NCBI GenBank assembly: GCA_013140455.1
Contig: JABFSU010000032.1
Span: 1-64,000, forward strand
Origin: Nitrospira sp.
GTDB taxonomy: Bacteria > Nitrospirota > Nitrospiria > Nitrospirales > Nitrospiraceae
Direction: 5' to 3'
DNA: 64,000 bases
The position numbers and the translations under genes were made by a program. Shown in pieces: positions 1 to 64,000 of the stretch. The stretch's first letter is position 1. Each line of letters begins with the position of its first letter. The notes beneath the pieces are model-generated. The model did no database searches. It was not told the DNA's origin and was given only the letters and a program-made list of their open reading frames with translations.

Positions 1-26
1 TCTCTGGGGGGTCTTACGGGATCTCG

Positions 27-992
27 TCAAAACTTAATTTCAATGTAAGCCTTGTTCTTCAAGTCGACCAGCCAGGATTGAAAGACGTCCTCGCTCTTTT
101 GCTGAAACACCAGCGACTGGATTTCGAATTTTACTTCATCAAACGGGCGAAACTGTTTTGGCGTCCGCTCATCGACTCGGACGATATGGTAGCCCTCGGA
201 GGTTTCGACGATCTCGGAGATCCCGCCCGGCACCAGCGGTGCAATCGCGCGCTCAATGGCCGGGAGTAGTTCCCCCTGCCTGACCAGCCCGAGCCGGCCG
301 CCGTGTGAGGCGTTCGGCCCATCTGAATAGCGCAAGGCGGCATCCTCAAACTTTTCTCCACGCTTCAATTCCGTCATCACGATCCGCGCTTTTTCCAACG
401 CTTCCGCAGTCCCGTCGGCCGAACGGGGTTGAATCAAGATCTGACTCAGCGTGTATTCTTCCGGAAGCGCGAAGCGCGTCTGGTGCTCCTTGTAATACCG
501 TTTCATCTCCGTGTCCCCGACCATCACGCCGCTCCGTACTTCCCGATCGACGACTTTGAGGAGCGCGAGCTGATCGCGCACGTTTCTCACACTCAGCGGA
601 TCTTTCTCGTCGATCTTCTCGCCCTGTTGCTTCATCTGCTGGATGGCTTGCTTCACTTCCTGATCCGAGACATCCACGCTTTTGGCTTTGGCTTCTTGCA
701 GTTGCAGCCGTCGCTCGATCATTTTCGTCAGTGCCATGTATTCGGCTGTCTTCAGTCGCTGGCCTAATTCCTCGCCGTGATATTGCTGGCGAATCCGTTC
801 TTGTTCCGGGGCCAGCTCGCGTCTGACGTCGGATTGCATAATGAGGTCGGTATTCACCACCGCTACAATCCGATCCTCCAGCTGCGTGGCAGAGAAGGCC
901 GAAGGGGCTGGTCTGAACCAGAGTAGAGAGATCAGCAGTCCGAACGTGACAGAGACGATTGTGCGGGAAACCGGATTCAGATGCACGGGCAC
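27..992 (-). CDS. Exported SurA-like parvulin peptidyl-prolyl isomerase
   Basis: A 321-residue protein with a hydrophobic N-terminal segment (about residues 9-30), a SurA-type N-terminal chaperone region starting near LEDRIVAVVN, and one parvulin (PPIC) domain at about residues 175-275 with the usual GGRLGLV and EGYHIVRV signatures. The family catalyses proline isomerisation and acts as a periplasmic chaperone for outer-membrane proteins. SurA of E. coli has two parvulin domains; this shorter form has one. It lies 80 bp downstream of a second parvulin gene on the same strand, after mfd, so the two may be co-transcribed. Assignment to the family is firm; equivalence to SurA itself is inference. 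Confidence 0.87.
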   Translation of the reverse strand: MPVHLNPVSRTIVSVTFGLLISLLWFRPAPSAFSATQLEDRIVAVVNTDLIMQSDVRRELAPEQERIRQQYHGEELGQRLKTAEYMALTKMIERRLQLQEAKAKSVDVSDQEVKQAIQQMKQQGEKIDEKDPLSVRNVRDQLALLKVVDREVRSGVMVGDTEMKRYYKEHQTRFALPEEYTLSQILIQPRSADGTAEALEKARIVMTELKRGEKFEDAALRYSDGPNASHGGRLGLVRQGELLPAIERAIAPLVPGGISEIVETSEGYHIVRVDERTPKQFRPFDEVKFEIQSLVFQQKSEDVFQSWLVDLKNKAYIEIKF

Positions 993-1072
993 GATGCTCC
1001 TCGGTAAGTGCGGGGCAGACCGGCGGATTGTACACGAAATGAAGGGGTCTTGAGGAGACGGATGCGTGAGCC

Positions 1073-1942
1073 TTACGGTTTTCCGGTGTCTTCGGTGATG
1101 TAGCGTGACGCGTCGGCCAGGCGGACCGTTGCCTTGGTTCGGATATCCGCAATCACTTCTTCGAACTGTTTCCGGCGTTTGTCCGCCAGCAACTCTTGAC
1201 GCAGCCGCTCCCGAGTGGCGAGATCCGCCTGAATGGTCTCTTTTTCCAGCGGACTGACCTTGACGAGGTAGTAGCCTGCGTCGGTCTTGATGGGTTCACT
1301 GATCACGCCGTGTCTGAGAGTCTGGACGATGGCATCGACGTCTGGGTTGAGGAGGCCTTTCCGATAGGGGCCGAGGTCGCCGCCTTTGGCTTTGGTCTTG
1401 TCGTCGATGGAATAGCGCTGCGCGAACTTGGCGAAATCGCCACCGGCTTCGATTTGCTTCTTCAAATCTTTGGCTGCCGGATAATTATTCAGCAGCATCT
1501 GGGAGACTTGGACCTTGAGCGGGGCCAGCAACTGGTGGGCGTGCTTTTCGTAGTAGGCATCCAACTCGGCCTGGGAGAGCTCGACTTTGGCCTTAAGACG
1601 ATCTTTCAGGAGTTCGTCCAGCACGAGCTGTTCTTTGTAGCGTTGCGCGCGATCACGAATCGCATCGTTCTGATCCAGTCCTTGGCGACGGGCTTCCTGC
1701 ATCAGCAGTTCGCGGGTGATCAATTCATCAAGAAACCGCCGCTTGCCGCCTTCCTTGTCATACTTGACCCGGGTGGCTTCGGAGAGTTCGTTCCAACGCA
1801 CATCGAACTCATATTGCGTGATCGCACGACCATTGACGAGCGCCAGGACCGGCTCTTCCTGCGGCGGGGTACAGCCGGGCAGGATCCATAGGAAGCCGGA
1901 AAACAGGGCGGCGAGGGCGAGTGACGAGCGAAAATTGCGCAT
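1073..1942 (-). CDS. Parvulin-type peptidyl-prolyl isomerase lipoprotein
   Basis: The reading frame is open back to 2107, but the start at 1942 (MRNFRSSLAL) is chosen because it directly precedes a signal peptide ending in a lipobox (ILPGC), and because it leaves a 43 bp gap after mfd instead of an overlap. The mature protein would be lipid-anchored. It has a SurA_N/PrsA-like helical part and a parvulin domain at about residues 135-235 (motifs GGDLGPYRKG and AGYYLVKV). It probably folds exported proteins. With the next parvulin gene it forms a pair of related envelope foldases. Confidence 0.86.
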   Translation of the reverse strand: MRNFRSSLALAALFSGFLWILPGCTPPQEEPVLALVNGRAITQYEFDVRWNELSEATRVKYDKEGGKRRFLDELITRELLMQEARRQGLDQNDAIRDRAQRYKEQLVLDELLKDRLKAKVELSQAELDAYYEKHAHQLLAPLKVQVSQMLLNNYPAAKDLKKQIEAGGDFAKFAQRYSIDDKTKAKGGDLGPYRKGLLNPDVDAIVQTLRHGVISEPIKTDAGYYLVKVSPLEKETIQADLATRERLRQELLADKRRKQFEEVIADIRTKATVRLADASRYITEDTGKP

Positions 1943-1985
1943 GGGCGATGTTCTATGTCCAGTCAGTACAGGAGCGCGGCGTGGT

Positions 1986-5459
<3,474 letters not shown>

Positions 5460-5462
5460 GGA

Positions 5463-5945
5463 TTAGGCTGAGACCGAGCGAATACGGTGAATCAATGCCG
5501 TTGTGGAGAAACCGGGGACCAGAGGAATGGTTCGCACCAGGCCTCCGCGCGCTTCCACAACGTCCCGTCCGATGATGCGATCCAGAGACCAGTCACCGCC
5601 TTTGACCAGGACGTCGGGCTGAACGGCTGTAATGAGCGCCTTGGGATCGGGTTCGGAGAATACTACGACATAATCAACGCATCCTAAAGCCGCCACCACT
5701 TCCGCCCGCTGCGCTTCAGGGACGATCGGCCGGTCCGGCGCTTTGTCTAAACTACGGACGGACTCGTCGCTATTGACCCCCACCACCAGCAGATCTCCAA
5801 GGGCCTTGGCAGCCTGCAGATAGCGGGTATGGCCGATATGCATGAGATCGAAACAGCCGTTCGTAAAAACGATACGGGAACCTCCGGCTCGCAGGGGCTG
5901 GAGCTGCTCAACCAGTTGTTCTTTGGTCACTATCTTGGGCGGCAT
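5463..5945 (-). CDS. rfaE2: D-glycero-beta-D-manno-heptose 1-phosphate adenylyltransferase (RfaE domain II type)
   Basis: A stand-alone nucleotidyltransferase of about 160 residues. It has the FTNGCFD and HIGHTRYLQ motifs that bind the nucleotide and identify the cytidylyltransferase-like fold, plus VVGVNSDESVR, VKGGDW and the C-terminal GFSTTALI typical of RfaE domain II (HldE C-terminal half). It makes ADP-heptose for LPS inner core. The open frame extends to 6104, but homologues begin just before the KIVTKEQL-like helix, so 5945 is preferred; ATGs at 5954 and 5957 are alternatives. gmhA, which acts earlier in the pathway, is 9 kb away; no kinase half (rfaE1) or gmhB is in the window. Confidence 0.9.
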   Translation of the reverse strand: MPPKIVTKEQLVEQLQPLRAGGSRIVFTNGCFDLMHIGHTRYLQAAKALGDLLVVGVNSDESVRSLDKAPDRPIVPEAQRAEVVAALGCVDYVVVFSEPDPKALITAVQPDVLVKGGDWSLDRIIGRDVVEARGGLVRTIPLVPGFSTTALIHRIRSVSA

Positions 5946-6151
5946 CGCCTGCATCATACCTGTCGCGTCGGCTGATGGGAAGCCACGCGTTGCGGCCCGA
6001 CTATTTTGCCCGGTATTCCTTAAGTTCGCGAAAGAACGACCCGATACAGACCATAACCGGGAACAGGGGAGGTCTCTGCACCCTCGGTCGATCGCGTATT
6101 GCACGCAGAACCCTTCCGGGGTCGGCAGGGTGGAGTCTCTAGAGGCGGGGG

Positions 6152-9100
6152 ATGTCAGGGAACGATCTCACATTATCGTCCGGTACCGGACGCAACGTCT
6201 TTACGCATCGCCATCAGTTCACCCTGATCGGGATCATTACGCTTGCCACGCTGATTGCGGCGGTCGTGGGGGTGACCTGGTTGGAGCAGCGAACGGTGGC
6301 GACGTCCGGAGAAACGGTTTCCATCATGGCGGCGGAAGTTGCCGACAAACTCGACATCTTACTGAACGAACGGATCGGCGACGCGCAGTTCCTCTCGGAG
6401 TCGCTGGCGATGAATGGAGGAACATCGGCAGCGCGGAGCCATATCCTGTCCACCTTTCATCAAGCCTATCCGCAATACCTCTGGATTGGGGTGACTGATT
6501 CAGAGGGGCGCATCACGGCGGCCACGATGCCTCAAGCCCGGCGACTTGATGTCCGCGCGACCGGTTGGTTTCAGGCGGTCCAGCAGGAGCACGCCGTGCT
6601 CTATATCGGGGATATCGCGCCCGACGAAGTCAGCCACGGCGCGGACACCGTCTCCTTCGCCGCTCCGATCGTGGACCATCGGGTTGATGTCGACCGCCAT
6701 TCGGCTCGCGGGGTTGTGACGACCCGGGTGAGTGCCAAACAGTTGGAAAAACTGGTGACCGAGGCGATTCATCTGTTTCAACAGCGCACGTCGTTCTTCC
6801 ACACGGTCGAGTATAAGGTGCTTCGAGAAGACGGCGCGGTGTTCATCGATTCGGATACTTCGCGCAAGGGCCGGTTGAACCTCGCTCAGGGAAACCTGCC
6901 TTCAGTCCGACTTGCCGCATCAGGAGAGTCGGGCTTCGTCGAAGAACAGCATCTAGTCCGTCAGGTGCCGGTCCTGACAGGCTATGCCCGCACGCGCGAT
7001 CAGGGAGATGTGTCTGGACCGAAGTGGACTGTCCTCTTGCGGGTGGATCGGGCAGAGGTGGTGGAGCCGGTCCATCGCTTTCTCTGGACCGTGGGGGCCG
7101 CCGCCTTATTGATCGTGGGACCGCTCATCGGGTGGCTGGTCAAGGCAACGCGCCGTGCCCAGGTCGAGTGGCAGGATGCGCAGGACGAGCGGATGCACGC
7201 GCGCGCGAACGAGCACCGGCTGCAGACCATACTGGAAGTGGAACCGGAAGGTGTTTTGGTCACCGATACCGATCGCCGCGTGCTCCAAATCAATCCCGCC
7301 GGCTGCGCGCTCTTCGATGCCGGATTTCCTGAAGAAATTCTGGGGCGGGACATCGCGCAATGGGTGTACGAGGACGATCGTCGCGCCTATGAGGATGCCC
7401 ATGCCGCCGCCCTCCAGGGACGGGGGGTCTTGACCAGCGGGCGGTTGCTGGGACTGTCGGGGCAGTCGCGCTGGTTTGAAATGACGTCGGTGCTGCTACC
7501 GGGGGATCACGGCACGCAACCCTCGGTGTTGAGTGTCACGCGGGACATCACCGATCAGAAACATGCCCAGCGCCGCCAGGCCCTGCAGCATGCGGTGGCG
7601 AAAGTTCTGGCCGAAGCCTCGACGGTTGACCAGGCGATTCCTGAGCTGTTGCGCGTCATCGGGGCAAGTCTGGAATGGCAGGTGGGCGCATTTTGGCGAG
7701 TCCAGGAGAAGACGCGGATCCTCCGGTGTACACAAACATGGGGAGCCCATCCGCATCCTGTGGCAGAGTTTCTGGAGGCCAGCCGCCGTGAGACGTTTTC
7801 ATCCGACGCGGGATTTCCCGGCCGCTGCTGGGCGCGGGGCGAACCGCTGTGGGAGCCGGACGTCATGCGGGATCACGAATTCGTCCGAGCGGCTGCGGCG
7901 TCGTTGAATGGCTTGCACGCCGGCTGTGTGTTTCCCGTCTGGCTGCGGGCCAGCGTGTTCGGCATCATGGAGTTTTTCAGCCGGGAGGTTCATCCGCGCG
8001 ACGCCGACCTCTTGCGGACGCTTGCGACGATCGGAAGCCAGATCGGGCTCTTCCTGGAGCGGGCGGAAGTCGAAGCGGCCTTGCGTGAAAATGAAAGCCG
8101 GACCCGCCTGATTATTGATACAGCGCTCGATGCTGTCGTGACGATGGATCGAGATGGGGCCATTACCGAATGGAATGCCCAGGCCGAGCTGCTCTTCGGG
8201 TGGCAAGCCCATGAAGCGATCGGAAAAGATCTCGCCGATACCATCATTCCAGCCGATCAGCGGGCGGCGCACCGTGAGGGGCTCGCCCGGTATCTCCACA
8301 CAGGGCAGGCGAACATTCTCGGGAAGCTGGTGGAGTTTCAGGCCTGCCATCATGACGGGCGGGTGTTCCCGGTCGAAGCCTCCATCGCTCCCTTACGTCT
8401 GGATGAAACGGTGGTGTTCAGCGCGTTTATCCGGGATATCTCCCGGCGCAAGGAGTCGGAGCAGGCGTTGTCGTCCTATGCTCATCGGCTGGAGCAGAGT
8501 AACAGCGATCTCGATGAGGCGCTTGCCCAGGCGCGTGCCGCCACCGAAGCCAAGTCCGCGTTTCTGGCGACGATGAGTCACGAAATCCGGACGCCGATGA
8601 ATGGCGTGATCGGCATGACGGGACTGCTGCTCGATACCGAGCTGACGGCGGAGCAACGGGAATATGGAGAAGCGGTCCGGAATTGCGGGGATCATCTATT
8701 GACGCTCATCAACGACATCCTGGACTTCTCGAAGATTGAAGCGGGCAAAATGAGCTTGGAGATTATCGACTTCGATCTGCGTCATGCCGTTGAAGATGCC
8801 TTGGATCTGTTCGGAGAGCGGGTGTCTACCAAGCATCTGAATCTCGCCTGCCTTTTCCACGCCGAGGTGCCGAGCGCGTTGCGCGGTGACCCTGGCCGCG
8901 TGCGCCAGGTGCTGACCAATCTTGTCGGGAATGCCATCAAGTTTACTGAGCAGGGAGACGTGGTAGTTCAGGTGCGGCTGGCCTCACAGCAGGACGGCAT
9001 CGTCGTCCGGTTCGATGTCACCGACACCGGGATCGGCCTTTCCGAGGTGCAACAGGCCCGGTTGTTCCAAGCGTTCAGCCAGGCCGACGGCTCAACGACG

Positions 9101-10537
9101 AGAAAATACGGCGGGACCGGATTGGGACTGGCGATTTGTAAGCGTCTGGTGGAAATGATGGGCGGGGAGATCGGCGTGGCCAGCCAGCCGGGATCGGGCA
9201 GTACCTTCTGGTTTACGGCGCGATTTGAACCGCAATCCGCACCGGTTGATGCGGCTGTACCGGAAGCACTCACGGTTCGGGGGAAACGCGTGTTGATCGT
9301 CGATGACAAGCCGATCAACTGCCGGATCCTCGACCTGCTGATGAAGAAATGGGGAGTCGTGTCCACGGTGGTCAGTGACCACTCGGCCGTTGTCCCTCAT
9401 CTTCAGGAGCAGGCTCGCAAGGGAATCGACTATGACGTCGCCATCATTGATGCCGATTTGGCGAAGTCTGACGGACTTCAGCTTGCACAGGCCGTGGTCG
9501 CGACAGGGGTGCCGCCGCTGCGCGTCATTCTGCTGACGTCAGTCGGGAGGCGGGGAGATGCGAAAGCGGCCAAAGCTCTGGGGATCTCGGCGTATCTCAC
9601 CAAACCACTCAGGGAAAGCCAGCTCGTGCGCTGTCTGGCGATGGTGTTGGAACAGGCGTCTGCCTCACCCGCCGGGGGGCCGGCACAGCCCGGACCGGAG
9701 TTGGTGACCCGCCACACGCTTGCCGAGGCCGCCACATCGGCTGGGATGAAGATTTTGCTCGCCGAAGACAACATCATCAATCAGAAGGTGGCCGTCCGGA
9801 TGTTTGAGCGACTGGGGCATCGGGTCGATGTCGTGGCGAACGGGCTTGAGGCCGTCGAAGCTCTCTCTCGCATCGCGTACGACCTGGTGTTCATGGATTG
9901 CCAGATGCCGGAGATGGACGGATTTGAAGCCACCCGCGAGATCCGGGAGCGCGAGCAGTCAGGAAGAGGTTCAGGGCTTCATCCCGTCCCGATCACTCAC
10001 CGCCGGACTCCCATCATTGCCATGACAGCCAATGCCATGCAGGGGGACCGTGAAGCCTGTCTGCAGGCCGGCATGGATGACTATGTCTCCAAGCCGGTGA
10101 CCAGCGACGCATTAGCCGTGGTGTTTGAGCGTTGGCGTCCGCAAACCGTTCAGCCGGCAGTGTCCGCAGCTGCGAAGATCGACGGTCCCACGATTGATCC
10201 GCTGGTATTCGACGGGCTCCGCGTGTTGAGCGACGAGGACGATCCCGGGTTCTTGTCCAGGATCATCGGTCATTTCCTGGCAGATACGCCCACTCGACTG
10301 ACTGCGCTGGGGACGGCCTGTCGAAAAGGGCGGGCGGAAGATGTCCAGCGCATTGCGCATAGTCTCAAGGGGAGCGCCTCGAACCTCGGAGCCCTGGGCC
10401 TGGCTAGGGTGTGCGACCAGGTGTCGGCCGCGGCCGAGCGGGGGCTTGATGCCGTGCCGGGCCTCTTGGCGGATTTGGAATTGGAGTTTCAACGAGTGCG
10501 TGCACAGCTCAAGCAGGATCTCAAAGAGGCGGCCTGA
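6152..10537 (+). CDS. Hybrid sensor histidine kinase (Cache-PAS-GAF-PAS-HisKA-HATPase-REC-REC-HPt)
   Basis: 1461 residues. Two membrane segments (about 23-43 and 309-330) flank a periplasmic Cache-like sensor domain. The cytoplasmic part has a PAS domain (about 350-470), a GAF domain (470-645), a second PAS (646-768), HisKA with phospho-accepting His810 in MSHEIRTP, HATPase with the usual GGTGLGLAI box, a receiver with Asp1100 in an unusual IIDADL context, a canonical receiver with Asp1249 ([10 protein letters not shown]), and a C-terminal HPt with His1403 (IAHSLKGS). This is a complete internal phosphorelay of the BarA/ArcB type. The ligand is unknown. It overlaps the next sensor gene by one base and is paralogous to it in the Cache and second PAS domains. 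Confidence 0.93.
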
Positions 10538-12840
10538 TGTCGTGTCGTCGAAAGATGCGGGCGATGGTTTCAAAGGGACCGTTTGCCATTGTGGCCGTCG
10601 TGCTGGGCGCGGCCTTGCTCGGTGCTGTGAGCTTGTGGTTGGTGGAGCGGGAGCTCATTGCACGGACGGGAGTCGGCTTGGCGCTCGGGGCGGCTGAGGT
10701 TGCGGGGAAGCTGGATGTGATGCTCCAAGAGCGGGATGGAGATATCCAAGTCCTCGCAGCAGCTCCCCAGGTGCGGGGCGCCGATCCCGCGGCGATTCGT
10801 GCCCACTTGGAAGCGGTTCAACGGGCCTACCCGGTCTATTCGCGGCTGGCGGTGGTGGATCGGGCGGGACGTGTTGTGGCCTCCACCGACGAAGGATTGA
10901 TCGGTCTGGACCTGCATCAGGCCTCGTGGTTCCAGTCGGTATGGCATGCGCCGCGTGTGTATGCGGAGACTGTCAGCGACTCTGGTCGAAAAGGAGGAAC
11001 ATTGGTGGCGGTGGTGTTCTCGGCTCCGATCAGGGGAGCGGACGGCGCATTCCTCGGCGCCGTCATGACCGAAGTCGACCGCGCCCTCTGGTATCGGCTC
11101 GTGGAGGATACCGTCAACCAATTTTCCATACAGGCACAAAACTTCGGGAGAGTGTCCTACCAAGTATTGAACCGCGAGGGCACTCCCTTGCTGACGTCGG
11201 AACAGGGCGATGGAGGAGGAAATCTCTGGACGGACGGCCTGCCGTCGGCGCTCAAGGTGGCCATGGGTCGGTCCGGTTATGTCGAAGAAGAGCATCCGAT
11301 CAGAAAGGTTCCAATCATTAGCGGCTATGCGCGAATGAGCGGCGTCCGATCCATCACCGCCTTGCAATGGGGGTTGCTGGTGCGAGCCGATCATGCGGAT
11401 CTGCTGGCCGGTGTTCGAAGCCTGCTGGTGAAAATCGGGTTGTGGGGGGCGGCGGGTTTTCTTCTTATGCTTCTCGCGATCTTCTGGGCCGGTGCCGGTC
11501 AGCGGAAGGAACACGAGCGATCGATGCAAGCGGAACGGTCTCTTCGGGAAAGCGAGATGCGGGCCAGAAACGTCATCGAGAGCGCGTTGGATGCTGTGGT
11601 CATGATGGATCGGGAGGGACGCATCATCGAATGGAACCGGCCTGCCGAACTGATCTTCGGCTGGTCTCGTCAGGAGGCCCTGGGCCGCAACCTTGGGGAG
11701 ACGATCGTTCCGCCGGCTCTGCGCGAAGCCCACGCCAAGGGTGTCAAACATTACCTGGCAACCGGCGAGGGGCCGGTCTTGAATAAGCGGATCGAAATCA
11801 CCGGATTACGGAAAAACGGTGTGGAGTTTCCGGTGGAATTGACGATCATTCCGATCAAGCTCGAAGGAACCACGATTTTCAGTGCGTTTCTCCGCGACAT
11901 CACCGAGCGCAAGGCGATGGTCAAACAACTGGAGGAAGGGGCCGTCTATTTCCGTATGTTGTCCGAACTGTTGCCGTTGAGTCTCTTCGAACTGGATGCG
12001 CAAGGCCGGTGCCTGTATCGCAATCGGGCGTTGCAACGGTTGCTCGGTGAACAGCACGAGGGCAGCCTGATTACCGCGGACGGATCGGTGGTCGCTTCTT
12101 CATGGATGGAGTGGGTGTTCGATGATGACCGGAAGTCCGTCACTGAAGCCTGGACCTGTATGTTGAAGACGATGGTGCCGATCAATCTTGAAAGCCGTCT
12201 GGCCCAGGCCGGACCGGAACCCTGTTGGGTGCAGCTGTCGATCTGGCCGCTCGCGACCGATAGTGGTCTGCGCTACTTGGGCGTGATGGAAGATATTACG
12301 GTGCGAAAAAAGACCATTGCCCATACGATGCAGTTGATGCACCACGGCCGGTTTGAATTGAGGACTCCGGATGAGGCTAGACATCTTGCAGAGTTGCTGG
12401 CCTATGCCTTCCCGGATCCCTCGCGGACGCAACTGGGATTGACGGAACTCTTCGTGAACGGAGTTGAGCACGGGAATCTGAACCTGTCCTATGCGGAGAA
12501 GTCGGCGTTGCTCAACACCGGCATGCTGGATGACGAGATCGCGCGCCGCCTGGCGTTGTCCGACTATGCGCCGAGGCGGGTGCGGGTCTCACTGGACCGG
12601 ACCGAGACGGCCTTGCGGATGTCCATCGCCGACGACGGGGAGGGATTCGATTGGAGTCAGTATCTCGATCTCGATAGAGCCCGGTCTATTGACGGGCACG
12701 GACGCGGTATCGCGATGGCCAAAGCCATCAGCTTTGATAAGCTGGATTTTCGTGGGTGCGGCAATCAGGTAGAGGTCTTGGTCTCACTGAAAGAGATCGA
12801 TGCCGACGCGTGGCTGGAAGAGAAACGCAAGGTCGCTTAG
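10537..12840 (+). CDS. Cache-PAS sensor with anti-sigma-type (RsbW-like) HATPase domain
   Basis: 767 residues. A membrane-anchored Cache-like domain (first membrane segment about residues 12-34, second about 300-322), a PAS domain beginning RNVIESALDAVV that is a near copy of the one in the upstream kinase, another PAS-like region, and a C-terminal HATPase_c domain from about residue 620. There is no HisKA box and no phospho-accepting His. The ATPase part (N-box ELFVNGVEHGN, then ADDGEGFDW) resembles RsbW/SpoIIAB serine kinases. It probably acts through protein phosphorylation or partner switching. The start overlaps the upstream stop (TGATG); ATGs 7 and 9 codons in are alternatives. Its stop overlaps the convergent SprT gene by 4 bp. 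Confidence 0.86.
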   Translation: MSCRRKMRAMVSKGPFAIVAVVLGAALLGAVSLWLVERELIARTGVGLALGAAEVAGKLDVMLQERDGDIQVLAAAPQVRGADPAAIRAHLEAVQRAYPVYSRLAVVDRAGRVVASTDEGLIGLDLHQASWFQSVWHAPRVYAETVSDSGRKGGTLVAVVFSAPIRGADGAFLGAVMTEVDRALWYRLVEDTVNQFSIQAQNFGRVSYQVLNREGTPLLTSEQGDGGGNLWTDGLPSALKVAMGRSGYVEEEHPIRKVPIISGYARMSGVRSITALQWGLLVRADHADLLAGVRSLLVKIGLWGAAGFLLMLLAIFWAGAGQRKEHERSMQAERSLRESEMRARNVIESALDAVVMMDREGRIIEWNRPAELIFGWSRQEALGRNLGETIVPPALREAHAKGVKHYLATGEGPVLNKRIEITGLRKNGVEFPVELTIIPIKLEGTTIFSAFLRDITERKAMVKQLEEGAVYFRMLSELLPLSLFELDAQGRCLYRNRALQRLLGEQHEGSLITADGSVVASSWMEWVFDDDRKSVTEAWTCMLKTMVPINLESRLAQAGPEPCWVQLSIWPLATDSGLRYLGVMEDITVRKKTIAHTMQLMHHGRFELRTPDEARHLAELLAYAFPDPSRTQLGLTELFVNGVEHGNLNLSYAEKSALLNTGMLDDEIARRLALSDYAPRRVRVSLDRTETALRMSIADDGEGFDWSQYLDLDRARSIDGHGRGIAMAKAISFDKLDFRGCGNQVEVLVSLKEIDADAWLEEKRKVA

Positions 12841-13514
12841 CGGCTGGAGAAAAGCGCGCGAATCGACGCCCCCCAGCCGAGTGAGAGTTGCCCGGCCTCG
12901 GACGGCCGGGGCGTCGGTGGCGGCGAAATGATAGAGGGGGCCAGCGGCGCGGCCACCGCCCCACGATGTACCATCGGCAATTCCTGCAACGCTCCCCGGC
13001 AGGTTCCGCAGAGATGTCGTCGCGGTTGAATGGTCTTGCGTTGACGGCGATACACCTTTCCACAGTCTGTACAGCGCCACGCAAACTGAGCGAGTGCCAG
13101 CACTTCTTTGTGAAGCGAGTGGTAGATCGTAATTGCGACCAGCCCGCTCCGGTTCATCTCCGTCATCTTCCGCACAAAATCAGGGCCGTGGTTCGGCTTC
13201 CGCTTCAGGATGTCGAACTGCCATTGATGAATCATTTCATGGGCCAGGGTGTTCAGCAGTTCCTGCTCGGCGTAGGGGGTTCGTTCGGTCAGGCGCAGCA
13301 TCAATGGCTCGGAGAGGCGGATCTCCCGTTTGGTCCGATTCTGCGCCGATTCGTCGAACGGCCGCGGGCGAGGGCCTCCGCGGCTGACGAACATTCCCAC
13401 GGACGATGTCAGGCGGCGGCTCCAGGCAATGGAAATTACGGGCAGGATCCCGCCAAAGTAACGCTCGTTCAGGATGCGCCACTCTGTCTGTAATTGTTCG
13501 ATGGAGGGATTCAT
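12837..13514 (-). CDS. SprT-like zinc metallopeptidase with C-terminal zinc ribbon
   Basis: 225 residues. The SprT-type gluzincin motif HEMIH is at residues 92-96 with a possible third ligand His109 (KPNHGPDF), followed by a zinc ribbon with Cys148, Cys151, Cys169 and Cys172. Residues after 180 form a proline-rich tail without recognisable fold. SprT/SPRTN-like domains include the eukaryotic protease that degrades DNA-protein crosslinks; the bacterial members' role is poorly defined. A GGAG lies about 9 bases before the ATG. It converges on the sensor operon with a 4 bp stop-codon overlap. Confidence 0.85.
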   Translation of the reverse strand: MNPSIEQLQTEWRILNERYFGGILPVISIAWSRRLTSSVGMFVSRGGPRPRPFDESAQNRTKREIRLSEPLMLRLTERTPYAEQELLNTLAHEMIHQWQFDILKRKPNHGPDFVRKMTEMNRSGLVAITIYHSLHKEVLALAQFAWRCTDCGKVYRRQRKTIQPRRHLCGTCRGALQELPMVHRGAVAAPLAPSIISPPPTPRPSEAGQLSLGWGASIRALFSSR

Positions 13515-13567
13515 AGTTACCGGCTCCGTCTTTCCGGGAGCACACAGCTGCCGGGCGATGGCCGATG

Positions 13568-14560
13568 CTAGCGGATCTGCTCGAGTACGGCCGCGGCTAA
13601 GAGTGGCAGCATAATCTCATGATGCCCGGTCAGGGCATAGCCCTTGCCGCCTTTTTGAGTCGGGCGTTTCACCACATTCGTCAGGGGCCGATAGTGCGAG
13701 AGGAAATCCATATTCACCGTAGTGATCTTGGTGAGCGGATGGCCGAGATTGCGCCCGAGCGACACCGTTTTCAAAAACACTTCCGGCAGGATGACGGCCG
13801 ACCCCACATTCAGATAGACCCCGCCTTCCATGCCGGCGACCACCGCGGCGAGCCGGCGAAAATCTAATAAGGACGTGGCTCCGATGGCGGCGCCATCTGC
13901 AGCGGGGTGCATGTGGATGATATCCGTCCCGATTGCGACGTGTACGGTAACGGGAATGCCGAGCTTTGCGCCGGCGGCGAGAATGCTCGTCGCGCGGTTG
14001 GGAAACTGGCCTTGATAGCGATTGATGTAGTGTCCGACGGCTTCCCCGAGTCCCTGGCCGTGTTGTGCGCCGAGCGTGATGGCTTCGTTCAAGATGCGGC
14101 CGGTGTCTTCGGCCATGCCGAAGCGGCCTTCGTCGATCTCGGCGTCCACTTCTTCCGATGTGTGCCCCATGAGCGCCAGCTCGAAATCGTGGATGATGCC
14201 GGCTCCGTTCATGGCCACGGCCGTGACGATGCCGCGCTCCATGAGATCGACGAGGAGCGGGGCGAGGCCCACTTTGATCACATGGGCGCCGATACCGACG
14301 ATGACCGGACGATGCTGGCGGTGGGCTGTCGCAATTGCAGTAGCCACGGCTCGCAATGTCTTCACCGCGAGCAGATCGGGCAGTGATGCGAAAAATTGTT
14401 CGAACGATCCTCCGCTGGTCCACGGCCGGGCGAAGTCGGACACCCGCACTTTACTGTGACGCTTTTTCAGCGGATAGGTCGTCAGATCCGAGACATCGAT
14501 CGGAGGAATCAACGGCCGCGCGGGACGTTGCGGGGGAGTCCGGTTAGGACGCGGTGCCAA
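13568..14560 (-). CDS. Deoxyhypusine-synthase-like NAD-binding protein
   Basis: 330 residues matching the deoxyhypusine synthase superfamily (PF01916): AMNGAGIIHDFELALMG, a glycine-rich IGTDIIHMHPAADGA stretch and a terminal YALTGHHEIMLPLL region. The eukaryotic enzyme transfers the aminobutyl group of spermidine to a lysine of eIF5A, a protein bacteria lack, so the substrate here is unknown. The eukaryotic enzyme attaches its intermediate to a lysine in an AVSWGKI-like motif; the corresponding place appears to read TVSLGRN, so the lysine may be replaced. The reading frame overlaps the end of gmhA by 17 bp, pointing to translational coupling. Function is open; related amine-transfer reactions such as homospermidine synthesis are possible. 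Confidence 0.82.
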   Translation of the reverse strand: MAPRPNRTPPQRPARPLIPPIDVSDLTTYPLKKRHSKVRVSDFARPWTSGGSFEQFFASLPDLLAVKTLRAVATAIATAHRQHRPVIVGIGAHVIKVGLAPLLVDLMERGIVTAVAMNGAGIIHDFELALMGHTSEEVDAEIDEGRFGMAEDTGRILNEAITLGAQHGQGLGEAVGHYINRYQGQFPNRATSILAAGAKLGIPVTVHVAIGTDIIHMHPAADGAAIGATSLLDFRRLAAVVAGMEGGVYLNVGSAVILPEVFLKTVSLGRNLGHPLTKITTVNMDFLSHYRPLTNVVKRPTQKGGKGYALTGHHEIMLPLLAAAVLEQIR

Positions 14561-15122
14561 GGAGTGTTTCCTCTACGAGTTCGCACAGGACATGACCGAG
14601 CGTGATATGGCTTTCCTGGATGCGCGCCGTCACCGTCGAAGGGACGACGAAGGGATGATCGACGAGGCCGGCGAGTGTGCCGCCGGTGCCGCCGGTCCAG
14701 GCGATGGTGATCATGCCACATTCGCGGGCGGCTGCGACGCCTTTCAACACGTTCGGCGAATTGCCGCTGGTGCTGATGGCGATGGCGATGTCGCCTTTCT
14801 GGCCATGGGCGCGGACCTGCCTGGCGAAGAGTTCGTCGAAGCCATAGTCGTTGGCGATGCAGGTGATGGCGGCGATGTCAGTGGCGAGGGCGATGGCCGG
14901 CAGCGGCTTGCGCTCGCGTTTGTAGCGGCCGACGAATTCCGCTGCGATATGCGCGGCGTCTGTGGCGCTGCCGCCGTTGCCGAACAGCAGGACTTTGCGT
15001 CCTTCGCGAAAGGCAGTAACCATTAATGCAGCGACCTGAGCGATGCGGTCGGCGTGGTCGTGCGCAAACTGCTGCTTCACGGTCGCGCTGTCGGAAAAGG
15101 CCTTGAGGATAAAATCCTTCAT
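14544..15122 (-). CDS. gmhA: Phosphoheptose isomerase GmhA
   Basis: 192 residues with the SIS-domain signatures of GmhA: LLFGNGGSATDAAHIAAEFVGR near the N-terminus, the ISTSGNSPNV loop and a C-terminal QESHITLGHVLCELVE helix carrying the catalytic Glu and His. It converts sedoheptulose 7-phosphate to D-glycero-D-manno-heptose 7-phosphate, the first step to ADP-heptose for LPS core, in the cytoplasm. A near-consensus promoter sits so close to the ATG that the transcript would be leaderless or nearly so; there is no Shine-Dalgarno sequence. It is first in an operon with the deoxyhypusine-synthase-like gene. Confidence 0.94.
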   Translation of the reverse strand: MKDFILKAFSDSATVKQQFAHDHADRIAQVAALMVTAFREGRKVLLFGNGGSATDAAHIAAEFVGRYKRERKPLPAIALATDIAAITCIANDYGFDELFARQVRAHGQKGDIAIAISTSGNSPNVLKGVAAARECGMITIAWTGGTGGTLAGLVDHPFVVPSTVTARIQESHITLGHVLCELVEETLLGTAS

Positions 15123-15131
15123 CAGTCGGCG

Positions 15132-15160
15132 ATTCTAGGCAAGCGCGGTGAGACTGTCAA
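15132..15160 (-). promoter_or_regulatory. Sigma70-type promoter of gmhA, near-leaderless
   Basis: On the minus strand, -35 TTGACA (15160-15155) and -10 TAGAAT (15137-15132) are separated by exactly 17 bp. The predicted start point, about 7 bases past the -10, is near 15125, only about 3 bases before the A of the gmhA ATG at 15122. Confidence 0.72.
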
Positions 15161-15177
15161 ACGCGGCGGCTGTGACG

Positions 15178-16128
15178 CTACGCTTTCGGTGGCGGGGTCG
15201 GCGAGCCCTGCTTGATGGCGCTCATCGCCAGTGCGATCATGGAGCCCACGTCGGAGACGGTTGCCGGGAGAATGAGCGTATTGTTGGTCCTGGCCAACTC
15301 GCCGAATTTCGAGATGTATTGTTCCGCCACACGCAGCTGGACCGCTTCCTGTCCGCCGGGCACTTGAATGGTTTCGGCAACTTTCCGGAGTCCTTCGGCG
15401 GTCGCTTGGGCGATTGCGAGAATGGCCGAGGCGGCGCCTTCGGCTTCATTGATCTGCTGCTGTTTTTTCGCTTCCGAGGCCTTGATCACTTGCTGCTTCT
15501 CACCCTCGGCCTGGTTGATCGCGGCGTCGCGTTCGCCTTCCGATGTGAGAATCACGGCGCGCTTTTCCCGCTCCGCCCGCATCTGCTTTTCCATCGCATT
15601 GAGCACATCTTTCGGCGGCGTGATGTTCTTGATCTCATAGCGCAGGACCTTGACGCCCCAGGGGTCCGAGGCTTTGTCGAGCTCGTTCACGACTTGGATA
15701 TTGATGTTGGTCCGTTCTTCGAACGTGCGGTCGAGTTCGATCTTCCCGATCTCGCTTCGCAGGGTGGTTTGGGCCAGCTGGATCAAGGCGAAGCCGTAGT
15801 CGCTGATGCCATAGGAGGCGCGCTGCGGATGCAACACTTTGAGATACAGGATGCCGTCCACCGAGACCTGCACGTTGTCGCGGGTGATACAGACCTGCTC
15901 GGGGATATCGATCGCGGTTTCTTTGAGCGAGTGTTTGTAACGGATGTTGTCGATGAAGGGGAGCAGGATGTGGAAGCCGGCGTCCAAGGTGGCCGAATAC
16001 TTTCCCAGCCGCTCCACGACATAGGCGCTTTGTTGCGGGACGACGACCGCCGTCTTCGCGAAGACATAGAGGACGAACAGGGCCAATAACAGTGTGACCA
16101 GAAATCCGCCGCTCATACCACCATCCAT
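15178..16128 (-). CDS. SPFH/band 7 membrane protein (stomatin/QmcA-like)
   Basis: 316 residues: one N-terminal membrane segment (about 8-24), a band 7/SPFH domain (YVVERLGKYSATLDAGFHILLP to about residue 190), an alanine/glutamate-rich coiled coil (EKRAVILTSEGERDAAIN onwards) and a C-terminal oligomerisation region. Such proteins form large membrane-associated ring assemblies and usually partner with NfeD proteins, which is the gene 28 bp upstream here. A GGAG is about 9 bases before the ATG at 16128; an in-frame ATG at 16116 is an alternative start. Confidence 0.93.
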   Translation of the reverse strand: MDGGMSGGFLVTLLLALFVLYVFAKTAVVVPQQSAYVVERLGKYSATLDAGFHILLPFIDNIRYKHSLKETAIDIPEQVCITRDNVQVSVDGILYLKVLHPQRASYGISDYGFALIQLAQTTLRSEIGKIELDRTFEERTNINIQVVNELDKASDPWGVKVLRYEIKNITPPKDVLNAMEKQMRAEREKRAVILTSEGERDAAINQAEGEKQQVIKASEAKKQQQINEAEGAASAILAIAQATAEGLRKVAETIQVPGGQEAVQLRVAEQYISKFGELARTNNTLILPATVSDVGSMIALAMSAIKQGSPTPPPKA

Positions 16129-16156
16129 TATATCGTCTCCACGTAAGAGGTTTCCG

Positions 16157-16591
16157 CTATTCGCCGGCGATCAGCAACGTCAGGCCGTCCATGCCGGTGA
16201 CTTTGCTCCGTTGTCCTTTATTCAAGGGAGTGGGGCCGGCATTTCTGGCCGACCAGGTGGTGCCTCTGAGCTCGACTTTTCCGAAAGCGCCGGCTGCCAG
16301 CGTGTCTACGGGAATGGCGACTTCACCTACCATCGAATCGACGTCGGGATGTTTCACTTCTGAGGCATTCATGCGCGCCAACAGAGGGCCGCGAAACAAC
16401 AGCAATGACGCGATGGCGATGCCGGAGAAAAGCAGCCATTGTGTGGACTCTCCCGGGACGAGTTCCATCCACGCGATGGCTCCGACCACCAGGGCGGCAA
16501 GGCCGAAGAAGAGAAGATAGAACCCGCCGGGGGTCATCATCTCGGCGCCCGACAGGAGCAACCCGAGTAAGAGCCAGTACCACCAGGTCAT
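16157..16591 (-). CDS. nfeD: NfeD-like membrane protein, partner of the SPFH protein
   Basis: 144 residues from the ATG at 16591 (MTWWYWLLLG), chosen over the open frame to 16741 because it starts at the first membrane segment with an AGG upstream. Two to three membrane helices (residues 3-70) are followed by a soluble OB-fold of the NfeD C-terminal type (MVGEVAIPVDT, GKVELRGTTW, GLTLLI). This is the short NfeD form without a ClpP-like protease domain. It forms a two-gene operon with the stomatin-like gene; the pair is common in bacteria and acts in membrane organisation. Confidence 0.88.
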   Translation of the reverse strand: MTWWYWLLLGLLLSGAEMMTPGGFYLLFFGLAALVVGAIAWMELVPGESTQWLLFSGIAIASLLLFRGPLLARMNASEVKHPDVDSMVGEVAIPVDTLAAGAFGKVELRGTTWSARNAGPTPLNKGQRSKVTGMDGLTLLIAGE

Positions 16592-16646
16592 TGTAGAACC
16601 TCGCCTTGTGTGGTGAGCGAGCACAGAGGCATGGATAATGAAGGAA

Positions 16647-16675
16647 AGTCTAAGCCGCTTTCCGGAGACCGTCAA
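16647..16675 (-). promoter_or_regulatory. Promoter of the nfeD-SPFH operon
   Basis: Minus-strand -35 TTGACG (16675-16670), 17 bp spacer, -10 TAGACT (16652-16647). Predicted start near 16640 gives a leader of about 49 bases. It is back to back with the promoter of the CARF gene, the two -35 boxes being 27 bp apart. Confidence 0.55.
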
Positions 16676-16702
16676 GCAGAACGCACATTGCCCGGCCGAG
16701 AA

Positions 16703-16731
16703 TTGATCACCTCTCTGGCCGATGCTATAGT
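16703..16731 (+). promoter_or_regulatory. Promoter of the CARF-HEPN gene, near-leaderless
   Basis: -35 TTGATC (16703-16708), 17 bp spacer, -10 TATAGT (16726-16731). The predicted start, near 16738, is about 3 bases before the ATG at 16741, and no Shine-Dalgarno sequence is present, so the mRNA is probably leaderless. Confidence 0.65.
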
Positions 16732-16740
16732 CCGCGCGCA

Positions 16741-17997
16741 ATGGCTCACGAACAACCCACGAAGGTGTTGCTGGTCGCCTTCACCGACGATGCGGCGGCG
16801 GCGGTCTATGTCATCAATCGGCTCCAGCCGGAGGCGCTGTGCTTCGTGTTGCCGGAATCCGCAAAGACATTGGTGGAATCGGCCGTTCAACCGAACATTG
16901 AGCACATGCCCAGGCGGTGGGATTGGGTCGTACTGGCCGATATGATCGATGTGGCAGCCTGCCACCACGTGCTGGCTGGTGCGCTGCCGGACTTGCTGAA
17001 GATGTGGGATGTCCACTCAGGCGATCTGGTGCTCGATCTTACCGGCGCCACTCCGGCCATGGCCGGGGCGCTGACGCTGGTGACGCTCCCGATCAGTTCA
17101 CGAACGGTGGCGCTGCTGCCGTGGAGTGAGGGGGAAGAGGGTGAACCGATTTCATTCAATGGCCGGTCGGTGCGCTGGGCACAGGGCAATCTTTGGGACG
17201 ATGTGGCGCTGGTCTCACGTCATGAGGCCGCCGAGCTGTTCAATCGAGGAATGTATCAGGCCTCGGCCAGACTGTTTCGCGAGATTGAGGCCAGGGTGAG
17301 CGGCGGGCAGAAACCGACCTATCGCGCCTTTGCCGATCTTGCCGAGGGCTATGCATTCTGGGAGCGATTCCACTATCGGCAGGCTTGGGACAAATTGAAG
17401 ACCGCCACGAAGGCATTAGAAATGGCCTCCCTCTGGGGCGGCCCGCCGGGATTGAAAGCCGTCCTGCCGGGGATCAAAGCCAACGCCGGCTTCCTCGAAC
17501 GCCTCGTGCTCGATCCCGCTGCGGTCAAGGATTCGCTGAACCTCGATCTGCTTGCTCACGTGAGTCGTCGCCTCCATGTGGTTCATGATCCTGAAGCGGC
17601 GATGATCGCTCTGTTGCGCGCGCTCGAATCGTTCGCTCAGCGGCAGCTGTTCAAACAGCACAAGGTCAAAACCTGGGATGTGCTGCCGGAGCAGCTTCCG
17701 CAGGCACTTCAGGAAGCTTGCCGGACGTCCTGGTTGGACGATGTCGACGGCAAGTACAAAATGTCGTTGCAGAGTCAGTTCCGAGCCCTCGCGGAACTGG
17801 GCGATCCACTGGGGCACGCATTTGTGCGCGACTGGCCGACCATGAAACCGCTGCTCGACGCCGCCAATCATGGCGTGCTCGGCCACGGTTTTGAGCCGGT
17901 CAAGGCCGAACGGGTGCAACAGTTATACGACATCGTCTTGAAGTTGACCGGGGTAACAGAGTCATCGTTGCCGAAGCTCCCCACGCTCGCGCTCTAA
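16741..17997 (+). CDS. Orphan CARF-HEPN protein of the Cas02710 (TIGR02710) type, degenerate active site
   Basis: 418 residues with the architecture of the Cas02710 family (PF09670), related to Csm6/Csx1. N-terminal Rossmann-like CARF domain (residues 1-130): the strand KVLLVAF and, at 99-107, DLTGATPAM, where family members usually read DxTGGTKxM. The C-terminal helical part has the family's LFNRGMYQASARLF, YAFWERFHYRQA, LLRALESFAQ and ELGDPLG motifs. The terminal HEPN motif, usually RNxSxLxHGF, reads ANHGVLGHGF: His382 is kept but the RNase arginine is Ala375. Known relatives bind cyclic oligoadenylate and cut RNA. Here there is no CRISPR or cas gene in the window, and the neighbours are housekeeping, so a repurposed or regulatory role is inferred. 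YbgC follows by 5 bp. Confidence 0.83.
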   Translation: MAHEQPTKVLLVAFTDDAAAAVYVINRLQPEALCFVLPESAKTLVESAVQPNIEHMPRRWDWVVLADMIDVAACHHVLAGALPDLLKMWDVHSGDLVLDLTGATPAMAGALTLVTLPISSRTVALLPWSEGEEGEPISFNGRSVRWAQGNLWDDVALVSRHEAAELFNRGMYQASARLFREIEARVSGGQKPTYRAFADLAEGYAFWERFHYRQAWDKLKTATKALEMASLWGGPPGLKAVLPGIKANAGFLERLVLDPAAVKDSLNLDLLAHVSRRLHVVHDPEAAMIALLRALESFAQRQLFKQHKVKTWDVLPEQLPQALQEACRTSWLDDVDGKYKMSLQSQFRALAELGDPLGHAFVRDWPTMKPLLDAANHGVLGHGFEPVKAERVQQLYDIVLKLTGVTESSLPKLPTLAL

Positions 17998-18002
17998 CCT
18001 AC

Positions 18003-18413
18003 ATGGAAGTCAAAATATACTATGAAGATACGGACTGCGGTGGAGTGGTGTACTACGCGAACTACCTCAAATACTTTGAACGGGCGCGGACGCACTATCT
18101 TGAAGAGCGGGGGCTGTCGGTGTCCGGTCTGATGAATCAAGGGACGGTGTTTGTGGTCGTGCGTGCGGAACTGGACTATCGGTCTCCCGCGCGGTACGGC
18201 GACACGCTTCTCGTCGATACCATCGTTTCAGATCTGAGTGCAGCTTCTATGACCTTCGCGCATGTGGTGAAAGAAAAGGCGAGCGGGCGCGTGATCGTGG
18301 AAGGCTCTGCTCGACTGGCCTCGACAGATGGAAACGGCAAGGTAAAACGTCTCGACAAGGCGGTCCTAGCCGTACTACAGTCCGAAGCCGATAAGGAGTC
18401 ATTGAATGGATAA
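18003..18413 (+). CDS. ybgC: YbgC/FadM family acyl-CoA thioesterase
   Basis: 136 residues, a single hot-dog fold. The motif YYEDTDCGGVVYYANYLKYFERARTHYL carries the catalytic Asp and the family's H/N-Y-L-K pattern. It hydrolyses acyl-CoA or acyl-ACP thioesters in the cytoplasm. In many bacteria ybgC belongs to the tol-pal cluster; here no tol genes are present. It starts 5 bp after the CARF gene, so the two may share a transcript, and its end overlaps a tiny membrane-protein gene by 8 bp. Confidence 0.93.
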   Translation: MEVKIYYEDTDCGGVVYYANYLKYFERARTHYLEERGLSVSGLMNQGTVFVVVRAELDYRSPARYGDTLLVDTIVSDLSAASMTFAHVVKEKASGRVIVEGSARLASTDGNGKVKRLDKAVLAVLQSEADKESLNG

Positions 18414-18519
18414 GCTCGGAACCTGGCTCGCCGTCACCGGCGTCGCCATCGGATTTATCGTCCTCGGCTGGCTGCTGTTTTCAGAGAATCCGTCGGATAA
18501 GACTAAAAAGAAGCCGTAA
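18406..18519 (+). CDS. Small single-span membrane protein, 37 residues
   Basis: ATG at 18406 with AAGGAG at 18393-18398, overlapping the ybgC stop by 8 bases. The product is a single hydrophobic helix (TWLAVTGVAIGFIVLGWLLF) with a lysine-rich C-terminal tail (DKTKKKP), so the tail probably faces the cytoplasm. Translation is likely coupled to ybgC. No family is recognised. Confidence 0.6.
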   Translation: MDKLGTWLAVTGVAIGFIVLGWLLFSENPSDKTKKKP

Positions 18520-18619
18520 CTCAGCGGCGCCGCGCACTTCTTCGTCCAGCACTTTCCGCCTCACGATTCACGGGTCTGTCTTCCGTAGCAAGAGAAGCAC
18601 GTTGCTGAGATTCCTGAGG

Positions 18620-19393
18620 CTATTTGTCCCGGCTCTGTGATGGTCTTAATTCATGCGTGAGCAAGCGGATTTCAGGATACTGTTCGGCGAGATAGCGAAG
18701 GAGTGTATGAATGAAGAGGATGATTCCCGCCATCTCGAGACTTTCTTCGAGATGGGCGAACAGTTGATAAGTCAGATTTTCCCCGCCATGCAATTCGGCC
18801 TGTCGCCCGCCAAGCATTTCGATGCCAATGGCCCCGCCAAGATAGAGCGAACCGGCGCTGATGAAGGACCACCGTGTGGATGAGGGAAGGCGGGAAAGGA
18901 ATCCCAGGAACAGCAATCCCAGGAGCGCCACACCTGCCATCGCAGGAATGATCCAGGCAAAATAGAAAATCCCCAGGTCGCCGTGCCCCAGCAGGCCGCG
19001 TACCGGATCAATCAGCCGTTCATGAAGTGACCAGCCCTCATCAGTTGCCAAATAGAAAAATCCTCCGGCAAGGATCATCCACTTTGAGACATCAGAGTCG
19101 TGCCGCTGCCGTTTCAGCAGGGCAATCAGGACCAGCAGGGAGCCTGAGCAGAGCAGGAGAGTTACGGAAAACAGGGTGGAGATGTTCTGTTCGAGATCGA
19201 CGTGGAAGAGTTGTTCTGTTATGGGGAGCAGCCCGTACACATAGTTATGGCCTAGTCCATATCGGAGGAATTGGCTTGTGAGGCTCAATAGCACCAAGCT
19301 GGAAGCCACGCCTGCGAGGATGAACGTGATGCGGCTCGGCTGTAGGCGGATCGATGCTGGTATCGTGCTGTTTGAAGGATTCTGATGGTCCAT
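18620..19393 (-). CDS. Polytopic membrane protein with conserved-looking acidic/His motifs, unknown function
   Basis: 257 residues with about six hydrophobic segments (roughly 25-45, 75-95, 108-122, 143-165, 172-188, 217-235). Charged residues sit at helix edges: TDEGWSLHERL after the third segment and AHLEESLEMAG before the last. Such Asp/Glu/His clusters inside a membrane protein may bind metal or a substrate, but I do not recognise the family. It is transcribed alone, opposite to ybgC, with about 300 bp of non-coding DNA upstream. Confidence 0.72.
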   Translation of the reverse strand: MDHQNPSNSTIPASIRLQPSRITFILAGVASSLVLLSLTSQFLRYGLGHNYVYGLLPITEQLFHVDLEQNISTLFSVTLLLCSGSLLVLIALLKRQRHDSDVSKWMILAGGFFYLATDEGWSLHERLIDPVRGLLGHGDLGIFYFAWIIPAMAGVALLGLLFLGFLSRLPSSTRWSFISAGSLYLGGAIGIEMLGGRQAELHGGENLTYQLFAHLEESLEMAGIILFIHTLLRYLAEQYPEIRLLTHELRPSQSRDK

Positions 19394-19692
19394 CGTGGCC
19401 TAGGAAACGGTTTCACGGATCTCCGTGGGTGGAGAATCAGTGCAAGCTCAGACCGAGAAAGCGCTTGAAGGCGAATGTCGCGGTTGAAGCGTAATAAGTC
19501 AAGTATTGGAGCGATTCGTGCTGGCGAGATAATGACGGATGAGTTCGGTCCAGTGAGGCTTCGAGAAATGAAGCGGGACGACAGCCATCGCAATATCTGG
19601 ATGCAGAATGATCGCCTGCCCTATTCACACCGCAGTCTCATTCGGTGCCTCCAGCCCTCCCATACTGCGGTGTTCTTGTCCTTGCTGTGAAG
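19394..19692. other. Non-coding stretch
   Basis: Only short open frames with no homology signal or ribosome binding site are seen. It separates the membrane-protein gene's start from the nuclease gene's stop. I see no hairpin, repeat or convincing promoter beyond the region that must drive the membrane-protein gene. Confidence 0.5.
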
Positions 19693-20268
19693 CTAGCCTG
19701 TCTTTGCGAACCCTTCCTGTTTCAGCACCTCCGCCACATTTCTCCCATTCACAAATACATCGGCGACGGTGCGGCCGTAGACATCCTGTCCGTGGGGCAC
19801 AATACGGATGGGGCCTTCTTTGAGGAGTTGCTCCAGCCGCTGTTGGGCTTCTTGTCCACGAGGTTCGTTGAGTTCCGGTGTGTCGATGCCGCGGAGTCTG
19901 ATACGTTCCGATCCCATGCGCAGCGTATCGCCGTCGATGGTGTGGATCGGTTGGCTGGTAGGGATTCTTCTCCCGGAGATCCGACCTAAGGCCGAGGACT
20001 GCGCCTGTTTCTGGTACGGCGTGATTTTGTATCGGCCTTTGGGTAATCGATGAGGTCGGCTCCCTGACGGGTGGTGCTGGCGATGCGGTTGCAGCGTCGA
20101 TGGAGGAGGTGATTCACTGACTGAGGGCGACCAACAGAGGTCACAGTTTTTCTGGACGGTTGATTCTGCACCGGCCGCAGTGAGTCGGGAGGCCTGGGCC
20201 GAGTTTAACCAGAAGGTTGCCGCAATGAGAAAACAGAGCGTCATGCTGGATGTTTGTGTGAGCCGCAT
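19693..20268 (-). CDS. Exported staphylococcal nuclease-like (thermonuclease) protein
   Basis: 191 residues. A signal peptide (hydrophobic residues 8-26, ending near SAQA) is followed by about 80 residues of low-complexity, Pro/Arg/His-rich linker and an SNase domain from residue 108. Catalytic residues of Staphylococcus nuclease align as Arg124, Asp129, Glu132 (RLRGIDTPE) and Arg166 (VYGRTVADVF). The domain is a calcium-dependent nuclease that cuts DNA and RNA, here in the periplasm or outside. The N-terminal linker is not part of the usual family. Confidence 0.88.
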   Translation of the reverse strand: MRLTQTSSMTLCFLIAATFWLNSAQASRLTAAGAESTVQKNCDLCWSPSVSESPPPSTLQPHRQHHPSGSRPHRLPKGRYKITPYQKQAQSSALGRISGRRIPTSQPIHTIDGDTLRMGSERIRLRGIDTPELNEPRGQEAQQRLEQLLKEGPIRIVPHGQDVYGRTVADVFVNGRNVAEVLKQEGFAKTG

Positions 20269-20282
20269 GTCTCAGTGCTAAG

Positions 20283-20298
20283 CATGGCGCATGCCATG
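20283..20298. repeat. Short palindrome between divergent genes
   Basis: CATGGC/GCCATG arms of 6 bp around a 4-base centre, located between the nuclease gene (minus) and the small acidic-tail gene (plus), just upstream of the plus-strand -35 box. Its place fits an operator but nothing else supports that. Confidence 0.3.
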
Positions 20299-20308
20299 AG
20301 CCGCTCGG

Positions 20309-20338
20309 TTGACAACGATCAAAACGGCGTGCTGGAAT
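20309..20338 (+). promoter_or_regulatory. Promoter of the 76-residue protein gene
   Basis: Consensus -35 TTGACA (20309-20314), 18 bp spacer, -10 TGGAAT (20333-20338). The predicted start near 20345 gives a leader of about 33 bases that includes the GGAGG site. Confidence 0.5.
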
Positions 20339-20377
20339 GCCGGTGTTTCACGAACCACGAATCACGGAGGTTTTACG

Positions 20378-20608
20378 ATGGATATGATGGGACGGGTGGG
20401 GTTGATCGAGGTGCCGATCTTGATCGCCCCGGATCAAAAAGTATGGATGGATCGCATGATCAAGGAAGGGAAGATTGCGATTCCGCCTGGTGGGACACTC
20501 GAAAAAGGCTCACTCTATTCGATGTTTATCCGGATGCTCCTGCACAACGCAATGGAAGAGCAAAAGCGGCAGGAAGTATTAGACATGGAGGACGAGGACG
20601 ACGAATAG
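20378..20608 (+). CDS. Small conserved-looking cytosolic protein, unknown function
   Basis: The open frame reaches 20309, but the ATG at 20378 has a GGAGG about 8 bases upstream and follows the predicted promoter start. The 76-residue product (starting MDMMGRVGLIEVP) has no signal peptide or membrane segment and ends in a strongly acidic tail (DMEDEDDE). No family is recognised. It lies divergently from the nuclease gene and just before a hairpin-rich repeat. Confidence 0.65.
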   Translation: MDMMGRVGLIEVPILIAPDQKVWMDRMIKEGKIAIPPGGTLEKGSLYSMFIRMLLHNAMEEQKRQEVLDMEDEDDE

Positions 20609-20640
20609 GCGGGTCGATGAAAACAATCGCCGGCGGCGTT

Positions 20641-20739
20641 CTCGCGTCGCTCAAGACTTCAACGTACTAGGAAGTACGCCTCAGTCTTTCGCTCGCTGCG
20701 GCCTTGCCGGAGGATCGTTTTGATCAACCCGCAAGGCCG
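20641..20739. repeat. REP-like imperfect inverted repeat with alternative hairpins
   Basis: Core hairpin CGTACT-AGGA-AGTACG (20663-20678), extended by AAGACT/AGTCTT (20653-20658 with 20683-20688) after a 4x4 internal loop. The outer right arm, CGGCCTTGC (20699-20707), instead pairs perfectly with GCAAGGCCG (20731-20739). The structure lies between two genes on opposite strands and resembles extragenic palindromic elements. A weaker look-alike of its right arm occurs near 47402-47428. Confidence 0.55.
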
Positions 20740-20762
20740 TAGCTGTATCGAAGCGGTTAGGT

Positions 20763-20782
20763 TCGTATCCCGCGAGATACGA
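20763..20782. terminator. Hairpin after hemL
   Basis: TCGTATC (20763-20769) pairs with GATACGA (20776-20782), a 7 bp stem with a 6-base loop, 23 bp past the hemL stop on the minus strand. There is no T-tract, so it is only a candidate 3' end structure. Confidence 0.3.
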
Positions 20783-20804
20783 GAGATATTTCACGAATGA
20801 CGGA

Positions 20805-22088
20805 CTAGAGGCTCTTGAAGGCGGAATGTGCCGCGCGGATGGTCTTGTCGATATCTTGGGTCGTGTGGACCGTGGAGAGAAACGAGGCTTCGAATTGTGA
20901 CGGAGCGAGATAGATGCCCTGGTCCAGCATCTTGTGAAAGTACTTTCCATAGCGCGCCGTATCCGCCTGCTTCACGGTATTCCAATCACTGACAGGCATG
21001 GAAGTAAAGAATGCTGTGAGCATAGAGCCCACGCGGGTTTGGACCAGCGGAATTCCCGCTTTCTTGGCCGCTTCCCCGATGCCTTTTGACAGGGCCGCAG
21101 ATTGCGATTCGAGCTTCTTGTAGACGCCTTTTTTCTTCAGCTGCTTCAGCGTTTCGATTCCCGCCGAGACGGCCAACGGATTGCCTGAGAGCGTGCCTGC
21201 CTGGTAGACCGGTCCTGACGGGGCGATCAGATCCATGATCTCTGTCCGTCCGCCGTAGGCGCCGACCGGCAGCCCTCCGCCGATGATTTTCCCGAGTATG
21301 GTGAGATCCGGCGTGATGCCATAGAGCGCCTGCGCGCCTCCGTAGTTCACCCGAAATCCGGAAATCACTTCGTCAAACACGAGAAGGATGTCATTCTCTG
21401 CCGTCAACCGGCGGAGAGCGGAGAGAAATTCAGGGGCCGGGGGAACGACGCCCATGTTGCCCGCGATCGGTTCCAGAATAATGCAGGCCAGGTCCTTGCG
21501 ATGTTCGGCCACCATTCGCCGCACGGCATCGATGTCGTTGTAGGGAGCCGTGAGGGTGTGTTTGGCAAAGTCAGCCGGCACTCCGGGTGAATCGGGAATG
21601 CCCAATGTCGCCAGACCCGAACCGGCTTTGGCGAGCAGGTAGTCGCTGTGCCCGTGGTAGCAGCCTTCGAATTTCAGGATGCTGTCCCGCTTGGTGAAGC
21701 CGCGGGCGACGCGAATGGCACTCATCACGGCTTCGGTTCCTGAACTGACCAGACGCACTTTCTCCATGGAGGGAAACGCGTCGCGGATCATGCGGGCGAG
21801 CGTGACTTCCAATTCCGTGGGTGCACCGTAACTGGTGCCGTTGTCGGCGGCTTTCTTGATCGCTCGGATGACCGCCGGGGCGGCGTGTCCCAGGATCATG
21901 GGGCCCCAGGAGAGGACATAGTCGAGATAGGTGTTACCATCGACGTCGTAGAGTTTGGCTCCCTTGGCGCGCTTGATGAACCGGGGCTGCCCCCCGACGG
22001 AGCGGAATGCTCGGACGGGGCTATTGACCCCACCGGGAATGAGCTGTTGCGCTGCGGCAAAGAGTTGAGCTGAGCGAGTGGTTTTCAT
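20805..22088 (-). CDS. hemL: Glutamate-1-semialdehyde 2,1-aminomutase
   Basis: 427 residues, the family's normal length. Start at 22088 (MKTTRSAQLF) is preferred to 22109 because homologues begin there. PLP-binding Lys267 lies in ILGKIIGGGLP; SSGTEAVMSAIR and VFDEVISGFRV are also typical. It makes 5-aminolevulinate in the C5 pathway of tetrapyrrole synthesis, in the cytoplasm. It stands alone here, without hemA. A promoter ends about 5 bases before the ATG, so the leader is very short. Confidence 0.96.
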   Translation of the reverse strand: MKTTRSAQLFAAAQQLIPGGVNSPVRAFRSVGGQPRFIKRAKGAKLYDVDGNTYLDYVLSWGPMILGHAAPAVIRAIKKAADNGTSYGAPTELEVTLARMIRDAFPSMEKVRLVSSGTEAVMSAIRVARGFTKRDSILKFEGCYHGHSDYLLAKAGSGLATLGIPDSPGVPADFAKHTLTAPYNDIDAVRRMVAEHRKDLACIILEPIAGNMGVVPPAPEFLSALRRLTAENDILLVFDEVISGFRVNYGGAQALYGITPDLTILGKIIGGGLPVGAYGGRTEIMDLIAPSGPVYQAGTLSGNPLAVSAGIETLKQLKKKGVYKKLESQSAALSKGIGEAAKKAGIPLVQTRVGSMLTAFFTSMPVSDWNTVKQADTARYGKYFHKMLDQGIYLAPSQFEASFLSTVHTTQDIDKTIRAAHSAFKSL

Positions 22089-22099
22089 GACGGGGGCGC

Positions 22100-22128
22100 A
22101 CCCTAGCATGCTGCTCTGTACCGGTCAA
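22100..22128 (-). promoter_or_regulatory. Promoter of hemL, extended -10, near-leaderless
   Basis: Minus-strand -35 TTGACC (22128-22123), 17 bp spacer, -10 TAGGGT (22105-22100) preceded by TGC (extended -10). The start point would fall near 22093, about 5 bases before the ATG at 22088. Confidence 0.5.
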
Positions 22129-22352
22129 GAAAGCCCTCCTGGATGAGCATAGTTGCCGTTCATCGCTTCATCTAGGGACAAAAAGTGTCTCATGAGATAC
22201 GGCTCTATCACTTTAGATACGATCGGCCCCAGTGGGTCATAGCCAGGGTGGGGCGAATCATTGGGAAATTCAGTGGGTAACGGCACGGGACATTCCGGTC
22301 CAACTTTTGCTGCTTTTTGAGTAACGGAGTGTCAGTGTAATGAGGAGTGACT

Positions 22353-22616
22353 ATGACGGTGGTGTGTTCGTGGTGCCGGCATGAAGGATTAGCCGGAGTT
22401 TTTGGAGAAAAAGCTCCCTTTGAGGATCGGCGGGAGACCCATGGAATCTGTCCGTCACACCGGATCCAGGTTCGTGACGGGTGGACGGAAGCAGGATTTG
22501 CTCGTGGCAACAGCACTCAGGGTGCAACCACTCCAGAAGTCGGCGGGTATGTCGTGCGTTCCGCAGCCCACCTCTGGGGCGGACTGCGGAATCTCTCGCG
22601 GAAAGCCGGGTTGTAG
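22353..22616 (+). CDS. Small CxxC/CxxH protein, putative metal-binding
   Basis: 87 residues from the ATG at 22353, which has TGAGGAG about 8 bases upstream. The N-terminus has a CSWC motif (residues 4-7) and later THGICPSH, giving a possible CxxC...CxxH zinc site, followed by a basic/hydrophobic tail. I do not recognise a named family. The gene is orphaned between hemL and the yidB operon, which converges on it. Confidence 0.5.
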   Translation: MTVVCSWCRHEGLAGVFGEKAPFEDRRETHGICPSHRIQVRDGWTEAGFARGNSTQGATTPEVGGYVVRSAAHLWGGLRNLSRKAGL

Positions 22617-22637
22617 TTTCCCCCAGCCGTACGTTGT

Positions 22638-23039
22638 CTACTTTTCCTGAAACATCTTCAGCAGTTGCTCAAGCCCGCCGGCTTCAATCTTTCCGGTCGG
22701 CGTCAGCTTGTCGACGAGATCCGGTAACAGGCCGGCGAGTTGCGTACCGGCAACTTCGGTCGAGATTCCGGCCTTGGTCGCCAGCTGGCTGAGAAGATCT
22801 CCGCCGAGGCCCTGTTGAATCTGCTGAGGGGTCACAGGCAGGTTCTTGCCGGTGCCTACCCAGGAGTTCACGATGTCGCCCAGGCCGTTCTTTTGGAAGG
22901 TTTGGACCAGTCCTGCAAGCCCTCCGACTGAACTGTTCTGGCCGAGCAAGCCGGTCAATGCTTGCAGCAAAGGATTTTGGTTGCTGTTTCCGCCGAGCAT
23001 GCCGCCGACCGCTTGTCCTAATTGATCCATGAGACTCAT
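22638..23039 (-). CDS. yidB: YidB-like (DUF937-type) protein
   Basis: 133 residues from the ATG at 23039, which has a GGAGG upstream and overlaps the barstar stop by 4 bases. Glycine/asparagine-rich segments (GGMLGGNSNQNPLLQALTGL) precede the typical PQQIQQGLG..LLSQLATKAG..LLPDLVDKLTP pattern of the YidB family. Function is unknown in any organism. Its place behind an RNase-barstar pair is unexplained. Confidence 0.83.
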   Translation of the reverse strand: MSLMDQLGQAVGGMLGGNSNQNPLLQALTGLLGQNSSVGGLAGLVQTFQKNGLGDIVNSWVGTGKNLPVTPQQIQQGLGGDLLSQLATKAGISTEVAGTQLAGLLPDLVDKLTPTGKIEAGGLEQLLKMFQEK

Positions 23040-23590
23040 TGCGGTGTCCTCCCATTCTTTGCGGGACGAGACGATCGCCCTTTCGTCGGGGGTGGGAGAT
23101 CCGGCATCGGTGCCGGATCGATCCCCCAATGTTTTCTCTTAGGTGCTTCCTGATCTGATACCGCAAAGAGAGCATGAAAGGCAATCGCCTTGGGCCCCCC
23201 GCCCGCCTGGCCTTTGCTCCAGGCTTCCCCGGCATCGCTCAGAATCTCGAGCAGCGTTTCGTATTCGTCCTCGTCGTCGGCCAAGACGGCTTGCGCATCG
23301 GTGAGGAGCAGAATATAGCCTTTGGCCGGCAGCCATTCCAAATCCGCGAGACATTCTTCCATTGCGTCCCAGTTGTGACCGAAATAGTCGGGGAAGCCCA
23401 AGGCGTGGGCGAATTCGGTGAACAGGCCGGCTGGGGTCGTGCATTTTTTGCCGTGGATCACGCGCAGCGCGAATCCGGCCTGGACTTTGACCAAAGCGGC
23501 CGCCGTTGTGCCGGCCGGGAGGACAAGCAAGGACGACCAGGGGGCTTTTGGCGTCTGGAGGTAACTCATCAAGGTGCGTGGTGGTGTCAT
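23036..23590 (-). CDS. Barstar-family ribonuclease inhibitor
   Basis: 184 residues. The barstar fold covers about residues 38-145: FPDYFGHNWDAMEECLADLEWL corresponds to the barnase-binding helix of barstar, with the first key Asp (WDA) kept and the second (Asp39 of barstar) replaced by Glu. A C-terminal Pro/Lys/Arg-rich tail (PDLPPPTKGRSS) is extra. Barstars bind and block guanyl-specific RNases in the cytoplasm. The upstream gene 15 bp away encodes such an RNase, so this is probably its immunity protein. Confidence 0.88.
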   Translation of the reverse strand: MTPPRTLMSYLQTPKAPWSSLLVLPAGTTAAALVKVQAGFALRVIHGKKCTTPAGLFTEFAHALGFPDYFGHNWDAMEECLADLEWLPAKGYILLLTDAQAVLADDEDEYETLLEILSDAGEAWSKGQAGGGPKAIAFHALFAVSDQEAPKRKHWGIDPAPMPDLPPPTKGRSSRPAKNGRTPQ

Positions 23591-23605
23591 GGAATGATCA
23601 GTGTC

Positions 23606-24016
23606 CTAGTTGAGAGGAGTGAAGGTTCGGTAATGATCGCCGGTATAGTACGCTTTGCCGGTATGTTGTTCGATCACCAGCCGCTCCGCATCACGCGCAC
23701 GACCCCGAATCTTGGGATTCACGTCATACTCGCGATAACGGCCGCGCGGCAACCGGCGCTCTCGATTCTGAAACTCCCGCCCGCCGATGTACCCGGGTAG
23801 TGGGGCTCCGTCCCGTTCCTGCAAACGCTTGAGCAGGTCCTGGGCTTTGAGGGGCGCTATCGAGACGGTGTCGTGATCCTGCGTCACCGCTGGCGGTGAT
23901 TGAATGAGAGGCTCTGCCAGGCTGGTTCCCGCGCTCAGCCAGGCACAGACCAACAGTCCAAGCAGGAAGGCGGTCACAAGGGACTGTGAGAAACGCCGGA
24001 TCCGGGGGAAAGGCAT
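23606..24016 (-). CDS. Secreted guanyl-specific ribonuclease (RNase Sa/barnase family)
   Basis: 136 residues from the ATG at 24016, where a signal peptide begins (hydrophobic residues 12-30, cleavage near SLAEP). The mature C-terminal domain (77-136) matches RNase Sa: FQNRERRLP, then Glu96 (REYDV), Arg108 and Arg112 (RGRARDAER) and His128 (TGDHYRTF), the full catalytic set. It should cut single-stranded RNA 3' of guanosine outside the cytoplasm. The barstar gene follows by 15 bp. Targets may be competitor cells or environmental RNA; this is inference. Confidence 0.9.
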   Translation of the reverse strand: MPFPRIRRFSQSLVTAFLLGLLVCAWLSAGTSLAEPLIQSPPAVTQDHDTVSIAPLKAQDLLKRLQERDGAPLPGYIGGREFQNRERRLPRGRYREYDVNPKIRGRARDAERLVIEQHTGKAYYTGDHYRTFTPLN

Positions 24017-24053
24017 TACGAGAGTCCTGTTCGTCTGCCGCAACGACAAATCG

Positions 24054-24082
24054 ACGGTAGCATGCGCATTTTTGGAGGTCAA
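24054..24082 (-). promoter_or_regulatory. Promoter of the RNase-barstar-yidB operon
   Basis: Minus-strand -35 TTGACC (24082-24077), 17 bp spacer, -10 TACCGT (24059-24054) preceded by TGC. The hexamers and the TGC extension match the hemL promoter pattern. Predicted leader is about 31 bases. Confidence 0.42.
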
Positions 24083-24112
24083 ACCTTCTTCAGCGAGAGA
24101 GGTGTGATCGCT

Positions 24113-24141
24113 TTGCGGTCACTCCGTGCGTAGGATAGAAT
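24113..24141 (+). promoter_or_regulatory. Promoter of the exported protein-HAD-M16 operon
   Basis: -35 TTGCGG (24113-24118), 17 bp spacer, -10 TAGAAT (24136-24141). Predicted start near 24148 lies downstream of the first ATG of the open frame (24126), which supports a later start at 24312 and implies a leader of about 160 bases. Confidence 0.42.
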
Positions 24142-24311
24142 ATGAGCGGATTGTTCAGAGTATGAATCCGGGACGGGTTGTCATCCGATCACGAGATCAA
24201 ATCAGAAAGATCCGACTCCATCGTGAGGCCCATGAGGGACGCATGACGAGCGCCATGCGAGGAGCGAACATTGTGTTGAAACCGCGCGCCATCCGAGAGG
24301 AGCGCCCGCTC

Positions 24312-24857
24312 ATGCGACGAGTATCCGCACTCATTGCTCTGCTTGCCCTGCTGTGCAGTCCCGTGCCGGCGCTCGCCCAGAGCGGATCGCTCGATCAATC
24401 TCCGACCGCCGTCGTCAAACGATATGTAGGGCTCGACAAGAAGGGCGCCCGCATGGACGCCATGTCGTTCGAGACGCTGGTGCCCTACATCGACTGGAAA
24501 GAGGAGCCGCTCTGGGGTCGTATCGTGGTGATTCAAGACGTCACGGTGCCGGAGGATTACCGGAAATGGGAGGTGGTGAACCAGCTCGAAGTAGTAATTC
24601 CGGTCACCTTTACGGTTTTTGGCTCAGTGTATTTGGAAGCGGCGGCGTTTGTGCCTGAGGCGATCACCGAGGAAGTCCGGTTTCGCGTGAAGGCCGTTCG
24701 AGGCAAATGGCGGATCGTGGAGCCGGTGATTCCCCCGCATATCGGGTTGAAGCGGATGATCGATCTGGTGCGCGAAGCGGAGGTCAAAGAAACCGATGCC
24801 GAGAAGCACGGCATTCTGGCGGCCCTGGGAGAGACATTGCGAAAGGTCAAACCATGA
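24312..24857 (+). CDS. Exported protein of unknown function (toluene-tolerance Ttg2D/MlaC-like size)
   Basis: 181 residues from the ATG at 24312, which begins a signal peptide (MRRVSALIALLALLCS...PALAQ) and has GAGG about 10 bases upstream. The mature protein has mixed alpha/beta character with SPTAVVKRYVGLDKKGARMD near the start and FRVKAVRGKWRIVEP near the end, recalling NTF2-like or ABC-type periplasmic accessory proteins, but no confident family. The ATG of the HAD gene overlaps its stop (ATGA), so the two are translated together. Confidence 0.75.
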   Translation: MRRVSALIALLALLCSPVPALAQSGSLDQSPTAVVKRYVGLDKKGARMDAMSFETLVPYIDWKEEPLWGRIVVIQDVTVPEDYRKWEVVNQLEVVIPVTFTVFGSVYLEAAAFVPEAITEEVRFRVKAVRGKWRIVEPVIPPHIGLKRMIDLVREAEVKETDAEKHGILAALGETLRKVKP

Positions 24858-25501
24858 CGAAGACCCCGGTTGATTTGTTGATTTTTGATTTGGACGGCAC
24901 GTTGATCGAGTCGAAGTGGGACATCGCCCATTCGGTCAATCTCACACTGGTCGAATTGGGGCTGCCGGAACGTCCGCTTGAAGAAATTTTCGGATTCGTC
25001 GGCGACGGGGTCAAGAAGCTCCTCCGGCTAGCCGTCGGTGAGAGCAATCGGGTGAGCTTTGACGAGGCCCTCACCGTTTTTCGCGGCCACTATCTCGAAC
25101 ATTGTCTGGACCGCACGGTCTTCTTTCCCGGGATCGAGCCGATGTTGCAGCATTTTTCTGGCAAGCACAAAGCCGTGGCGACGAATAAATCGATCGAATA
25201 CACGCGCGTCATTCTCAACGGGTTGGGCGCGGGGCATTTTCCCTGGGTCGTCGGGGGAGACAACGGGTTTGGCCTGAAACCGGATCCTGGTATGCTGTTG
25301 CATCTGCTAGAGCAGGTGCAGGTCCCCAAGGAGCGCGCCATTTTGGTAGGCGACAGCACCAACGACATCAACGGCGGACACAACGCCGGCATTCGGGTCT
25401 GCGCCGTCGGCTACGGGATGGGGAATCGGGAGAAGATGGCGGCCTGTCAGCCTGATTGGTTCATCGAACGACCGGAACAACTGATGGAGATATTTTCATG
25501 A
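24854..25501 (+). CDS. HAD-family phosphatase (phosphoglycolate phosphatase-like)
   Basis: 215 residues starting at the ATG that overlaps the preceding stop. All HAD motifs are present: motif I FDLDGTLIES (nucleophile and acid Asp), motif II ATNKS, motif III Lys in GLKPDPG and motif IV VGDSTNDINGG. The cap insertion matches Gph/PpaX-like enzymes. Likely hydrolyses phosphoglycolate or another small phosphoester in the cytoplasm; the substrate is not determinable from sequence. It overlaps the M16 peptidase start by 4 bases. Confidence 0.9.
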   Translation: MTKTPVDLLIFDLDGTLIESKWDIAHSVNLTLVELGLPERPLEEIFGFVGDGVKKLLRLAVGESNRVSFDEALTVFRGHYLEHCLDRTVFFPGIEPMLQHFSGKHKAVATNKSIEYTRVILNGLGAGHFPWVVGGDNGFGLKPDPGMLLHLLEQVQVPKERAILVGDSTNDINGGHNAGIRVCAVGYGMGNREKMAACQPDWFIERPEQLMEIFS

Positions 25502-27114
25502 AGACACGGTCAAGCTTGAGGCTGAGGTTCAGATTGAAAGAGAATGGGAGAGAAACGCGATGGTGGAGGCCGGCATTCTGCATTGCTGTCATCCTCGGCT
25601 TTAGCCTGAACCTCGACCTGGTGTTCGCCGAGGGCCCGAGTCTTGCCGACCGGGTGATCGAACACAAACTGGCGAACGGTCTGACCGTCCTGATGGTCGA
25701 GCGCCATCAAACGCCAGTGGTCTCGATCAACATTACATTCGGGGTGGGCGGGGTGAATGAGCAGGTCGGTCAGACCGGCTTGGCCCACCTGTATGAGCAC
25801 ATGGCGTTCAAAGGCACGCGGACCGTCGGGACGAAGGATTTTGACAAAGAGAAACTGACGCTCGACGAGCTGTCCCGCGTGGGAACTCTCCTCGATCAGC
25901 GGCAGCGCGAGTTGGCCAAGAAAAGCTCTGCGGTGACGCCGGATGAGCAGGCCGCGCTTGACGCCTTGCAGAAGCAGGTCACGGACCTGCAAGCGCAAGC
26001 GGGCCAGTATGTGGTCGGCAACGAGATGGCCTTGCTCTATCAGCGCCACGGTGGTGTGGGGCTCAACGCCTCCACCGGAAAAGATCTCACCCGCTATACG
26101 ATCAACCTCCCGGCCAACCGGTTGCCGGTCTGGGCGGCGATCGAGGCAGACCGGATGGCGAATCCGGTCCTCCGCGAATTCTACAAAGAGCGCGGCGTGG
26201 TGATGGAAGAACGCCGCCTGCGCAACGACGACAGTCCGAACGGGCTCCTGTTCGAGACCTTTACCTCGGCGGCCTTTCGGGCGCATCCCTATGGCGTGCC
26301 GACCATTGGATGGGGATCGGACATCTTGTCGCTGACTCCGGCGGCGACTGAGGCCTTCTTCAAAACCTATTACGGTCCGAATAACGCGACGATCGCCCTC
26401 GTGGGGGATATCAACCCGAAAGAGGTCATTGTCTTGATCGAGCGGACGTTCGGGAAAATTCCGGCAGCGAGTGCCACGCCCGAGATCATGACGGTGGAGC
26501 CTGAGCAGCGGGGCGAGCGCCGTGTCGAGGTCGAATTCGATGCCGAACCGATTGTCGCGATCGGGTATCACAAACCGGGCCTGGGCCATCCCGACGACGA
26601 TGTGTTCGACGTGATCGACGAAATCCTGACCGACGGGCTGACGTCCCGCCTGCAGACCATTCTCGTCAGGGAGAAACGGCTGGCCGCGTCGGTCGGATCC
26701 GATGCCAACTACCCCGGCGTCCGCGCTCCGAATCTCTTTATTCTCACCGCCACTCCGCTGGCGCCTCATACGACGGTGGAGGTGGAAGCCGCGATCTATG
26801 CGGAATTGGAACGGCTCAAGACCGAGCCGGTGCCGGCGAAAGAGCTACAGAAAATCGTCAACAATCTCGACGCGGATCTGGTGCGGGCCCTGCGCTCGAA
26901 CAGCGGACTCGCGTCGCAGCTGGCCTTGTTTCAGACAGTGGCAGGTGATTGGCGGCATGTCTTGAAATCCCGAGACCGGATCGCCGCAGTCACACCGGCG
27001 GATATTCAGCGGATCGCCAGGCAGTATTTCACGAAGTCCAACCGAACCGTCGGCACGCTCGTCAAGCACGCGCGCGAGAAGAATCTGACGGCAGGGAATG
27101 AGGTGGCACGATGA
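25498..27114 (+). CDS. M16 zinc metallopeptidase, catalytic subunit, exported
   Basis: 538 residues from the ATG at 25498, which overlaps the HAD stop. An N-terminal basic stretch and hydrophobic segment (about 24-40) suggest export. The M16 zinc site is present: HxxEH as HLYEH followed downstream by the third ligand Glu in the KERGVVMEERR region. An insertion of about 70 residues between these, rich in Gln/Ala (DEQAALDALQKQV), looks like a coiled coil and is longer than in most relatives. It pairs with the next gene, a non-catalytic M16 subunit, as in PqqL/mitochondrial processing peptidase-like heterodimers. Confidence 0.92.
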   Translation: MKTRSSLRLRFRLKENGRETRWWRPAFCIAVILGFSLNLDLVFAEGPSLADRVIEHKLANGLTVLMVERHQTPVVSINITFGVGGVNEQVGQTGLAHLYEHMAFKGTRTVGTKDFDKEKLTLDELSRVGTLLDQRQRELAKKSSAVTPDEQAALDALQKQVTDLQAQAGQYVVGNEMALLYQRHGGVGLNASTGKDLTRYTINLPANRLPVWAAIEADRMANPVLREFYKERGVVMEERRLRNDDSPNGLLFETFTSAAFRAHPYGVPTIGWGSDILSLTPAATEAFFKTYYGPNNATIALVGDINPKEVIVLIERTFGKIPAASATPEIMTVEPEQRGERRVEVEFDAEPIVAIGYHKPGLGHPDDDVFDVIDEILTDGLTSRLQTILVREKRLAASVGSDANYPGVRAPNLFILTATPLAPHTTVEVEAAIYAELERLKTEPVPAKELQKIVNNLDADLVRALRSNSGLASQLALFQTVAGDWRHVLKSRDRIAAVTPADIQRIARQYFTKSNRTVGTLVKHAREKNLTAGNEVAR

Positions 27115-28586
27115 ACGGGGCAGGAATTGAGAGACAAGGGACGAGAGGAGCAGGAGTGTTGGGGTTTTTCGGCGTGGCGGTATTGCTCACATGTTCGGTC
27201 ACCACCGCCTGCGCCGGTGGTCCGTCTATGAGCGATCCGCGTACGATGACCTTCAAGCCGGTCGAGTTTACCCCGCCGGAGCCGAATCGCGTGGTGCTCG
27301 ACAACGGCATGGTCGTGTATCTCCTGGAAGATCATGAGCTGCCCCTCATTACGGTGACCGCCACGATGAAAACCGGCACCTGGCTTGACCCGGCGGATAA
27401 GATCGGCCTCGCGTCCCTCACGGGCGCCCTCATGCGGACGGGCGGTGGTGGCGGGCTCACGCCGGAACAGGTGGATGAAGAATTAGAACACTTCGCAGGG
27501 GATGTCAGTGTGTCGATCGGGCACGAGTCCGGCTCTGCGTCGCTCGATGTGCTGAAGAAGGATCTGAAGCGTGGGCTCCAGATTTTTTCTGGTCTGCTCC
27601 GGACGCCGGCCTTCGAACCGGCGCGGGTCGAGATCGCGAAGTTGCAGGCACTTGAGGGCATCCGGCGACGGCAGGACAATCCCGGCTCCGTGGTGGGGCG
27701 AGAGTTCATGAAGTTGTTGTATGGCCCCGAGCATCCGTCTGCCCGTGAGACATCCATTGCGTCGATCTCCGGCATTACCCGTGCCGATCTCGCGGCCTTT
27801 CACCGGAACACGATCCATCCCAACGGCATTATTTTGGGGGTGACCGGTGATTTCAAGACGGCTGACATGTTGGCGGCCTTGCGCGAGGTGTTTGGAGATT
27901 GGGCCAAGGGAGCCGTGCCGGAACTGAAGATTGCCGACGTGCCGGAGAGTCAGAGCGCAACACCGGCCATCCGGTTCGTCGACAAAGAGACCTCGCAGAC
28001 GCATATGCGGGTCGGTCATCTCACGATCCGGGAAAATGATCCCGACTACGTGGCCCTGGCCATTGCCAACGATATCCTGGGGGGAAGTTCGTTCCGGAGC
28101 CGGCTCTTCAACGACGTGCGCACGAAGCGCGGGCTGGCCTACTCGGTCGGCAGCCGTTTGATGGCGGGCGTGCACGATCAAGGCGTCTGGCTTATGCGGG
28201 CGGAGACGAAGCTGGTTTCCACGCAAGAAGTGGTGAGCCGGTTCATCGCCAACATCGAACGGATGCGGACGGAACTGGTCACTGATCAGGAGTTGGCTGA
28301 GGCAAAAGAGGCCTACGTGAATTCGTTCGTCTTTTCGTTCAGCAGCCCATCGGCTATCGTCAGCCGGTTAGTGGAGCTGGAGAACGACGGATTGCCCAAG
28401 GATTTTCTTCAGCAGGTCCGAGAGAAAGTGGTCAAGCTGACCAAGGAAGACGTGCTGGCGGCGGCGAAGAAGCATCTGCATCCCGACCGATTGAAGATCA
28501 TTGCCGTCGGCTCCGGCGACGCACTGCCGAAAGTGCTCTCGACGTTCGGGGAAGTGAAAGAGATCAAGCTGAGTCCGGAGGGGTGA
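27111..28586 (+). CDS. M16-family non-catalytic subunit, exported
   Basis: 491 residues, overlapping the previous stop by 4 bases. A hydrophobic segment ends in CAGG at about residues 29-32 and may be a lipobox-like signal. The M16 fold is clear, but where HxxEH should be, the sequence reads LASLTGALM, so the zinc site is lost. The substrate-binding R/Y pair in TKRGLAYSVGS, typical of the inactive partner, is kept. It probably forms a clam-shell peptidase with the catalytic subunit, degrading peptides in the periplasm. Confidence 0.92.
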   Translation: MNGAGIERQGTRGAGVLGFFGVAVLLTCSVTTACAGGPSMSDPRTMTFKPVEFTPPEPNRVVLDNGMVVYLLEDHELPLITVTATMKTGTWLDPADKIGLASLTGALMRTGGGGGLTPEQVDEELEHFAGDVSVSIGHESGSASLDVLKKDLKRGLQIFSGLLRTPAFEPARVEIAKLQALEGIRRRQDNPGSVVGREFMKLLYGPEHPSARETSIASISGITRADLAAFHRNTIHPNGIILGVTGDFKTADMLAALREVFGDWAKGAVPELKIADVPESQSATPAIRFVDKETSQTHMRVGHLTIRENDPDYVALAIANDILGGSSFRSRLFNDVRTKRGLAYSVGSRLMAGVHDQGVWLMRAETKLVSTQEVVSRFIANIERMRTELVTDQELAEAKEAYVNSFVFSFSSPSAIVSRLVELENDGLPKDFLQQVREKVVKLTKEDVLAAAKKHLHPDRLKIIAVGSGDALPKVLSTFGEVKEIKLSPEG

Positions 28587-28704
28587 AGGGGAGTGACCGT
28601 CTCGACGGGGATCGTGCGTTTGCTCGCGCCCCGCGCACGCAAGATGCGATTCTAGGCGATAATGGACGGTGCTCGGTGCATGCGCGCAATGCGCACGATC
28701 CCTG

Positions 28705-28719
28705 CCAAGACGGTCTTGG
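28705..28719. promoter_or_regulatory. Palindrome upstream of the XRE-MBL gene, candidate operator
   Basis: CCAAGAC-G-GTCTTGG, a perfect 7+1+7 palindrome, ends 44 bp before the ATG at 28764. XRE-type proteins bind palindromes of this size and often autoregulate, so this could be the binding site of the protein encoded just downstream. Confidence 0.35.
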
Positions 28720-28763
28720 GGCGAATGGGGTAAGAAGGACAAGGAACGGAGTGATGGTTTGGC

Positions 28764-29606
28764 ATGCCATTAGAAGATGAACTCTGCGACATTCTGAAAA
28801 AGTCCCGCATCGGCCAGGGAATATCGGTGGTCGATCTGTCGAAGATGACGGGTTTGCCGGGTGGCGATATCGCGGCGCTGGAGCGAGGGGATCACCCGCG
28901 CGATCGCACGGAAGTGCGGGCCCTGGCTAAGGCCTTAGGCCTGCGGGCCGAACCGCTTGCACAGATTGCGATTGAACAATGGGAGCCGGTTGTCCAGCGC
29001 CCGCCCGTCTGGGTGGAGACGATTCATGGCTCGATTAATGGGTACGGTGTACAGGGCTATGTTATCCATGACGGAAGCGAGGCGCTGCTGATTGATACGG
29101 CCTACAATGCGCCGGCGATGATCAAGTTTTTATCCCTGCACTATCTTCGGTTGGCCGGGATTTGTTTGACGCACGGTCATACGGATCATGCCGATGGCAT
29201 CGAACAGATTCTCCAGTTCCATCCGGCACCGGTCTATCTTGGATCTGAGGATGTCGAGCTTCTCAGCTGGCGGCCGCCTCAGTCGCAGTTGATGACACCG
29301 GTTCACGGGCAGACGATAGCCGTCGGCCGCCTGGGGGTTCATTGTCTGATGACGTCGGGCCATACCGCCGGCGGGATCTGCTACCGGGTGGATGATTCAC
29401 AGACGCCGGTGTGTTTTGTGGGCGATACGTTGTTTGCGGGCTCGATCGGCCGCTCGAATCCCAGCACGCTCTATCAGACCCATTTGGCATCCGTCCGGAC
29501 CACCGTGCTCGGCCTCCCGCCGGAGTATCGTTTGTTGCCGGGTCATGGTCCCGCGACTACGGTCGAAGAAGAATTGGCGCATAACCCCTTCTACGCGTTT
29601 GCCTAG
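28764..29606 (+). CDS. XRE-type HTH fused to a metallo-beta-lactamase hydrolase
   Basis: 280 residues. Residues 1-65 form an XRE/Cro-like helix-turn-helix (ISVVDLSKMTGLPGGDIAALERG). Residues 80-280 form a metallo-beta-lactamase domain of the glyoxalase II type: His137, His139, Asp141 and His142 in THGHTDH, then SGHTAGG, FVGDTLF and a late PGHGP supplying further metal ligands. The enzyme half probably hydrolyses a thioester or lactone. The fusion suggests DNA binding controlled by a small molecule or a DNA-bound hydrolase; which is unknown. The M50 protease gene follows by 8 bp. Confidence 0.87.
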   Translation: MPLEDELCDILKKSRIGQGISVVDLSKMTGLPGGDIAALERGDHPRDRTEVRALAKALGLRAEPLAQIAIEQWEPVVQRPPVWVETIHGSINGYGVQGYVIHDGSEALLIDTAYNAPAMIKFLSLHYLRLAGICLTHGHTDHADGIEQILQFHPAPVYLGSEDVELLSWRPPQSQLMTPVHGQTIAVGRLGVHCLMTSGHTAGGICYRVDDSQTPVCFVGDTLFAGSIGRSNPSTLYQTHLASVRTTVLGLPPEYRLLPGHGPATTVEEELAHNPFYAFA

Positions 29607-29614
29607 GAGCGTGC

Positions 29615-30541
29615 ATGAACGGCGACCAGCAGAATGGGGACGCCGATGACGCAGATGAATTCGAAGAGTCGACGTTTTCGCGCTACCTCTTGCCGATCGG
29701 CCTGTTTGGTCTGACGGTCTTTACCACGCTGTGGGCCGGTGCCTATCAAGACCATCCCAATTTGTTTCATCCCTTTCGCGGAGCCTGGGAGTTGCTCACC
29801 GAGCGGCCCGGTGAACTGGCCAACGGGATTCCCTTTGCGGCCACGCTGCTCCTGATTCTCGTCACCCATGAGCTGGCACACTATGCCTATTCGAAGCGGC
29901 ATCGTGTTCCGGCGTCGCTGCCGTTGTTCATTCCAGGGTTGCCGCTGTTAGTGGGTACCTTTGGAGCGATCATTCGCGTGCGTGGTCAAATCGTGGAGCG
30001 GAAGGCCCTTTTCGATATCGGGATCTCCGGACCATTGGCCGGATTTGCCGTCGCGCTTGTGGCGCTCGTTGTGGGCTTGCACTGGTCGCAGGTGGAGGTG
30101 GGGATCAGTTCGGCCAGTCCCTTCTATGTCGGGCGATCCATACTCATTGATTGGTGCATCTCCCTCGTCTTGGGGGATCTGCCGAGGGGGGCGAGCGTCA
30201 ATCTGCATCCGATCGCAGAGGCGGCCTGGTTCGGGCTCTTCGTGACCTGTTTAAACCTGATTCCCATCGGACAACTTGACGGGGGCCATGTCGCCTACGC
30301 TCTCTGGGGCGGGAGGCAGCGAACTATCGCCTTCTGGATTATTCCCGTTCTCCTGGTGCTTGGCTATCTCGGCTGGCAGGGCTGGTGGTTGTGGGTGTTC
30401 CTTTCAACCCTTCTTGGAGTCAGCCATCCGCCGATCCCTGATCCGGCTTCGCCGCTGGGCTCGACGCGAACCTGGCTTGGACGAGCGACCGTCCTTCTCT
30501 TCATCCTCATCTTCACACCGTTCCCCATCGTCGTCCGCTGA
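29615..30541 (+). CDS. Site-2-type intramembrane metalloprotease (M50)
   Basis: 308 residues with an acidic cytoplasmic N-terminus (about 20 residues) and six or so membrane segments. The zinc motif HELAH is at 85-89 inside a helix, and the second motif NLIPIGQLDGG at 214-224 supplies the third ligand Asp. Such proteases cut membrane-bound substrates such as anti-sigma factors. No PDZ domain is present. It starts 8 bp after the XRE-MBL gene, so they are probably co-transcribed. The substrate is unknown. Confidence 0.91.
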   Translation: MNGDQQNGDADDADEFEESTFSRYLLPIGLFGLTVFTTLWAGAYQDHPNLFHPFRGAWELLTERPGELANGIPFAATLLLILVTHELAHYAYSKRHRVPASLPLFIPGLPLLVGTFGAIIRVRGQIVERKALFDIGISGPLAGFAVALVALVVGLHWSQVEVGISSASPFYVGRSILIDWCISLVLGDLPRGASVNLHPIAEAAWFGLFVTCLNLIPIGQLDGGHVAYALWGGRQRTIAFWIIPVLLVLGYLGWQGWWLWVFLSTLLGVSHPPIPDPASPLGSTRTWLGRATVLLFILIFTPFPIVVR

Positions 30542-30593
30542 GGAGGATCTCGGCTGGGGATCCGACCTCACGCTGGCGATTTGCGGCAAATTC

Positions 30594-30622
30594 TTGTCGG
30601 ATCGTCCGGTTGGCCCTAGCAT
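30594..30622 (+). promoter_or_regulatory. Promoter of the zinc-ribbon membrane protease, near-leaderless
   Basis: -35 TTGTCG (30594-30599), 17 bp spacer, -10 TAGCAT (30617-30622). The predicted start, 7 bases on, coincides with the ATG at 30629, and no Shine-Dalgarno sequence is seen. Confidence 0.45.
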
Positions 30623-30628
30623 GCAGAC

Positions 30629-31393
30629 ATGGAGTCGATAGAGGCACACACTGGAATATGCCCCAAGTGTCAGGCAGATCGGTTGGAAGGCGGGAAGGAG
30701 TGTGTCAAATGCGGAATCATTTTCGCCAAGTACCGCCCTCTTCCCGTTCGTCTATCCGATGCACCTACTGGCGGGCATGCCGAACCGGCTGGCCCAGAAT
30801 CTTCCTGGCGGGTGAGAGCCAAACAGTGGTTGATCGAAACCGACGCGGCGGCCGATTCCATGACCTTGTACGGGCGAGCGGTCGTTTTCCTGGGGCTCCT
30901 CTGGTGGGGGCGGATCTTTATCATGACGCCGCTGGAAACTAACTACACGGGCGAATCGTTTCTCCATTTGATCAATCTGCCGTTTCACGAAGCCGGGCAT
31001 CTGATCTTTAGCCCGTTCGGCCGCTTCATGATGATTCTCGGCGGGAGCCTCGGCCAGGTGCTGATGCCGATGATTTGTCTCGGGGCCTTTCTCGTCAAGA
31101 CGCGCGATCCCTTCGGCGCTTCAGTCGCGCTCTGGTGGACGGCTGAAAGCTTCATGGACCTGGCGCCCTACATCAATGATGCGCGTGATTTGGAGCTGAT
31201 GCTGTTAGGAGGCGTGACCGGCAAAGAGACCGATGGCCACGATTGGAATAATCTGCTGACGATGACGGGTCTGCTGCAGTGGGACCACCGGTTGGCCCAT
31301 CTTACCTACAACATCGGAATTCTGCTGATGCTCGCGTCATTCGCCTGGGGTGGGGTCATCCTGGCGCGCCACTATCAGCGACAACGTGGCTGA
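30629..31393 (+). CDS. Zinc-ribbon membrane protein with HEAGH motif, putative metalloprotease
   Basis: 254 residues. Residues 11-28 form a small zinc ribbon (Cys11, Cys14, Cys25, Cys28: CPKCQ...CVKCG). Three to five membrane segments follow, with HEAGH at 120-124 in a helix (NLPFHEAGHLIFSPFG), resembling M50-type zinc sites. A second set of candidate ligands, HDWNNLL and WDHRLAH, lies further on. Known families with a similar HEAGH in a membrane exist but are uncharacterised. It follows the M50 gene by 87 bp but has its own promoter. Confidence 0.8.
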   Translation: MESIEAHTGICPKCQADRLEGGKECVKCGIIFAKYRPLPVRLSDAPTGGHAEPAGPESSWRVRAKQWLIETDAAADSMTLYGRAVVFLGLLWWGRIFIMTPLETNYTGESFLHLINLPFHEAGHLIFSPFGRFMMILGGSLGQVLMPMICLGAFLVKTRDPFGASVALWWTAESFMDLAPYINDARDLELMLLGGVTGKETDGHDWNNLLTMTGLLQWDHRLAHLTYNIGILLMLASFAWGGVILARHYQRQRG

Positions 31394-31413
31394 GGAGAGT
31401 GCCGTCTCTCCTC
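31392..31413. terminator. Hairpin between convergent genes
   Basis: GAGGAGAG (31392-31399) pairs perfectly with CTCTCCTC (31406-31413), an 8 bp stem with a 6-base loop overlapping the stop codon of the zinc-ribbon protease gene. No T-tract follows on either strand. It may end both convergent transcripts. Confidence 0.4.
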
Positions 31414-31448
31414 CCGCGTCTCCATCGTCTTGCGTCTTGCCCGATCAG

Positions 31449-32048
31449 TTATTTAGCCTTCAGTCTGGACTGATGGAGAAACGGCGGACCCAACGGCACG
31501 AGCTGATGGCCGGTGAAGGCCTGCGTCAGGCTGGCGACGGCATGATAGAAGGCCATGAGTCCGACCACGAGGTGAAGCACTCCCGGAATAGTTTCACCGA
31601 TGATGTCCAGCCGGGCTAAGACGGTGGAGGAAAACGTGATCGTGATGATGACATGGAGGATGCAGAGTGTGGCATTGCGATAGGCGGTGAGATAGGTCAT
31701 CACTAAGGAGAAGGCCGCATACACAAAATTAATCGGGGCAAAGAGCACCATGTCGAGGTGGAAGGACGTGCCTTCGCTGACCAGTTTGACGATGGAGACT
31801 GTGAGCCAGAAGAATCCGTACATGGTCAGCGCGGTGCCGCCGAGTTGCTCGTGATAGCGAATATCGGTAATCCCCGCCAGGATCTGCACGATCCCTCCGA
31901 AGATCAACGCGATGACCAGTGTGCCGACTTTATTTGAATCGGGGATGCCGCCCAGTTGGGCCACACCCAGTGTGAGGGCTCCGACCGCGAGACCGAACAG
32001 GCCGATCGCCAACACGTCGATTCGCCGATGATGCTCCACGTCGCTCAT
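31449..32048 (-). CDS. GPR1/FUN34/YaaH (SatP-like) family membrane protein
   Basis: 199 residues with six membrane helices. The arrangement GLFGLAVGALTLGVAQLGG, GGIVQILAGITDIR, YGFFWLTVSIVKL matches the acetate/succinate channel family (PF01184). The family's NPAPLG signature before helix 1 is not kept (IDVLAIGLFG). E. coli SatP takes up acetate and succinate; a similar small-acid role is plausible. AAGGAGG lies about 6 bases before the ATG. Confidence 0.82.
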   Translation of the reverse strand: MSDVEHHRRIDVLAIGLFGLAVGALTLGVAQLGGIPDSNKVGTLVIALIFGGIVQILAGITDIRYHEQLGGTALTMYGFFWLTVSIVKLVSEGTSFHLDMVLFAPINFVYAAFSLVMTYLTAYRNATLCILHVIITITFSSTVLARLDIIGETIPGVLHLVVGLMAFYHAVASLTQAFTGHQLVPLGPPFLHQSRLKAK

Positions 32049-32203
32049 AGACCGCCTCCTTCGATAAATCCAACGTCTGACGATCGTTCCGACCGTTCAA
32101 AACGGCCCCCAGCATGCAACAGGGGCTATTGAAAAGACAAGCAGGCTCCGGCAGACTGCTTGAGTCCATGCCATTAGAGTGCCGGGAATTGCGGAGGCCT
32201 ACC

Positions 32204-32689
32204 ATGAAGAAGCACGGATCCATTCCTGCTAAATTGTGGCTCATCGGAGTCGGACTGTCACTGGCACTCGTGACGAACCAGGGTCTTGCTGAGCAGCGGG
32301 AGGCTCGATTTGCGCTGGTTCTTGATGGGGCTGCCGTCAAAGACAGCCAGACCGGATTGATTTGGGAACAGGAGCCGGATCGGGAGCACGATGTGTGGAG
32401 CCGTTCGAACGAACGCTGCGCCACGAAAACCGTCGGCGGACAATCGGGCTGGCGAGGTCCGACGATCGACGAGCTCAAGACGTTGATCGATCCCTCCCAG
32501 CATGACCCGGCTTTACCGGCCGGACATCCCTTCATCAACATCAAGTCTGAGATCTATTGGACCTCGACTCCGCACCCGACTGAGGACATTGTGGCCTGGC
32601 AGGTCAGTTTCTTCAGCGGCGAACCGGTCACCGACCAGAAGTCCGGCACCAGACGCATGTGGTGTGTGCTGGGTGAGCCCCGCCGGTAG
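32204..32689 (+). CDS. Exported DUF1566-like protein
   Basis: 161 residues from the ATG at 32204, with GCGGAGG upstream and a signal peptide (KLWLIGVGLSLALVTNQGLAEQ). The mature part begins RFALVLDGAAVKDSQTGLIWEQE and contains GWRGPTIDELKTLID and IYWTSTPHPT, the pattern of the DUF1566/Lcl C-terminal fold (C-type-lectin-like). Function is unknown; related domains are found in surface proteins. It stands alone ahead of the kdp region. Confidence 0.82.
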   Translation: MKKHGSIPAKLWLIGVGLSLALVTNQGLAEQREARFALVLDGAAVKDSQTGLIWEQEPDREHDVWSRSNERCATKTVGGQSGWRGPTIDELKTLIDPSQHDPALPAGHPFINIKSEIYWTSTPHPTEDIVAWQVSFFSGEPVTDQKSGTRRMWCVLGEPRR

Positions 32690-32894
32690 TGAATCTTGGA
32701 CCGATCTCCTTTGATTCTTCGGGATTCTACGCGATGTTACAGCCCTGCCTTGATTGGCTAGCCCTATTTTTATCCGGCCTCCTCTCCTGGCGAATTTTGA
32801 TCCCTTCTTGACGACCTGCTCCTTGGTTTTAACACCGTTTTTACTCTGTCGGTGTTAAACCGATTACTAGAAAACACTCGTAGAGAGGTGCACG
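32690..32894. other. Kdp upstream region
   Basis: About 205 bp without a gene. It holds a lower-GC stretch with T-rich runs and the inverted repeat listed at 32828-32859. A TTGACG at 32808-32813 has no good -10 partner, so the promoter itself is not located. Confidence 0.45.
32828..32859. promoter_or_regulatory. Inverted repeat upstream of kdp, candidate operator or leader hairpin
   Basis: TTTAACACCG (32828-32837) and CGGTGTTAAA (32850-32859), a perfect 10 bp inverted repeat with a 12-base centre, 35 bp before the first small kdp reading frame. It could bind KdpE, whose gene is at the end of this operon, or fold in the leader RNA. Confidence 0.45.
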
Positions 32895-32975
32895 TTGGAT
32901 ATTCTGTATCTCAGCATCATGCTGCTCTTCTTTGCTGTCTCCGTTTGGCTGTTGCACCGCCTGGATCGTCTGTAA
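32895..32975 (+). CDS. Kdp-leader membrane peptide, 26 residues
   Basis: TTG start at 32895 with GAGAGG about 7 bases upstream; 26 residues, one hydrophobic helix (ILYLSIMLLFFAVSVWLL) and a short basic end (HRLDRL). It precedes kdpF by 13 bp. Similar tiny frames precede kdpF/kdpA in some other bacteria, which I recall without being able to check. Its role, if translated, may be to assist the Kdp complex like KdpF. Confidence 0.5.
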   Translation: MDILYLSIMLLFFAVSVWLLHRLDRL

Positions 32976-32988
32976 GAAGGAGAATGAC

Positions 32989-33078
32989 ATGGTAGGGGTC
33001 TATCTTATGGGTGGCATCCTCGCGTTCGGGTTACTGGTCTATCTCATGATCGCATTGCTGAAACCGGAGTGGTTCTGA
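32989..33078 (+). CDS. kdpF: Potassium-transporting ATPase KdpF subunit
   Basis: 29 residues, a single membrane helix followed by KPEWF, the usual KdpF length and ending. AAGGAG lies just upstream. The stop overlaps the kdpA ATG (ATGA), giving coupled translation. KdpF stabilises the KdpABC complex in the inner membrane. Confidence 0.85.
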   Translation: MVGVYLMGGILAFGLLVYLMIALLKPEWF

Positions 33079-34883
33079 TGACGATCAACGGACTAGTTCA
33101 AATCGGACTCTACTTTGTGGTGCTGCTCGCGCTGGTCAAGCCGTTAGGCTGGTATATGGCACGGGTGTACGAAGGCCAACCCTGCGGACTCGACCGGGTA
33201 GTGGGCCCTCTGGAGCGGCTGATCTATCGCCTGTGCGGAGTGCGTCAAACAGAAGAGATGGACTGGAAGACGTACGGGATCGCTATGTTGTTATTCAACG
33301 CGCTGGGACTGGTTGCCTTGTATGCGTTGCAGCGAGTCCAAGGATTCCTGCCGCTGAATCCGGCGGGGCTGGGAGCGGTCACGACCGATCTTGCCTTCAA
33401 CACGGCTGCGAGCTTCGTGACCAATACCAACTGGCAGGCCTACGGAGGCGAAACGACGCTGAGCTATCTGACTCAGATGCTTGGACTCACTGTGCAAAAC
33501 TTTGTGTCTGCGGCAACCGGTATGGCGGTTCTGGTCGTGTTGATCAGAGGTCTGGTGCGACGAAGCGCCCTGACCATCGGCAACTTTTGGGCGGACCTCG
33601 TCCGCAGCACACTCTATATTCTCCTGCCGCTGGCCCTGCTCTTGTCCCTGCTGTTGGTGTCGCAAGGCGTCGTCCAGACGTTCGCGTCTTACCAGACCGT
33701 CTCCATGCTGCAGCCGGCCGGTTACGCCAAGCCCGTGACGGATGGGAATGGCCAGCCGGTACTGGATGAACAGGGGCAGCAGAAAACAGAGCCTGCGACG
33801 GCAGTCGAACAGGTATTAGCGGTCGGACCGGCAGCCTCTCAGATCGCGATTAAGCAGCTCGGGACCAACGGCGGCGGTTTCTTCAACGTCAATTCCGCAC
33901 ATCCGTTCGAGAACCCGACGCCCTGGTCAAATTTTCTGCAGATGTTGGCGATCCTGCTTATCCCGGCAGCGCTCTGCTACACCTTCGGGATGATGGTCGG
34001 AGATACGCGCCAGGGTTGGGCGCTGCTCGCGGCGATGACCATTCTCCTGTTCTCCTTTATTCCGCTGGGGCTGTGGGCCGAGCAAAGCGGGACCCCGGCT
34101 TTCACCGCGCTGGGGATCGATCAGGCCTCCGGTGCAGGACAGTCCGGCGGGAACATGGAAGGTAAAGAGACGCGATTCGGTATCGCCAACTCTGTCCTAT
34201 GGGCTGCCGCCACCACGGCGGCTTCGAACGGATCGGTGAATTCGATGCACGATTCCTACACGCCCCTGGGAGGGCTGATGCCGCTCTTCCTGATGCAATT
34301 TGGAGAGGTGGTGTTCGGCGGGGTCGGCTCGGGGCTCTACGGCATGATCGTTTTCGCCATCATTGCTGTGTTCGTCGCAGGACTGATGGTCGGGAGAACG
34401 CCAGAATATCTTGGGAAGAAAATTGAGCCCTATGAAATGAAGATGGCTGCTCTGCTGATTCTCATCATGCCGATGGTGGTCCTCAGTTTCACGGCCGTCG
34501 CGTCGGTGACGGGTGTCGGCACCAGCTCGATTTTGAACCCTGGACCCCATGGGTTCAGTGAGATGCTCTATGCCTATAGTTCGATGGGAAATAATAACGG
34601 CAGCGCGTTCGGGGGACTGAACGTCAACACACCCTTTTACAACCTTACCGGGGGGATCGCGATGCTGATCTCCCGCTTCTGGCTGGCGATTCCCACGTTG
34701 GCCCTGGCCGGCGCGCTGGCGAGGAAAAAACTCGTGCCGGCCGGTCCCGGAACCCTGCCGACCCGCCGGCCGCTGTTTGTCGTGCTGTTGCTTGGCGTCG
34801 TTGTGTTGGTGGGTGCGCTGACTTTCGTGCCTGCACTGGCCCTGGGACCAATCATAGAGCACATCCTGATGGTGAGCCGATGA
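33078..34883 (+). CDS. kdpA: Potassium-transporting ATPase subunit KdpA
   Basis: 601 residues from the ATG at 33078, which overlaps the kdpF stop. About ten membrane helices with four selectivity-filter loops, for example [10 protein letters not shown] and [19 protein letters not shown]. KdpA is the potassium-selecting channel-like subunit of the high-affinity P-type ATPase KdpFABC in the inner membrane. Sequence is typical throughout. Confidence 0.97.
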
Positions 34884-34908
34884 CAGCGCGGGAGTGGAGG
34901 ATTGTGAA

Positions 34909-36993
34909 ATGACAACGCATGGGAAAAGAAGACAATTATTCGACCGGCAGATTGTACGGCAGGCTATGGTGGAATCCGTCCGGAAACTGCACCCGCGCCA
35001 CCAGGTTCGCAATCCGGTCATGTTCGTGGTTGCGGTCGGAAGTGTGCTGACCACCGTCCTGTTCGTCCAGGCGCTGATCGGGAAAGGTGAAGCGCCTGTC
35101 TGGTTCATCCTCGCTGTCTCGCTATGGCTCTGGTTCACCGTCCTCTTCGCCAACTTTGCCGAAGCGATGGCGGAAGGGCGCGGAAAAGCGCAGGCAGAAT
35201 CGTTGCGCAGTTCCCGGCGTGAAATGAACGCGAAGAAACTGGGCCAGCCGGAGTCCGGCAACCAATATCTCAGCGTGCCTTCCTCGATTGTCCCGGCTAG
35301 CGCCTTGAAGCGGGGAGACGTTGTCTTGGCGGAGGCCGGCGATTTTATCCCTTGCGACGGGGAGGTCATCCAAGGCATCGCCTCGGTGAACGAAAGCGCC
35401 ATTACCGGTGAAAGCGCCCCCGTCATTCGTGAGAGCGGCGATCGCAGCGCGGTGACAGGCGGCACACGCGTCCTGTCTGACTGGTTGGTGATACGGGTCA
35501 CGGCGAACCCAGGCGAGACATTTCTGGACCGGATGATTGCGATGGTCGAGGGGGCCAAGCGCCAAAAGACGCCGAATGAAATCGCCCTCAACATTCTGCT
35601 GGCGGCACTGACGGTCATCTTTCTCTTGGCCACAGCCACGTTGCTCCCCTTTTCGCTCTACAGTGTGCAGTCGGCAGGGCAGGGGGCTCCTGTTACGGTA
35701 ACGGTCTTAGTCGCGCTGTTGGTCTGTCTGATCCCGACGACGATAGGAGGATTGCTCTCCGCCATTGGGATCGCGGGAATGGACAGAATGGTGCAGGCGA
35801 ACGTCATCGCCATGTCCGGCAAAGCCGTGGAAGCGGCAGGCGACGTGGATGTGTTGCTCCTTGATAAAACCGGCACCATTACATTGGGGAATCGGCAAGC
35901 GACCGAGTTCCTTCCGGCCGATGGAGTGAGCGACCAGGCACTGGCCGATGCGGCCCAGCTTTCGTCGCTGGCGGACGAGACGCCGGAGGGGCGCAGCATT
36001 GTCGTCCTGGCCAAGGAACAGTATGGATTGCGCGCGCGCGACCTTCGCGAGTTAGGCGCAACATTCATCCCTTTTACAGCTCAAACCAGCATGAGCGGGG
36101 TCAATTTGAACGGGCGGGAAATACGCAAGGGGTCAGATGGTGCAATCGAAGCCTATGTGACGGATCGGGGTGGGCACTTTTCCCAAGCGGTCCGCCTACA
36201 TGTGGAGACCATTGCGAAGCAGGGGGGCACACCGCTGGTCGTGGCGGAGGGACCCAAAGTGCTGGGCGTGATCTACCTGAAAGATGTCGTCAAGGGCGGT
36301 ATCAAAGAGCGGTTTGCCGAATTGCGACGCATGGGCATCAAGACGGTCATGATCACCGGCGATAATCCGCAGACTGCGGCAGCCGTGGCCGCAGAAGCTG
36401 GCGTAGACGATTTCCTGGCGCAGGCTACGCCGGAAGCCAAGCTCAAGCTGATTCGCGAGATGCAGGCCGGTGGCCGTCTCGTCGCAATGACGGGCGATGG
36501 CACGAACGATGCGCCGGCCCTCGCCCAGGCGGATGTCGCGGTTGCCATGAACACCGGCACGCAAGCCGCCAAGGAAGCCGGAAATCTGGTCGATCTGGAT
36601 TCCAACCCGACCAAACTCATCGAAATCGTGGAAATCGGCAAGCAGCTACTGATGACCCGCGGCGCGCTTACCACCTTCAGCATTGCCAATGATATCGCGA
36701 AGTATTTCGCGATCATTCCCGCGGCGTTCGCCTCGACCTATCCGGCACTCAATGTCCTCAATATCATGGGATTGGCAACGCCGGCCAGTGCCGTGTTGTC
36801 GGCCGTGATATTCAACGCGCTGATCATCATCTTTCTCGTTCCCCTAGCCCTCCGTGGTATCCGGTATCAACCGATGGGCGCCGTGCTGTTGCTTCGTCGG
36901 CATCTCCTGGTATACGGGTTGGGGGGAATCATCGTTCCATTCGCCGGCATTAAGCTCATCGATTTGCTGCTTGTCGCCCTGCGCTTAGTCTGA
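34909..36993 (+). CDS. kdpB: Potassium-transporting ATPase ATP-binding subunit KdpB
   Basis: 694 residues from the ATG at 34909, which has GTGGAGG about 8 bases upstream; a GTG at 34894 is less likely. P-type ATPase motifs: [12 protein letters not shown] (actuator), phosphorylated Asp in [18 protein letters not shown] (nucleotide binding) and [22 protein letters not shown] (hinge). It hydrolyses ATP to drive potassium uptake through KdpA. Lies 25 bp after kdpA. Confidence 0.97.
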
Positions 36994-37003
36994 GGAGGTA
37001 CAC

Positions 37004-37579
37004 ATGCTGACCCAACTTCGCCAGGCTTTGAGGATGCTCGCTGTCCTGACCCTGATCACCGGGTTCCTGTACCCGCTCGTGATTACGGGGGTTGCGCAGG
37101 TGCTGTTTCCGCAGCAAGCCAACGGAAGCCTGATGGTTATCGATGGCCAGGGGATGGGATCTTCATTGATCGGCCAGCCGTTCGATGCCCCGAAATATTT
37201 TTGGGGTCGCCCCTCTGCCACGGCCCCGTTTTCTTACAACGCAGCCGCCTCGTCCGGTTCCAATCTGGGCCCGACCAATGAGACACTGATTAAGACCGTG
37301 CAGATTCGCATCGACGCGCTCAAATCCGCCGATCCCGATAATCCTCTCCCCCTTCCGGTGGATTTGGTCACTGCCTCAGGGAGTGGGCTCGATCCGCATA
37401 TCAGCCCTGCATCTGCGGCATATCAAGTGAGACGAGTCGCGCGCGCTAGGAAGATGGAGGAAGACGTGGTTCGTCAACTCGTATCTCAGCATACGGAAGG
37501 GCGCCAGCTGGGAATTCTCGGAGAACCTCGGGTACATGTGCTGGCCCTGAATCTTGCCTTGGATACTCAGGCGAAATAG
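37004..37579 (+). CDS. kdpC: Potassium-transporting ATPase subunit KdpC
   Basis: 191 residues with one N-terminal membrane helix (about 11-31) and a periplasmic domain containing [18 protein letters not shown] and [15 protein letters not shown], all hallmarks of KdpC. It stabilises the complex and helps ATP binding. An AGGAGG lies 5 bases before the ATG, 10 bp after kdpB. Confidence 0.97.
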
Positions 37580-37735
37580 ATCGCTGGCACAATCGTTTCC
37601 GGGCCGATGATCAACCGTGCTCAGGTTGTCGGAAAACGGCACGCACTCTCGTTGACCGATCCCGGCATCTCTTTTAGACTGATTCAAGCAGTCCAATCGA
37701 TCCTGAACTACGTGTCACCGATCGCACACAATCTT

Positions 37736-40438
37736 ATGGAAGACCGACGACCCGATCCGGATGCCTTGCTGAGACGCGCGAAGGCTGAAGAAGCCGACCA
37801 GACGCGCGGCAAACTCAAAGTATTTTTCGGCGCCACGGCCGGCGTGGGAAAGACCTATGCGATGCTCGGCGCCGCGCACGAACAGCAAAATGATGGCGTG
37901 GACGTGGCTATCGGGTGGGTCGAAACGCACGGTCGTGCAGAAACGGAAGCTCTGCTGGAAGGACTGACGATTCTGCCGCCACGCCCGGTCGAGCATCGTG
38001 GAACGACATTACGGGAATTCGACCTCGATGCGGCGCTCGCCCGCCGTCCTCAGCTCATTCTCATGGACGAACTGGCGCACACCAATGCCCCCGGTTCCCG
38101 GCATCCGAAACGATGGCAGGATGTGAAGGAATTGCTGAAGGCTGGCATCAACGTCTACACGACCGTCAACGTGCAGCACCTGGAATGTCTGAACGATGTG
38201 GTGGCTCAGATCACGGGAGTGCGGGTGAGTGAAACGGTGCCGGACTCGGTGCTTGAACAGGCCGATGATGTCGAGCTGATCGATCTTCCCCCGGACGATC
38301 TTCTGCAACGTCTGAAAGACGGCAAAGTCTACATGCCGGAGCAGGCGCAACAGGCGCTCCAGAATTTCTTCCGCAAAGGGAATCTGATCGCCTTGCGGGA
38401 ATTGGCCTTGCGTCGGACGGCCGAGCAGGTTGACCAGCAGATGGAAGTGTATCGCCGCGACCATGCCGTGGTCCGTACATGGCCCGCCGCTGAGACCATC
38501 ATGGTCTGTGTGAACATGAAACCACGGGGACCCCGGTTGGTGAGAGCTGCCAGAACCATGGCGACGGGTCTCCATGCGAAATGGATCGCCGTGTATGTGC
38601 AGACTCCCAGGCATCTGTGCATGCCGCAAGCCGATCGTGATCGAGCACATCAGACGCTTCGGCTCGCGGAGATGCTTGGCGCTGAGACGGCGGTGCTGAG
38701 TGGAGCCAATGTCGTGCAGGAACTACTGACCTATGCCCGCATGAGAAATGTGTCCAAGATCATCGTGGGGAAGCCGGTCCGTGCCCGATGGAAGGAGGTA
38801 GTCATCGGTTCAGTCGTGGCTGATCTCGTGCAACAGAGCGGGGAGACGGACATTTATGTAATTACGGGCGAGGCCGGAGAAAGCCGCCCGTTGGCGAGTC
38901 AGGCTCTAAAACGGAACAGTCCGTGGTTATCCTATGGGCTGGGTGTTGCGGGCGTCGCGCTCTCGACCGCCGTCGCGTGGCTGATGTTTCCGTATTTCAG
39001 CGTCGCCAATCTCATCTTGGTGTACTTGATGGGAGTGGTTCTGGTGGCGATCCGTTATGGACGAGGGCCGTCGGTTCTCGCATCGGTCCTGAGTGTCGCC
39101 GCGTTCGACTTTTTCTTTGTTCCTCCGTATTTGTCCTTCGCCGTGTCGGACATTCAATATCTCCTGACGTTTGCGGTCATGCTAGTCGTGGCACTGACGA
39201 TCAGCGGCCTGGCTGCCCGTACCAAGCAACAGGCGGAGCTGGCTCGTCATCAGGAGCGGCGCACGGCGGTTCTCTATGCATTGAGCCGCGATCTCGCCAC
39301 GCATCGCGGGACAGGCCTGCTGGCCCAGCTTGCGGCGAAGCATCTTCGGGAAGTGTTTGACGGCCAGGTGGCGATTTTTCTGGCGGATGCCGACAAACGG
39401 GTACAGTTGCAACGTGGGGAACTGCTGCATTTTGAATTCGACCCCAAAGAGTCGGGGGTGGCCCAATGGGTGTTCGAGCACAACGAGCGGGCCGGGCTCG
39501 GGACCGATACCCTCCCGGGAGCCAGCGCCTTGTATCTGCCCCTGATCGGTTCGGCCGGATCGATCGGTGTTGTGGCTGTGCGGCCGTCCGAATCCAGCCG
39601 CCTCTCGGATACCGATCAGCTGCATTTGCTTGAATCGCTCGTCAACCAAATCGCGCTGGCGATCGAACGAACACGGTTATCAGAGGAAGCCCAGCAGGCT
39701 CATGTGCGCGCGGAATCGGAACGCATGCGGAACGCTATTCTCAGTTCGGTCTCCCATGACTTGCGGACTCCGCTCGCGACCATTACTGGAGCTGCCAGTA
39801 GCTTACTGGACGAAGGGGGACGTCTCGATCCTGCCGCGCGGCTCGAGTTGGCTCGATCCGTATATCGGGAGGCGGACCGGCTGGATCGTTTACTCAAGAA
39901 TCTGCTCGATATGATGCGCATCGAGGCAGGGGCCGTGCAACTGAGCAAAGAGTGGCACCCGGTGGACGAGGTCGTCGGCGCGGCCCTGTCCAGACTGGAG
40001 GGACGGTTACGCGATCATACTTTCAACACGGCGTTTCCTGCCGACCTGCCGCTGGCGCTTGTCGATGGCGTGCTTCTTGAGCAGGTGATGATCAATCTTG
40101 TGGAGAACGCCGTGAAGTACGCGCCTTCGGGAAGCGCGATCGATCTGTCCGCCTCGGCGAACGATCGTGAAGTGGTCGTCGAAGTCGCAGATCGAGGCCC
40201 GGGAATTCCGGCCGGCGAGGAGGCCCGCATCTTCGACAAATTCTATCGTGCCAAGCCTGCACGAGAAGGCGGCGTCGGCCTTGGACTGACCATTTGTCGT
40301 GGGATCATCGAAGCCCACGGCGGGCGTATCTGGGCTGAAAACCGGCGCGGAGGGGGAGCGGTGTTCCGCTTTGCAATTCCGCTGCTGGAACGTCAGCCGT
40401 CCGTTGAATCGGAACAAGCCGAACCGAAGCTGGCCTAA
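37736..40438 (+). CDS. kdpD: Osmosensitive K+ channel histidine kinase KdpD
   Basis: 900 residues from the ATG at 37736 ([12 protein letters not shown]), where KdpD proteins usually begin; the frame is open to 37607. Domains: N-terminal KdpD domain with Walker [10 protein letters not shown] (about residues 29-37) and [10 protein letters not shown], a universal-stress-like domain (about 250-370), four membrane helices (about 400-490), a GAF-like domain, then HisKA with SVSHDLRTP and HATPase. It senses potassium limitation and phosphorylates KdpE. The 156 bp after kdpC hold no other gene. Confidence 0.95.
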
Positions 40439-40480
40439 TCCATTCCGGAATAGAATTGCGGCCGGGAGGCCGCCACTGGT

Positions 40481-41179
40481 ATGTCAGGACAGGAAGTCAC
40501 CGTGCTTCTCATTGAAGACGAACCGGAGATTCGCCGATTCCTGCGGGCGACGCTGCCCGCGCATGGTTTTCGACTATACGAGGCCGTGACAGGAAAAGAC
40601 GGGCTGACGGAGGCCCAGTCGAGGAATCCCGATCTCATTCTGCTGGACCTCGGTCTGCCGGACCTTGAGGGAAGTGAAGTGATTCGCCAGGTGCGGGAGT
40701 GGACCGCCACGCCGATCATCGTGCTGTCGGCTCGCGACCAGGAACAGGTCAAAGTGGCGGCACTCGACCTTGGCGCCGACGACTACGTGACGAAGCCGTT
40801 CGGGGTCGACGAACTCCTTGCGCGGATGCGAGCGGCTCTTCGCCACGCCTTCCGATCTGCCACCGCCGTTGACGAGCCGGTGTTTTCCCTCGGCGATTTG
40901 AAAGTGGACCTCGGCCGGCGGCAGGTGTTTGTGTCGGCGAAGGAAATTCACCTCACGCCGATCGAATATAAGCTGCTAACGACGCTGATCCGGTACGCCG
41001 GCAAGGTGATGACTCACCGTCAGCTTCTGAAAGAAGTGTGGGGACCCTTACATGTGGAGGAAGGGCACTATCTCCGGGTCTATATGCGGCAGTTGCGAAA
41101 CAAACTGGAAAAGAACCCGGCCCATCCGCGCTATCTGGTGACCGAGTTGGGAGTTGGCTATCGGCTCAAGACGGAATGA
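40481..41179 (+). CDS. kdpE: KDP operon response regulator KdpE
   Basis: 232 residues: receiver domain with phospho-accepting Asp in LILLDLGLPDLEG, the K in VTKPFG, and an OmpR/PhoB-type winged helix (HLTPIEYKLL, VMTHRQLLKEVWG, YLRVYMRQLR, TELGVGYRL). It activates kdp transcription when phosphorylated by KdpD, the gene 42 bp upstream. The inverted repeat at 32828-32859 is a candidate target. Confidence 0.95.
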   Translation: MSGQEVTVLLIEDEPEIRRFLRATLPAHGFRLYEAVTGKDGLTEAQSRNPDLILLDLGLPDLEGSEVIRQVREWTATPIIVLSARDQEQVKVAALDLGADDYVTKPFGVDELLARMRAALRHAFRSATAVDEPVFSLGDLKVDLGRRQVFVSAKEIHLTPIEYKLLTTLIRYAGKVMTHRQLLKEVWGPLHVEEGHYLRVYMRQLRNKLEKNPAHPRYLVTELGVGYRLKTE

Positions 41180-41245
41180 CCCATCGGGAGTCTTGGAATT
41201 GGCTCCCGCGCAACAGCTGCTGGTGGGCCTTCGTGGGGCTGTTGT

Positions 41246-42001
41246 TCACCGTAGGGGAGAGGAGTCGCCAGAGTGCTTGCCTATCCGCGCTCGCAGGCGA
41301 TCCACAAGTATTCCACCGAAGGCATCGATAGCCCGGCCTTTTGCCTCCTTCAGTGCATCCGCATCTTCCACTAGAACCACGGCTCCGGTGCGCTGGGCCT
41401 GGCCTTCAGCCGTCTGCCGGCCGAGTATCGTATCGGTCCGCAGATCCCAGAGAACACCGTCGATGATGAAAAACGCGTCGATCACGGTACCGGGAGCCAG
41501 CCAGGCGCCGAGCAACGTCGGGTAGAGGAGGGCATAGGCGTTGTTATGCCGATCCGCCGCACCGATTCCATCGATGAGCAAGAGCACGTCGATTCCATAT
41601 CGTACGGAGGCTTGTCGCAATTCCTGGCGGGTGATGGTCCGTATGGTCGGCTCTGCAAGGACCACGACCTCGTGAAGGATCTGGTCGCGACGCAACTGAG
41701 CAAGACGTTGCACCAGCTGGTCTTTTTCCGCACTCAGCCACTCCCCTGAGTGAATCGACTGACGGGTAGGAAATTCCGTTCGGACAAAGTAGACACCGAG
41801 ACGGAATGGTCCTGCAAGGGGGGGAGAGCTCTCTATCGCGTTCTTGGTCTCGGGGGTCTTGATCTCGCGTTCACCGACGAGATCCAGCCGCTGGTGCAAG
41901 ATGTCCTGCATTCCGGCCCGGTCAAACCCCTGGTGGGTTGAGCAAGCGGAGAGAATGGTGAAGAGGATGGGAAGCAGCCAGTGAATGCGTTGACCTCTCA
42001 T
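41246..42001 (-). CDS. Lipoprotein resembling rhombotarget-type lipoproteins
   Basis: 251 residues with a signal peptide and lipobox (ILSACS, Cys20). The region [11 protein letters not shown]..., [33 protein letters not shown] resembles the rhombotarget/DUF799-like lipoproteins, which may be cleaved or sorted; the resemblance is from memory and moderate. No C-terminal glycine-rich sorting tail is seen. Its start overlaps the dehydrogenase stop by 4 bases, so it closes the lemA operon. Confidence 0.78.
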
Positions 42002-42927
42002 GGAATCCTTCCCGGAGGAGACGTTGTCATCGCTGTGCCGGACAGTTCTTCCAGCGCGAGCATGAGCGCATGGGTCCCGCTCCGGCCATGGCCGAGCGCC
42101 TGCACGCGTTGATAGAGTCCATGCACCAATGTCAGCCCGGGCAATGTGAGGTTCATGCGTTTGGCCTCGTCCAGCGCGATGCCCATGTCTTTGACGAAAT
42201 GTTCGACGAAGAATCCCGGGTCGAAGTTGCGCTGCAAGATTCTGGGGGCCAGGTTATCCAATGTCCAGCAAGCGGCGGCGCCGCCACGAATCGATTCAAG
42301 CATCTGGGACAGATCAAGGCCTGCCTTGAAACCATACAACAAGCTTTCGCAGACTCCCGCCATCGTTCCGGCGATCACGATTTGATTGCAAAGCTTCGTG
42401 TGTTGTCCGGCTCCTGGTCCGCCTTGGTACACCATCTTCTTGCCCAAGCGTTCGAAGAGTGGGCGCAGGTGTTCAACTGTCTCACGGTTCCCTCCCGCCA
42501 TGATGGAGAGGGTTGCGTTCCTGGCCCCGACGTCTCCGCCAGATACCGGCGCGTCGATCGCCTGGAGTCCCCTGGTTGACGCGGCGGCCGCGATCTCCCG
42601 ACTCAAAGCCGGCTCGGTCGTGGTCATATCGATCAGGATTGAGCCAGGTCTGGCTCCGGCCAGAATTCCTTCGGGGCCGAAATAGACCTCGCGCACGTCG
42701 CGGGGAAATCCGACCATCGTGATGATGACCGTCGATTGCTCGGCGACCACTCGTGGGCTGTCCGCCCAGGAAGCGCCGCGGTCGAGGAGCGGGTGGGCCT
42801 TGGCCTTTGTGCGGGAAAAGACGATGACGGGATAGCCGGCCTGCCGCAGATGGCCGCACATCAAGGCACCCATCACGCCGGTGCCAATCCATCCGATCCG
42901 ACTATGATCCGGCGCAATCTGCTGCAT
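41998..42927 (-). CDS. NAD(P)-dependent beta-hydroxyacid dehydrogenase (HIBADH family)
   Basis: 309 residues from the ATG at 42927; a GTG at 42972 would run into the glycine-rich end of the DUF2207 gene and is less likely. Rossmann motif GWIGTGVMG, substrate motif [11 protein letters not shown] and the catalytic-Lys region [12 protein letters not shown] mark a 3-hydroxyisobutyrate/tartronate semialdehyde-type reductase. The exact substrate is unknown. It sits between DUF2207 and lipoprotein genes, an odd company for a metabolic enzyme. Confidence 0.9.
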
Positions 42928-42946
42928 AGAGAGGAGAATCGAACCG

Positions 42947-44713
42947 TTAGAACCCGCTGCCGCCGCCGCCACCGAAGCCGCCTCCCGAAGATCCGCCGGA
43001 CGAGCCGCTGCTTCCGCTACTGAATCCGGAGCCGCCGGCGCTGCGCGGCGCGGAGGTCATGGCGGTGCCGGCTGCAGCGGACAGTTGCGACAAGTTGCCG
43101 GTCAGGTTGCGCGGCCGGAAATCAGCAAAGTTGGCTCCTTGATACCAGGTAGGCGGCTGCGTGTAAATGCCGTCGAAGGCGTTGGTCCAATTCTTTTCCA
43201 CGCCCAGGGCCATGGCAAAGGGGAGAAACTTCTCGAACATCTCGGGCGTTTTGACAAGCCGTTCAAAACGATCGGATTCGACACGAGTCAAAAACTCTTC
43301 GAAGCCCAGCACTTTTTCCAATGCTCTGGTGCCGCGTAGCGTCCGGGCCGGCATGATCCGGCCGAATCCGACGATGATGAGTCCCGACAGGAGACTTGCA
43401 GCGGCTCCGGTTTGAAAAGCCAGGCCGATCCGTTCGCTCAACCAGGCGCTTCCGAATACGGCGGCGACGGCCACGACAATCCCGCCGATCGTGTAGGCCT
43501 GCTTCACCCGGTCGGGTCGGCGCACGTAGTAGCCGTGGGTGACAAGCTGGTCGAACAGTGAGGATCTGATGCCGTCCAGGCGTGTGTAAAATCGATTGGC
43601 CAGGTCGGACAATGCCACTGTTTCCTCGTGGTCATCGGAGTGCAGTCCGGCCGGGAAGATTCCTCTCAGAATCGAGGCCTCATGGGCTTTTAATCCGTCC
43701 CAGGCGGACGAGGGTTGGAGGCGATGCAAATGGTACCCGGTGCTCGACCACAATCCGAGAAGCTGAGGCTCTTGCCGTTCTTCGATCCGTACATAGCCTC
43801 GGACGGCGAGATCGACCAGCGTGGCGGTGATATCACGAAGGTCAGGCGAGTTGTCCACCAGGGTACCGAGCTCGGCGGGCGTCAGCTGGTCGGGGGACTC
43901 GTAGCTGACGATGATGGGGCGCAGGCGCGGATCGCGGCCGCGGGTGTACCAGAGATACCACATCACACCGAACACGCCGACCGGCAGGGCCAAGGGCCAG
44001 TTGTAACGAAGGAATAGCTGTGTCAGCCGCAACGGCCCCGGTTCGTCGACCAGTCCTTTATCCCACCCGACGACGGCGGTCAGGCCTTCGCGGAATCCCA
44101 GCGGGCGGGTCATTCGATAGAGAATTTCGGAGCCCTCGATTCGGACCTCGGCCTGCTGTTCGCGCGCACCGTAGGCGCCGCTGAAGGCGAGGGCTTTGAC
44201 GCCGGTCGCCTTTTGAGGCAACGTCACTCTGGCGGTCGCCGATTCGATCGGCACGTCCCATTCGTCGCCGGTCACATTCCAATAGAGCTCGTCATGGTCT
44301 TCGAAATATTTGAGTCCGTTGGCCACTCGATAGGTGAGGATCAGAGTCTTCGTCGTATCTTGCGCGCCGGGGAGCCAGATCTTGAAGCTCCGGTAATGCC
44401 GGTCGCGAGAGCTATCGACCTTAAGCGGAGCCTGATGCTCGTCCGTCGCGCTGACCAGGTCCAGCAGCAGAGTGTAATTAAATCCCTGCGGTGTTCGATA
44501 TTCGACCGGGATATCGCGTTTCAATCCGTTCCAGGCTCCGGTGAAACGCGGCCGGATTGTTTCCGTCACCAGGAGGTCGCCGCTGGGGAGCACCTGAATG
44601 TCGGCCTGAAACTGCTCGATGACGAGCGAGCGGGCGTCGGCGAGGGCGCGTCCGTCAGACAGAAGCCAGGCGAGGAGCAGTAGGCCAAGGCGAATGAAGT
44701 ACCGTGCGCGCAT
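42947..44713 (-). CDS. DUF2207 membrane protein with glycine/serine-rich tail
   Basis: 588 residues from the ATG at 44713 ([10 protein letters not shown]). Signal peptide, an extracytoplasmic beta-rich DUF2207 domain (about 25-240; [20 protein letters not shown]), a membrane helix near 245-260, a winged-helix-like section, two more helices around 410-450 and a C-terminal run of Gly/Ser ending GGGGSGF. This architecture is typical of DUF2207, often next to lemA, as here (31 bp). Function is unknown, probably envelope-related. Confidence 0.9.
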
Positions 44714-44744
44714 AGGGAAAAGAGTCGTTCGCCCCACAGTGCAA

Positions 44745-45308
44745 TCAGCGGGAAGCCTGGTCGAAACTGACTTTCGGCACCGCCCGCTCTGTCACATCGA
44801 CAAGTTCAAAAAACTCCCCCTGGTTGAAGCTGAAGAAGCCGGCAATGAGGTTGGAGGGGAACTCCTGAATCTTCGTGTTCAGATCGCGCACCACGGCATT
44901 GTAGTACCGGCGGGCATTCTGAACGGCTTCTTCGATCTGGTTGAGCGAGCCCTGAAGCTGGGTGAAACTTTCCACCGCGCGGAGTTGCGGATAGGCCTCG
45001 GCCAGCGCAAAGAGTGATTTCAGCGATTGGGCGAGCAGGCCCTCGGCCTCCGCCTTGGTGGAAGGAGATGTGGCGGCCATGGCACGGTTGCGGGCGGTGA
45101 TGACGGCTTCGAACGTCTGCTTCTCGTGCCCCGCGTAGCCCTTCACCGTTTCGACCAGATTGGGAATGAGATCGTATCGCCGCTTCAACTGCACATCGAT
45201 GTCGGCCCAGGCATTCTCCGATTGGACTTTCAACCGGACCAGGGAATTGTACATGCCGATCACCAGCAGCACCAATCCGACCAGAACGATCAACGGAATC
45301 CAGGCCAT
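44745..45308 (-). CDS. lemA: LemA family protein
   Basis: 187 residues with an N-terminal membrane helix (about 4-20) and the LemA helical bundle: YNSLVRLKVQSENAWADIDVQLKRRYDLIPNLVETVKGY, then PQLRAVESFTQLQGSLNQIEE and RRYYNAVVRDLNTKIQEFP. First gene of a four-gene minus-strand operon with a clear promoter and a GGAGG site. LemA proteins are membrane-anchored and uncharacterised biochemically. Confidence 0.95.
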   Translation of the reverse strand: MAWIPLIVLVGLVLLVIGMYNSLVRLKVQSENAWADIDVQLKRRYDLIPNLVETVKGYAGHEKQTFEAVITARNRAMAATSPSTKAEAEGLLAQSLKSLFALAEAYPQLRAVESFTQLQGSLNQIEEAVQNARRYYNAVVRDLNTKIQEFPSNLIAGFFSFNQGEFFELVDVTERAVPKVSFDQASR

Positions 45309-45367
45309 GAGACGTCCTCCTCGTTTATGCGTGGTAGCGTGGCGATTGCTCAGCGCACAGTCGTAAA

Positions 45368-45396
45368 ACTATATCCGTAAGGGTGTGGGCTGTAAA
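45368..45396 (-). promoter_or_regulatory. Promoter of the lemA operon
   Basis: Minus-strand -35 TTTACA (45396-45391), 17 bp spacer, -10 TATAGT (45373-45368). Predicted start near 45361 gives a leader of about 53 bases carrying GGAGG before the lemA ATG. Confidence 0.62.
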
Positions 45397-45441
45397 GCAA
45401 TCCGCCGCTGCTCACCGTTTTGGCGGTCAGGACGGCTAGGA

Positions 45442-45906
45442 CTATTCGAGGACGGGAAGAATTCTTGTGGCCACAGCTTGCACGAAGCCTTCTTGCTCGG
45501 TGACGACCTTGAGCCCTTGAAAGCTCAAGTAGTAGCCGCCGTGGCTGGGCGCTTGAATGGTGGCGCTCACTTCGACCCGTTGGCCGTCCTCGATTTCCGG
45601 ATCACGGATGAGCGGCCTCCCGCAAATGCCGAGCACAGCCACGGCCATGACGCCGGTGTCGTCTTCAAGCTTAAAGAGGTACGCGCCGTAACAAGCGGTG
45701 TCATTGGGAAGCTTATACGGATCGAGCGGTTGCACGTCCCGCACGGTGCCTTGGAGCGTGACCTGACGTAGATGATAGATTCTGGGCTCTTCAAGGATCT
45801 GCTGAATGGGAATCGGCTCCTCTGCCAGGAGGATTGTCGGTAGCCCCATGACGACTAGAACTGTGGCGGTGCTGAGCTGGAGGAGGAATGGTCTGTACGA
45901 TCGCAT
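45442..45906 (-). CDS. Exported OB-fold-like protein, unknown function
   Basis: 154 residues with a signal peptide (hydrophobic 8-27, cleavage near LLAEE). The mature part, YHLRQVTLQGTVRDVQPLDPY ... LEDDTGVMAVAVLG ... GQRVEVSATIQAP, has the strand pattern of periplasmic OB-fold proteins (tRNA_anti-like). Two cysteines (in TACYG and GICGRP) could form a disulfide. No partner gene; the divergent neighbour is an M20 peptidase. A TAGAAT lies 10 bases before the ATG but lacks a good -35. Confidence 0.75.
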   Translation of the reverse strand: MRSYRPFLLQLSTATVLVVMGLPTILLAEEPIPIQQILEEPRIYHLRQVTLQGTVRDVQPLDPYKLPNDTACYGAYLFKLEDDTGVMAVAVLGICGRPLIRDPEIEDGQRVEVSATIQAPSHGGYYLSFQGLKVVTEQEGFVQAVATRILPVLE

Positions 45907-45978
45907 GGCACGCGCATTCTACCATTGTTTACTCATGAAGCGCCCCGTGCCCGTCTTTCGCTTCACGCCGTGGGTCGC

Positions 45979-45984
45979 TATAAT
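45979..45984 (+). promoter_or_regulatory. -10 box of the M20 peptidase promoter
   Basis: A perfect TATAAT preceded by GC. The -35 region is poor. Predicted start near 45991, with TGGAGGGA then 5 bases before the ATG at 46012. Confidence 0.45.
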
Positions 45985-46011
45985 CCGCGCTCAGACCATG
46001 TGGAGGGATGT

Positions 46012-47382
46012 ATGACGGTGAATAAGCAGCAGCTCAAGAAGTATATTGCCGACAGCCGCCCGCGATTTGAAGATCTGCTGGGTCAATTGGTGGAGGTGCC
46101 GTCTATCAGCATGGATCCGGCCCGGGCGGGGGAGATGCCGCGCGCCGCAACACTGGCCGTGCAATATTTGAAGAGCCTTGGAGCTGACGCGCAGATCGTC
46201 GAAACGGGCGGCTACCCGATCATTTCAGGAGGCTGGACGACCGGAGCCAATTACCCGACCGTCACCATCTACAACCATCTCGATGTGCAGCCGGCGCAGG
46301 AGCCGGAGTGGAAAGAATCACCCTTCGCGTTCCGCAAGGACAACGGCATCTATCATGGCCGCGGCGCGACGGATGACAAGGGCCCGGCGCTGTCGGCGCT
46401 GCTCGGGGCCCGTTATGCGATCGAGCAGGGCGTTCCCATCAACATTCGCTTTCTGTGGGAGTTGGAGGAAGAGATCGGCAGTCCGCATTTCGCCGCCGGT
46501 CTCCAAAATCGTATAGCGATTCCACGGCCCGACTCCGTCGTGGTGTCGGATACGATTTGGATCGCCAAAGGCAAACCTGCCATGCCCTACGGGTTGCGCG
46601 GATTGATCGGCGCGCGGTTGACCCTCAAGACGGGAACGAAGGATGCCCATTCGGGTGTGACGGGCGGCGCCGCCCGCAATCCCCTCGCGGAATTGATGGA
46701 AGTGGCGTATGCCTGTCTCGATGCCAAAACCGGCAAGGTGAAGATCCCCGGGTTCTACAATGATGTGGTCGAGCCGACAAAGGCGGAGATCAAGAGTTTC
46801 CTCAAGTCGGGTTTTCAGGTTGCTCGCTTCAAAGCTGCCTACGGATTCCATACGCTTCGCACGCAGGATCCTGCCGAGATCATGCGTCGTATCTGGGCGG
46901 CGCCGACCTTTGAGGTACATGGGCTGACCGGCGGCTATCATGGCCCCGGCGTCAAGACCGTCGTGCCGGGCCATGGAGAACTGAAAGTCAGCATGCGACT
47001 GGTGCCCAACCAGACGCCTGAGAAGGCCTTCGCGTTACTGAAAAAGTTTGTTGCCAAGCTGAATCCCAACGTCAAGGTTGAGGCGGAAGGCATGTTGCAG
47101 CCGTTCCAGGGACTCTTCGAAGGACCGTATGTCGATGCGGTGAAGCGGGCGGCAAAGGCGGGATTCGGCAAAGAGCCGGCCTTCATTCGCGAAGGCGGAT
47201 CGATCGGTGCGGTCGTGACGATGCAAAAAGCTTGGAAGGTGCCGATTCTCTTCATGGGACTCAGTCTCCCCGAGCACGGCTACCATGCGCCGAACGAATA
47301 CTTTGATTGGGGTCAGGCTTCCAGCGGCATGACCGCCTTCGCGCATTATTTTGAAGAACTGGCGAAGATGGGGAAGAGGTAG
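46012..47382 (+). CDS. M20-family dipeptidase
   Basis: 456 residues from the ATG at 46012, chosen for its GGAGG site. M20/CNDP-type metallopeptidase: IYNHLDVQPAQ (metal His and catalytic Asp), GRGATDDKGPALSAL (bridging Asp), WELEEEIGSPHF (catalytic and metal Glu), later metal ligands in VSDTIWIA and SLPEHGYHAPNE. It cleaves dipeptides or acylated amino acids in the cytoplasm using two zinc ions. Single-gene transcript. Confidence 0.93.
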   Translation: MTVNKQQLKKYIADSRPRFEDLLGQLVEVPSISMDPARAGEMPRAATLAVQYLKSLGADAQIVETGGYPIISGGWTTGANYPTVTIYNHLDVQPAQEPEWKESPFAFRKDNGIYHGRGATDDKGPALSALLGARYAIEQGVPINIRFLWELEEEIGSPHFAAGLQNRIAIPRPDSVVVSDTIWIAKGKPAMPYGLRGLIGARLTLKTGTKDAHSGVTGGAARNPLAELMEVAYACLDAKTGKVKIPGFYNDVVEPTKAEIKSFLKSGFQVARFKAAYGFHTLRTQDPAEIMRRIWAAPTFEVHGLTGGYHGPGVKTVVPGHGELKVSMRLVPNQTPEKAFALLKKFVAKLNPNVKVEAEGMLQPFQGLFEGPYVDAVKRAAKAGFGKEPAFIREGGSIGAVVTMQKAWKVPILFMGLSLPEHGYHAPNEYFDWGQASSGMTAFAHYFEELAKMGKR

Positions 47383-47573
47383 GGGAGGGAGTGGCCAGAT
47401 AGTCCTTCTTGCTCGCTGAGGCCTCACGATGAAGCGGTGGTCCCTCTCTGCGCGCAGTGAAGGACCATCCGGCTACTCCCTTAGGTGTGTGAGTAGAGGC
47501 CTGAAGCCGATCGAGTGATCTCATGTGCTTGTTCGACGTGCGCAATCGAGGATTGCCCGCAGTCGGACATCGC
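47383..47573. other. Intergenic region with a weak look-alike of the 20.6 kb repeat
   Basis: No gene is seen between the M20 peptidase stop and the receiver protein's stop. The bases at about 47402-47428 resemble the right arm of the REP-like element at 20683-20709 with small indels, but no hairpin partner was found. Confidence 0.25.
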
Positions 47574-48209
47574 TCAGCCGGCTTTCGGATAGGACTGTTC
47601 CATACAGTCGGGGCAAATGTCCCGTTCCAGTTTCCTCTCGAAGCACTGCTCCAGATAATCTTCGATCCGTTTCCGGTAGGTTCCGTCCGACCGGACCCGC
47701 TTGCACTTGGCGCAAATTGCGATGAGGCCACGCAGGTTCTTCAACTCTCGATTGGCCCGCTCCAGTTCCTCGGTCTTGGCCAGCAGTTCCTGCTCGCGTA
47801 GGCGGCGCGCGTCGAGTTCCTGCTTCAGGCTCATCGCCGTCGACACTCTGGCGACCAGTTCGACGGGCACGATGGGTTTTCTCAGAAAGTCGGTGGCACC
47901 GGCGGTGTAAGCGGCTTGCAGATCCGCCGCGTCTGTTTTAGCGGTGACCACAACAATAGGCGTATACTCCGTGCGCTCAAACGAGCGAATCTGCTGGCAG
48001 GCTTCCAGGCCGTCGATGTCCGACATCATCAAGTCCATCAGGATCACGTCCGGATCATAGGGGGCGATCTGACGGCCTATGACGCCGAGAAGTTCCAGCG
48101 CCCGGCGTCCGGATTCGGCGGGAGTGATCGGGCCGTAGCCGGCCTCTTGCAGGACTCTCTGAAGAAGCAGGCGGCTTTCTTCAGAATCGTCAACAAGCAG
48201 AATACTCAT
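47574..48209 (-). CDS. Receiver protein with coiled coil and C-terminal four-cysteine domain
   Basis: 211 residues. Receiver domain with Asp59 (VILMDLMMSDIDG) and KP at 111-112, then a coiled coil (about 125-160, LREQELLAKTEELERANRELKNL) and a C-terminal module with Cys166, Cys169, Cys199 and Cys202 (AICAKCKRVRSDGTYRKIE-like, then DICPDC). This module follows PAS or REC domains in many sensory proteins and probably binds zinc. No DNA-binding or enzymatic output is seen, so it may act by protein contact. Confidence 0.85.
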   Translation of the reverse strand: MSILLVDDSEESRLLLQRVLQEAGYGPITPAESGRRALELLGVIGRQIAPYDPDVILMDLMMSDIDGLEACQQIRSFERTEYTPIVVVTAKTDAADLQAAYTAGATDFLRKPIVPVELVARVSTAMSLKQELDARRLREQELLAKTEELERANRELKNLRGLIAICAKCKRVRSDGTYRKRIEDYLEQCFERKLERDICPDCMEQSYPKAG

Positions 48210-48410
48210 ACGCCTAAAGCCTCATCATCCAGCTGGTTTCGCAGGCCATCAGGGTGCCTTTCAGGATGGGGGGCAATTTCTTATCCTCGCGAACCATTGT
48301 CGCCTGCCGAGTAAATCTCTTACGAGATCAAATCATAGCCAGCGCTGGGGAAAAACCCTAGATATTTCGCAGTTTGAGCGATGTGTGGCTGGGGGGATCT
48401 GTTGTGCAAG

Positions 48411-48434
48411 AGCCCGGTCTCGAGAGACCGGGCT
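48411..48434. terminator. Strong hairpin 1 downstream of the TPR-like protein gene
   Basis: AGCCCGGTCT pairs perfectly with AGACCGGGCT around CGAG, a 10 bp stem. It lies 55 bp past the stop (48489) of the minus-strand gene. There is no T-tract on either strand. Confidence 0.45.
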
Positions 48435-48442
48435 TGAACCGT

Positions 48443-48472
48443 AGCGCCAGCCGGATCAAGCCGGCTGGCGCT
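48443..48472. terminator. Strong hairpin 2 downstream of the TPR-like protein gene
   Basis: AGCGCCAGCCGG pairs perfectly with CCGGCTGGCGCT around a 6-base loop, a 12 bp stem, 17 bp past the stop at 48489 and 8 bp from hairpin 1. Two strong hairpins in tandem without T-tracts may protect or end the transcript. Confidence 0.5.
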
Positions 48473-48488
48473 CGGCGTGCTTTCTACG

Positions 48489-50213
48489 CTAGGACTTGTG
48501 TCCGTCCGCCGTGGCTAGAATCGGTTGGAACATTGGATCGGCGTCCAGCACGGCTTTGAGCAGTTCGGAATGAAGGAAATAGCGCCAGACGTCGTCGGTT
48601 TTCCCTGGCACCTCGTCGAACCACCGCTTCGCTTCCGTGACGTGGTGCAGCAGCTTGGCCTTGTCCCCGTAGTTGGGCATGAAAATCATGCTGTAGGCCA
48701 TCGTATATTCTGCCAGGAACTTGTCGAGGGACAGATCGGCTACTGCCAGCGATGCGTCTGCATCGGCATAGGCCCGGTTGATTTCAGGGTCGTGCAGAAT
48801 TCTGTTCCATGCGGACTTGTGCAGGCGAGACCAGGCGAGTTGCAGCAAGGCTTCGGCCTTGGCAGATCTTCGCGCATCCGGAATCTCCTTGGCCAAGGCC
48901 TCGTGGGTTTCAATGGCGGCCTGCTGGTCGTTGTTCCAGCGATAAGCGACACCCAACCGGAACCGGTTGTCGAGTTGTTCCGGTCTGACTTTGGCCAGAG
49001 TTTCCAGTGCCGGCAACATGCGGAAGAGAAAATCGGCCGGCGTTGGCTGGGAGAGGCCGCCCATTTCCATCCCGTTGGACAGGTCTGTCCGGGTGGATTG
49101 GGCATAGATGTTCCAGTAGAACTCGTTGGCGACCAGGGACAGGGCCGGGTCTCTGATCGTGAGATTGTGCCCGTTGCTTCCTTCACGCAGTAGGACGGCG
49201 TAGAGGTTCCTGGTGAGAACGGTCAGCGCGTCCGGTTGATTCGGGTCGATAATCAGAATACGGTTGAGCAAGGCCACCCTGTCGCGCAACTCAGGAAACG
49301 TGGCGGCTCGTGCTGCCGCGGCTGTGAGCGTCCCCGGCTGATCGCCCGGCCCCCACCATACCATAGATTCAGGCAGCGGCCGGCTGATCTCCGTTGTGAA
49401 CGGAATTTTCTCCGCGACCATTCCCGCGACGGACGGTTCGGTGACCACCGGCAGATTGAACACGGTGGCGTCACCCGGGAAGCCATGTTTCTTCAGCCCC
49501 GTGAAGACAACCCACTGAGTCGTGATCGACTTCAGCGACTTGCGTGCCCGCTTGATGGTATTCGCCCACTTGACCGTCCCTTCGGCATAGGTGACCGGTG
49601 AGGCTAGGGGATCCTGGTACTGTACGCTCAACAAGACAAGTGTCGTGGGCACGGCCAGGATCTTTCCGTTGGCGTTCAATCGGAAAGAGCTGGATGGCAG
49701 GGATTGGCTCTTGGTGACGGTGACACGGAGACCGCTGCCCGGAGGAGAGATCCCAAGCTCTTCCATGACGAAGGCCGATGCCGGCATGCGCGCGAGCTCG
49801 TCTCCGAAGAAGACCAGCGGGCCGGTGCTCGGCCAGAGGACCGTCATTCCCACATCGTCTCGTTTCAACGCGGGCGCATGGGCGGTTTTCAGGCCCTCCC
49901 AACAGGATTCATATGACGGGTCGGTAGCCGGTGGGTAGGCCTTCAATCCCGACGGGGCGGCCCCTAGGAGACGAAATTGACAGGCAAAGTCCAACTGTCC
50001 GACCGTAACGTGATCTCCCTTGGCGAGGGCTTCGGTATAACGTCGCGCGGTATCGGCAGCCGGGTTGTTGGCATGGCCGGCCGGTTTGGATTTGTGCGAG
50101 GACGCCGCGAACGCGGTCTCCACTCCGGACCATCCTGCCAGGAGGGCGGTCATCAGAGTGAGCAGGATGGAGGCACGAAGGTTGTTGTGGATACGACCAA
50201 TCATTATCATCAC
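48489..50213 (-). CDS. Exported protein with TPR-like helical C-terminus, unknown function
   Basis: 574 residues with a signal peptide (hydrophobic about 12-36, cleavage near TAFAAS); ATGs at 50210 and 50204 are alternative starts. Residues 50-260 are mixed alpha/beta; residues 300-560 are helical with TPR-like spacing (LNRILIIDPNQPDALTVLTRNLYAVLL, RFRLGVAYRWNNDQQAAIETHEALA). No enzyme motif is seen. It probably acts as a periplasmic or surface scaffold. The sigma/anti-sigma pair lies just upstream on the same strand. Confidence 0.78.
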   Translation of the reverse strand: MMIMIGRIHNNLRASILLTLMTALLAGWSGVETAFAASSHKSKPAGHANNPAADTARRYTEALAKGDHVTVGQLDFACQFRLLGAAPSGLKAYPPATDPSYESCWEGLKTAHAPALKRDDVGMTVLWPSTGPLVFFGDELARMPASAFVMEELGISPPGSGLRVTVTKSQSLPSSSFRLNANGKILAVPTTLVLLSVQYQDPLASPVTYAEGTVKWANTIKRARKSLKSITTQWVVFTGLKKHGFPGDATVFNLPVVTEPSVAGMVAEKIPFTTEISRPLPESMVWWGPGDQPGTLTAAAARAATFPELRDRVALLNRILIIDPNQPDALTVLTRNLYAVLLREGSNGHNLTIRDPALSLVANEFYWNIYAQSTRTDLSNGMEMGGLSQPTPADFLFRMLPALETLAKVRPEQLDNRFRLGVAYRWNNDQQAAIETHEALAKEIPDARRSAKAEALLQLAWSRLHKSAWNRILHDPEINRAYADADASLAVADLSLDKFLAEYTMAYSMIFMPNYGDKAKLLHHVTEAKRWFDEVPGKTDDVWRYFLHSELLKAVLDADPMFQPILATADGHKS

Positions 50214-50252
50214 CTATTTCCTGGACGCACATAATAAGGGCTAAAGACCAGT

Positions 50253-50281
50253 ACTGTAGCATGGTGTCGGACGAATCTGAA
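50253..50281 (-). promoter_or_regulatory. Promoter of the TPR-like exported protein gene
   Basis: Minus-strand -35 TTCAGA (50281-50276), 17 bp spacer, -10 TACAGT (50258-50253) preceded by TGC. Predicted leader about 33 bases. Confidence 0.38.
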
Positions 50282-50387
50282 AGAGGCCAGGGGAGCGGAT
50301 TTGCCGATATTCATCGGGAAGAGCAGCCCGTGATGATCTGGCAGCACCCGCCTGCTTGTGGTGGGAATCGTGAAATGTTTGAAGTCG

Positions 50388-50681
50388 TTAGCGCGGGCGC
50401 GCGGCTCGGAGAATGTCGTTTCGCATGCGGGCTCGTTCGGCCTGCGAGAGGGCCGGTGCCGGTTGGTGTTGGCAGAGGGCGACGGTTTGTCTGAGCGAGG
50501 CGACGAACTCTTCGCAGTTGGGGCAGGCGCCGAGGTGTTTGCGCAACTCCTCGCACAGCGTGCCGGGCAATTCGTCGTCGATGTAGGCGGACAGTTTCTT
50601 TAAGATGGCCACACAGCGACCTTTCCCGTGCCGGTGGGCTGGTTTCTGCTGAACGGATCGGGTCGTCGTCCGCTTGGCCAT
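50388..50681 (-). CDS. Zinc-finger anti-sigma factor (ZAS type)
   Basis: 97 residues with the zinc anti-sigma signature Cys23-x25-His49-x3-Cys53-x2-Cys56 (AYIDDELP, HLGACPNCEEF). No membrane segment, so it is a soluble anti-sigma like RsrA, which may sense redox state or metal. It starts 2 bp after the ECF sigma gene and presumably holds that sigma factor inactive. Confidence 0.87.
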   Translation of the reverse strand: MAKRTTTRSVQQKPAHRHGKGRCVAILKKLSAYIDDELPGTLCEELRKHLGACPNCEEFVASLRQTVALCQHQPAPALSQAERARMRNDILRAARPR

Positions 50682-50683
50682 GG

Positions 50684-51325
50684 CTAGCGTCCTCCTTGCA
50701 TGAACGGGTGGCCGTTGTGCGATGGTTCGGATGCGGCAATTCCCTGCGCGCTGAGCTCGCGACGGACAAACAAGCGTGCGCGATGCAGCCGGGATTTCAC
50801 GGCGCGCTCATTGAGCCCGACGACGCTGCCGACTTCCTTGGCGCTCAGTCCTTCCATATCGCGCAGGACCAGCACCATGCGATATTTCTTGGGCAGTTTG
50901 GCAATAGCCCGATCGAGTACCTGGCGCAGTTCTTTATTCTGCAGCGCCTCTTCCGGGCTGAGCCCGTCTACCGGAATTTGCAGGCGAAACTCTCCCTCCG
51001 AGGTCGGGATAAATTCCTCCAGTGATAGCTCCCGGTCAGGCGCTCCTTTCCGTTTGCGCCGCATACGTGAACAGGCCCGCGCCGCAATGGCATAGAGCCA
51101 GGTCGAGACCTGCGCATCCCCGCGGAAGGTCTGGTAGCCCCGATAGGCATTGAGAAAGGTTTCCTGGACCAGATCCTTCGCCACTTCGGGTTCCCCGCAG
51201 AGTCTGGTCGCGAAGCGGTACATCTGATCGACATGGTCTCGATACAGTGTATCAAAGCTTGCAGCGGTACGCGCCTCATTGCGTGAGGCCGGGGTGGGTT
51301 GTTTGGCAGGAGCTGGAGTTTTCAT
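50684..51325 (-). CDS. ECF-type RNA polymerase sigma factor
   Basis: 213 residues. Region 2 (LCGEPEVAKDLVQETFLNAYRGYQTFRG, then STWLYAIAARACSRMRRK) and region 4 (LPKKYRMVLVLRDMEGLSAKEVGSVVGLNERAVKSRLHRARL) are typical of group IV sigma factors. The first 20 residues are Pro/Ala-rich. Paired with the zinc anti-sigma gene immediately after it. A good promoter ends about 6 bases before the ATG. Confidence 0.94.
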   Translation of the reverse strand: MKTPAPAKQPTPASRNEARTAASFDTLYRDHVDQMYRFATRLCGEPEVAKDLVQETFLNAYRGYQTFRGDAQVSTWLYAIAARACSRMRRKRKGAPDRELSLEEFIPTSEGEFRLQIPVDGLSPEEALQNKELRQVLDRAIAKLPKKYRMVLVLRDMEGLSAKEVGSVVGLNERAVKSRLHRARLFVRRELSAQGIAASEPSHNGHPFMQGGR

Positions 51326-51337
51326 CTTGTACCGGAG

Positions 51338-51367
51338 AGTCTACGGAGGGATCGAAAAGACTGTCAA
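51338..51367 (-). promoter_or_regulatory. Promoter of the ECF sigma-anti-sigma operon, very short leader
   Basis: Minus-strand -35 TTGACA (51367-51362), 18 bp spacer, -10 TAGACT (51343-51338). The predicted start near 51331 is about 6 bases before the ATG at 51325. Confidence 0.55.
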
Positions 51368-51389
51368 GGATGGTGGGGGCGCCTGATGT

Positions 51390-52364
51390 CTAGTTGAAGC
51401 GATGAAAGTCGACGACCGTCCCGTCGCCATTCAGCTCCACGGTGATCGGATTGCCTTCTTTGACTCCGGCTAGTGAGGATTTCCCGCGATCGGTCGGGAA
51501 CGTTTGTTCACCGGCAGGGGTCCAGAATCTCACCCCGGTGCGATCCGGGGTCGAAAATTCAAGCGGGCCGGTGATGAACCGGTGTTTTGGGGCCGTCCCA
51601 TTGGCCGGGGTCAAGTCGGCCACGACCGAGTGGTGGTGAACATGGAGCGTCATGGTCTGGCCGACTTTGGCATTTTTGATGCCGATCTTGGCGTTGACGT
51701 TGATGACGCCGACAGGCGTTCTGAAGAAGATGAAGTTCGATTTGAGTTTGGACACGGTCCCGTTCAAGAGCACATGCGCCTCTGATCCGCCGGGGGGCAC
51801 TTGGCCGATCTGCAAATCGAATTGGAGGTCATGCACGCCGATGATGGTACCGGTGTCATCGACTTCCACGGTGACCGGATCGCCGTCATGGAGTGCGGAG
51901 ATCTGCGACTCATGAGTCCCGCAGTGAAAGGACGTGTCACCGTCCGGGGTCCAGCGGATCAGTTCTTTCGTGTCTCCTGAGCCCTTCGCAACGGGACCGG
52001 TTAGATAGCGATGGACGAGAGAATCGTCAGCCCGTTTGCGGATCTCAACAGCCATACTGGACCCGTGAATCCAGAATGAGACGCTCTGCGAGGCGCGCAT
52101 ATCCTTGAGCGTGGTTTTCGAACTGAGGGTGAGCAACCCTACGGGAGTCTTTAAAAACACGATGCCGGGCTTCGCTCTCCAGACCGAACCCTTCAAGGTA
52201 ATCGAAGGACTGGTCTCTTCGTGATTGGTCGTAGCGGACAGCTCCGGCTGATGTTCCGGCAGCGGCTGCGCGGAACCCAGAGCGGGAAATCCTTGAAGCG
52301 CCGCCCCGTTCAGGACGACGCATACCAGTGCGAGGCGAAGAGTGGTCGACGGTGTTGCCATCAT
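51390..52364 (-). CDS. Exported protein with two tandem copies of one domain
   Basis: 324 residues from the ATG at 52364; the frame stays open to 52874 only as a shadow of der. A signal peptide (about 8-32) precedes two related domains: residues 56-180 and 198-324. Shared landmarks are FLKTPVGLL/FFRTPVGVI, HRYLTGPV/HRFITGPL, IRWTPDGDTSF/FWTPAGEQTF and GDPVTVEVDDTGTIIGVHD/GNPITVELNGDGTVVDFHR. The domain is beta-rich; no family is recognised. The C-terminal copy contains HVHHH and may bind metal. Confidence 0.76.
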   Translation of the reverse strand: MMATPSTTLRLALVCVVLNGAALQGFPALGSAQPLPEHQPELSATTNHEETSPSITLKGSVWRAKPGIVFLKTPVGLLTLSSKTTLKDMRASQSVSFWIHGSSMAVEIRKRADDSLVHRYLTGPVAKGSGDTKELIRWTPDGDTSFHCGTHESQISALHDGDPVTVEVDDTGTIIGVHDLQFDLQIGQVPPGGSEAHVLLNGTVSKLKSNFIFFRTPVGVINVNAKIGIKNAKVGQTMTLHVHHHSVVADLTPANGTAPKHRFITGPLEFSTPDRTGVRFWTPAGEQTFPTDRGKSSLAGVKEGNPITVELNGDGTVVDFHRFN

Positions 52365-52440
52365 AGTTGCGCCGTTGAGTCCGGACAGGGAATCGTCATG
52401 ATCTGGGCGGAGTCGCTCAGATCGCAATCCAGCTAGTCTG

Positions 52441-52469
52441 CGAATAACATGAGGCTGGAATCGAGTCAA
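52441..52469 (-). promoter_or_regulatory. Possible promoter of the tandem-domain protein gene
   Basis: Minus-strand -35 TTGACT (52469-52464), 17 bp spacer, weak -10 TATTCG (52446-52441). The leader would be about 70 bases. Confidence 0.28.
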
Positions 52470-52536
52470 GTTGAATTCCCTTCGTCTCGTGACACGACGA
52501 GGACGATCGCCTAGAGAAAATTCGTGAAGGCGGCGG

Positions 52537-53913
52537 TTATTTCTTGCGGACGAGAATGCGGAGCGGCGTGCCGGAAAATCCGTAGGCGTCCCGGAGCTGG
52601 CGCTCGAGAAATCCGATATAGGCCGGACCGACGTCTTGCGGGTGTCCGCAAAACAAGGCGAAGGAGGGCGGCTTCGTGGCGACCTGGGTGATGAATGCGG
52701 CCTTCGACGTTTTCGTGGGTTTGCCTTTCCGAACCGGGAGCGGATGAGACTCCAGGATTTTCTGGAGCCATTGATTGAGCGCTCCGGTCGGCACACGCTT
52801 ATTGAACGACGCATAGACGCTGTTGATGTTGGGGAAGAGCTGATGCAGCGAATCGGGTTGAGCGGCAGACCCAAATAGTACGGGCGCCCAGGTCAGGAAC
52901 GGAAAACGTCGATGGAGCTCACGTTCATATTCCTGGCGGGCTTCGGCATCGTTGGCCCGGAGATCCCACTTATTCACGAGCAGCATGCAGGCCCGTCCCT
53001 GCTTGAGCACCGCCCCGGCGATTTTCGTGTCCTGTTCCGTCACGCCTTCCACCGCGTCAAGGAGCAGGACGGCCACATCGGAACGGCCGATGGCTCTCAG
53101 GGAGCGCATGACGCTATACCCTTCGAGCCCAGGCTCGATGCGGCCGCGGCGTCGGATGCCGGCCGTATCCGTGAAAATATAGCGCTGGTCGTCGTGTACG
53201 ACCAGTGAATCGATCGGGTCGCGTGTAGTGCCTGGCATATCGCTGACGACGACACGTTCCTCACCCAGGACGGCATTGGTCAATGTTGACTTGCCCACAT
53301 TCGGACGGCCGACAAGGGCGATCCGCGGGAGTTGCGTGAGTTCAGTCGTCTCATCCGCTGGGGGTAACAGTGGGTAGAGGTTGTCCAGTAATTCGGACAC
53401 TCCAATGCCATGTTCGGCGGAAACCGCGTGGAACTCGGCTTTTCCCAACTGATAAAAATCGGCAATGAGCGGCTCGGCTTTCGGCGTATCAATCTTGTTG
53501 ATCACGTAAAAGATGGGCTTGGTCACGCCGCGCAGGAGCTTCACGACCTCGTGATCCGGCGGCGTCAACCCAGCCCGGCCGTCCAGGATGAACATGAGGA
53601 TATCGGCTTCGGCGATGGCCAGTTCGGATTGTCGGCGAATCAAGGTCAACATGCCGTCGGAAGAGGAGAGATCGAGCCCGCCGGTGTCGACCAGCCGGAA
53701 TTTACGGTCACGATAGGTCGCATCCGCATAATTGCGGTCACGGGTCACGCCGGGCACGTCATCCACGATGGCGGTTTTGACGCCGAGGATTTTGTTGAAC
53801 AGGGTGGACTTGCCCACGTTCGGCCGGCCGATGATGGCGACAAGCGGCATCGGTGCAGCGGTGCTGAACGGCAGGGTTTTGGTCTTGGTCGGCGAATCGC
53901 GCATCTTTTTCAT
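52537..53913 (-). CDS. der: Ribosome-associated GTPase Der (EngA)
   Basis: 458 residues with two consecutive GTPase domains, each with GRPNVGKST (G1), DDVPGVTRDR/SDMPGTTRDP (G2-G3 lead), DTGG/DTAG and NKID/NKWD, and a C-terminal KH-like domain. Der is needed for 50S ribosome assembly. The start at 53913 gives 21 residues before the first G domain; most homologues begin nearer MPLVAIIG (53850). A weak promoter just upstream of 53913 supports the longer form. Confidence 0.95.
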   Translation of the reverse strand: MKKMRDSPTKTKTLPFSTAAPMPLVAIIGRPNVGKSTLFNKILGVKTAIVDDVPGVTRDRNYADATYRDRKFRLVDTGGLDLSSSDGMLTLIRRQSELAIAEADILMFILDGRAGLTPPDHEVVKLLRGVTKPIFYVINKIDTPKAEPLIADFYQLGKAEFHAVSAEHGIGVSELLDNLYPLLPPADETTELTQLPRIALVGRPNVGKSTLTNAVLGEERVVVSDMPGTTRDPIDSLVVHDDQRYIFTDTAGIRRRGRIEPGLEGYSVMRSLRAIGRSDVAVLLLDAVEGVTEQDTKIAGAVLKQGRACMLLVNKWDLRANDAEARQEYERELHRRFPFLTWAPVLFGSAAQPDSLHQLFPNINSVYASFNKRVPTGALNQWLQKILESHPLPVRKGKPTKTSKAAFITQVATKPPSFALFCGHPQDVGPAYIGFLERQLRDAYGFSGTPLRILVRKK

Positions 53914-53939
53914 AGGTCTGCGACCGTATCACAGGAATT

Positions 53940-53969
53940 TTGGCAAACACAACCGGCCTCAGGTACACT
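53940..53969 (+). promoter_or_regulatory. Promoter of the nucleotidase gene, near-leaderless
   Basis: -35 TTGGCA (53940-53945), 18 bp spacer, -10 TACACT (53964-53969). The predicted start near 53976 is about 3 bases before the ATG at 53979; no Shine-Dalgarno sequence is seen. Confidence 0.48.
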
Positions 53970-53978
53970 TCCGGATCA

Positions 53979-54665
53979 ATGAGGCAATTAGGCATCAATT
54001 GGGCCGAAATCGACGACGTGTTGCTCGACATGGACGGCACGTTGCTCGACCGGCATTTCGACAACTTCTTTTTCGAGGAAGAGTTGCCGCGCCGCTATGC
54101 GGCCCTTCATGGTCTCCCGTTTGAAGAATCGCGCGATCGCTTGATGGCGATGTATCGATCGGTGGAAGGGGAATTGGCCTGGACCGATCTCCATTATTGG
54201 ACGGAACGGGTGGGTATCGATGTGGTCGCGATGCACAAGGAGCTGGATCATCTGATCGGGTTTCTTCCCGGGGCGGAGCCCTTCCTCATGGAGGTTCGTC
54301 GGCGTGGAAAACGGATCACGATCCTCACCAACGCGCATGCATCGGGAGTCGAGGTCAAAACAGCCAAGACCGGCCTGGATCGCTATGTGGATCGAATCGT
54401 CGATGCGGCTGAGGTGGGCTATCTTAAAATGCGACCGGAATATTGGCCGACCTGCCAGAGGCTTGTCGGATTTGATCCGGGGCGCGCGCTCTTTGTCGAT
54501 GATGACGAGGGCTGCCTCCATGCGGCGCAACGGTTCGGTCTGGCCCAGATCATCCACAGCGCCAAGTCCAGCTCTCAATTGCCTGCCGAAGCGTCGAGCG
54601 CCTTCACCTCGATTGAGCACATGACGGCGCTGCTCAACGGCCATCCGTTTCCGGCGGGGCGCTAA
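53979..54665 (+). CDS. HAD-family GMP/IMP nucleotidase (YrfG-like)
   Basis: 228 residues from the ATG at 53979. HAD motifs: VLLDMDGTLLD, ILTNAH, the Lys in GYLKMRPEYW and FVDDDEGCLHAA. The opening (INWAEIDDVLLDMDGTLLDRHFDNFF) and cap follow E. coli YrfG, which dephosphorylates GMP and IMP. It is divergent from der; its 3' end overlaps the convergent methyltransferase gene by 32 bp. Confidence 0.88.
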   Translation: MRQLGINWAEIDDVLLDMDGTLLDRHFDNFFFEEELPRRYAALHGLPFEESRDRLMAMYRSVEGELAWTDLHYWTERVGIDVVAMHKELDHLIGFLPGAEPFLMEVRRRGKRITILTNAHASGVEVKTAKTGLDRYVDRIVDAAEVGYLKMRPEYWPTCQRLVGFDPGRALFVDDDEGCLHAAQRFGLAQIIHSAKSSSQLPAEASSAFTSIEHMTALLNGHPFPAGR

Positions 54666-55290
54666 CGCCTATCCGGTTTGGTGTTGCGATTCCACGGTAC
54701 AGTTCTCCCCCGATACGCGGGACTCCCTCCATCACAAATCGATCGAGTTGCACGATGCGCAGCTCTGCCTTGCTGATGAGTTGGTCAATCCGCCGGTTCA
54801 GGTTGCAGCCACAGCCGATCATATTTTGAATCGGGTTCAGCCGGTCCTGCCAGGCGGCGGTTCCGTCGTCGTCGCTCCGGCCATGCTCCAGGAACAAGAA
54901 CTGTCCGGTCGGTTTCAGCACACGCCGGACCTCTTGTAAGGCCCGGACAGGATCAGGAATGGTGCAGAGAGTCCAGGTACTGACCACGTAATCGAAGGAG
55001 TGGTTGTCGTAGGGAAGGTGTTCAGCGCCTGTGCGGGAGAGTTCAACTGGAAACGGGGCTCTCGCGATCCGTTCCGTTACGCGATCGGGGAGCAGCGGGG
55101 CCGGATCGACGGCCCGCAACCGTGAGACGCCGACGGGATAGTGGGGAAGATTCAATCCTGTTCCCAGCCCGATTTCCAGCACCTCGCCACGTGCGGATTG
55201 CAGCACCTCGTTTCGAAGACGCTGAAAGCCGGTCCCGCCCATGATCCAATCCATGAGCCGAGGAAAGATGTAAGCGGAATAGAGTCCCAT
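54634..55290 (-). CDS. SAM-dependent methyltransferase (class I)
   Basis: 218 residues. Motif I EVLEIGLGTGLNLPHYP, acidic motif RAVDPAP and DYVVSTWTLCTIPDP with RRVLKPTGQFLFLEHG, a UbiE/METTL7-like pattern. The GCGCNLNR motif after it recalls thiol or lipid methyltransferases of the TMT1 type. Substrate unknown. GGAAGG lies about 8 bases before the ATG. Confidence 0.88.
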   Translation of the reverse strand: MGLYSAYIFPRLMDWIMGGTGFQRLRNEVLQSARGEVLEIGLGTGLNLPHYPVGVSRLRAVDPAPLLPDRVTERIARAPFPVELSRTGAEHLPYDNHSFDYVVSTWTLCTIPDPVRALQEVRRVLKPTGQFLFLEHGRSDDDGTAAWQDRLNPIQNMIGCGCNLNRRIDQLISKAELRIVQLDRFVMEGVPRIGGELYRGIATPNRIGVSAPPETDGR

Positions 55291-55510
55291 ACCAGCCTTC
55301 CGTTCACTCTTTAGTAGGATGCCGTTCCCATCTTCTGAGCAATATCCAGCCTCACTCTTTTCCCGTATTCTTACACCATACGGTGACGGGTGCGTGAGAC
55401 CAAAGAAAGTCGGCTGAGGGGATGCATCGTCAAGAGACTCTCAAGCCCTCGAATCAGATAGGCGATCCCACAAACAAACTCAAGTCAGTTCCCTTTTCTA
55501 GAGTTTCTTC

Positions 55511-55542
55511 GGGGGCCGGCCAATCGGTTCCGGCCGGCCCCC
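55511..55542. repeat. Strong GC-rich inverted repeat upstream of leuS
   Basis: GGGGGCCGGCC (55511-55521) pairs perfectly with GGCCGGCCCCC (55532-55542), an 11 bp stem with a 10-base loop. It lies upstream of the probable leuS start point, so it is not in the leader, and no T-tract follows. Confidence 0.5.
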
Positions 55543-55589
55543 ACCCGCTCCACGCTCTTCTCCCCATTGTTGTTGCCCCTGCCGGTCTG

Positions 55590-55598
55590 TGCTAGAGT
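55590..55598 (+). promoter_or_regulatory. Extended -10 promoter element of leuS
   Basis: TGC-TAGAGT with a TTG-rich region 16-20 bp upstream but no clear -35. Predicted start near 55605 leaves a 24-base leader with GGAGAG before the ATG. Confidence 0.35.
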
Positions 55599-55628
55599 TC
55601 CTCCGCTTTTTTAATCCCCCGGAGAGTC

Positions 55629-58064
55629 ATGGCAAAAGGGTACGATCATCACGCGCTGGAAGTGAAGTGGCAGGCCTATTGGGAAGAGCATCGCCCGTTT
55701 CGCGCCCTCCAGGACACGACCAAGCCGAAGTTTTATTGCCTCGATATGTTCCCGTATCCCTCCGGGTCCGGGCTTCACGTCGGGCATCTGGAAGGCTACA
55801 CGGCGACGGATATCGTTTCCCGCTACAAGCGCATGCGGGGCTTCAATGTTCTCCATCCGATGGGGTGGGATGCCTTCGGCCTGCCGGCCGAGCAGTATGC
55901 GGTGAAGACCGGCGTGCACCCGGCCCAAACAACCGCGCAAAACATCGCCACGTTTAAACGGCAGATGAAGCGGGTGGGGCTCTCTTACGATTGGGAACGG
56001 GAACTCAGTACGACCGACCCCGATTACTATCGCTGGACGCAGTGGATCTTTCTCCAACTCTATAAACGCGGGCTGGCGTATGTCGCCGAGGTGCCGGTCA
56101 ATTGGTGTCCGGCGCTCGGCACGGTGCTGGCAAACGAAGAAATTATCGACGGCAAGAGCGAGGTCGGCGGGTTCGACGTCATTCGCAAACCCATGCGTCA
56201 GTGGGTCTTGAAGATCACGGCCTATGCCGACCGGCTCCTGGAAGATTTGAAGCTGGTCGAGTGGCCTGCCAGTACGCTCGAGATGCAAAAGAATTGGATC
56301 GGCCGGTCGATCGGCGCGGAAGTGGAGTTTACTCTGGCCGACACCCGCGGCACGATCCGCGTTTTTACCACCCGGCCCGATACGCTCTTCGGTGCGACCT
56401 ATATGGTGCTGGCGCCCGAGCATCCGCTGGTGGACGTGGTGACCAGCGCCTCCCAGAAGGCCGCTGTCGGGGCCTATCGCGATGCGGCCGCCAGAAAAAG
56501 CGATTTGCAGCGACAGGAACTGGACAAGGAAAAGACCGGCGTGTTCACGGGCGGCTACGCGATCAACCCGGTGAACGGCGAACGGTTGCCGGTCTGGCTG
56601 GCTGATTACGTCCTCATGAGCTACGGTACCGGCGCGATCATGGCGGTCCCGGCGCACGACGAGCGGGATTGGACCTTCGCCAAGACCTATCAGTTGCCTA
56701 TTTGCGAAGTGATTCAAGGCGGCCAGGTTCAGGAGGCACCCTTCGTGGCCACGGATCGTGGCACGGTCGTGAACTCGGCCATGCCGGACGGGTCTTTGTC
56801 ATTGAATGGCTTGAGACCGGCTGAGGCCATTCCGGCAATCACGGCTTGGCTCGAGCAACAGGGCAAGGGAAAGAAGGCGGTCAACTACAAGTTACGCGAC
56901 TGGCTCTTTGCCCGACAGCGCTATTGGGGAGAGCCGTTCCCGATTGTATGGGTGGATGGGGAGTCACACCCGTTGCCCGAGGAACAGCTCCCGTTGATCT
57001 TGCCGGAGACCAGCAATTTCAAGCCGTCAGGCAGCGGAGAAAGTCCGCTCGCAAATCTGGAAGAGTGGCTGGTGACGACTGATCCCGCCACAGGGCGTCA
57101 GGCCCGGCGCGAAACGAATACTATGCCGCAGTGGGCCGGCTCCTGCTGGTACTATCTCCGCTTCGCCGATCCAAAGAATGCGAAGCAGCTGGTGGACCCG
57201 GCGATGGAGCACTATTGGCTGCCGGTCGATCTCTACGTCGGCGGCAGTGAACATGCGGTGTTGCACCTCCTCTATTCACGCTTTTGGCACAAGGTACTGT
57301 TCGACATTGGAGCGGTGAGCACGCCGGAACCGTTTAAGAAGCTTGTGCATCAAGGCATTGTATTGGGCGAGGACAATCAGAAGATGTCCAAGTCCCGGGG
57401 GAATGTCGTAAACCCTGACGATATGATAGACCAGTTCGGTGCCGATGCGGTGCGGCTCTACGAAATGTTTATGGGGCCGCTGGAGGCGATGAAGCCCTGG
57501 AGTTCCCGCGGGGTCGAGGGCGTCACGCGATTTTTGGAGCGAGTCTGGCGGTTGATGGCGACGGAGGAGGGCGGGCTGTCCCCTGCCGTGCTCTCGGCTG
57601 CGCCCGGCCTTGAGCAGCAACGGTTGTTGCACCAGACCATCAAAAAGGTCTCCGAAGATATCGACGAACTCCGCTTCAACACCGCCATCGCACAAATGAT
57701 GGTGTTCACCAATGAGATGACCAAGGCCGACCAACGCTCACGGGCCTTGCTCGAACCGTTTGTCTTGCTGCTCTCGCCCTTTGCGCCGCATGTGGCGGAG
57801 GAACTCTGGGCTATTCTCGGCCATGCGCCGAGCGTGTCTCAGCAACCCTGGCCGCAGTTTGACCCGGCGTTGACCGTCAGTGATCGGCTTACCATTCCGG
57901 TTCAGGTCAACGGCAAGCTTCGCGGGAAGATCGAGGTGGCAGCGGACACCGCACGTGACGTCGTAGAGCGAGCAGCCCGTGAGATTGTGGGGGAGTGGCT
58001 GCAAGGCGGTGAGCCGAAGAAAGTGATTTACGTCGAGAAGAAACTCGTGAATTTCGTCATATGA
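55629..58064 (+). CDS. leuS: Leucyl-tRNA synthetase
   Basis: 811 residues, the bacterial LeuRS size. HIGH motif as HVGH in [14 protein letters not shown], editing (CP1) domain with [25 protein letters not shown] in [10 protein letters not shown] and the C-terminal anticodon-binding domain. It charges tRNA-Leu in the cytoplasm. Its stop overlaps the lptE ATG by 4 bases, the start of a leuS-lptE-holA operon. Confidence 0.98.
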
Positions 58065-58714
58065 CGCAAGCCCGAAACATCGCATGGTGGGGCGCCCCGC
58101 TGGTATCGGCAGCCTGTTTCCTGCTATTGGCAGGGTGCGGGTATCAGTTCCGTGTGGAGGGAGCCGGACCGACAATCGGGGGAACGCGTGCTCAGGCATC
58201 GGATCAGCCGACCTCGCGGCTGGTCATTCGCACGCTGGAGAATAAGAGTTTCGAGCCGAATCTGGAGACCCGCTATACGAACTATCTACGACGGGAATTT
58301 TCCTCAGGGAGCGGCGCGCAGGTCGTTCCGGATTCCGAGGCGGCTGATCTTGTATTGACAGGGCAAATCCTGTCAGTGGAGGTGCCGACCTTAAGCTTCA
58401 GTCTGACGCCGACTCCTGGGAGTCAGACGGGATCGGCTACGACGTTGGAGAGCCGGGCCGAAGTGACGGTCGTTGTGAAAATCGAGGAAACGCGAACGAA
58501 AAAGCTGATCTGGACGCAGGTCGCCAAGGGCTCATCCGAGTTCTATATTACTCCCGATCTGCAATTTAACCGTGTCTTGCAAACTCGCGCGTTGGAGCAG
58601 GCCGGCCGGTTTGTGGCAGAAGATCTTGCCTCACGGTTTCTTCTGCATCTGGAGGCCGGCGGGGTGACAAAGCCTGCGGCTGAGGCCTCCTCCACAGTGC
58701 CAGCCGCCAAGTAG
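58061..58714 (+). CDS. lptE: LPS-assembly lipoprotein LptE
   Basis: 217 residues with a signal peptide and lipobox ([10 protein letters not shown]) followed by the LptE-type pattern [28 protein letters not shown] and a long helix near the end. LptE plugs the LptD outer-membrane barrel that inserts LPS. The leuS-lptE-holA order is common in Gram-negative bacteria, which supports the call. Confidence 0.88.
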
Positions 58715-58732
58715 ATTATTTTCGAGGACGTC

Positions 58733-59842
58733 ATGGGAACCGCGCTTAATCCATTGCAACTTCAGGCTGCGTTGCGGCAGCAGCCTCCTGCGCCCGTGTA
58801 TCTAGTGGCGGGGGAGGAGGATCTCCTGCGCGATGAAGCCGTGGCCACGCTCAAGGCCGTGCTGCTGGGAGAAGGCGGAGATTTTAATTTCGATGTGTTC
58901 TATGGCGATGAGGCGGCCGGGAGCGACATCCTGACCTGTGCGTTGGAAGTGCCGGTGTTTGCCGAATGTCGGGTAGTTTTTGTGAAAGGCGCTGAAAAAA
59001 TCTCTGCCCGTGAGGCCGAGGTCCTGCTGCCGTACCTTGCCGCTCCGGTGCAGGCAACCACCGTGATTTTTGTCAGCACCAAATTGGACGGGCGGCTGAA
59101 GTTTTCTCAGGCGCTCGCGCGGGCCGCTGTGACGGTCGACTGCTCGCCATTACGGGATATGCACTTAGGGCCGTGGATAAATCGGGATGCGCAACGCCTT
59201 GGATTGCGGTTGGACGAGAAGGCTGTAGAGGTACTCAAGGAAACGTCCGGAGGATCGTTGTACGCCGTCCGGCGGGAACTCGAAAAGCTCGCGTCCTATA
59301 TCACGACCGACCGCGTAGCGACCGCTGCCGATGTCTATCAGCTGCGGGGAGTTGAACCCGGTGCGTCGGTGTTTGATCTCACGCTGGCGATCGCCGAGGG
59401 CCAACGTGGGCGAGTGCTGTCGATTCTTGCCAGAAATCTTGAGGCCGGCGAGGCGCCGCTGCGTATTCTCGGTTCCTTGGCTTGGCAATATCGCCGGATC
59501 TGGAAAATGAAAGAATTGCTTCGTGAAGGGGGGCGTGAGGGGGAGGCCGCGAGGACCTTGCGCATGGATCCGGTACAGGTCAGGACGTTCCTGGGCCGTC
59601 TGTCAGATGGGCATGTGCGGGATGCGCTACGATGGTTTTGGGAAGCCGACGGGCAACTCAAAGGAGGCAGCAGCGGCCAGCCCAAGATGACCATGGAGGG
59701 GGTATTGTTGCGGCTCTGCCAATCGGTGCAGCGCGCACAGCCCGACGCACCGCGCCGCCCACCGGCCCCGACAGGGCGGGGCGCGGCGCGAGTGGTTTCG
59801 AATGTCAGAACGATTACGAGCGGGAACCGGACAGGCCGTTGA
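58733..59842 (+). CDS. holA: DNA polymerase III delta subunit
   Basis: 369 residues. N-terminal AAA+-like domain starting YLVAGEEDLLRDEAV with VVFVKGAEKISAREAEVLLPYL, then KELEK-type region (SGGSLYAVRRELEKLASY) and the C-terminal collar domain (RILGSLAWQYRRIWKMKELL). HolA opens the beta clamp within the clamp loader. The last 29 bp overlap the convergent rpsT gene. Confidence 0.93.
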   Translation: MGTALNPLQLQAALRQQPPAPVYLVAGEEDLLRDEAVATLKAVLLGEGGDFNFDVFYGDEAAGSDILTCALEVPVFAECRVVFVKGAEKISAREAEVLLPYLAAPVQATTVIFVSTKLDGRLKFSQALARAAVTVDCSPLRDMHLGPWINRDAQRLGLRLDEKAVEVLKETSGGSLYAVRRELEKLASYITTDRVATAADVYQLRGVEPGASVFDLTLAIAEGQRGRVLSILARNLEAGEAPLRILGSLAWQYRRIWKMKELLREGGREGEAARTLRMDPVQVRTFLGRLSDGHVRDALRWFWEADGQLKGGSSGQPKMTMEGVLLRLCQSVQRAQPDAPRRPPAPTGRGAARVVSNVRTITSGNRTGR

Positions 59843-60092
59843 CGTGTTGGGTCAAGCGGGAGATACGGCGGGACGCGGTGTTGGGCTTCAGGGCTCCCTT
59901 GGTCACGGCTTTGCTGAGGGCCGAGGTGGCCGCGCGCAAGGCAGTCTTGGCGTCATCCGTCTTCTTGTCGGCCACGGCCGATTGCACCTTCTTGACCAGA
60001 GTCTTGACCGCGCTCAATGTGGCTTTGTTCCGATCACGGCGGCGTTCGGCCTGACGGGCACTGCGAAGGGTGGACTTGTGGATCACAGGCAT
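59814..60092 (-). CDS. rpsT: 30S ribosomal protein S20
   Basis: 92 residues, basic, with the S20 pattern MPVIHKSTLRSARQAERRRDRNKATLSAVKTLVKKV and a C-terminal TASRRISRLTQHVNG. It binds 16S rRNA in early 30S assembly. GGAGG lies about 8 bases before the ATG. Its 3' end runs 29 bp into holA. Confidence 0.95.
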   Translation of the reverse strand: MPVIHKSTLRSARQAERRRDRNKATLSAVKTLVKKVQSAVADKKTDDAKTALRAATSALSKAVTKGALKPNTASRRISRLTQHVNGLSGSRS

Positions 60093-60120
60093 TGTCTATT
60101 CCTCCAAAAAAAGAGCAAAC

Positions 60121-60150
60121 TATGTAACATAGGGGACAGTGAGCCGTCAA
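60121..60150 (-). promoter_or_regulatory. Possible rpsT promoter
   Basis: Minus-strand -35 TTGACG (60150-60145), 18 bp spacer, weak -10 TACATA (60126-60121). Predicted leader about 22 bases with GGAGG. Confidence 0.35.
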
Positions 60151-60180
60151 CAATCGGCCGACCCCTTCAAAAGGAATCCT

Positions 60181-60894
60181 ATGGCCAAGATCATTGCGCG
60201 TGACCGTTTGATATTCGCTCTCGACGTTCCGTCGGTCGTCGAAGCCGAGCGCCTGCTGGATCGGCTCCAGGGGCATATCTCCTTCGTGAAGGTCGGACTG
60301 GAGCTCTATACCGCCGCCGGGCCGGACATGATTAAGCGGGTACTTGATCGAAAGATGCGGGTGTTTCTCGACCTGAAGTTTCTCGATATCGAAGAAACCG
60401 TTCGCCGGGCGACCGCCAAGGTTGCCGCCATGGGCGTCGACTTTCTCACGATCCATGCCAATCGCAAGGCTCTGGCGGCGGCGGTGCAGGGGCGTGAAGG
60501 GTCGGCCTTGAAATTGCTGGCGGTCACCGTGCTGACGAATTTCGACAGCCACGATCTCCGCGATATGGGGATTCAGCGGAGCGTGCAGGATCTTGTGACG
60601 GCGCGCGCGCTGTTAGCCTCAGAGGTTGGCTGTGACGGGGTCGTCGCGTCCGGAGAAGAGCCGGCAGCCATCCGGCAGAAGGTCGGGCCCCGGTTTCTGA
60701 TCGTCACGCCCGGGGTGCGTCCGGCAGGAAAGGGCGTGGACGACCATGCCCGGGCGACGACGCCGACCCAGACGATCGCAGCCGGGGCCGATTATCTCGT
60801 GATCGGGCGGCCGATCCGGGATGCCGTCGATCCGGTGGCCACGGTGACCGAGATTGTGAACGAGATGCAAACGGCGTTCGATGCCCGCCCGTAG
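60181..60894 (+). CDS. pyrF: Orotidine 5'-phosphate decarboxylase
   Basis: 237 residues from the ATG at 60181 (AAGGA upstream). LIFALDVPS, the catalytic DLKFLDIEET (Asp/Lys) and late VTPGVRP and YLVIGRPIRDA are diagnostic. It makes UMP in pyrimidine synthesis. Divergent from rpsT. Confidence 0.96.
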   Translation: MAKIIARDRLIFALDVPSVVEAERLLDRLQGHISFVKVGLELYTAAGPDMIKRVLDRKMRVFLDLKFLDIEETVRRATAKVAAMGVDFLTIHANRKALAAAVQGREGSALKLLAVTVLTNFDSHDLRDMGIQRSVQDLVTARALLASEVGCDGVVASGEEPAAIRQKVGPRFLIVTPGVRPAGKGVDDHARATTPTQTIAAGADYLVIGRPIRDAVDPVATVTEIVNEMQTAFDARP

Positions 60895-60910
60895 TCCTGG
60901 CCGGGTCGAG

Positions 60911-60940
60911 TTGCGGCCTGTCCCCGCTCTTTGCTAAGAT
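60911..60940 (+). promoter_or_regulatory. tRNA-His promoter
   Basis: -35 TTGCGG (60911-60916), 18 bp spacer, -10 TAAGAT (60935-60940) preceded by TGC. Predicted start near 60947, 30 bases before the tRNA. Confidence 0.48.
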
Positions 60941-60976
60941 CCCTCCGCGACGTGCGAGAAGTCATTCTTTCCAGAT

Positions 60977-61054
60977 GGTGGGTGTAGCTCAGTTGGTTAG
61001 AGCGCTGGATTGTGGATCCGGAGGTCGCGGGTTCGAAACCCGTCACTCACCCCA
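60977..61054 (+). tRNA. tRNA-His (GTG anticodon)
   Basis: Full cloverleaf: acceptor GTGGGTG (60978-60984) pairs with CACTCAC (61044-61050), one G-T pair; D arm GCTC/GAGC; anticodon stem CTGGA/TCCGG with anticodon GTG at 61012-61014; T arm with TTCGAAA. An extra G-1 at 60977 faces C73, the histidine identity feature, and CCA is encoded at 61052-61054. Confidence 0.96.
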
Positions 61055-61535
61055 TCTCCCTCATTCGCGTAAGTTGATGCTCAAAGGTCTGGTCTCCCAA
61101 TAAAGCCTTTGACGTCATTGTTTTATGCAGGCGAACCACTTTTATAGCTCTTCTAAGTTTTCTATTGTCTCCCGCCGTTCACCCCTTCTCCTGACACAAT
61201 TTCAGCACAGCTAAGTTTCTGAAAACGAGGTCCCCAGTCTTCGATTCCGTGTTGTAGCCTCGCCTACGACTTCTCCTTGAAGGAAGCTAATTTCTATCCG
61301 GTATACGTCTCAGTTTTGTAGAACGCTTCAAGCTGATACATAGAGATAAAATCGGAAAAATAGGACTGGTGCCCCTCGCCAACTTCGACGCTCCCGGAAA
61401 CCTTGATACTTTCCCATTAGCACGTAGGCCGGTTTCACCCCGAAGCCCTTTCTGTGTGCAATGTATGTATTTCTCTAGGCGTCTCTTGCGCCATTTTCAG
61501 TGCCGCCCTACAATACGCCTTCCTGCGAGGCCCCT
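61055..61535. other. Gene-poor, lower-GC stretch after tRNA-His
   Basis: About 480 bp with visibly lower GC than the flanks and only short open frames lacking ribosome sites. No direct repeat of the tRNA 3' end, integrase or hairpin of note was found. The promoter at 61486-61514 lies at its right end. Confidence 0.55.
61486..61514 (+). promoter_or_regulatory. Promoter of the PilZ-like gene
   Basis: -35 TTGCGC (61486-61491), 17 bp spacer, -10 TACAAT (61509-61514). Predicted start near 61521, so the ATG at 61536 rather than the one at 61500 begins the protein. Confidence 0.48.
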
Positions 61536-61865
61536 ATGCCTTTCTCGATTCGCCCCTACCGTCGGTCCCCTGTGCAATGCTTCGTCACAGACAACGCCGG
61601 TCCTTTCGAAGGCCAGGGCATCGTCTGGAATCTATCATTGAGCGGATTGCGTCTTTCTGGCGATCTCCCTATACGACATACGACCTGGGGAATCGCTTTC
61701 CCTGAGCCATACCTCCTGACGGAGACTGAGAATAAGATCATTGACGATAAACTCGCGTTGCTCAATCAGAACGGCCTGACTTCACATCAGTCGTTGAACT
61801 TGCTGGAGCGGCTGGGAAGGATCATTGAAATGGGACAGCGGCTGGCGAAGGGGACGACGCACTAA
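61536..61865 (+). CDS. Short PilZ-like protein, possibly with an internally shortened domain
   Basis: 109 residues. RRSPVQCFVTDNAGPFEGQGIVWNLSLSGLRLSG matches the first half of a PilZ domain (Arg-rich start, then the NLSLSGLRL equivalent of D/NxSxxG). The middle beta strands seem missing: WGIAFPEP, which resembles the domain's last strand, follows almost directly. A helical C-terminus (NLLERLGRIIEMGQRLAKG) is extra. If it still binds cyclic di-GMP is doubtful. Confidence 0.55.
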   Translation: MPFSIRPYRRSPVQCFVTDNAGPFEGQGIVWNLSLSGLRLSGDLPIRHTTWGIAFPEPYLLTETENKIIDDKLALLNQNGLTSHQSLNLLERLGRIIEMGQRLAKGTTH

Positions 61866-61878
61866 CAAGGAGGTTCCT

Positions 61879-62211
61879 ATGGGATCAACGTTTGTCAGAT
61901 GGACACTCCGTGGAGGGCTGGGAAGTGTGCTCTTGTTTGCGTCATGGCCTGGACTCATGCTGGCCAGCGGCATGTTCCCCGGAACGGCGATTGCGAAGAT
62001 GAACCCGCCGAAGACCAAACTCGAATCCTCCAGCAGACTTCCGGCGGGCACCGACTGTTCTCGTAGCGCTGGGAATTGGAGATGCTCAGCTAAAGACGGC
62101 AGCCTCTGGACTTGCAGCAGCAACTCCGATGGCAGCATCAACACGGAGAACTGTGCGTGTCTGTCGGGGTGCAAAAAGCCCCAGCCCACACCGACACCTG
62201 CGCCCAGGTGA
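61879..62211 (+). CDS. Exported cysteine-rich small protein
   Basis: 110 residues with AAGGAGG before the ATG at 61879. A long signal or anchor segment (about 15-33) is followed by a Lys/Pro-rich part and a cysteine-rich C-terminus with six Cys between residues 60 and 98 (TDCSRS, WRCSAKD, WTCSS, ENCACLSGC) and a proline/threonine tail. Disulfides in the periplasm are likely. No family is recognised. Confidence 0.65.
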   Translation: MGSTFVRWTLRGGLGSVLLFASWPGLMLASGMFPGTAIAKMNPPKTKLESSSRLPAGTDCSRSAGNWRCSAKDGSLWTCSSNSDGSINTENCACLSGCKKPQPTPTPAPR

Positions 62212-62302
62212 CGTCCGTCGTGAACCTTTCCCCGCACGGCGTCGACAGACCGTACATGCTGTGTGCTTATGGTCGAGACTGAACTCTAACCTGGAGGCAG
62301 AC

Positions 62303-62542
62303 ATGAACACCCAGAAGCGAACGGTTGTTGCACTGCTGAGCGCGTTATTCATGACGGTTGGCGCCTTCGCGCCGGGCTACGCTGCGCAGACCAATCCGCC
62401 GCCTATGAAAGCACCAACCGGTGCGGACTGTCAAAGAATTGCCACAGCAGCAGCGGAGAAAGTAAAGGCGAATGGTGGGACCGCCCAACAGCAGCAAGCC
62501 GCGTATTCACAGGCAAAGATGAAGTGCCAGGGTAAGATGTAA
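62303..62542 (+). CDS. Small exported protein with two cysteines
   Basis: 79 residues from the ATG at 62303 (GGAGG upstream). Clear signal peptide (VVALLSALFMTVGAFAPGYA-A) and a mature peptide of about 50 residues, Ala/Gln/Lys-rich, with one Cys near the start (GADCQRI) and one at the end (MKCQGKM). Likely periplasmic; unknown function. Confidence 0.68.
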   Translation: MNTQKRTVVALLSALFMTVGAFAPGYAAQTNPPPMKAPTGADCQRIATAAAEKVKANGGTAQQQQAAYSQAKMKCQGKM

Positions 62543-62562
62543 CAGCGTCGCTCCAAGCGGGC

Positions 62563-62784
62563 GTGATCCTCTTCCTGCGTCGTCACGAGGATGGCAGAGT
62601 GAAGGACCTTGCAACCGCGTTCTGATTGAAGTTGCCGACGGTGGTTGAAGTCGTGAACAACATGGTGGACAAGCGTTGGGTTACCAAACGTGGCTCAGTC
62701 GAAGATCGCCGTGCCATGTGCCTGCGACTCAGTCGCAGGCACAAGACCTCGTTCGGAAGATCGAGGCTCAAGTTAGCGATGTGA
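62563..62784 (+). pseudogene. MarR-family regulator remnant
   Basis: In one frame, 62563-62784 reads a MarR winged-helix: ILFLRRHEDGRVKDLATAF, an in-frame TGA at 62623-62625, then LPTVVEVVNNMVDKRWVTKRGSVEDRRAMCLRLS. The last part is the MarR wing (DRR). The N-terminal dimerisation half is missing, since the frame abuts the upstream stop, and the C-terminus ends early after a perfect hairpin. It is a decayed gene. Confidence 0.7.
62718..62742. repeat. Perfect hairpin inside the MarR remnant
   Basis: GTGCCTGCGAC pairs with GTCGCAGGCAC around TCA, an 11 bp stem. It lies in the codons just after the conserved wing and near where homology to MarR ends, so it may mark an insertion or the break point. 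Confidence 0.5.
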
Positions 62785-62818
62785 GGAGCGATCTCACGCC
62801 AATGAAGGAGGCAGCATT

Positions 62819-62959
62819 ATGAGCTATCTGCTACGCTGCCGTCCTGTTCGCTCCAAAACACCCTCTAAGTGCTGGGAGGCGATTGGATCCAGAGTAAGAC
62901 GAAAATGTACCGGGAGTCTTTTCATACTCTCTAGACCTGACCCGACGTGCTTCAATTGA
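62819..62959 (+). CDS. Doubtful short ORF after the MarR remnant
   Basis: 46 residues with AAGGAGG before the ATG at 62819. The product is basic with four Cys, but shows no recognisable fold. The good ribosome site suggests it was once the start of a gene co-transcribed with the MarR gene that has since decayed. Confidence 0.25.
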   Translation: MSYLLRCRPVRSKTPSKCWEAIGSRVRRKCTGSLFILSRPDPTCFN

Positions 62960-62987
62960 AATGGGGCGGTCTATCCGTCCGTTTCTC

Positions 62988-63728
62988 TTATCCCTGGCGA
63001 GATACGTTCTGTTGTATCTTGGCCAGTATGGAGATGACCTGGGTGATTCGCTCGGCCGCTTTCGGCGGAGGCGTCCCAAAGTCCACTCCGAATTCAGACC
63101 CCTTCACCCATTGCACAGTGGCGCGATCAATGAGCAATGGCTCCGGATCTCCCGGCACAAACATGTGCAGGGTGAGGACCATCCCGACGGAGACCGGTGC
63201 ATTCCCCGTCATGGAACTCCCGCTCAGCGATAGGTCATTGATGATTCCTTCACCGGCAATTCCGGCCCCCTGGTACCGGACCGGCACCGATCGCTCGAAT
63301 CGTTGATGCTTCCGCGTGACAAGCTCGGCCATGCGGTCTTCGCTCTTTCCCGCCCCCGCGGGCTGACCGAGCACGCCTCGGATGGTCGCGATCAATGCAT
63401 CCGCCTTCACGGGCTTGTGGAGGAACGCCGCTGCTCCATATTCCCGCGCCTTCTGTTCTGCCACCCCGGGGTCTCGCGCCGTCACGACAATCACCGGAAT
63501 GGCCGAGAGCAACCGGTTATTCTTCAGCCGTTCGAGGACGACAAACCCGTCTCCCCCCGGCAGCCCCAGATCCAATAGAATGGCGTGAGGCTGGTGTTTT
63601 CGGGCCTCGCTCAGGGCCTGAATCCCGTCAGCCGCCCATATCGGTTGATAGCGATGAGTGAGGAGTATCGAGCTGAGTAACGTCCAGCTCTCGAGCGCAT
63701 CCTCGACGACGAGAATCTTTGCTTCCAC
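62988..63728 (-). CDS. Response regulator with PilZ output domain (REC-PilZ)
   Basis: 246 residues from a GTG at 63728, chosen because GGAGGG lies about 8 bases upstream; the frame is open to 63782. Receiver with Asp in AILLDLGLPGGDG and KP in LHKPVK, then a PilZ domain (RKHQRFERSVPVRY, NDLSLSGSSM, WVKGSEFGVDF). PilZ binds cyclic di-GMP, so this protein joins phosphorylation and cyclic di-GMP signals. No kinase is adjacent. Confidence 0.88.
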   Translation of the reverse strand: MEAKILVVEDALESWTLLSSILLTHRYQPIWAADGIQALSEARKHQPHAILLDLGLPGGDGFVVLERLKNNRLLSAIPVIVVTARDPGVAEQKAREYGAAAFLHKPVKADALIATIRGVLGQPAGAGKSEDRMAELVTRKHQRFERSVPVRYQGAGIAGEGIINDLSLSGSSMTGNAPVSVGMVLTLHMFVPGDPEPLLIDRATVQWVKGSEFGVDFGTPPPKAAERITQVISILAKIQQNVSRQG

Positions 63729-64000
63729 GCGAGCTCCCTCCTGCGAATCGGTTACTTCGTCATAACGGCGCGGAGAGACCACCCTTCACGCATTCATGGC
63801 AGCATGGTCCGTCGCGGCCTGTTGATTGCTGGATTGAACGGAGACGGACTAGGAAGAGGGCGGCGGTCGAGAAGTCAGTGACACGACGGCAAAGCTATTG
63901 GGAGGTGTGAGCGGAACTGAATCGATGGCAGGCCACCGATTCTCTGAGTGGGCCGACAGCAGGATGAGATTTGTGACGTGGTTGTCATGCGAGAGGAATG
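63729..64000. other. Window end, no gene seen
   Basis: 272 bp upstream of the REC-PilZ gene. Open frames here are shadows without ribosome sites. The promoter of the REC-PilZ gene should lie here, but no clear boxes were found. Confidence 0.45.

Follow-up and report, generated by a model that had tools for sequence, protein, structure and literature searches.

The gene at positions 16741–17997 (+) of the 64,000-nucleotide stretch of Nitrospira DNA analyzed here (the window) encodes a protein of 418 amino acids with CARF, 6H and HEPN domains, a homolog of the Csm6/Csx1-type proteins that is predicted to be catalytically dead. It is a core gene of its order, present in nearly all Nitrospira-group bacteria sampled. 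We favor the hypothesis, to which we assign a probability of roughly 80%, that the protein is a domesticated pseudo-effector that serves as a non-enzymatic binding or scaffold protein. Effectors of type III CRISPR systems are regarded as replaceable, fast-evolving weapons. Here, an immune effector that seems to have been stripped of its sensor and enzyme functions is found among the conserved core genes of a bacterial order.

Protein family and fold

The CARF domain covers residues 5–150 (16753–17190, +) and is the least conserved domain, in which the first ligand-site motif, SxGGxxEP, has been replaced. It is followed by the 6H domain at residues 157–228 (17209–17424, +), the most constrained part of the protein, and by the HEPN domain at residues 268–403 (17542–17949, +). 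In a profile search of the open reading frame, matches above the curated cut-offs were obtained to TIGR02710 over residues 21–403 (E = 1.1e-30), to the Csm6 HEPN family PF09670 over residues 268–403 (E = 1.1e-15) and to the Csm6_6H family PF22205 over residues 157–228 (E = 4e-15). The initial annotation had placed the protein in the Cas02710 family of CARF-HEPN proteins and had named a search with PF09670 and TIGR02710 as the means to check this; the assignment is borne out by these matches. The PADLOC model PDLC01812 (“CARF1--CARF_HEPN”) matched 418 of 418 positions (E = 1e-222, 737 bits), and a whole-length match of this strength implies that the model was built from this very protein or a very near relative.

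The structure was modeled as a monomer with AlphaFold2 from an alignment of 54 relatives, with a mean pLDDT of 91.3. The best structural match of the model was Csm6 of Thermus thermophilus (TtCsm6; 8jh1), with a VIA-align Z score of 21.4 and an rmsd of 7.4 over 377 residues, and Thermus Csm6 was also matched by Foldseek (E = 1.4e-12). EiCsm6 and StCsm6' were matched as well, and the fold is that of a CARF, 6H and HEPN protein. The first 150 residues of the model matched the CARF domains of Can2, Card1 and others (Can2: Z 15, rmsd 2.0, 122 residues). A PDB sequence search with the single sequence returned chance matches only (WD repeats, E >= 0.015), and TtCsm6 was recovered with a profile of 13 homologs. 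By profile as well as by fold, the protein is thus of the Csm6/Csx1 type by descent.

Loss of catalytic and ligand-binding residues

The active site of the HEPN domain reads AANHGVLGHGF, as compared to xRNxSxLAHGx in the intact relatives, so that the R-x4-6-H motif is degenerate (A375-N-H-G-V-L-G-H382; 17863–17886, +). The short motif GHGF quoted in the initial annotation is part of this active site without its arginine, a point that had been missed. The other members from the Nitrospirales have AANHxVLGHGF or a similar sequence at the site. Residues were counted across the order in 151 alignment rows, in which several genomes are represented twice. The HEPN arginine at position 375 was kept in 0 of the 151 rows (A in 145, V in 3, S in 2 and T in 1), and the ligand lysine of the CARF domain at position 105 was likewise kept in none, with proline in 113. 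Across the order, the CARF motif GGTK has been changed to GATP, GATA or GATS, which in the protein studied here lies within D-L-T-G-A-T-P-A-M-A-G (residues 99–109; 17035–17067, +). Two further CARF motifs have disappeared from the order, SxGGxPEP at the first ligand site and YxGGxERTKxG in the mobile loop. S13, G103, Y124, R130 and R290 are conserved in the intact relatives and present in none of the 151 rows of what we here call the dead form, in which the mobile-loop positions Y124, R130 and G136 are lost. The HEPN asparagine N376 is kept in 107 rows and the histidine H382 in 143, and E296 is among the kept positions. We ruled out that the arginine had merely been misaligned, as the stretch from W-x-x-M-K to L-x-H-G is gapless between the dead and the intact forms.

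The residue numbers of TtCsm6 (K137, E332, R415, N416 and H422) were transferred by HMM alignment, in which A375 falls on R415, H382 on H422 and P105 on K137 of the GTK motif; E296 corresponds to E332. In TtCsm6, the replacement of R415, N416 or H422 with alanine, each singly, almost wholly abolishes the RNase activity (PMC4748810), while the K137A mutant neither binds cA4 nor displays cA4-activated RNase activity (PMC10897365). The changes to alanine at the position of R415 and to proline at that of K137 are of the same kinds as these inactivating mutations, which suggests, by analogy with a reference protein of 18–19% identity, that the protein would neither cleave RNA nor sense cOA. Because the asparagine and the histidine are mostly kept, some residual or altered activity is possible. 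As judged from the alignment, the R-x4-6-H motif, the CARF ligand lysine and the mobile-loop motif expected of a cOA-activated HEPN ribonuclease are all missing. The role of a nucleotide-signal responder suggested in the initial annotation is hard to reconcile with the order-wide loss of the HEPN arginine, the cOA-binding lysine and two more ligand-site motifs, and with a CARF domain that is the least conserved of the three.

Distribution in the Nitrospirales

A survey of the genus yielded a match in 74 of 79 genomes; 72 of the 79 carry the gene in its dead form, some as fragments at contig ends, and two have a CRISPR-type copy only, which is 25–26% identical. According to a phylum sample, with family counts tallied by hand from its listing, an orthologue is present in 52/54 genomes of the genus, 54/56 from elsewhere in the family and 26/28 of the second family, corresponding to 132 of the 138 sampled genomes in the two main families; the third family has it in 1/3 and the fourth in 0/3. 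We also searched 84,980 named genomes and considered the best 80 of 149 matches, among them Ca. Nitrospira defluvii (FP929003.1) and N. moscoviensis (NZ_CP011801.1). All of these 80 were labeled as Nitrospirota or Nitrospira except for one Nitrospinota (JADFRB010000094.1) and one Nitrosospira (CAADGK010000056.1) assembly. These two bear Nitrospirales-type copies and are probably mislabeled or contaminated. Beyond the best 80 of the 149 matches, there may be distant carriers in other phyla. In one genome, a decayed C-terminal second copy with 3 stops (3323–3544 of locus L200, G072:C56) follows the intact copy downstream, at a distance of about 1.3 kb, and is the leftover of a tandem duplication.

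Single origin and intact relatives

A maximum-likelihood tree was computed without the motif columns. All dead sequences form one clade with 100/100 support and a stem of 0.51 changes per column. Immediately outside this clade is the intact protein encoded on contig JACRHA010000094.1, followed by family f21, while the CRISPR-type homologs (n = 12) make up the outgroup (100/100). The branching inside the dead clade follows the families, with 97/90 support for the family of the window, which indicates vertical descent. The intact relatives, 12 of CRISPR type and five stand-alone, all have RNxSxLAHG and GTK, and the CRISPR-linked intact copies occur in the same order. Going by gene names read from translations, three of the latter adjoin cas1/cas2 or csm-type genes, the copy on JACRHA010000094.1 sits between murJ-like and glmM-like genes, and the f21 copies sit between NAD kinase-like and rho/prfA/murA-like genes; no cas genes were found beside these stand-alone copies. 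Cas10 scored over the cut-off in 4/10 of the f21 genomes, so the intact stand-alone copies there may still serve cOA signaling. Because the intact stand-alone groups are the nearest relatives of the dead clade, the CRISPR context would have been left while the protein was intact, and the activities would have been lost later, once, before the order diversified. The loss of residues in all members, the single origin and the vertical inheritance can be read from the sequences themselves.

CRISPR and signal-making genes

The host genome (3.79 Mb, 95.5% complete) contains a single match to PF09670, which is the protein encoded at 16741–17997. Searches of this genome for the Cas10 palm, Cas1 and the SMODS CD-NTase, two of which had been called for in the initial annotation, found none of the three. 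A CRISPR system hidden elsewhere in the genome was rejected as far as these markers and a second CARF-HEPN protein are concerned. As the search covered Cas10, Cas1, SMODS and CARF-HEPN, the genome may have other defense systems. In the 79 genomes of the genus, Cas10 was found over the cut-off in 6, Cas1 in 34 and SMODS in 11, and in the order as a whole, Cas10 was found over the cut-off in 14/236 genomes. Neither the host genome nor the survey of the order tied the gene genetically to type III CRISPR or to any other cOA synthase, and the rarity of Cas10 argues that the gene is uncoupled from the cOA signal.

Gene neighborhood

A YbgC/FadM-family (4HBT) thioesterase gene (18003–18413, +) follows on the same strand after a gap of 5 bp and is likely to belong to the same operon. 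Upstream, on the opposite strand, are genes for an NfeD-like protein (16157–16591, −), an SPFH/Band 7 protein (15178–16128, −) and a GmhA-like SIS-domain protein (14544–15122, −). The initial annotation had described a solitary CARF-HEPN gene at a housekeeping locus, flanked by nfeD/SPFH and ybgC. This description holds, and a survey of the neighborhood in the Nitrospirota, which it had proposed, identified gmhA and ybgC, not cas genes, as the conserved neighbors, in both families. Neither of the two outcomes named there as grounds for refutation, a missing profile match and a conserved neighborhood with a type III CRISPR locus, was thus obtained. A ybgC gene was located within 700 bp in about 58 of 73 loci, some of which are cut by locus ends; since the adjacency is not universal, the shared operon is no more than suggestive, though a connection with the YbgC-type thioesterase is plausible. 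The same does not hold in general for nfeD and SPFH, as these genes adjoin the CARF-HEPN gene in 17/28 listed loci of its own family and in 0/15 loci of other families. Their absence from the locus in the second family led us to reject them as conserved functional partners, and the link to membrane stress considered in the initial annotation is weak.

At five loci, a gene for a 23S rRNA-IVP protein (PF05635, a four-helix bundle of ~100–120 amino acids) is placed between the CARF-HEPN gene and ybgC. These inserted genes lie in DNA that is richer in AT, and look like a mobile element that has been inserted repeatedly. The gap of ~400–540 bp before ybgC in some genomes is due to this inserted gene and does not contain a conserved partner. 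Elsewhere in the window, the gene at 13568–14560 (−) encodes a protein with distant similarity to deoxyhypusine synthase (PF01916, E = 1.4e-4, below the cut-off), which is kept beside gmhA across the order and is unusual for a bacterium. A Barstar-domain protein is encoded at 23036–23590 (−; PF01337, E = 2.5e-27), and no barnase gene was noticed adjoining it.

Selection and shift of constraint

Pairwise dN/dS ratios were 0.03–0.19 for the whole gene and 0.02–0.25 for the HEPN domain, which shows that the protein is maintained by purifying selection. The possibility of a pseudogene was ruled out, since dN/dS is well under 1 in every domain and the apparent gene fragments are explained by assembly gaps (N) in two genomes and by contig ends in four. 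Between the CRISPR subgroups, the identity is 41% for CARF, 26% for 6H and 36% for HEPN, with CARF as the best conserved domain, and between the dead form of the window's family and the intact stand-alone proteins it is 31%, 49% and 39%, respectively. The 6H domain is the best conserved within the dead clade too. Near-invariant positions amount to 14/146 (10%) in CARF, 30/110 (27%) in 6H and 36/158 (23%) in HEPN. On these comparisons, the constraint has moved from the CARF domain to the 6H domain and the HEPN scaffold. Because the conservation of 6H is already common to the intact stand-alone group, a constrained role of this domain predates the loss of catalysis. Conserved lysines, arginines and tryptophans are numerous in the 6H and HEPN domains, and we infer that this part forms a surface for binding to a partner or to RNA.

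Proposed history and role

We hypothesize that a Csm6/Csx1-type CARF-6H-HEPN ribonuclease departed from type III CRISPR and became established at chromosomal housekeeping loci while it was still intact. Both the binding of cOA (CARF GGTK and the two other motifs) and the cleavage of RNA (HEPN R to A) would then have been lost in the common ancestor of the Nitrospirales. From then on, the gene would have been passed down by vertical descent, as a core gene whose product has a non-enzymatic role. The dead protein may still dimerize, its 6H and HEPN part holding a partner protein or RNA, as the pattern of conservation suggests, and it would probably be produced together with the YbgC-type thioesterase. 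Its probable role is to bind or scaffold as a dimer.

Another hypothesis is that the protein is a ligand-switched stand-alone sensor, in which the CARF domain binds a different small molecule and the dead HEPN domain relays the signal by a change of shape, perhaps to the thioesterase. Such a role would fit the adjacency of ybgC, a CARF fold that is kept with high confidence, as indicated by the match to Can2, and the new CARF residues that the dead clade has fixed (W60, D61, W62 and E46), which could shape a new pocket. However, these residues may be structural, no candidate for a signal-making enzyme is known, and a sensor pocket should be a hot spot of conservation, whereas CARF is the least conserved domain; we consider a sensor of this kind rather unlikely. 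Still more improbable is the idea that the protein works as a ribonuclease whose active site is rearranged and whose trigger is something else than cOA. The retention of H382, N376 and the equivalent of E332 speaks for it, but R415A alone disables TtCsm6 (PMC4748810), no member has kept the arginine, and in 8/15 rows of families f2 and f3 the histidine is also lost (Y, Q, G or N), while the gene is strongly constrained. The least probable role is that of an immune decoy or inhibitor, which would dampen type III responses by associating with active Csm6/Csx1 or by sequestering cOA. Although five genomes have both a dead and an intact CRISPR-type copy, the gene is kept in an order where Cas10 is rare, the lysine required for sequestering cOA is gone, and at ~25% identity to the CRISPR copies mixed dimers are unlikely.

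We therefore return to the non-enzymatic binding or scaffold protein. A fuller version of this hypothesis, which we offer tentatively and hold to be less likely true than false, is that an alarm effector of CRISPR or abortive infection became an essential or near-essential core protein of Nitrospira and its relatives in two traceable steps, first intact and stand-alone, then dead and fixed, with the 6H and HEPN part acting as a scaffold or an RNA-binding regulator linked to the acyl-CoA thioesterase.

Comparison with known systems

The protein or a near copy of it is already cataloged in PADLOC as PDLC01812, an entry that assigns neither a function nor a system, and its existence as a CARF-HEPN protein is thus known. 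No account of the inactivation, the single origin or the core status seems to exist in the literature that we searched, to which the 2020 CARF survey did not belong; that survey may have priority. The protein resembles TIGR02710/Cas02710 (PF09670 plus PF22205) over almost its full length, but unlike this family, which is annotated as CRISPR-associated, the dead clade is chromosomal, occurs mostly in genomes free of Cas10 and lacks the functional residues. Automatic labels such as those of TIGR02710 and PADLOC, which point to CRISPR or defense, are misleading for nearly all Nitrospira genomes.

With TtCsm6 (PDB 5FSH, 8JBB, 8JH1), the protein shares the fold and the order of the CARF, 6H and HEPN domains, the equivalent of E332 and, in most members, those of N416 and H422. 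It differs in having P105 for K137 and A375 for R415, in the loss of the first ligand and mobile-loop motifs, in its low identity and in having no CRISPR locus. The loss of R-x4-6-H is shared with catalytically inactive HEPN domains such as Swt1, for which a nucleic-acid-binding role is inferred to be retained (Anantharaman et al., 2013; PMC3710099), although these belong to different HEPN families and are not CARF proteins. The closest outgroups are the intact stand-alone proteins of f21 and JACRHA010000094.1 (L076–L080 and L102), which like the dead clade sit at housekeeping loci with no adjoining cas genes, but unlike it keep RNxSxLAHG and GTK. With such intact intermediates surviving, the path by which an immune protein entered cell biology is open to stepwise testing.
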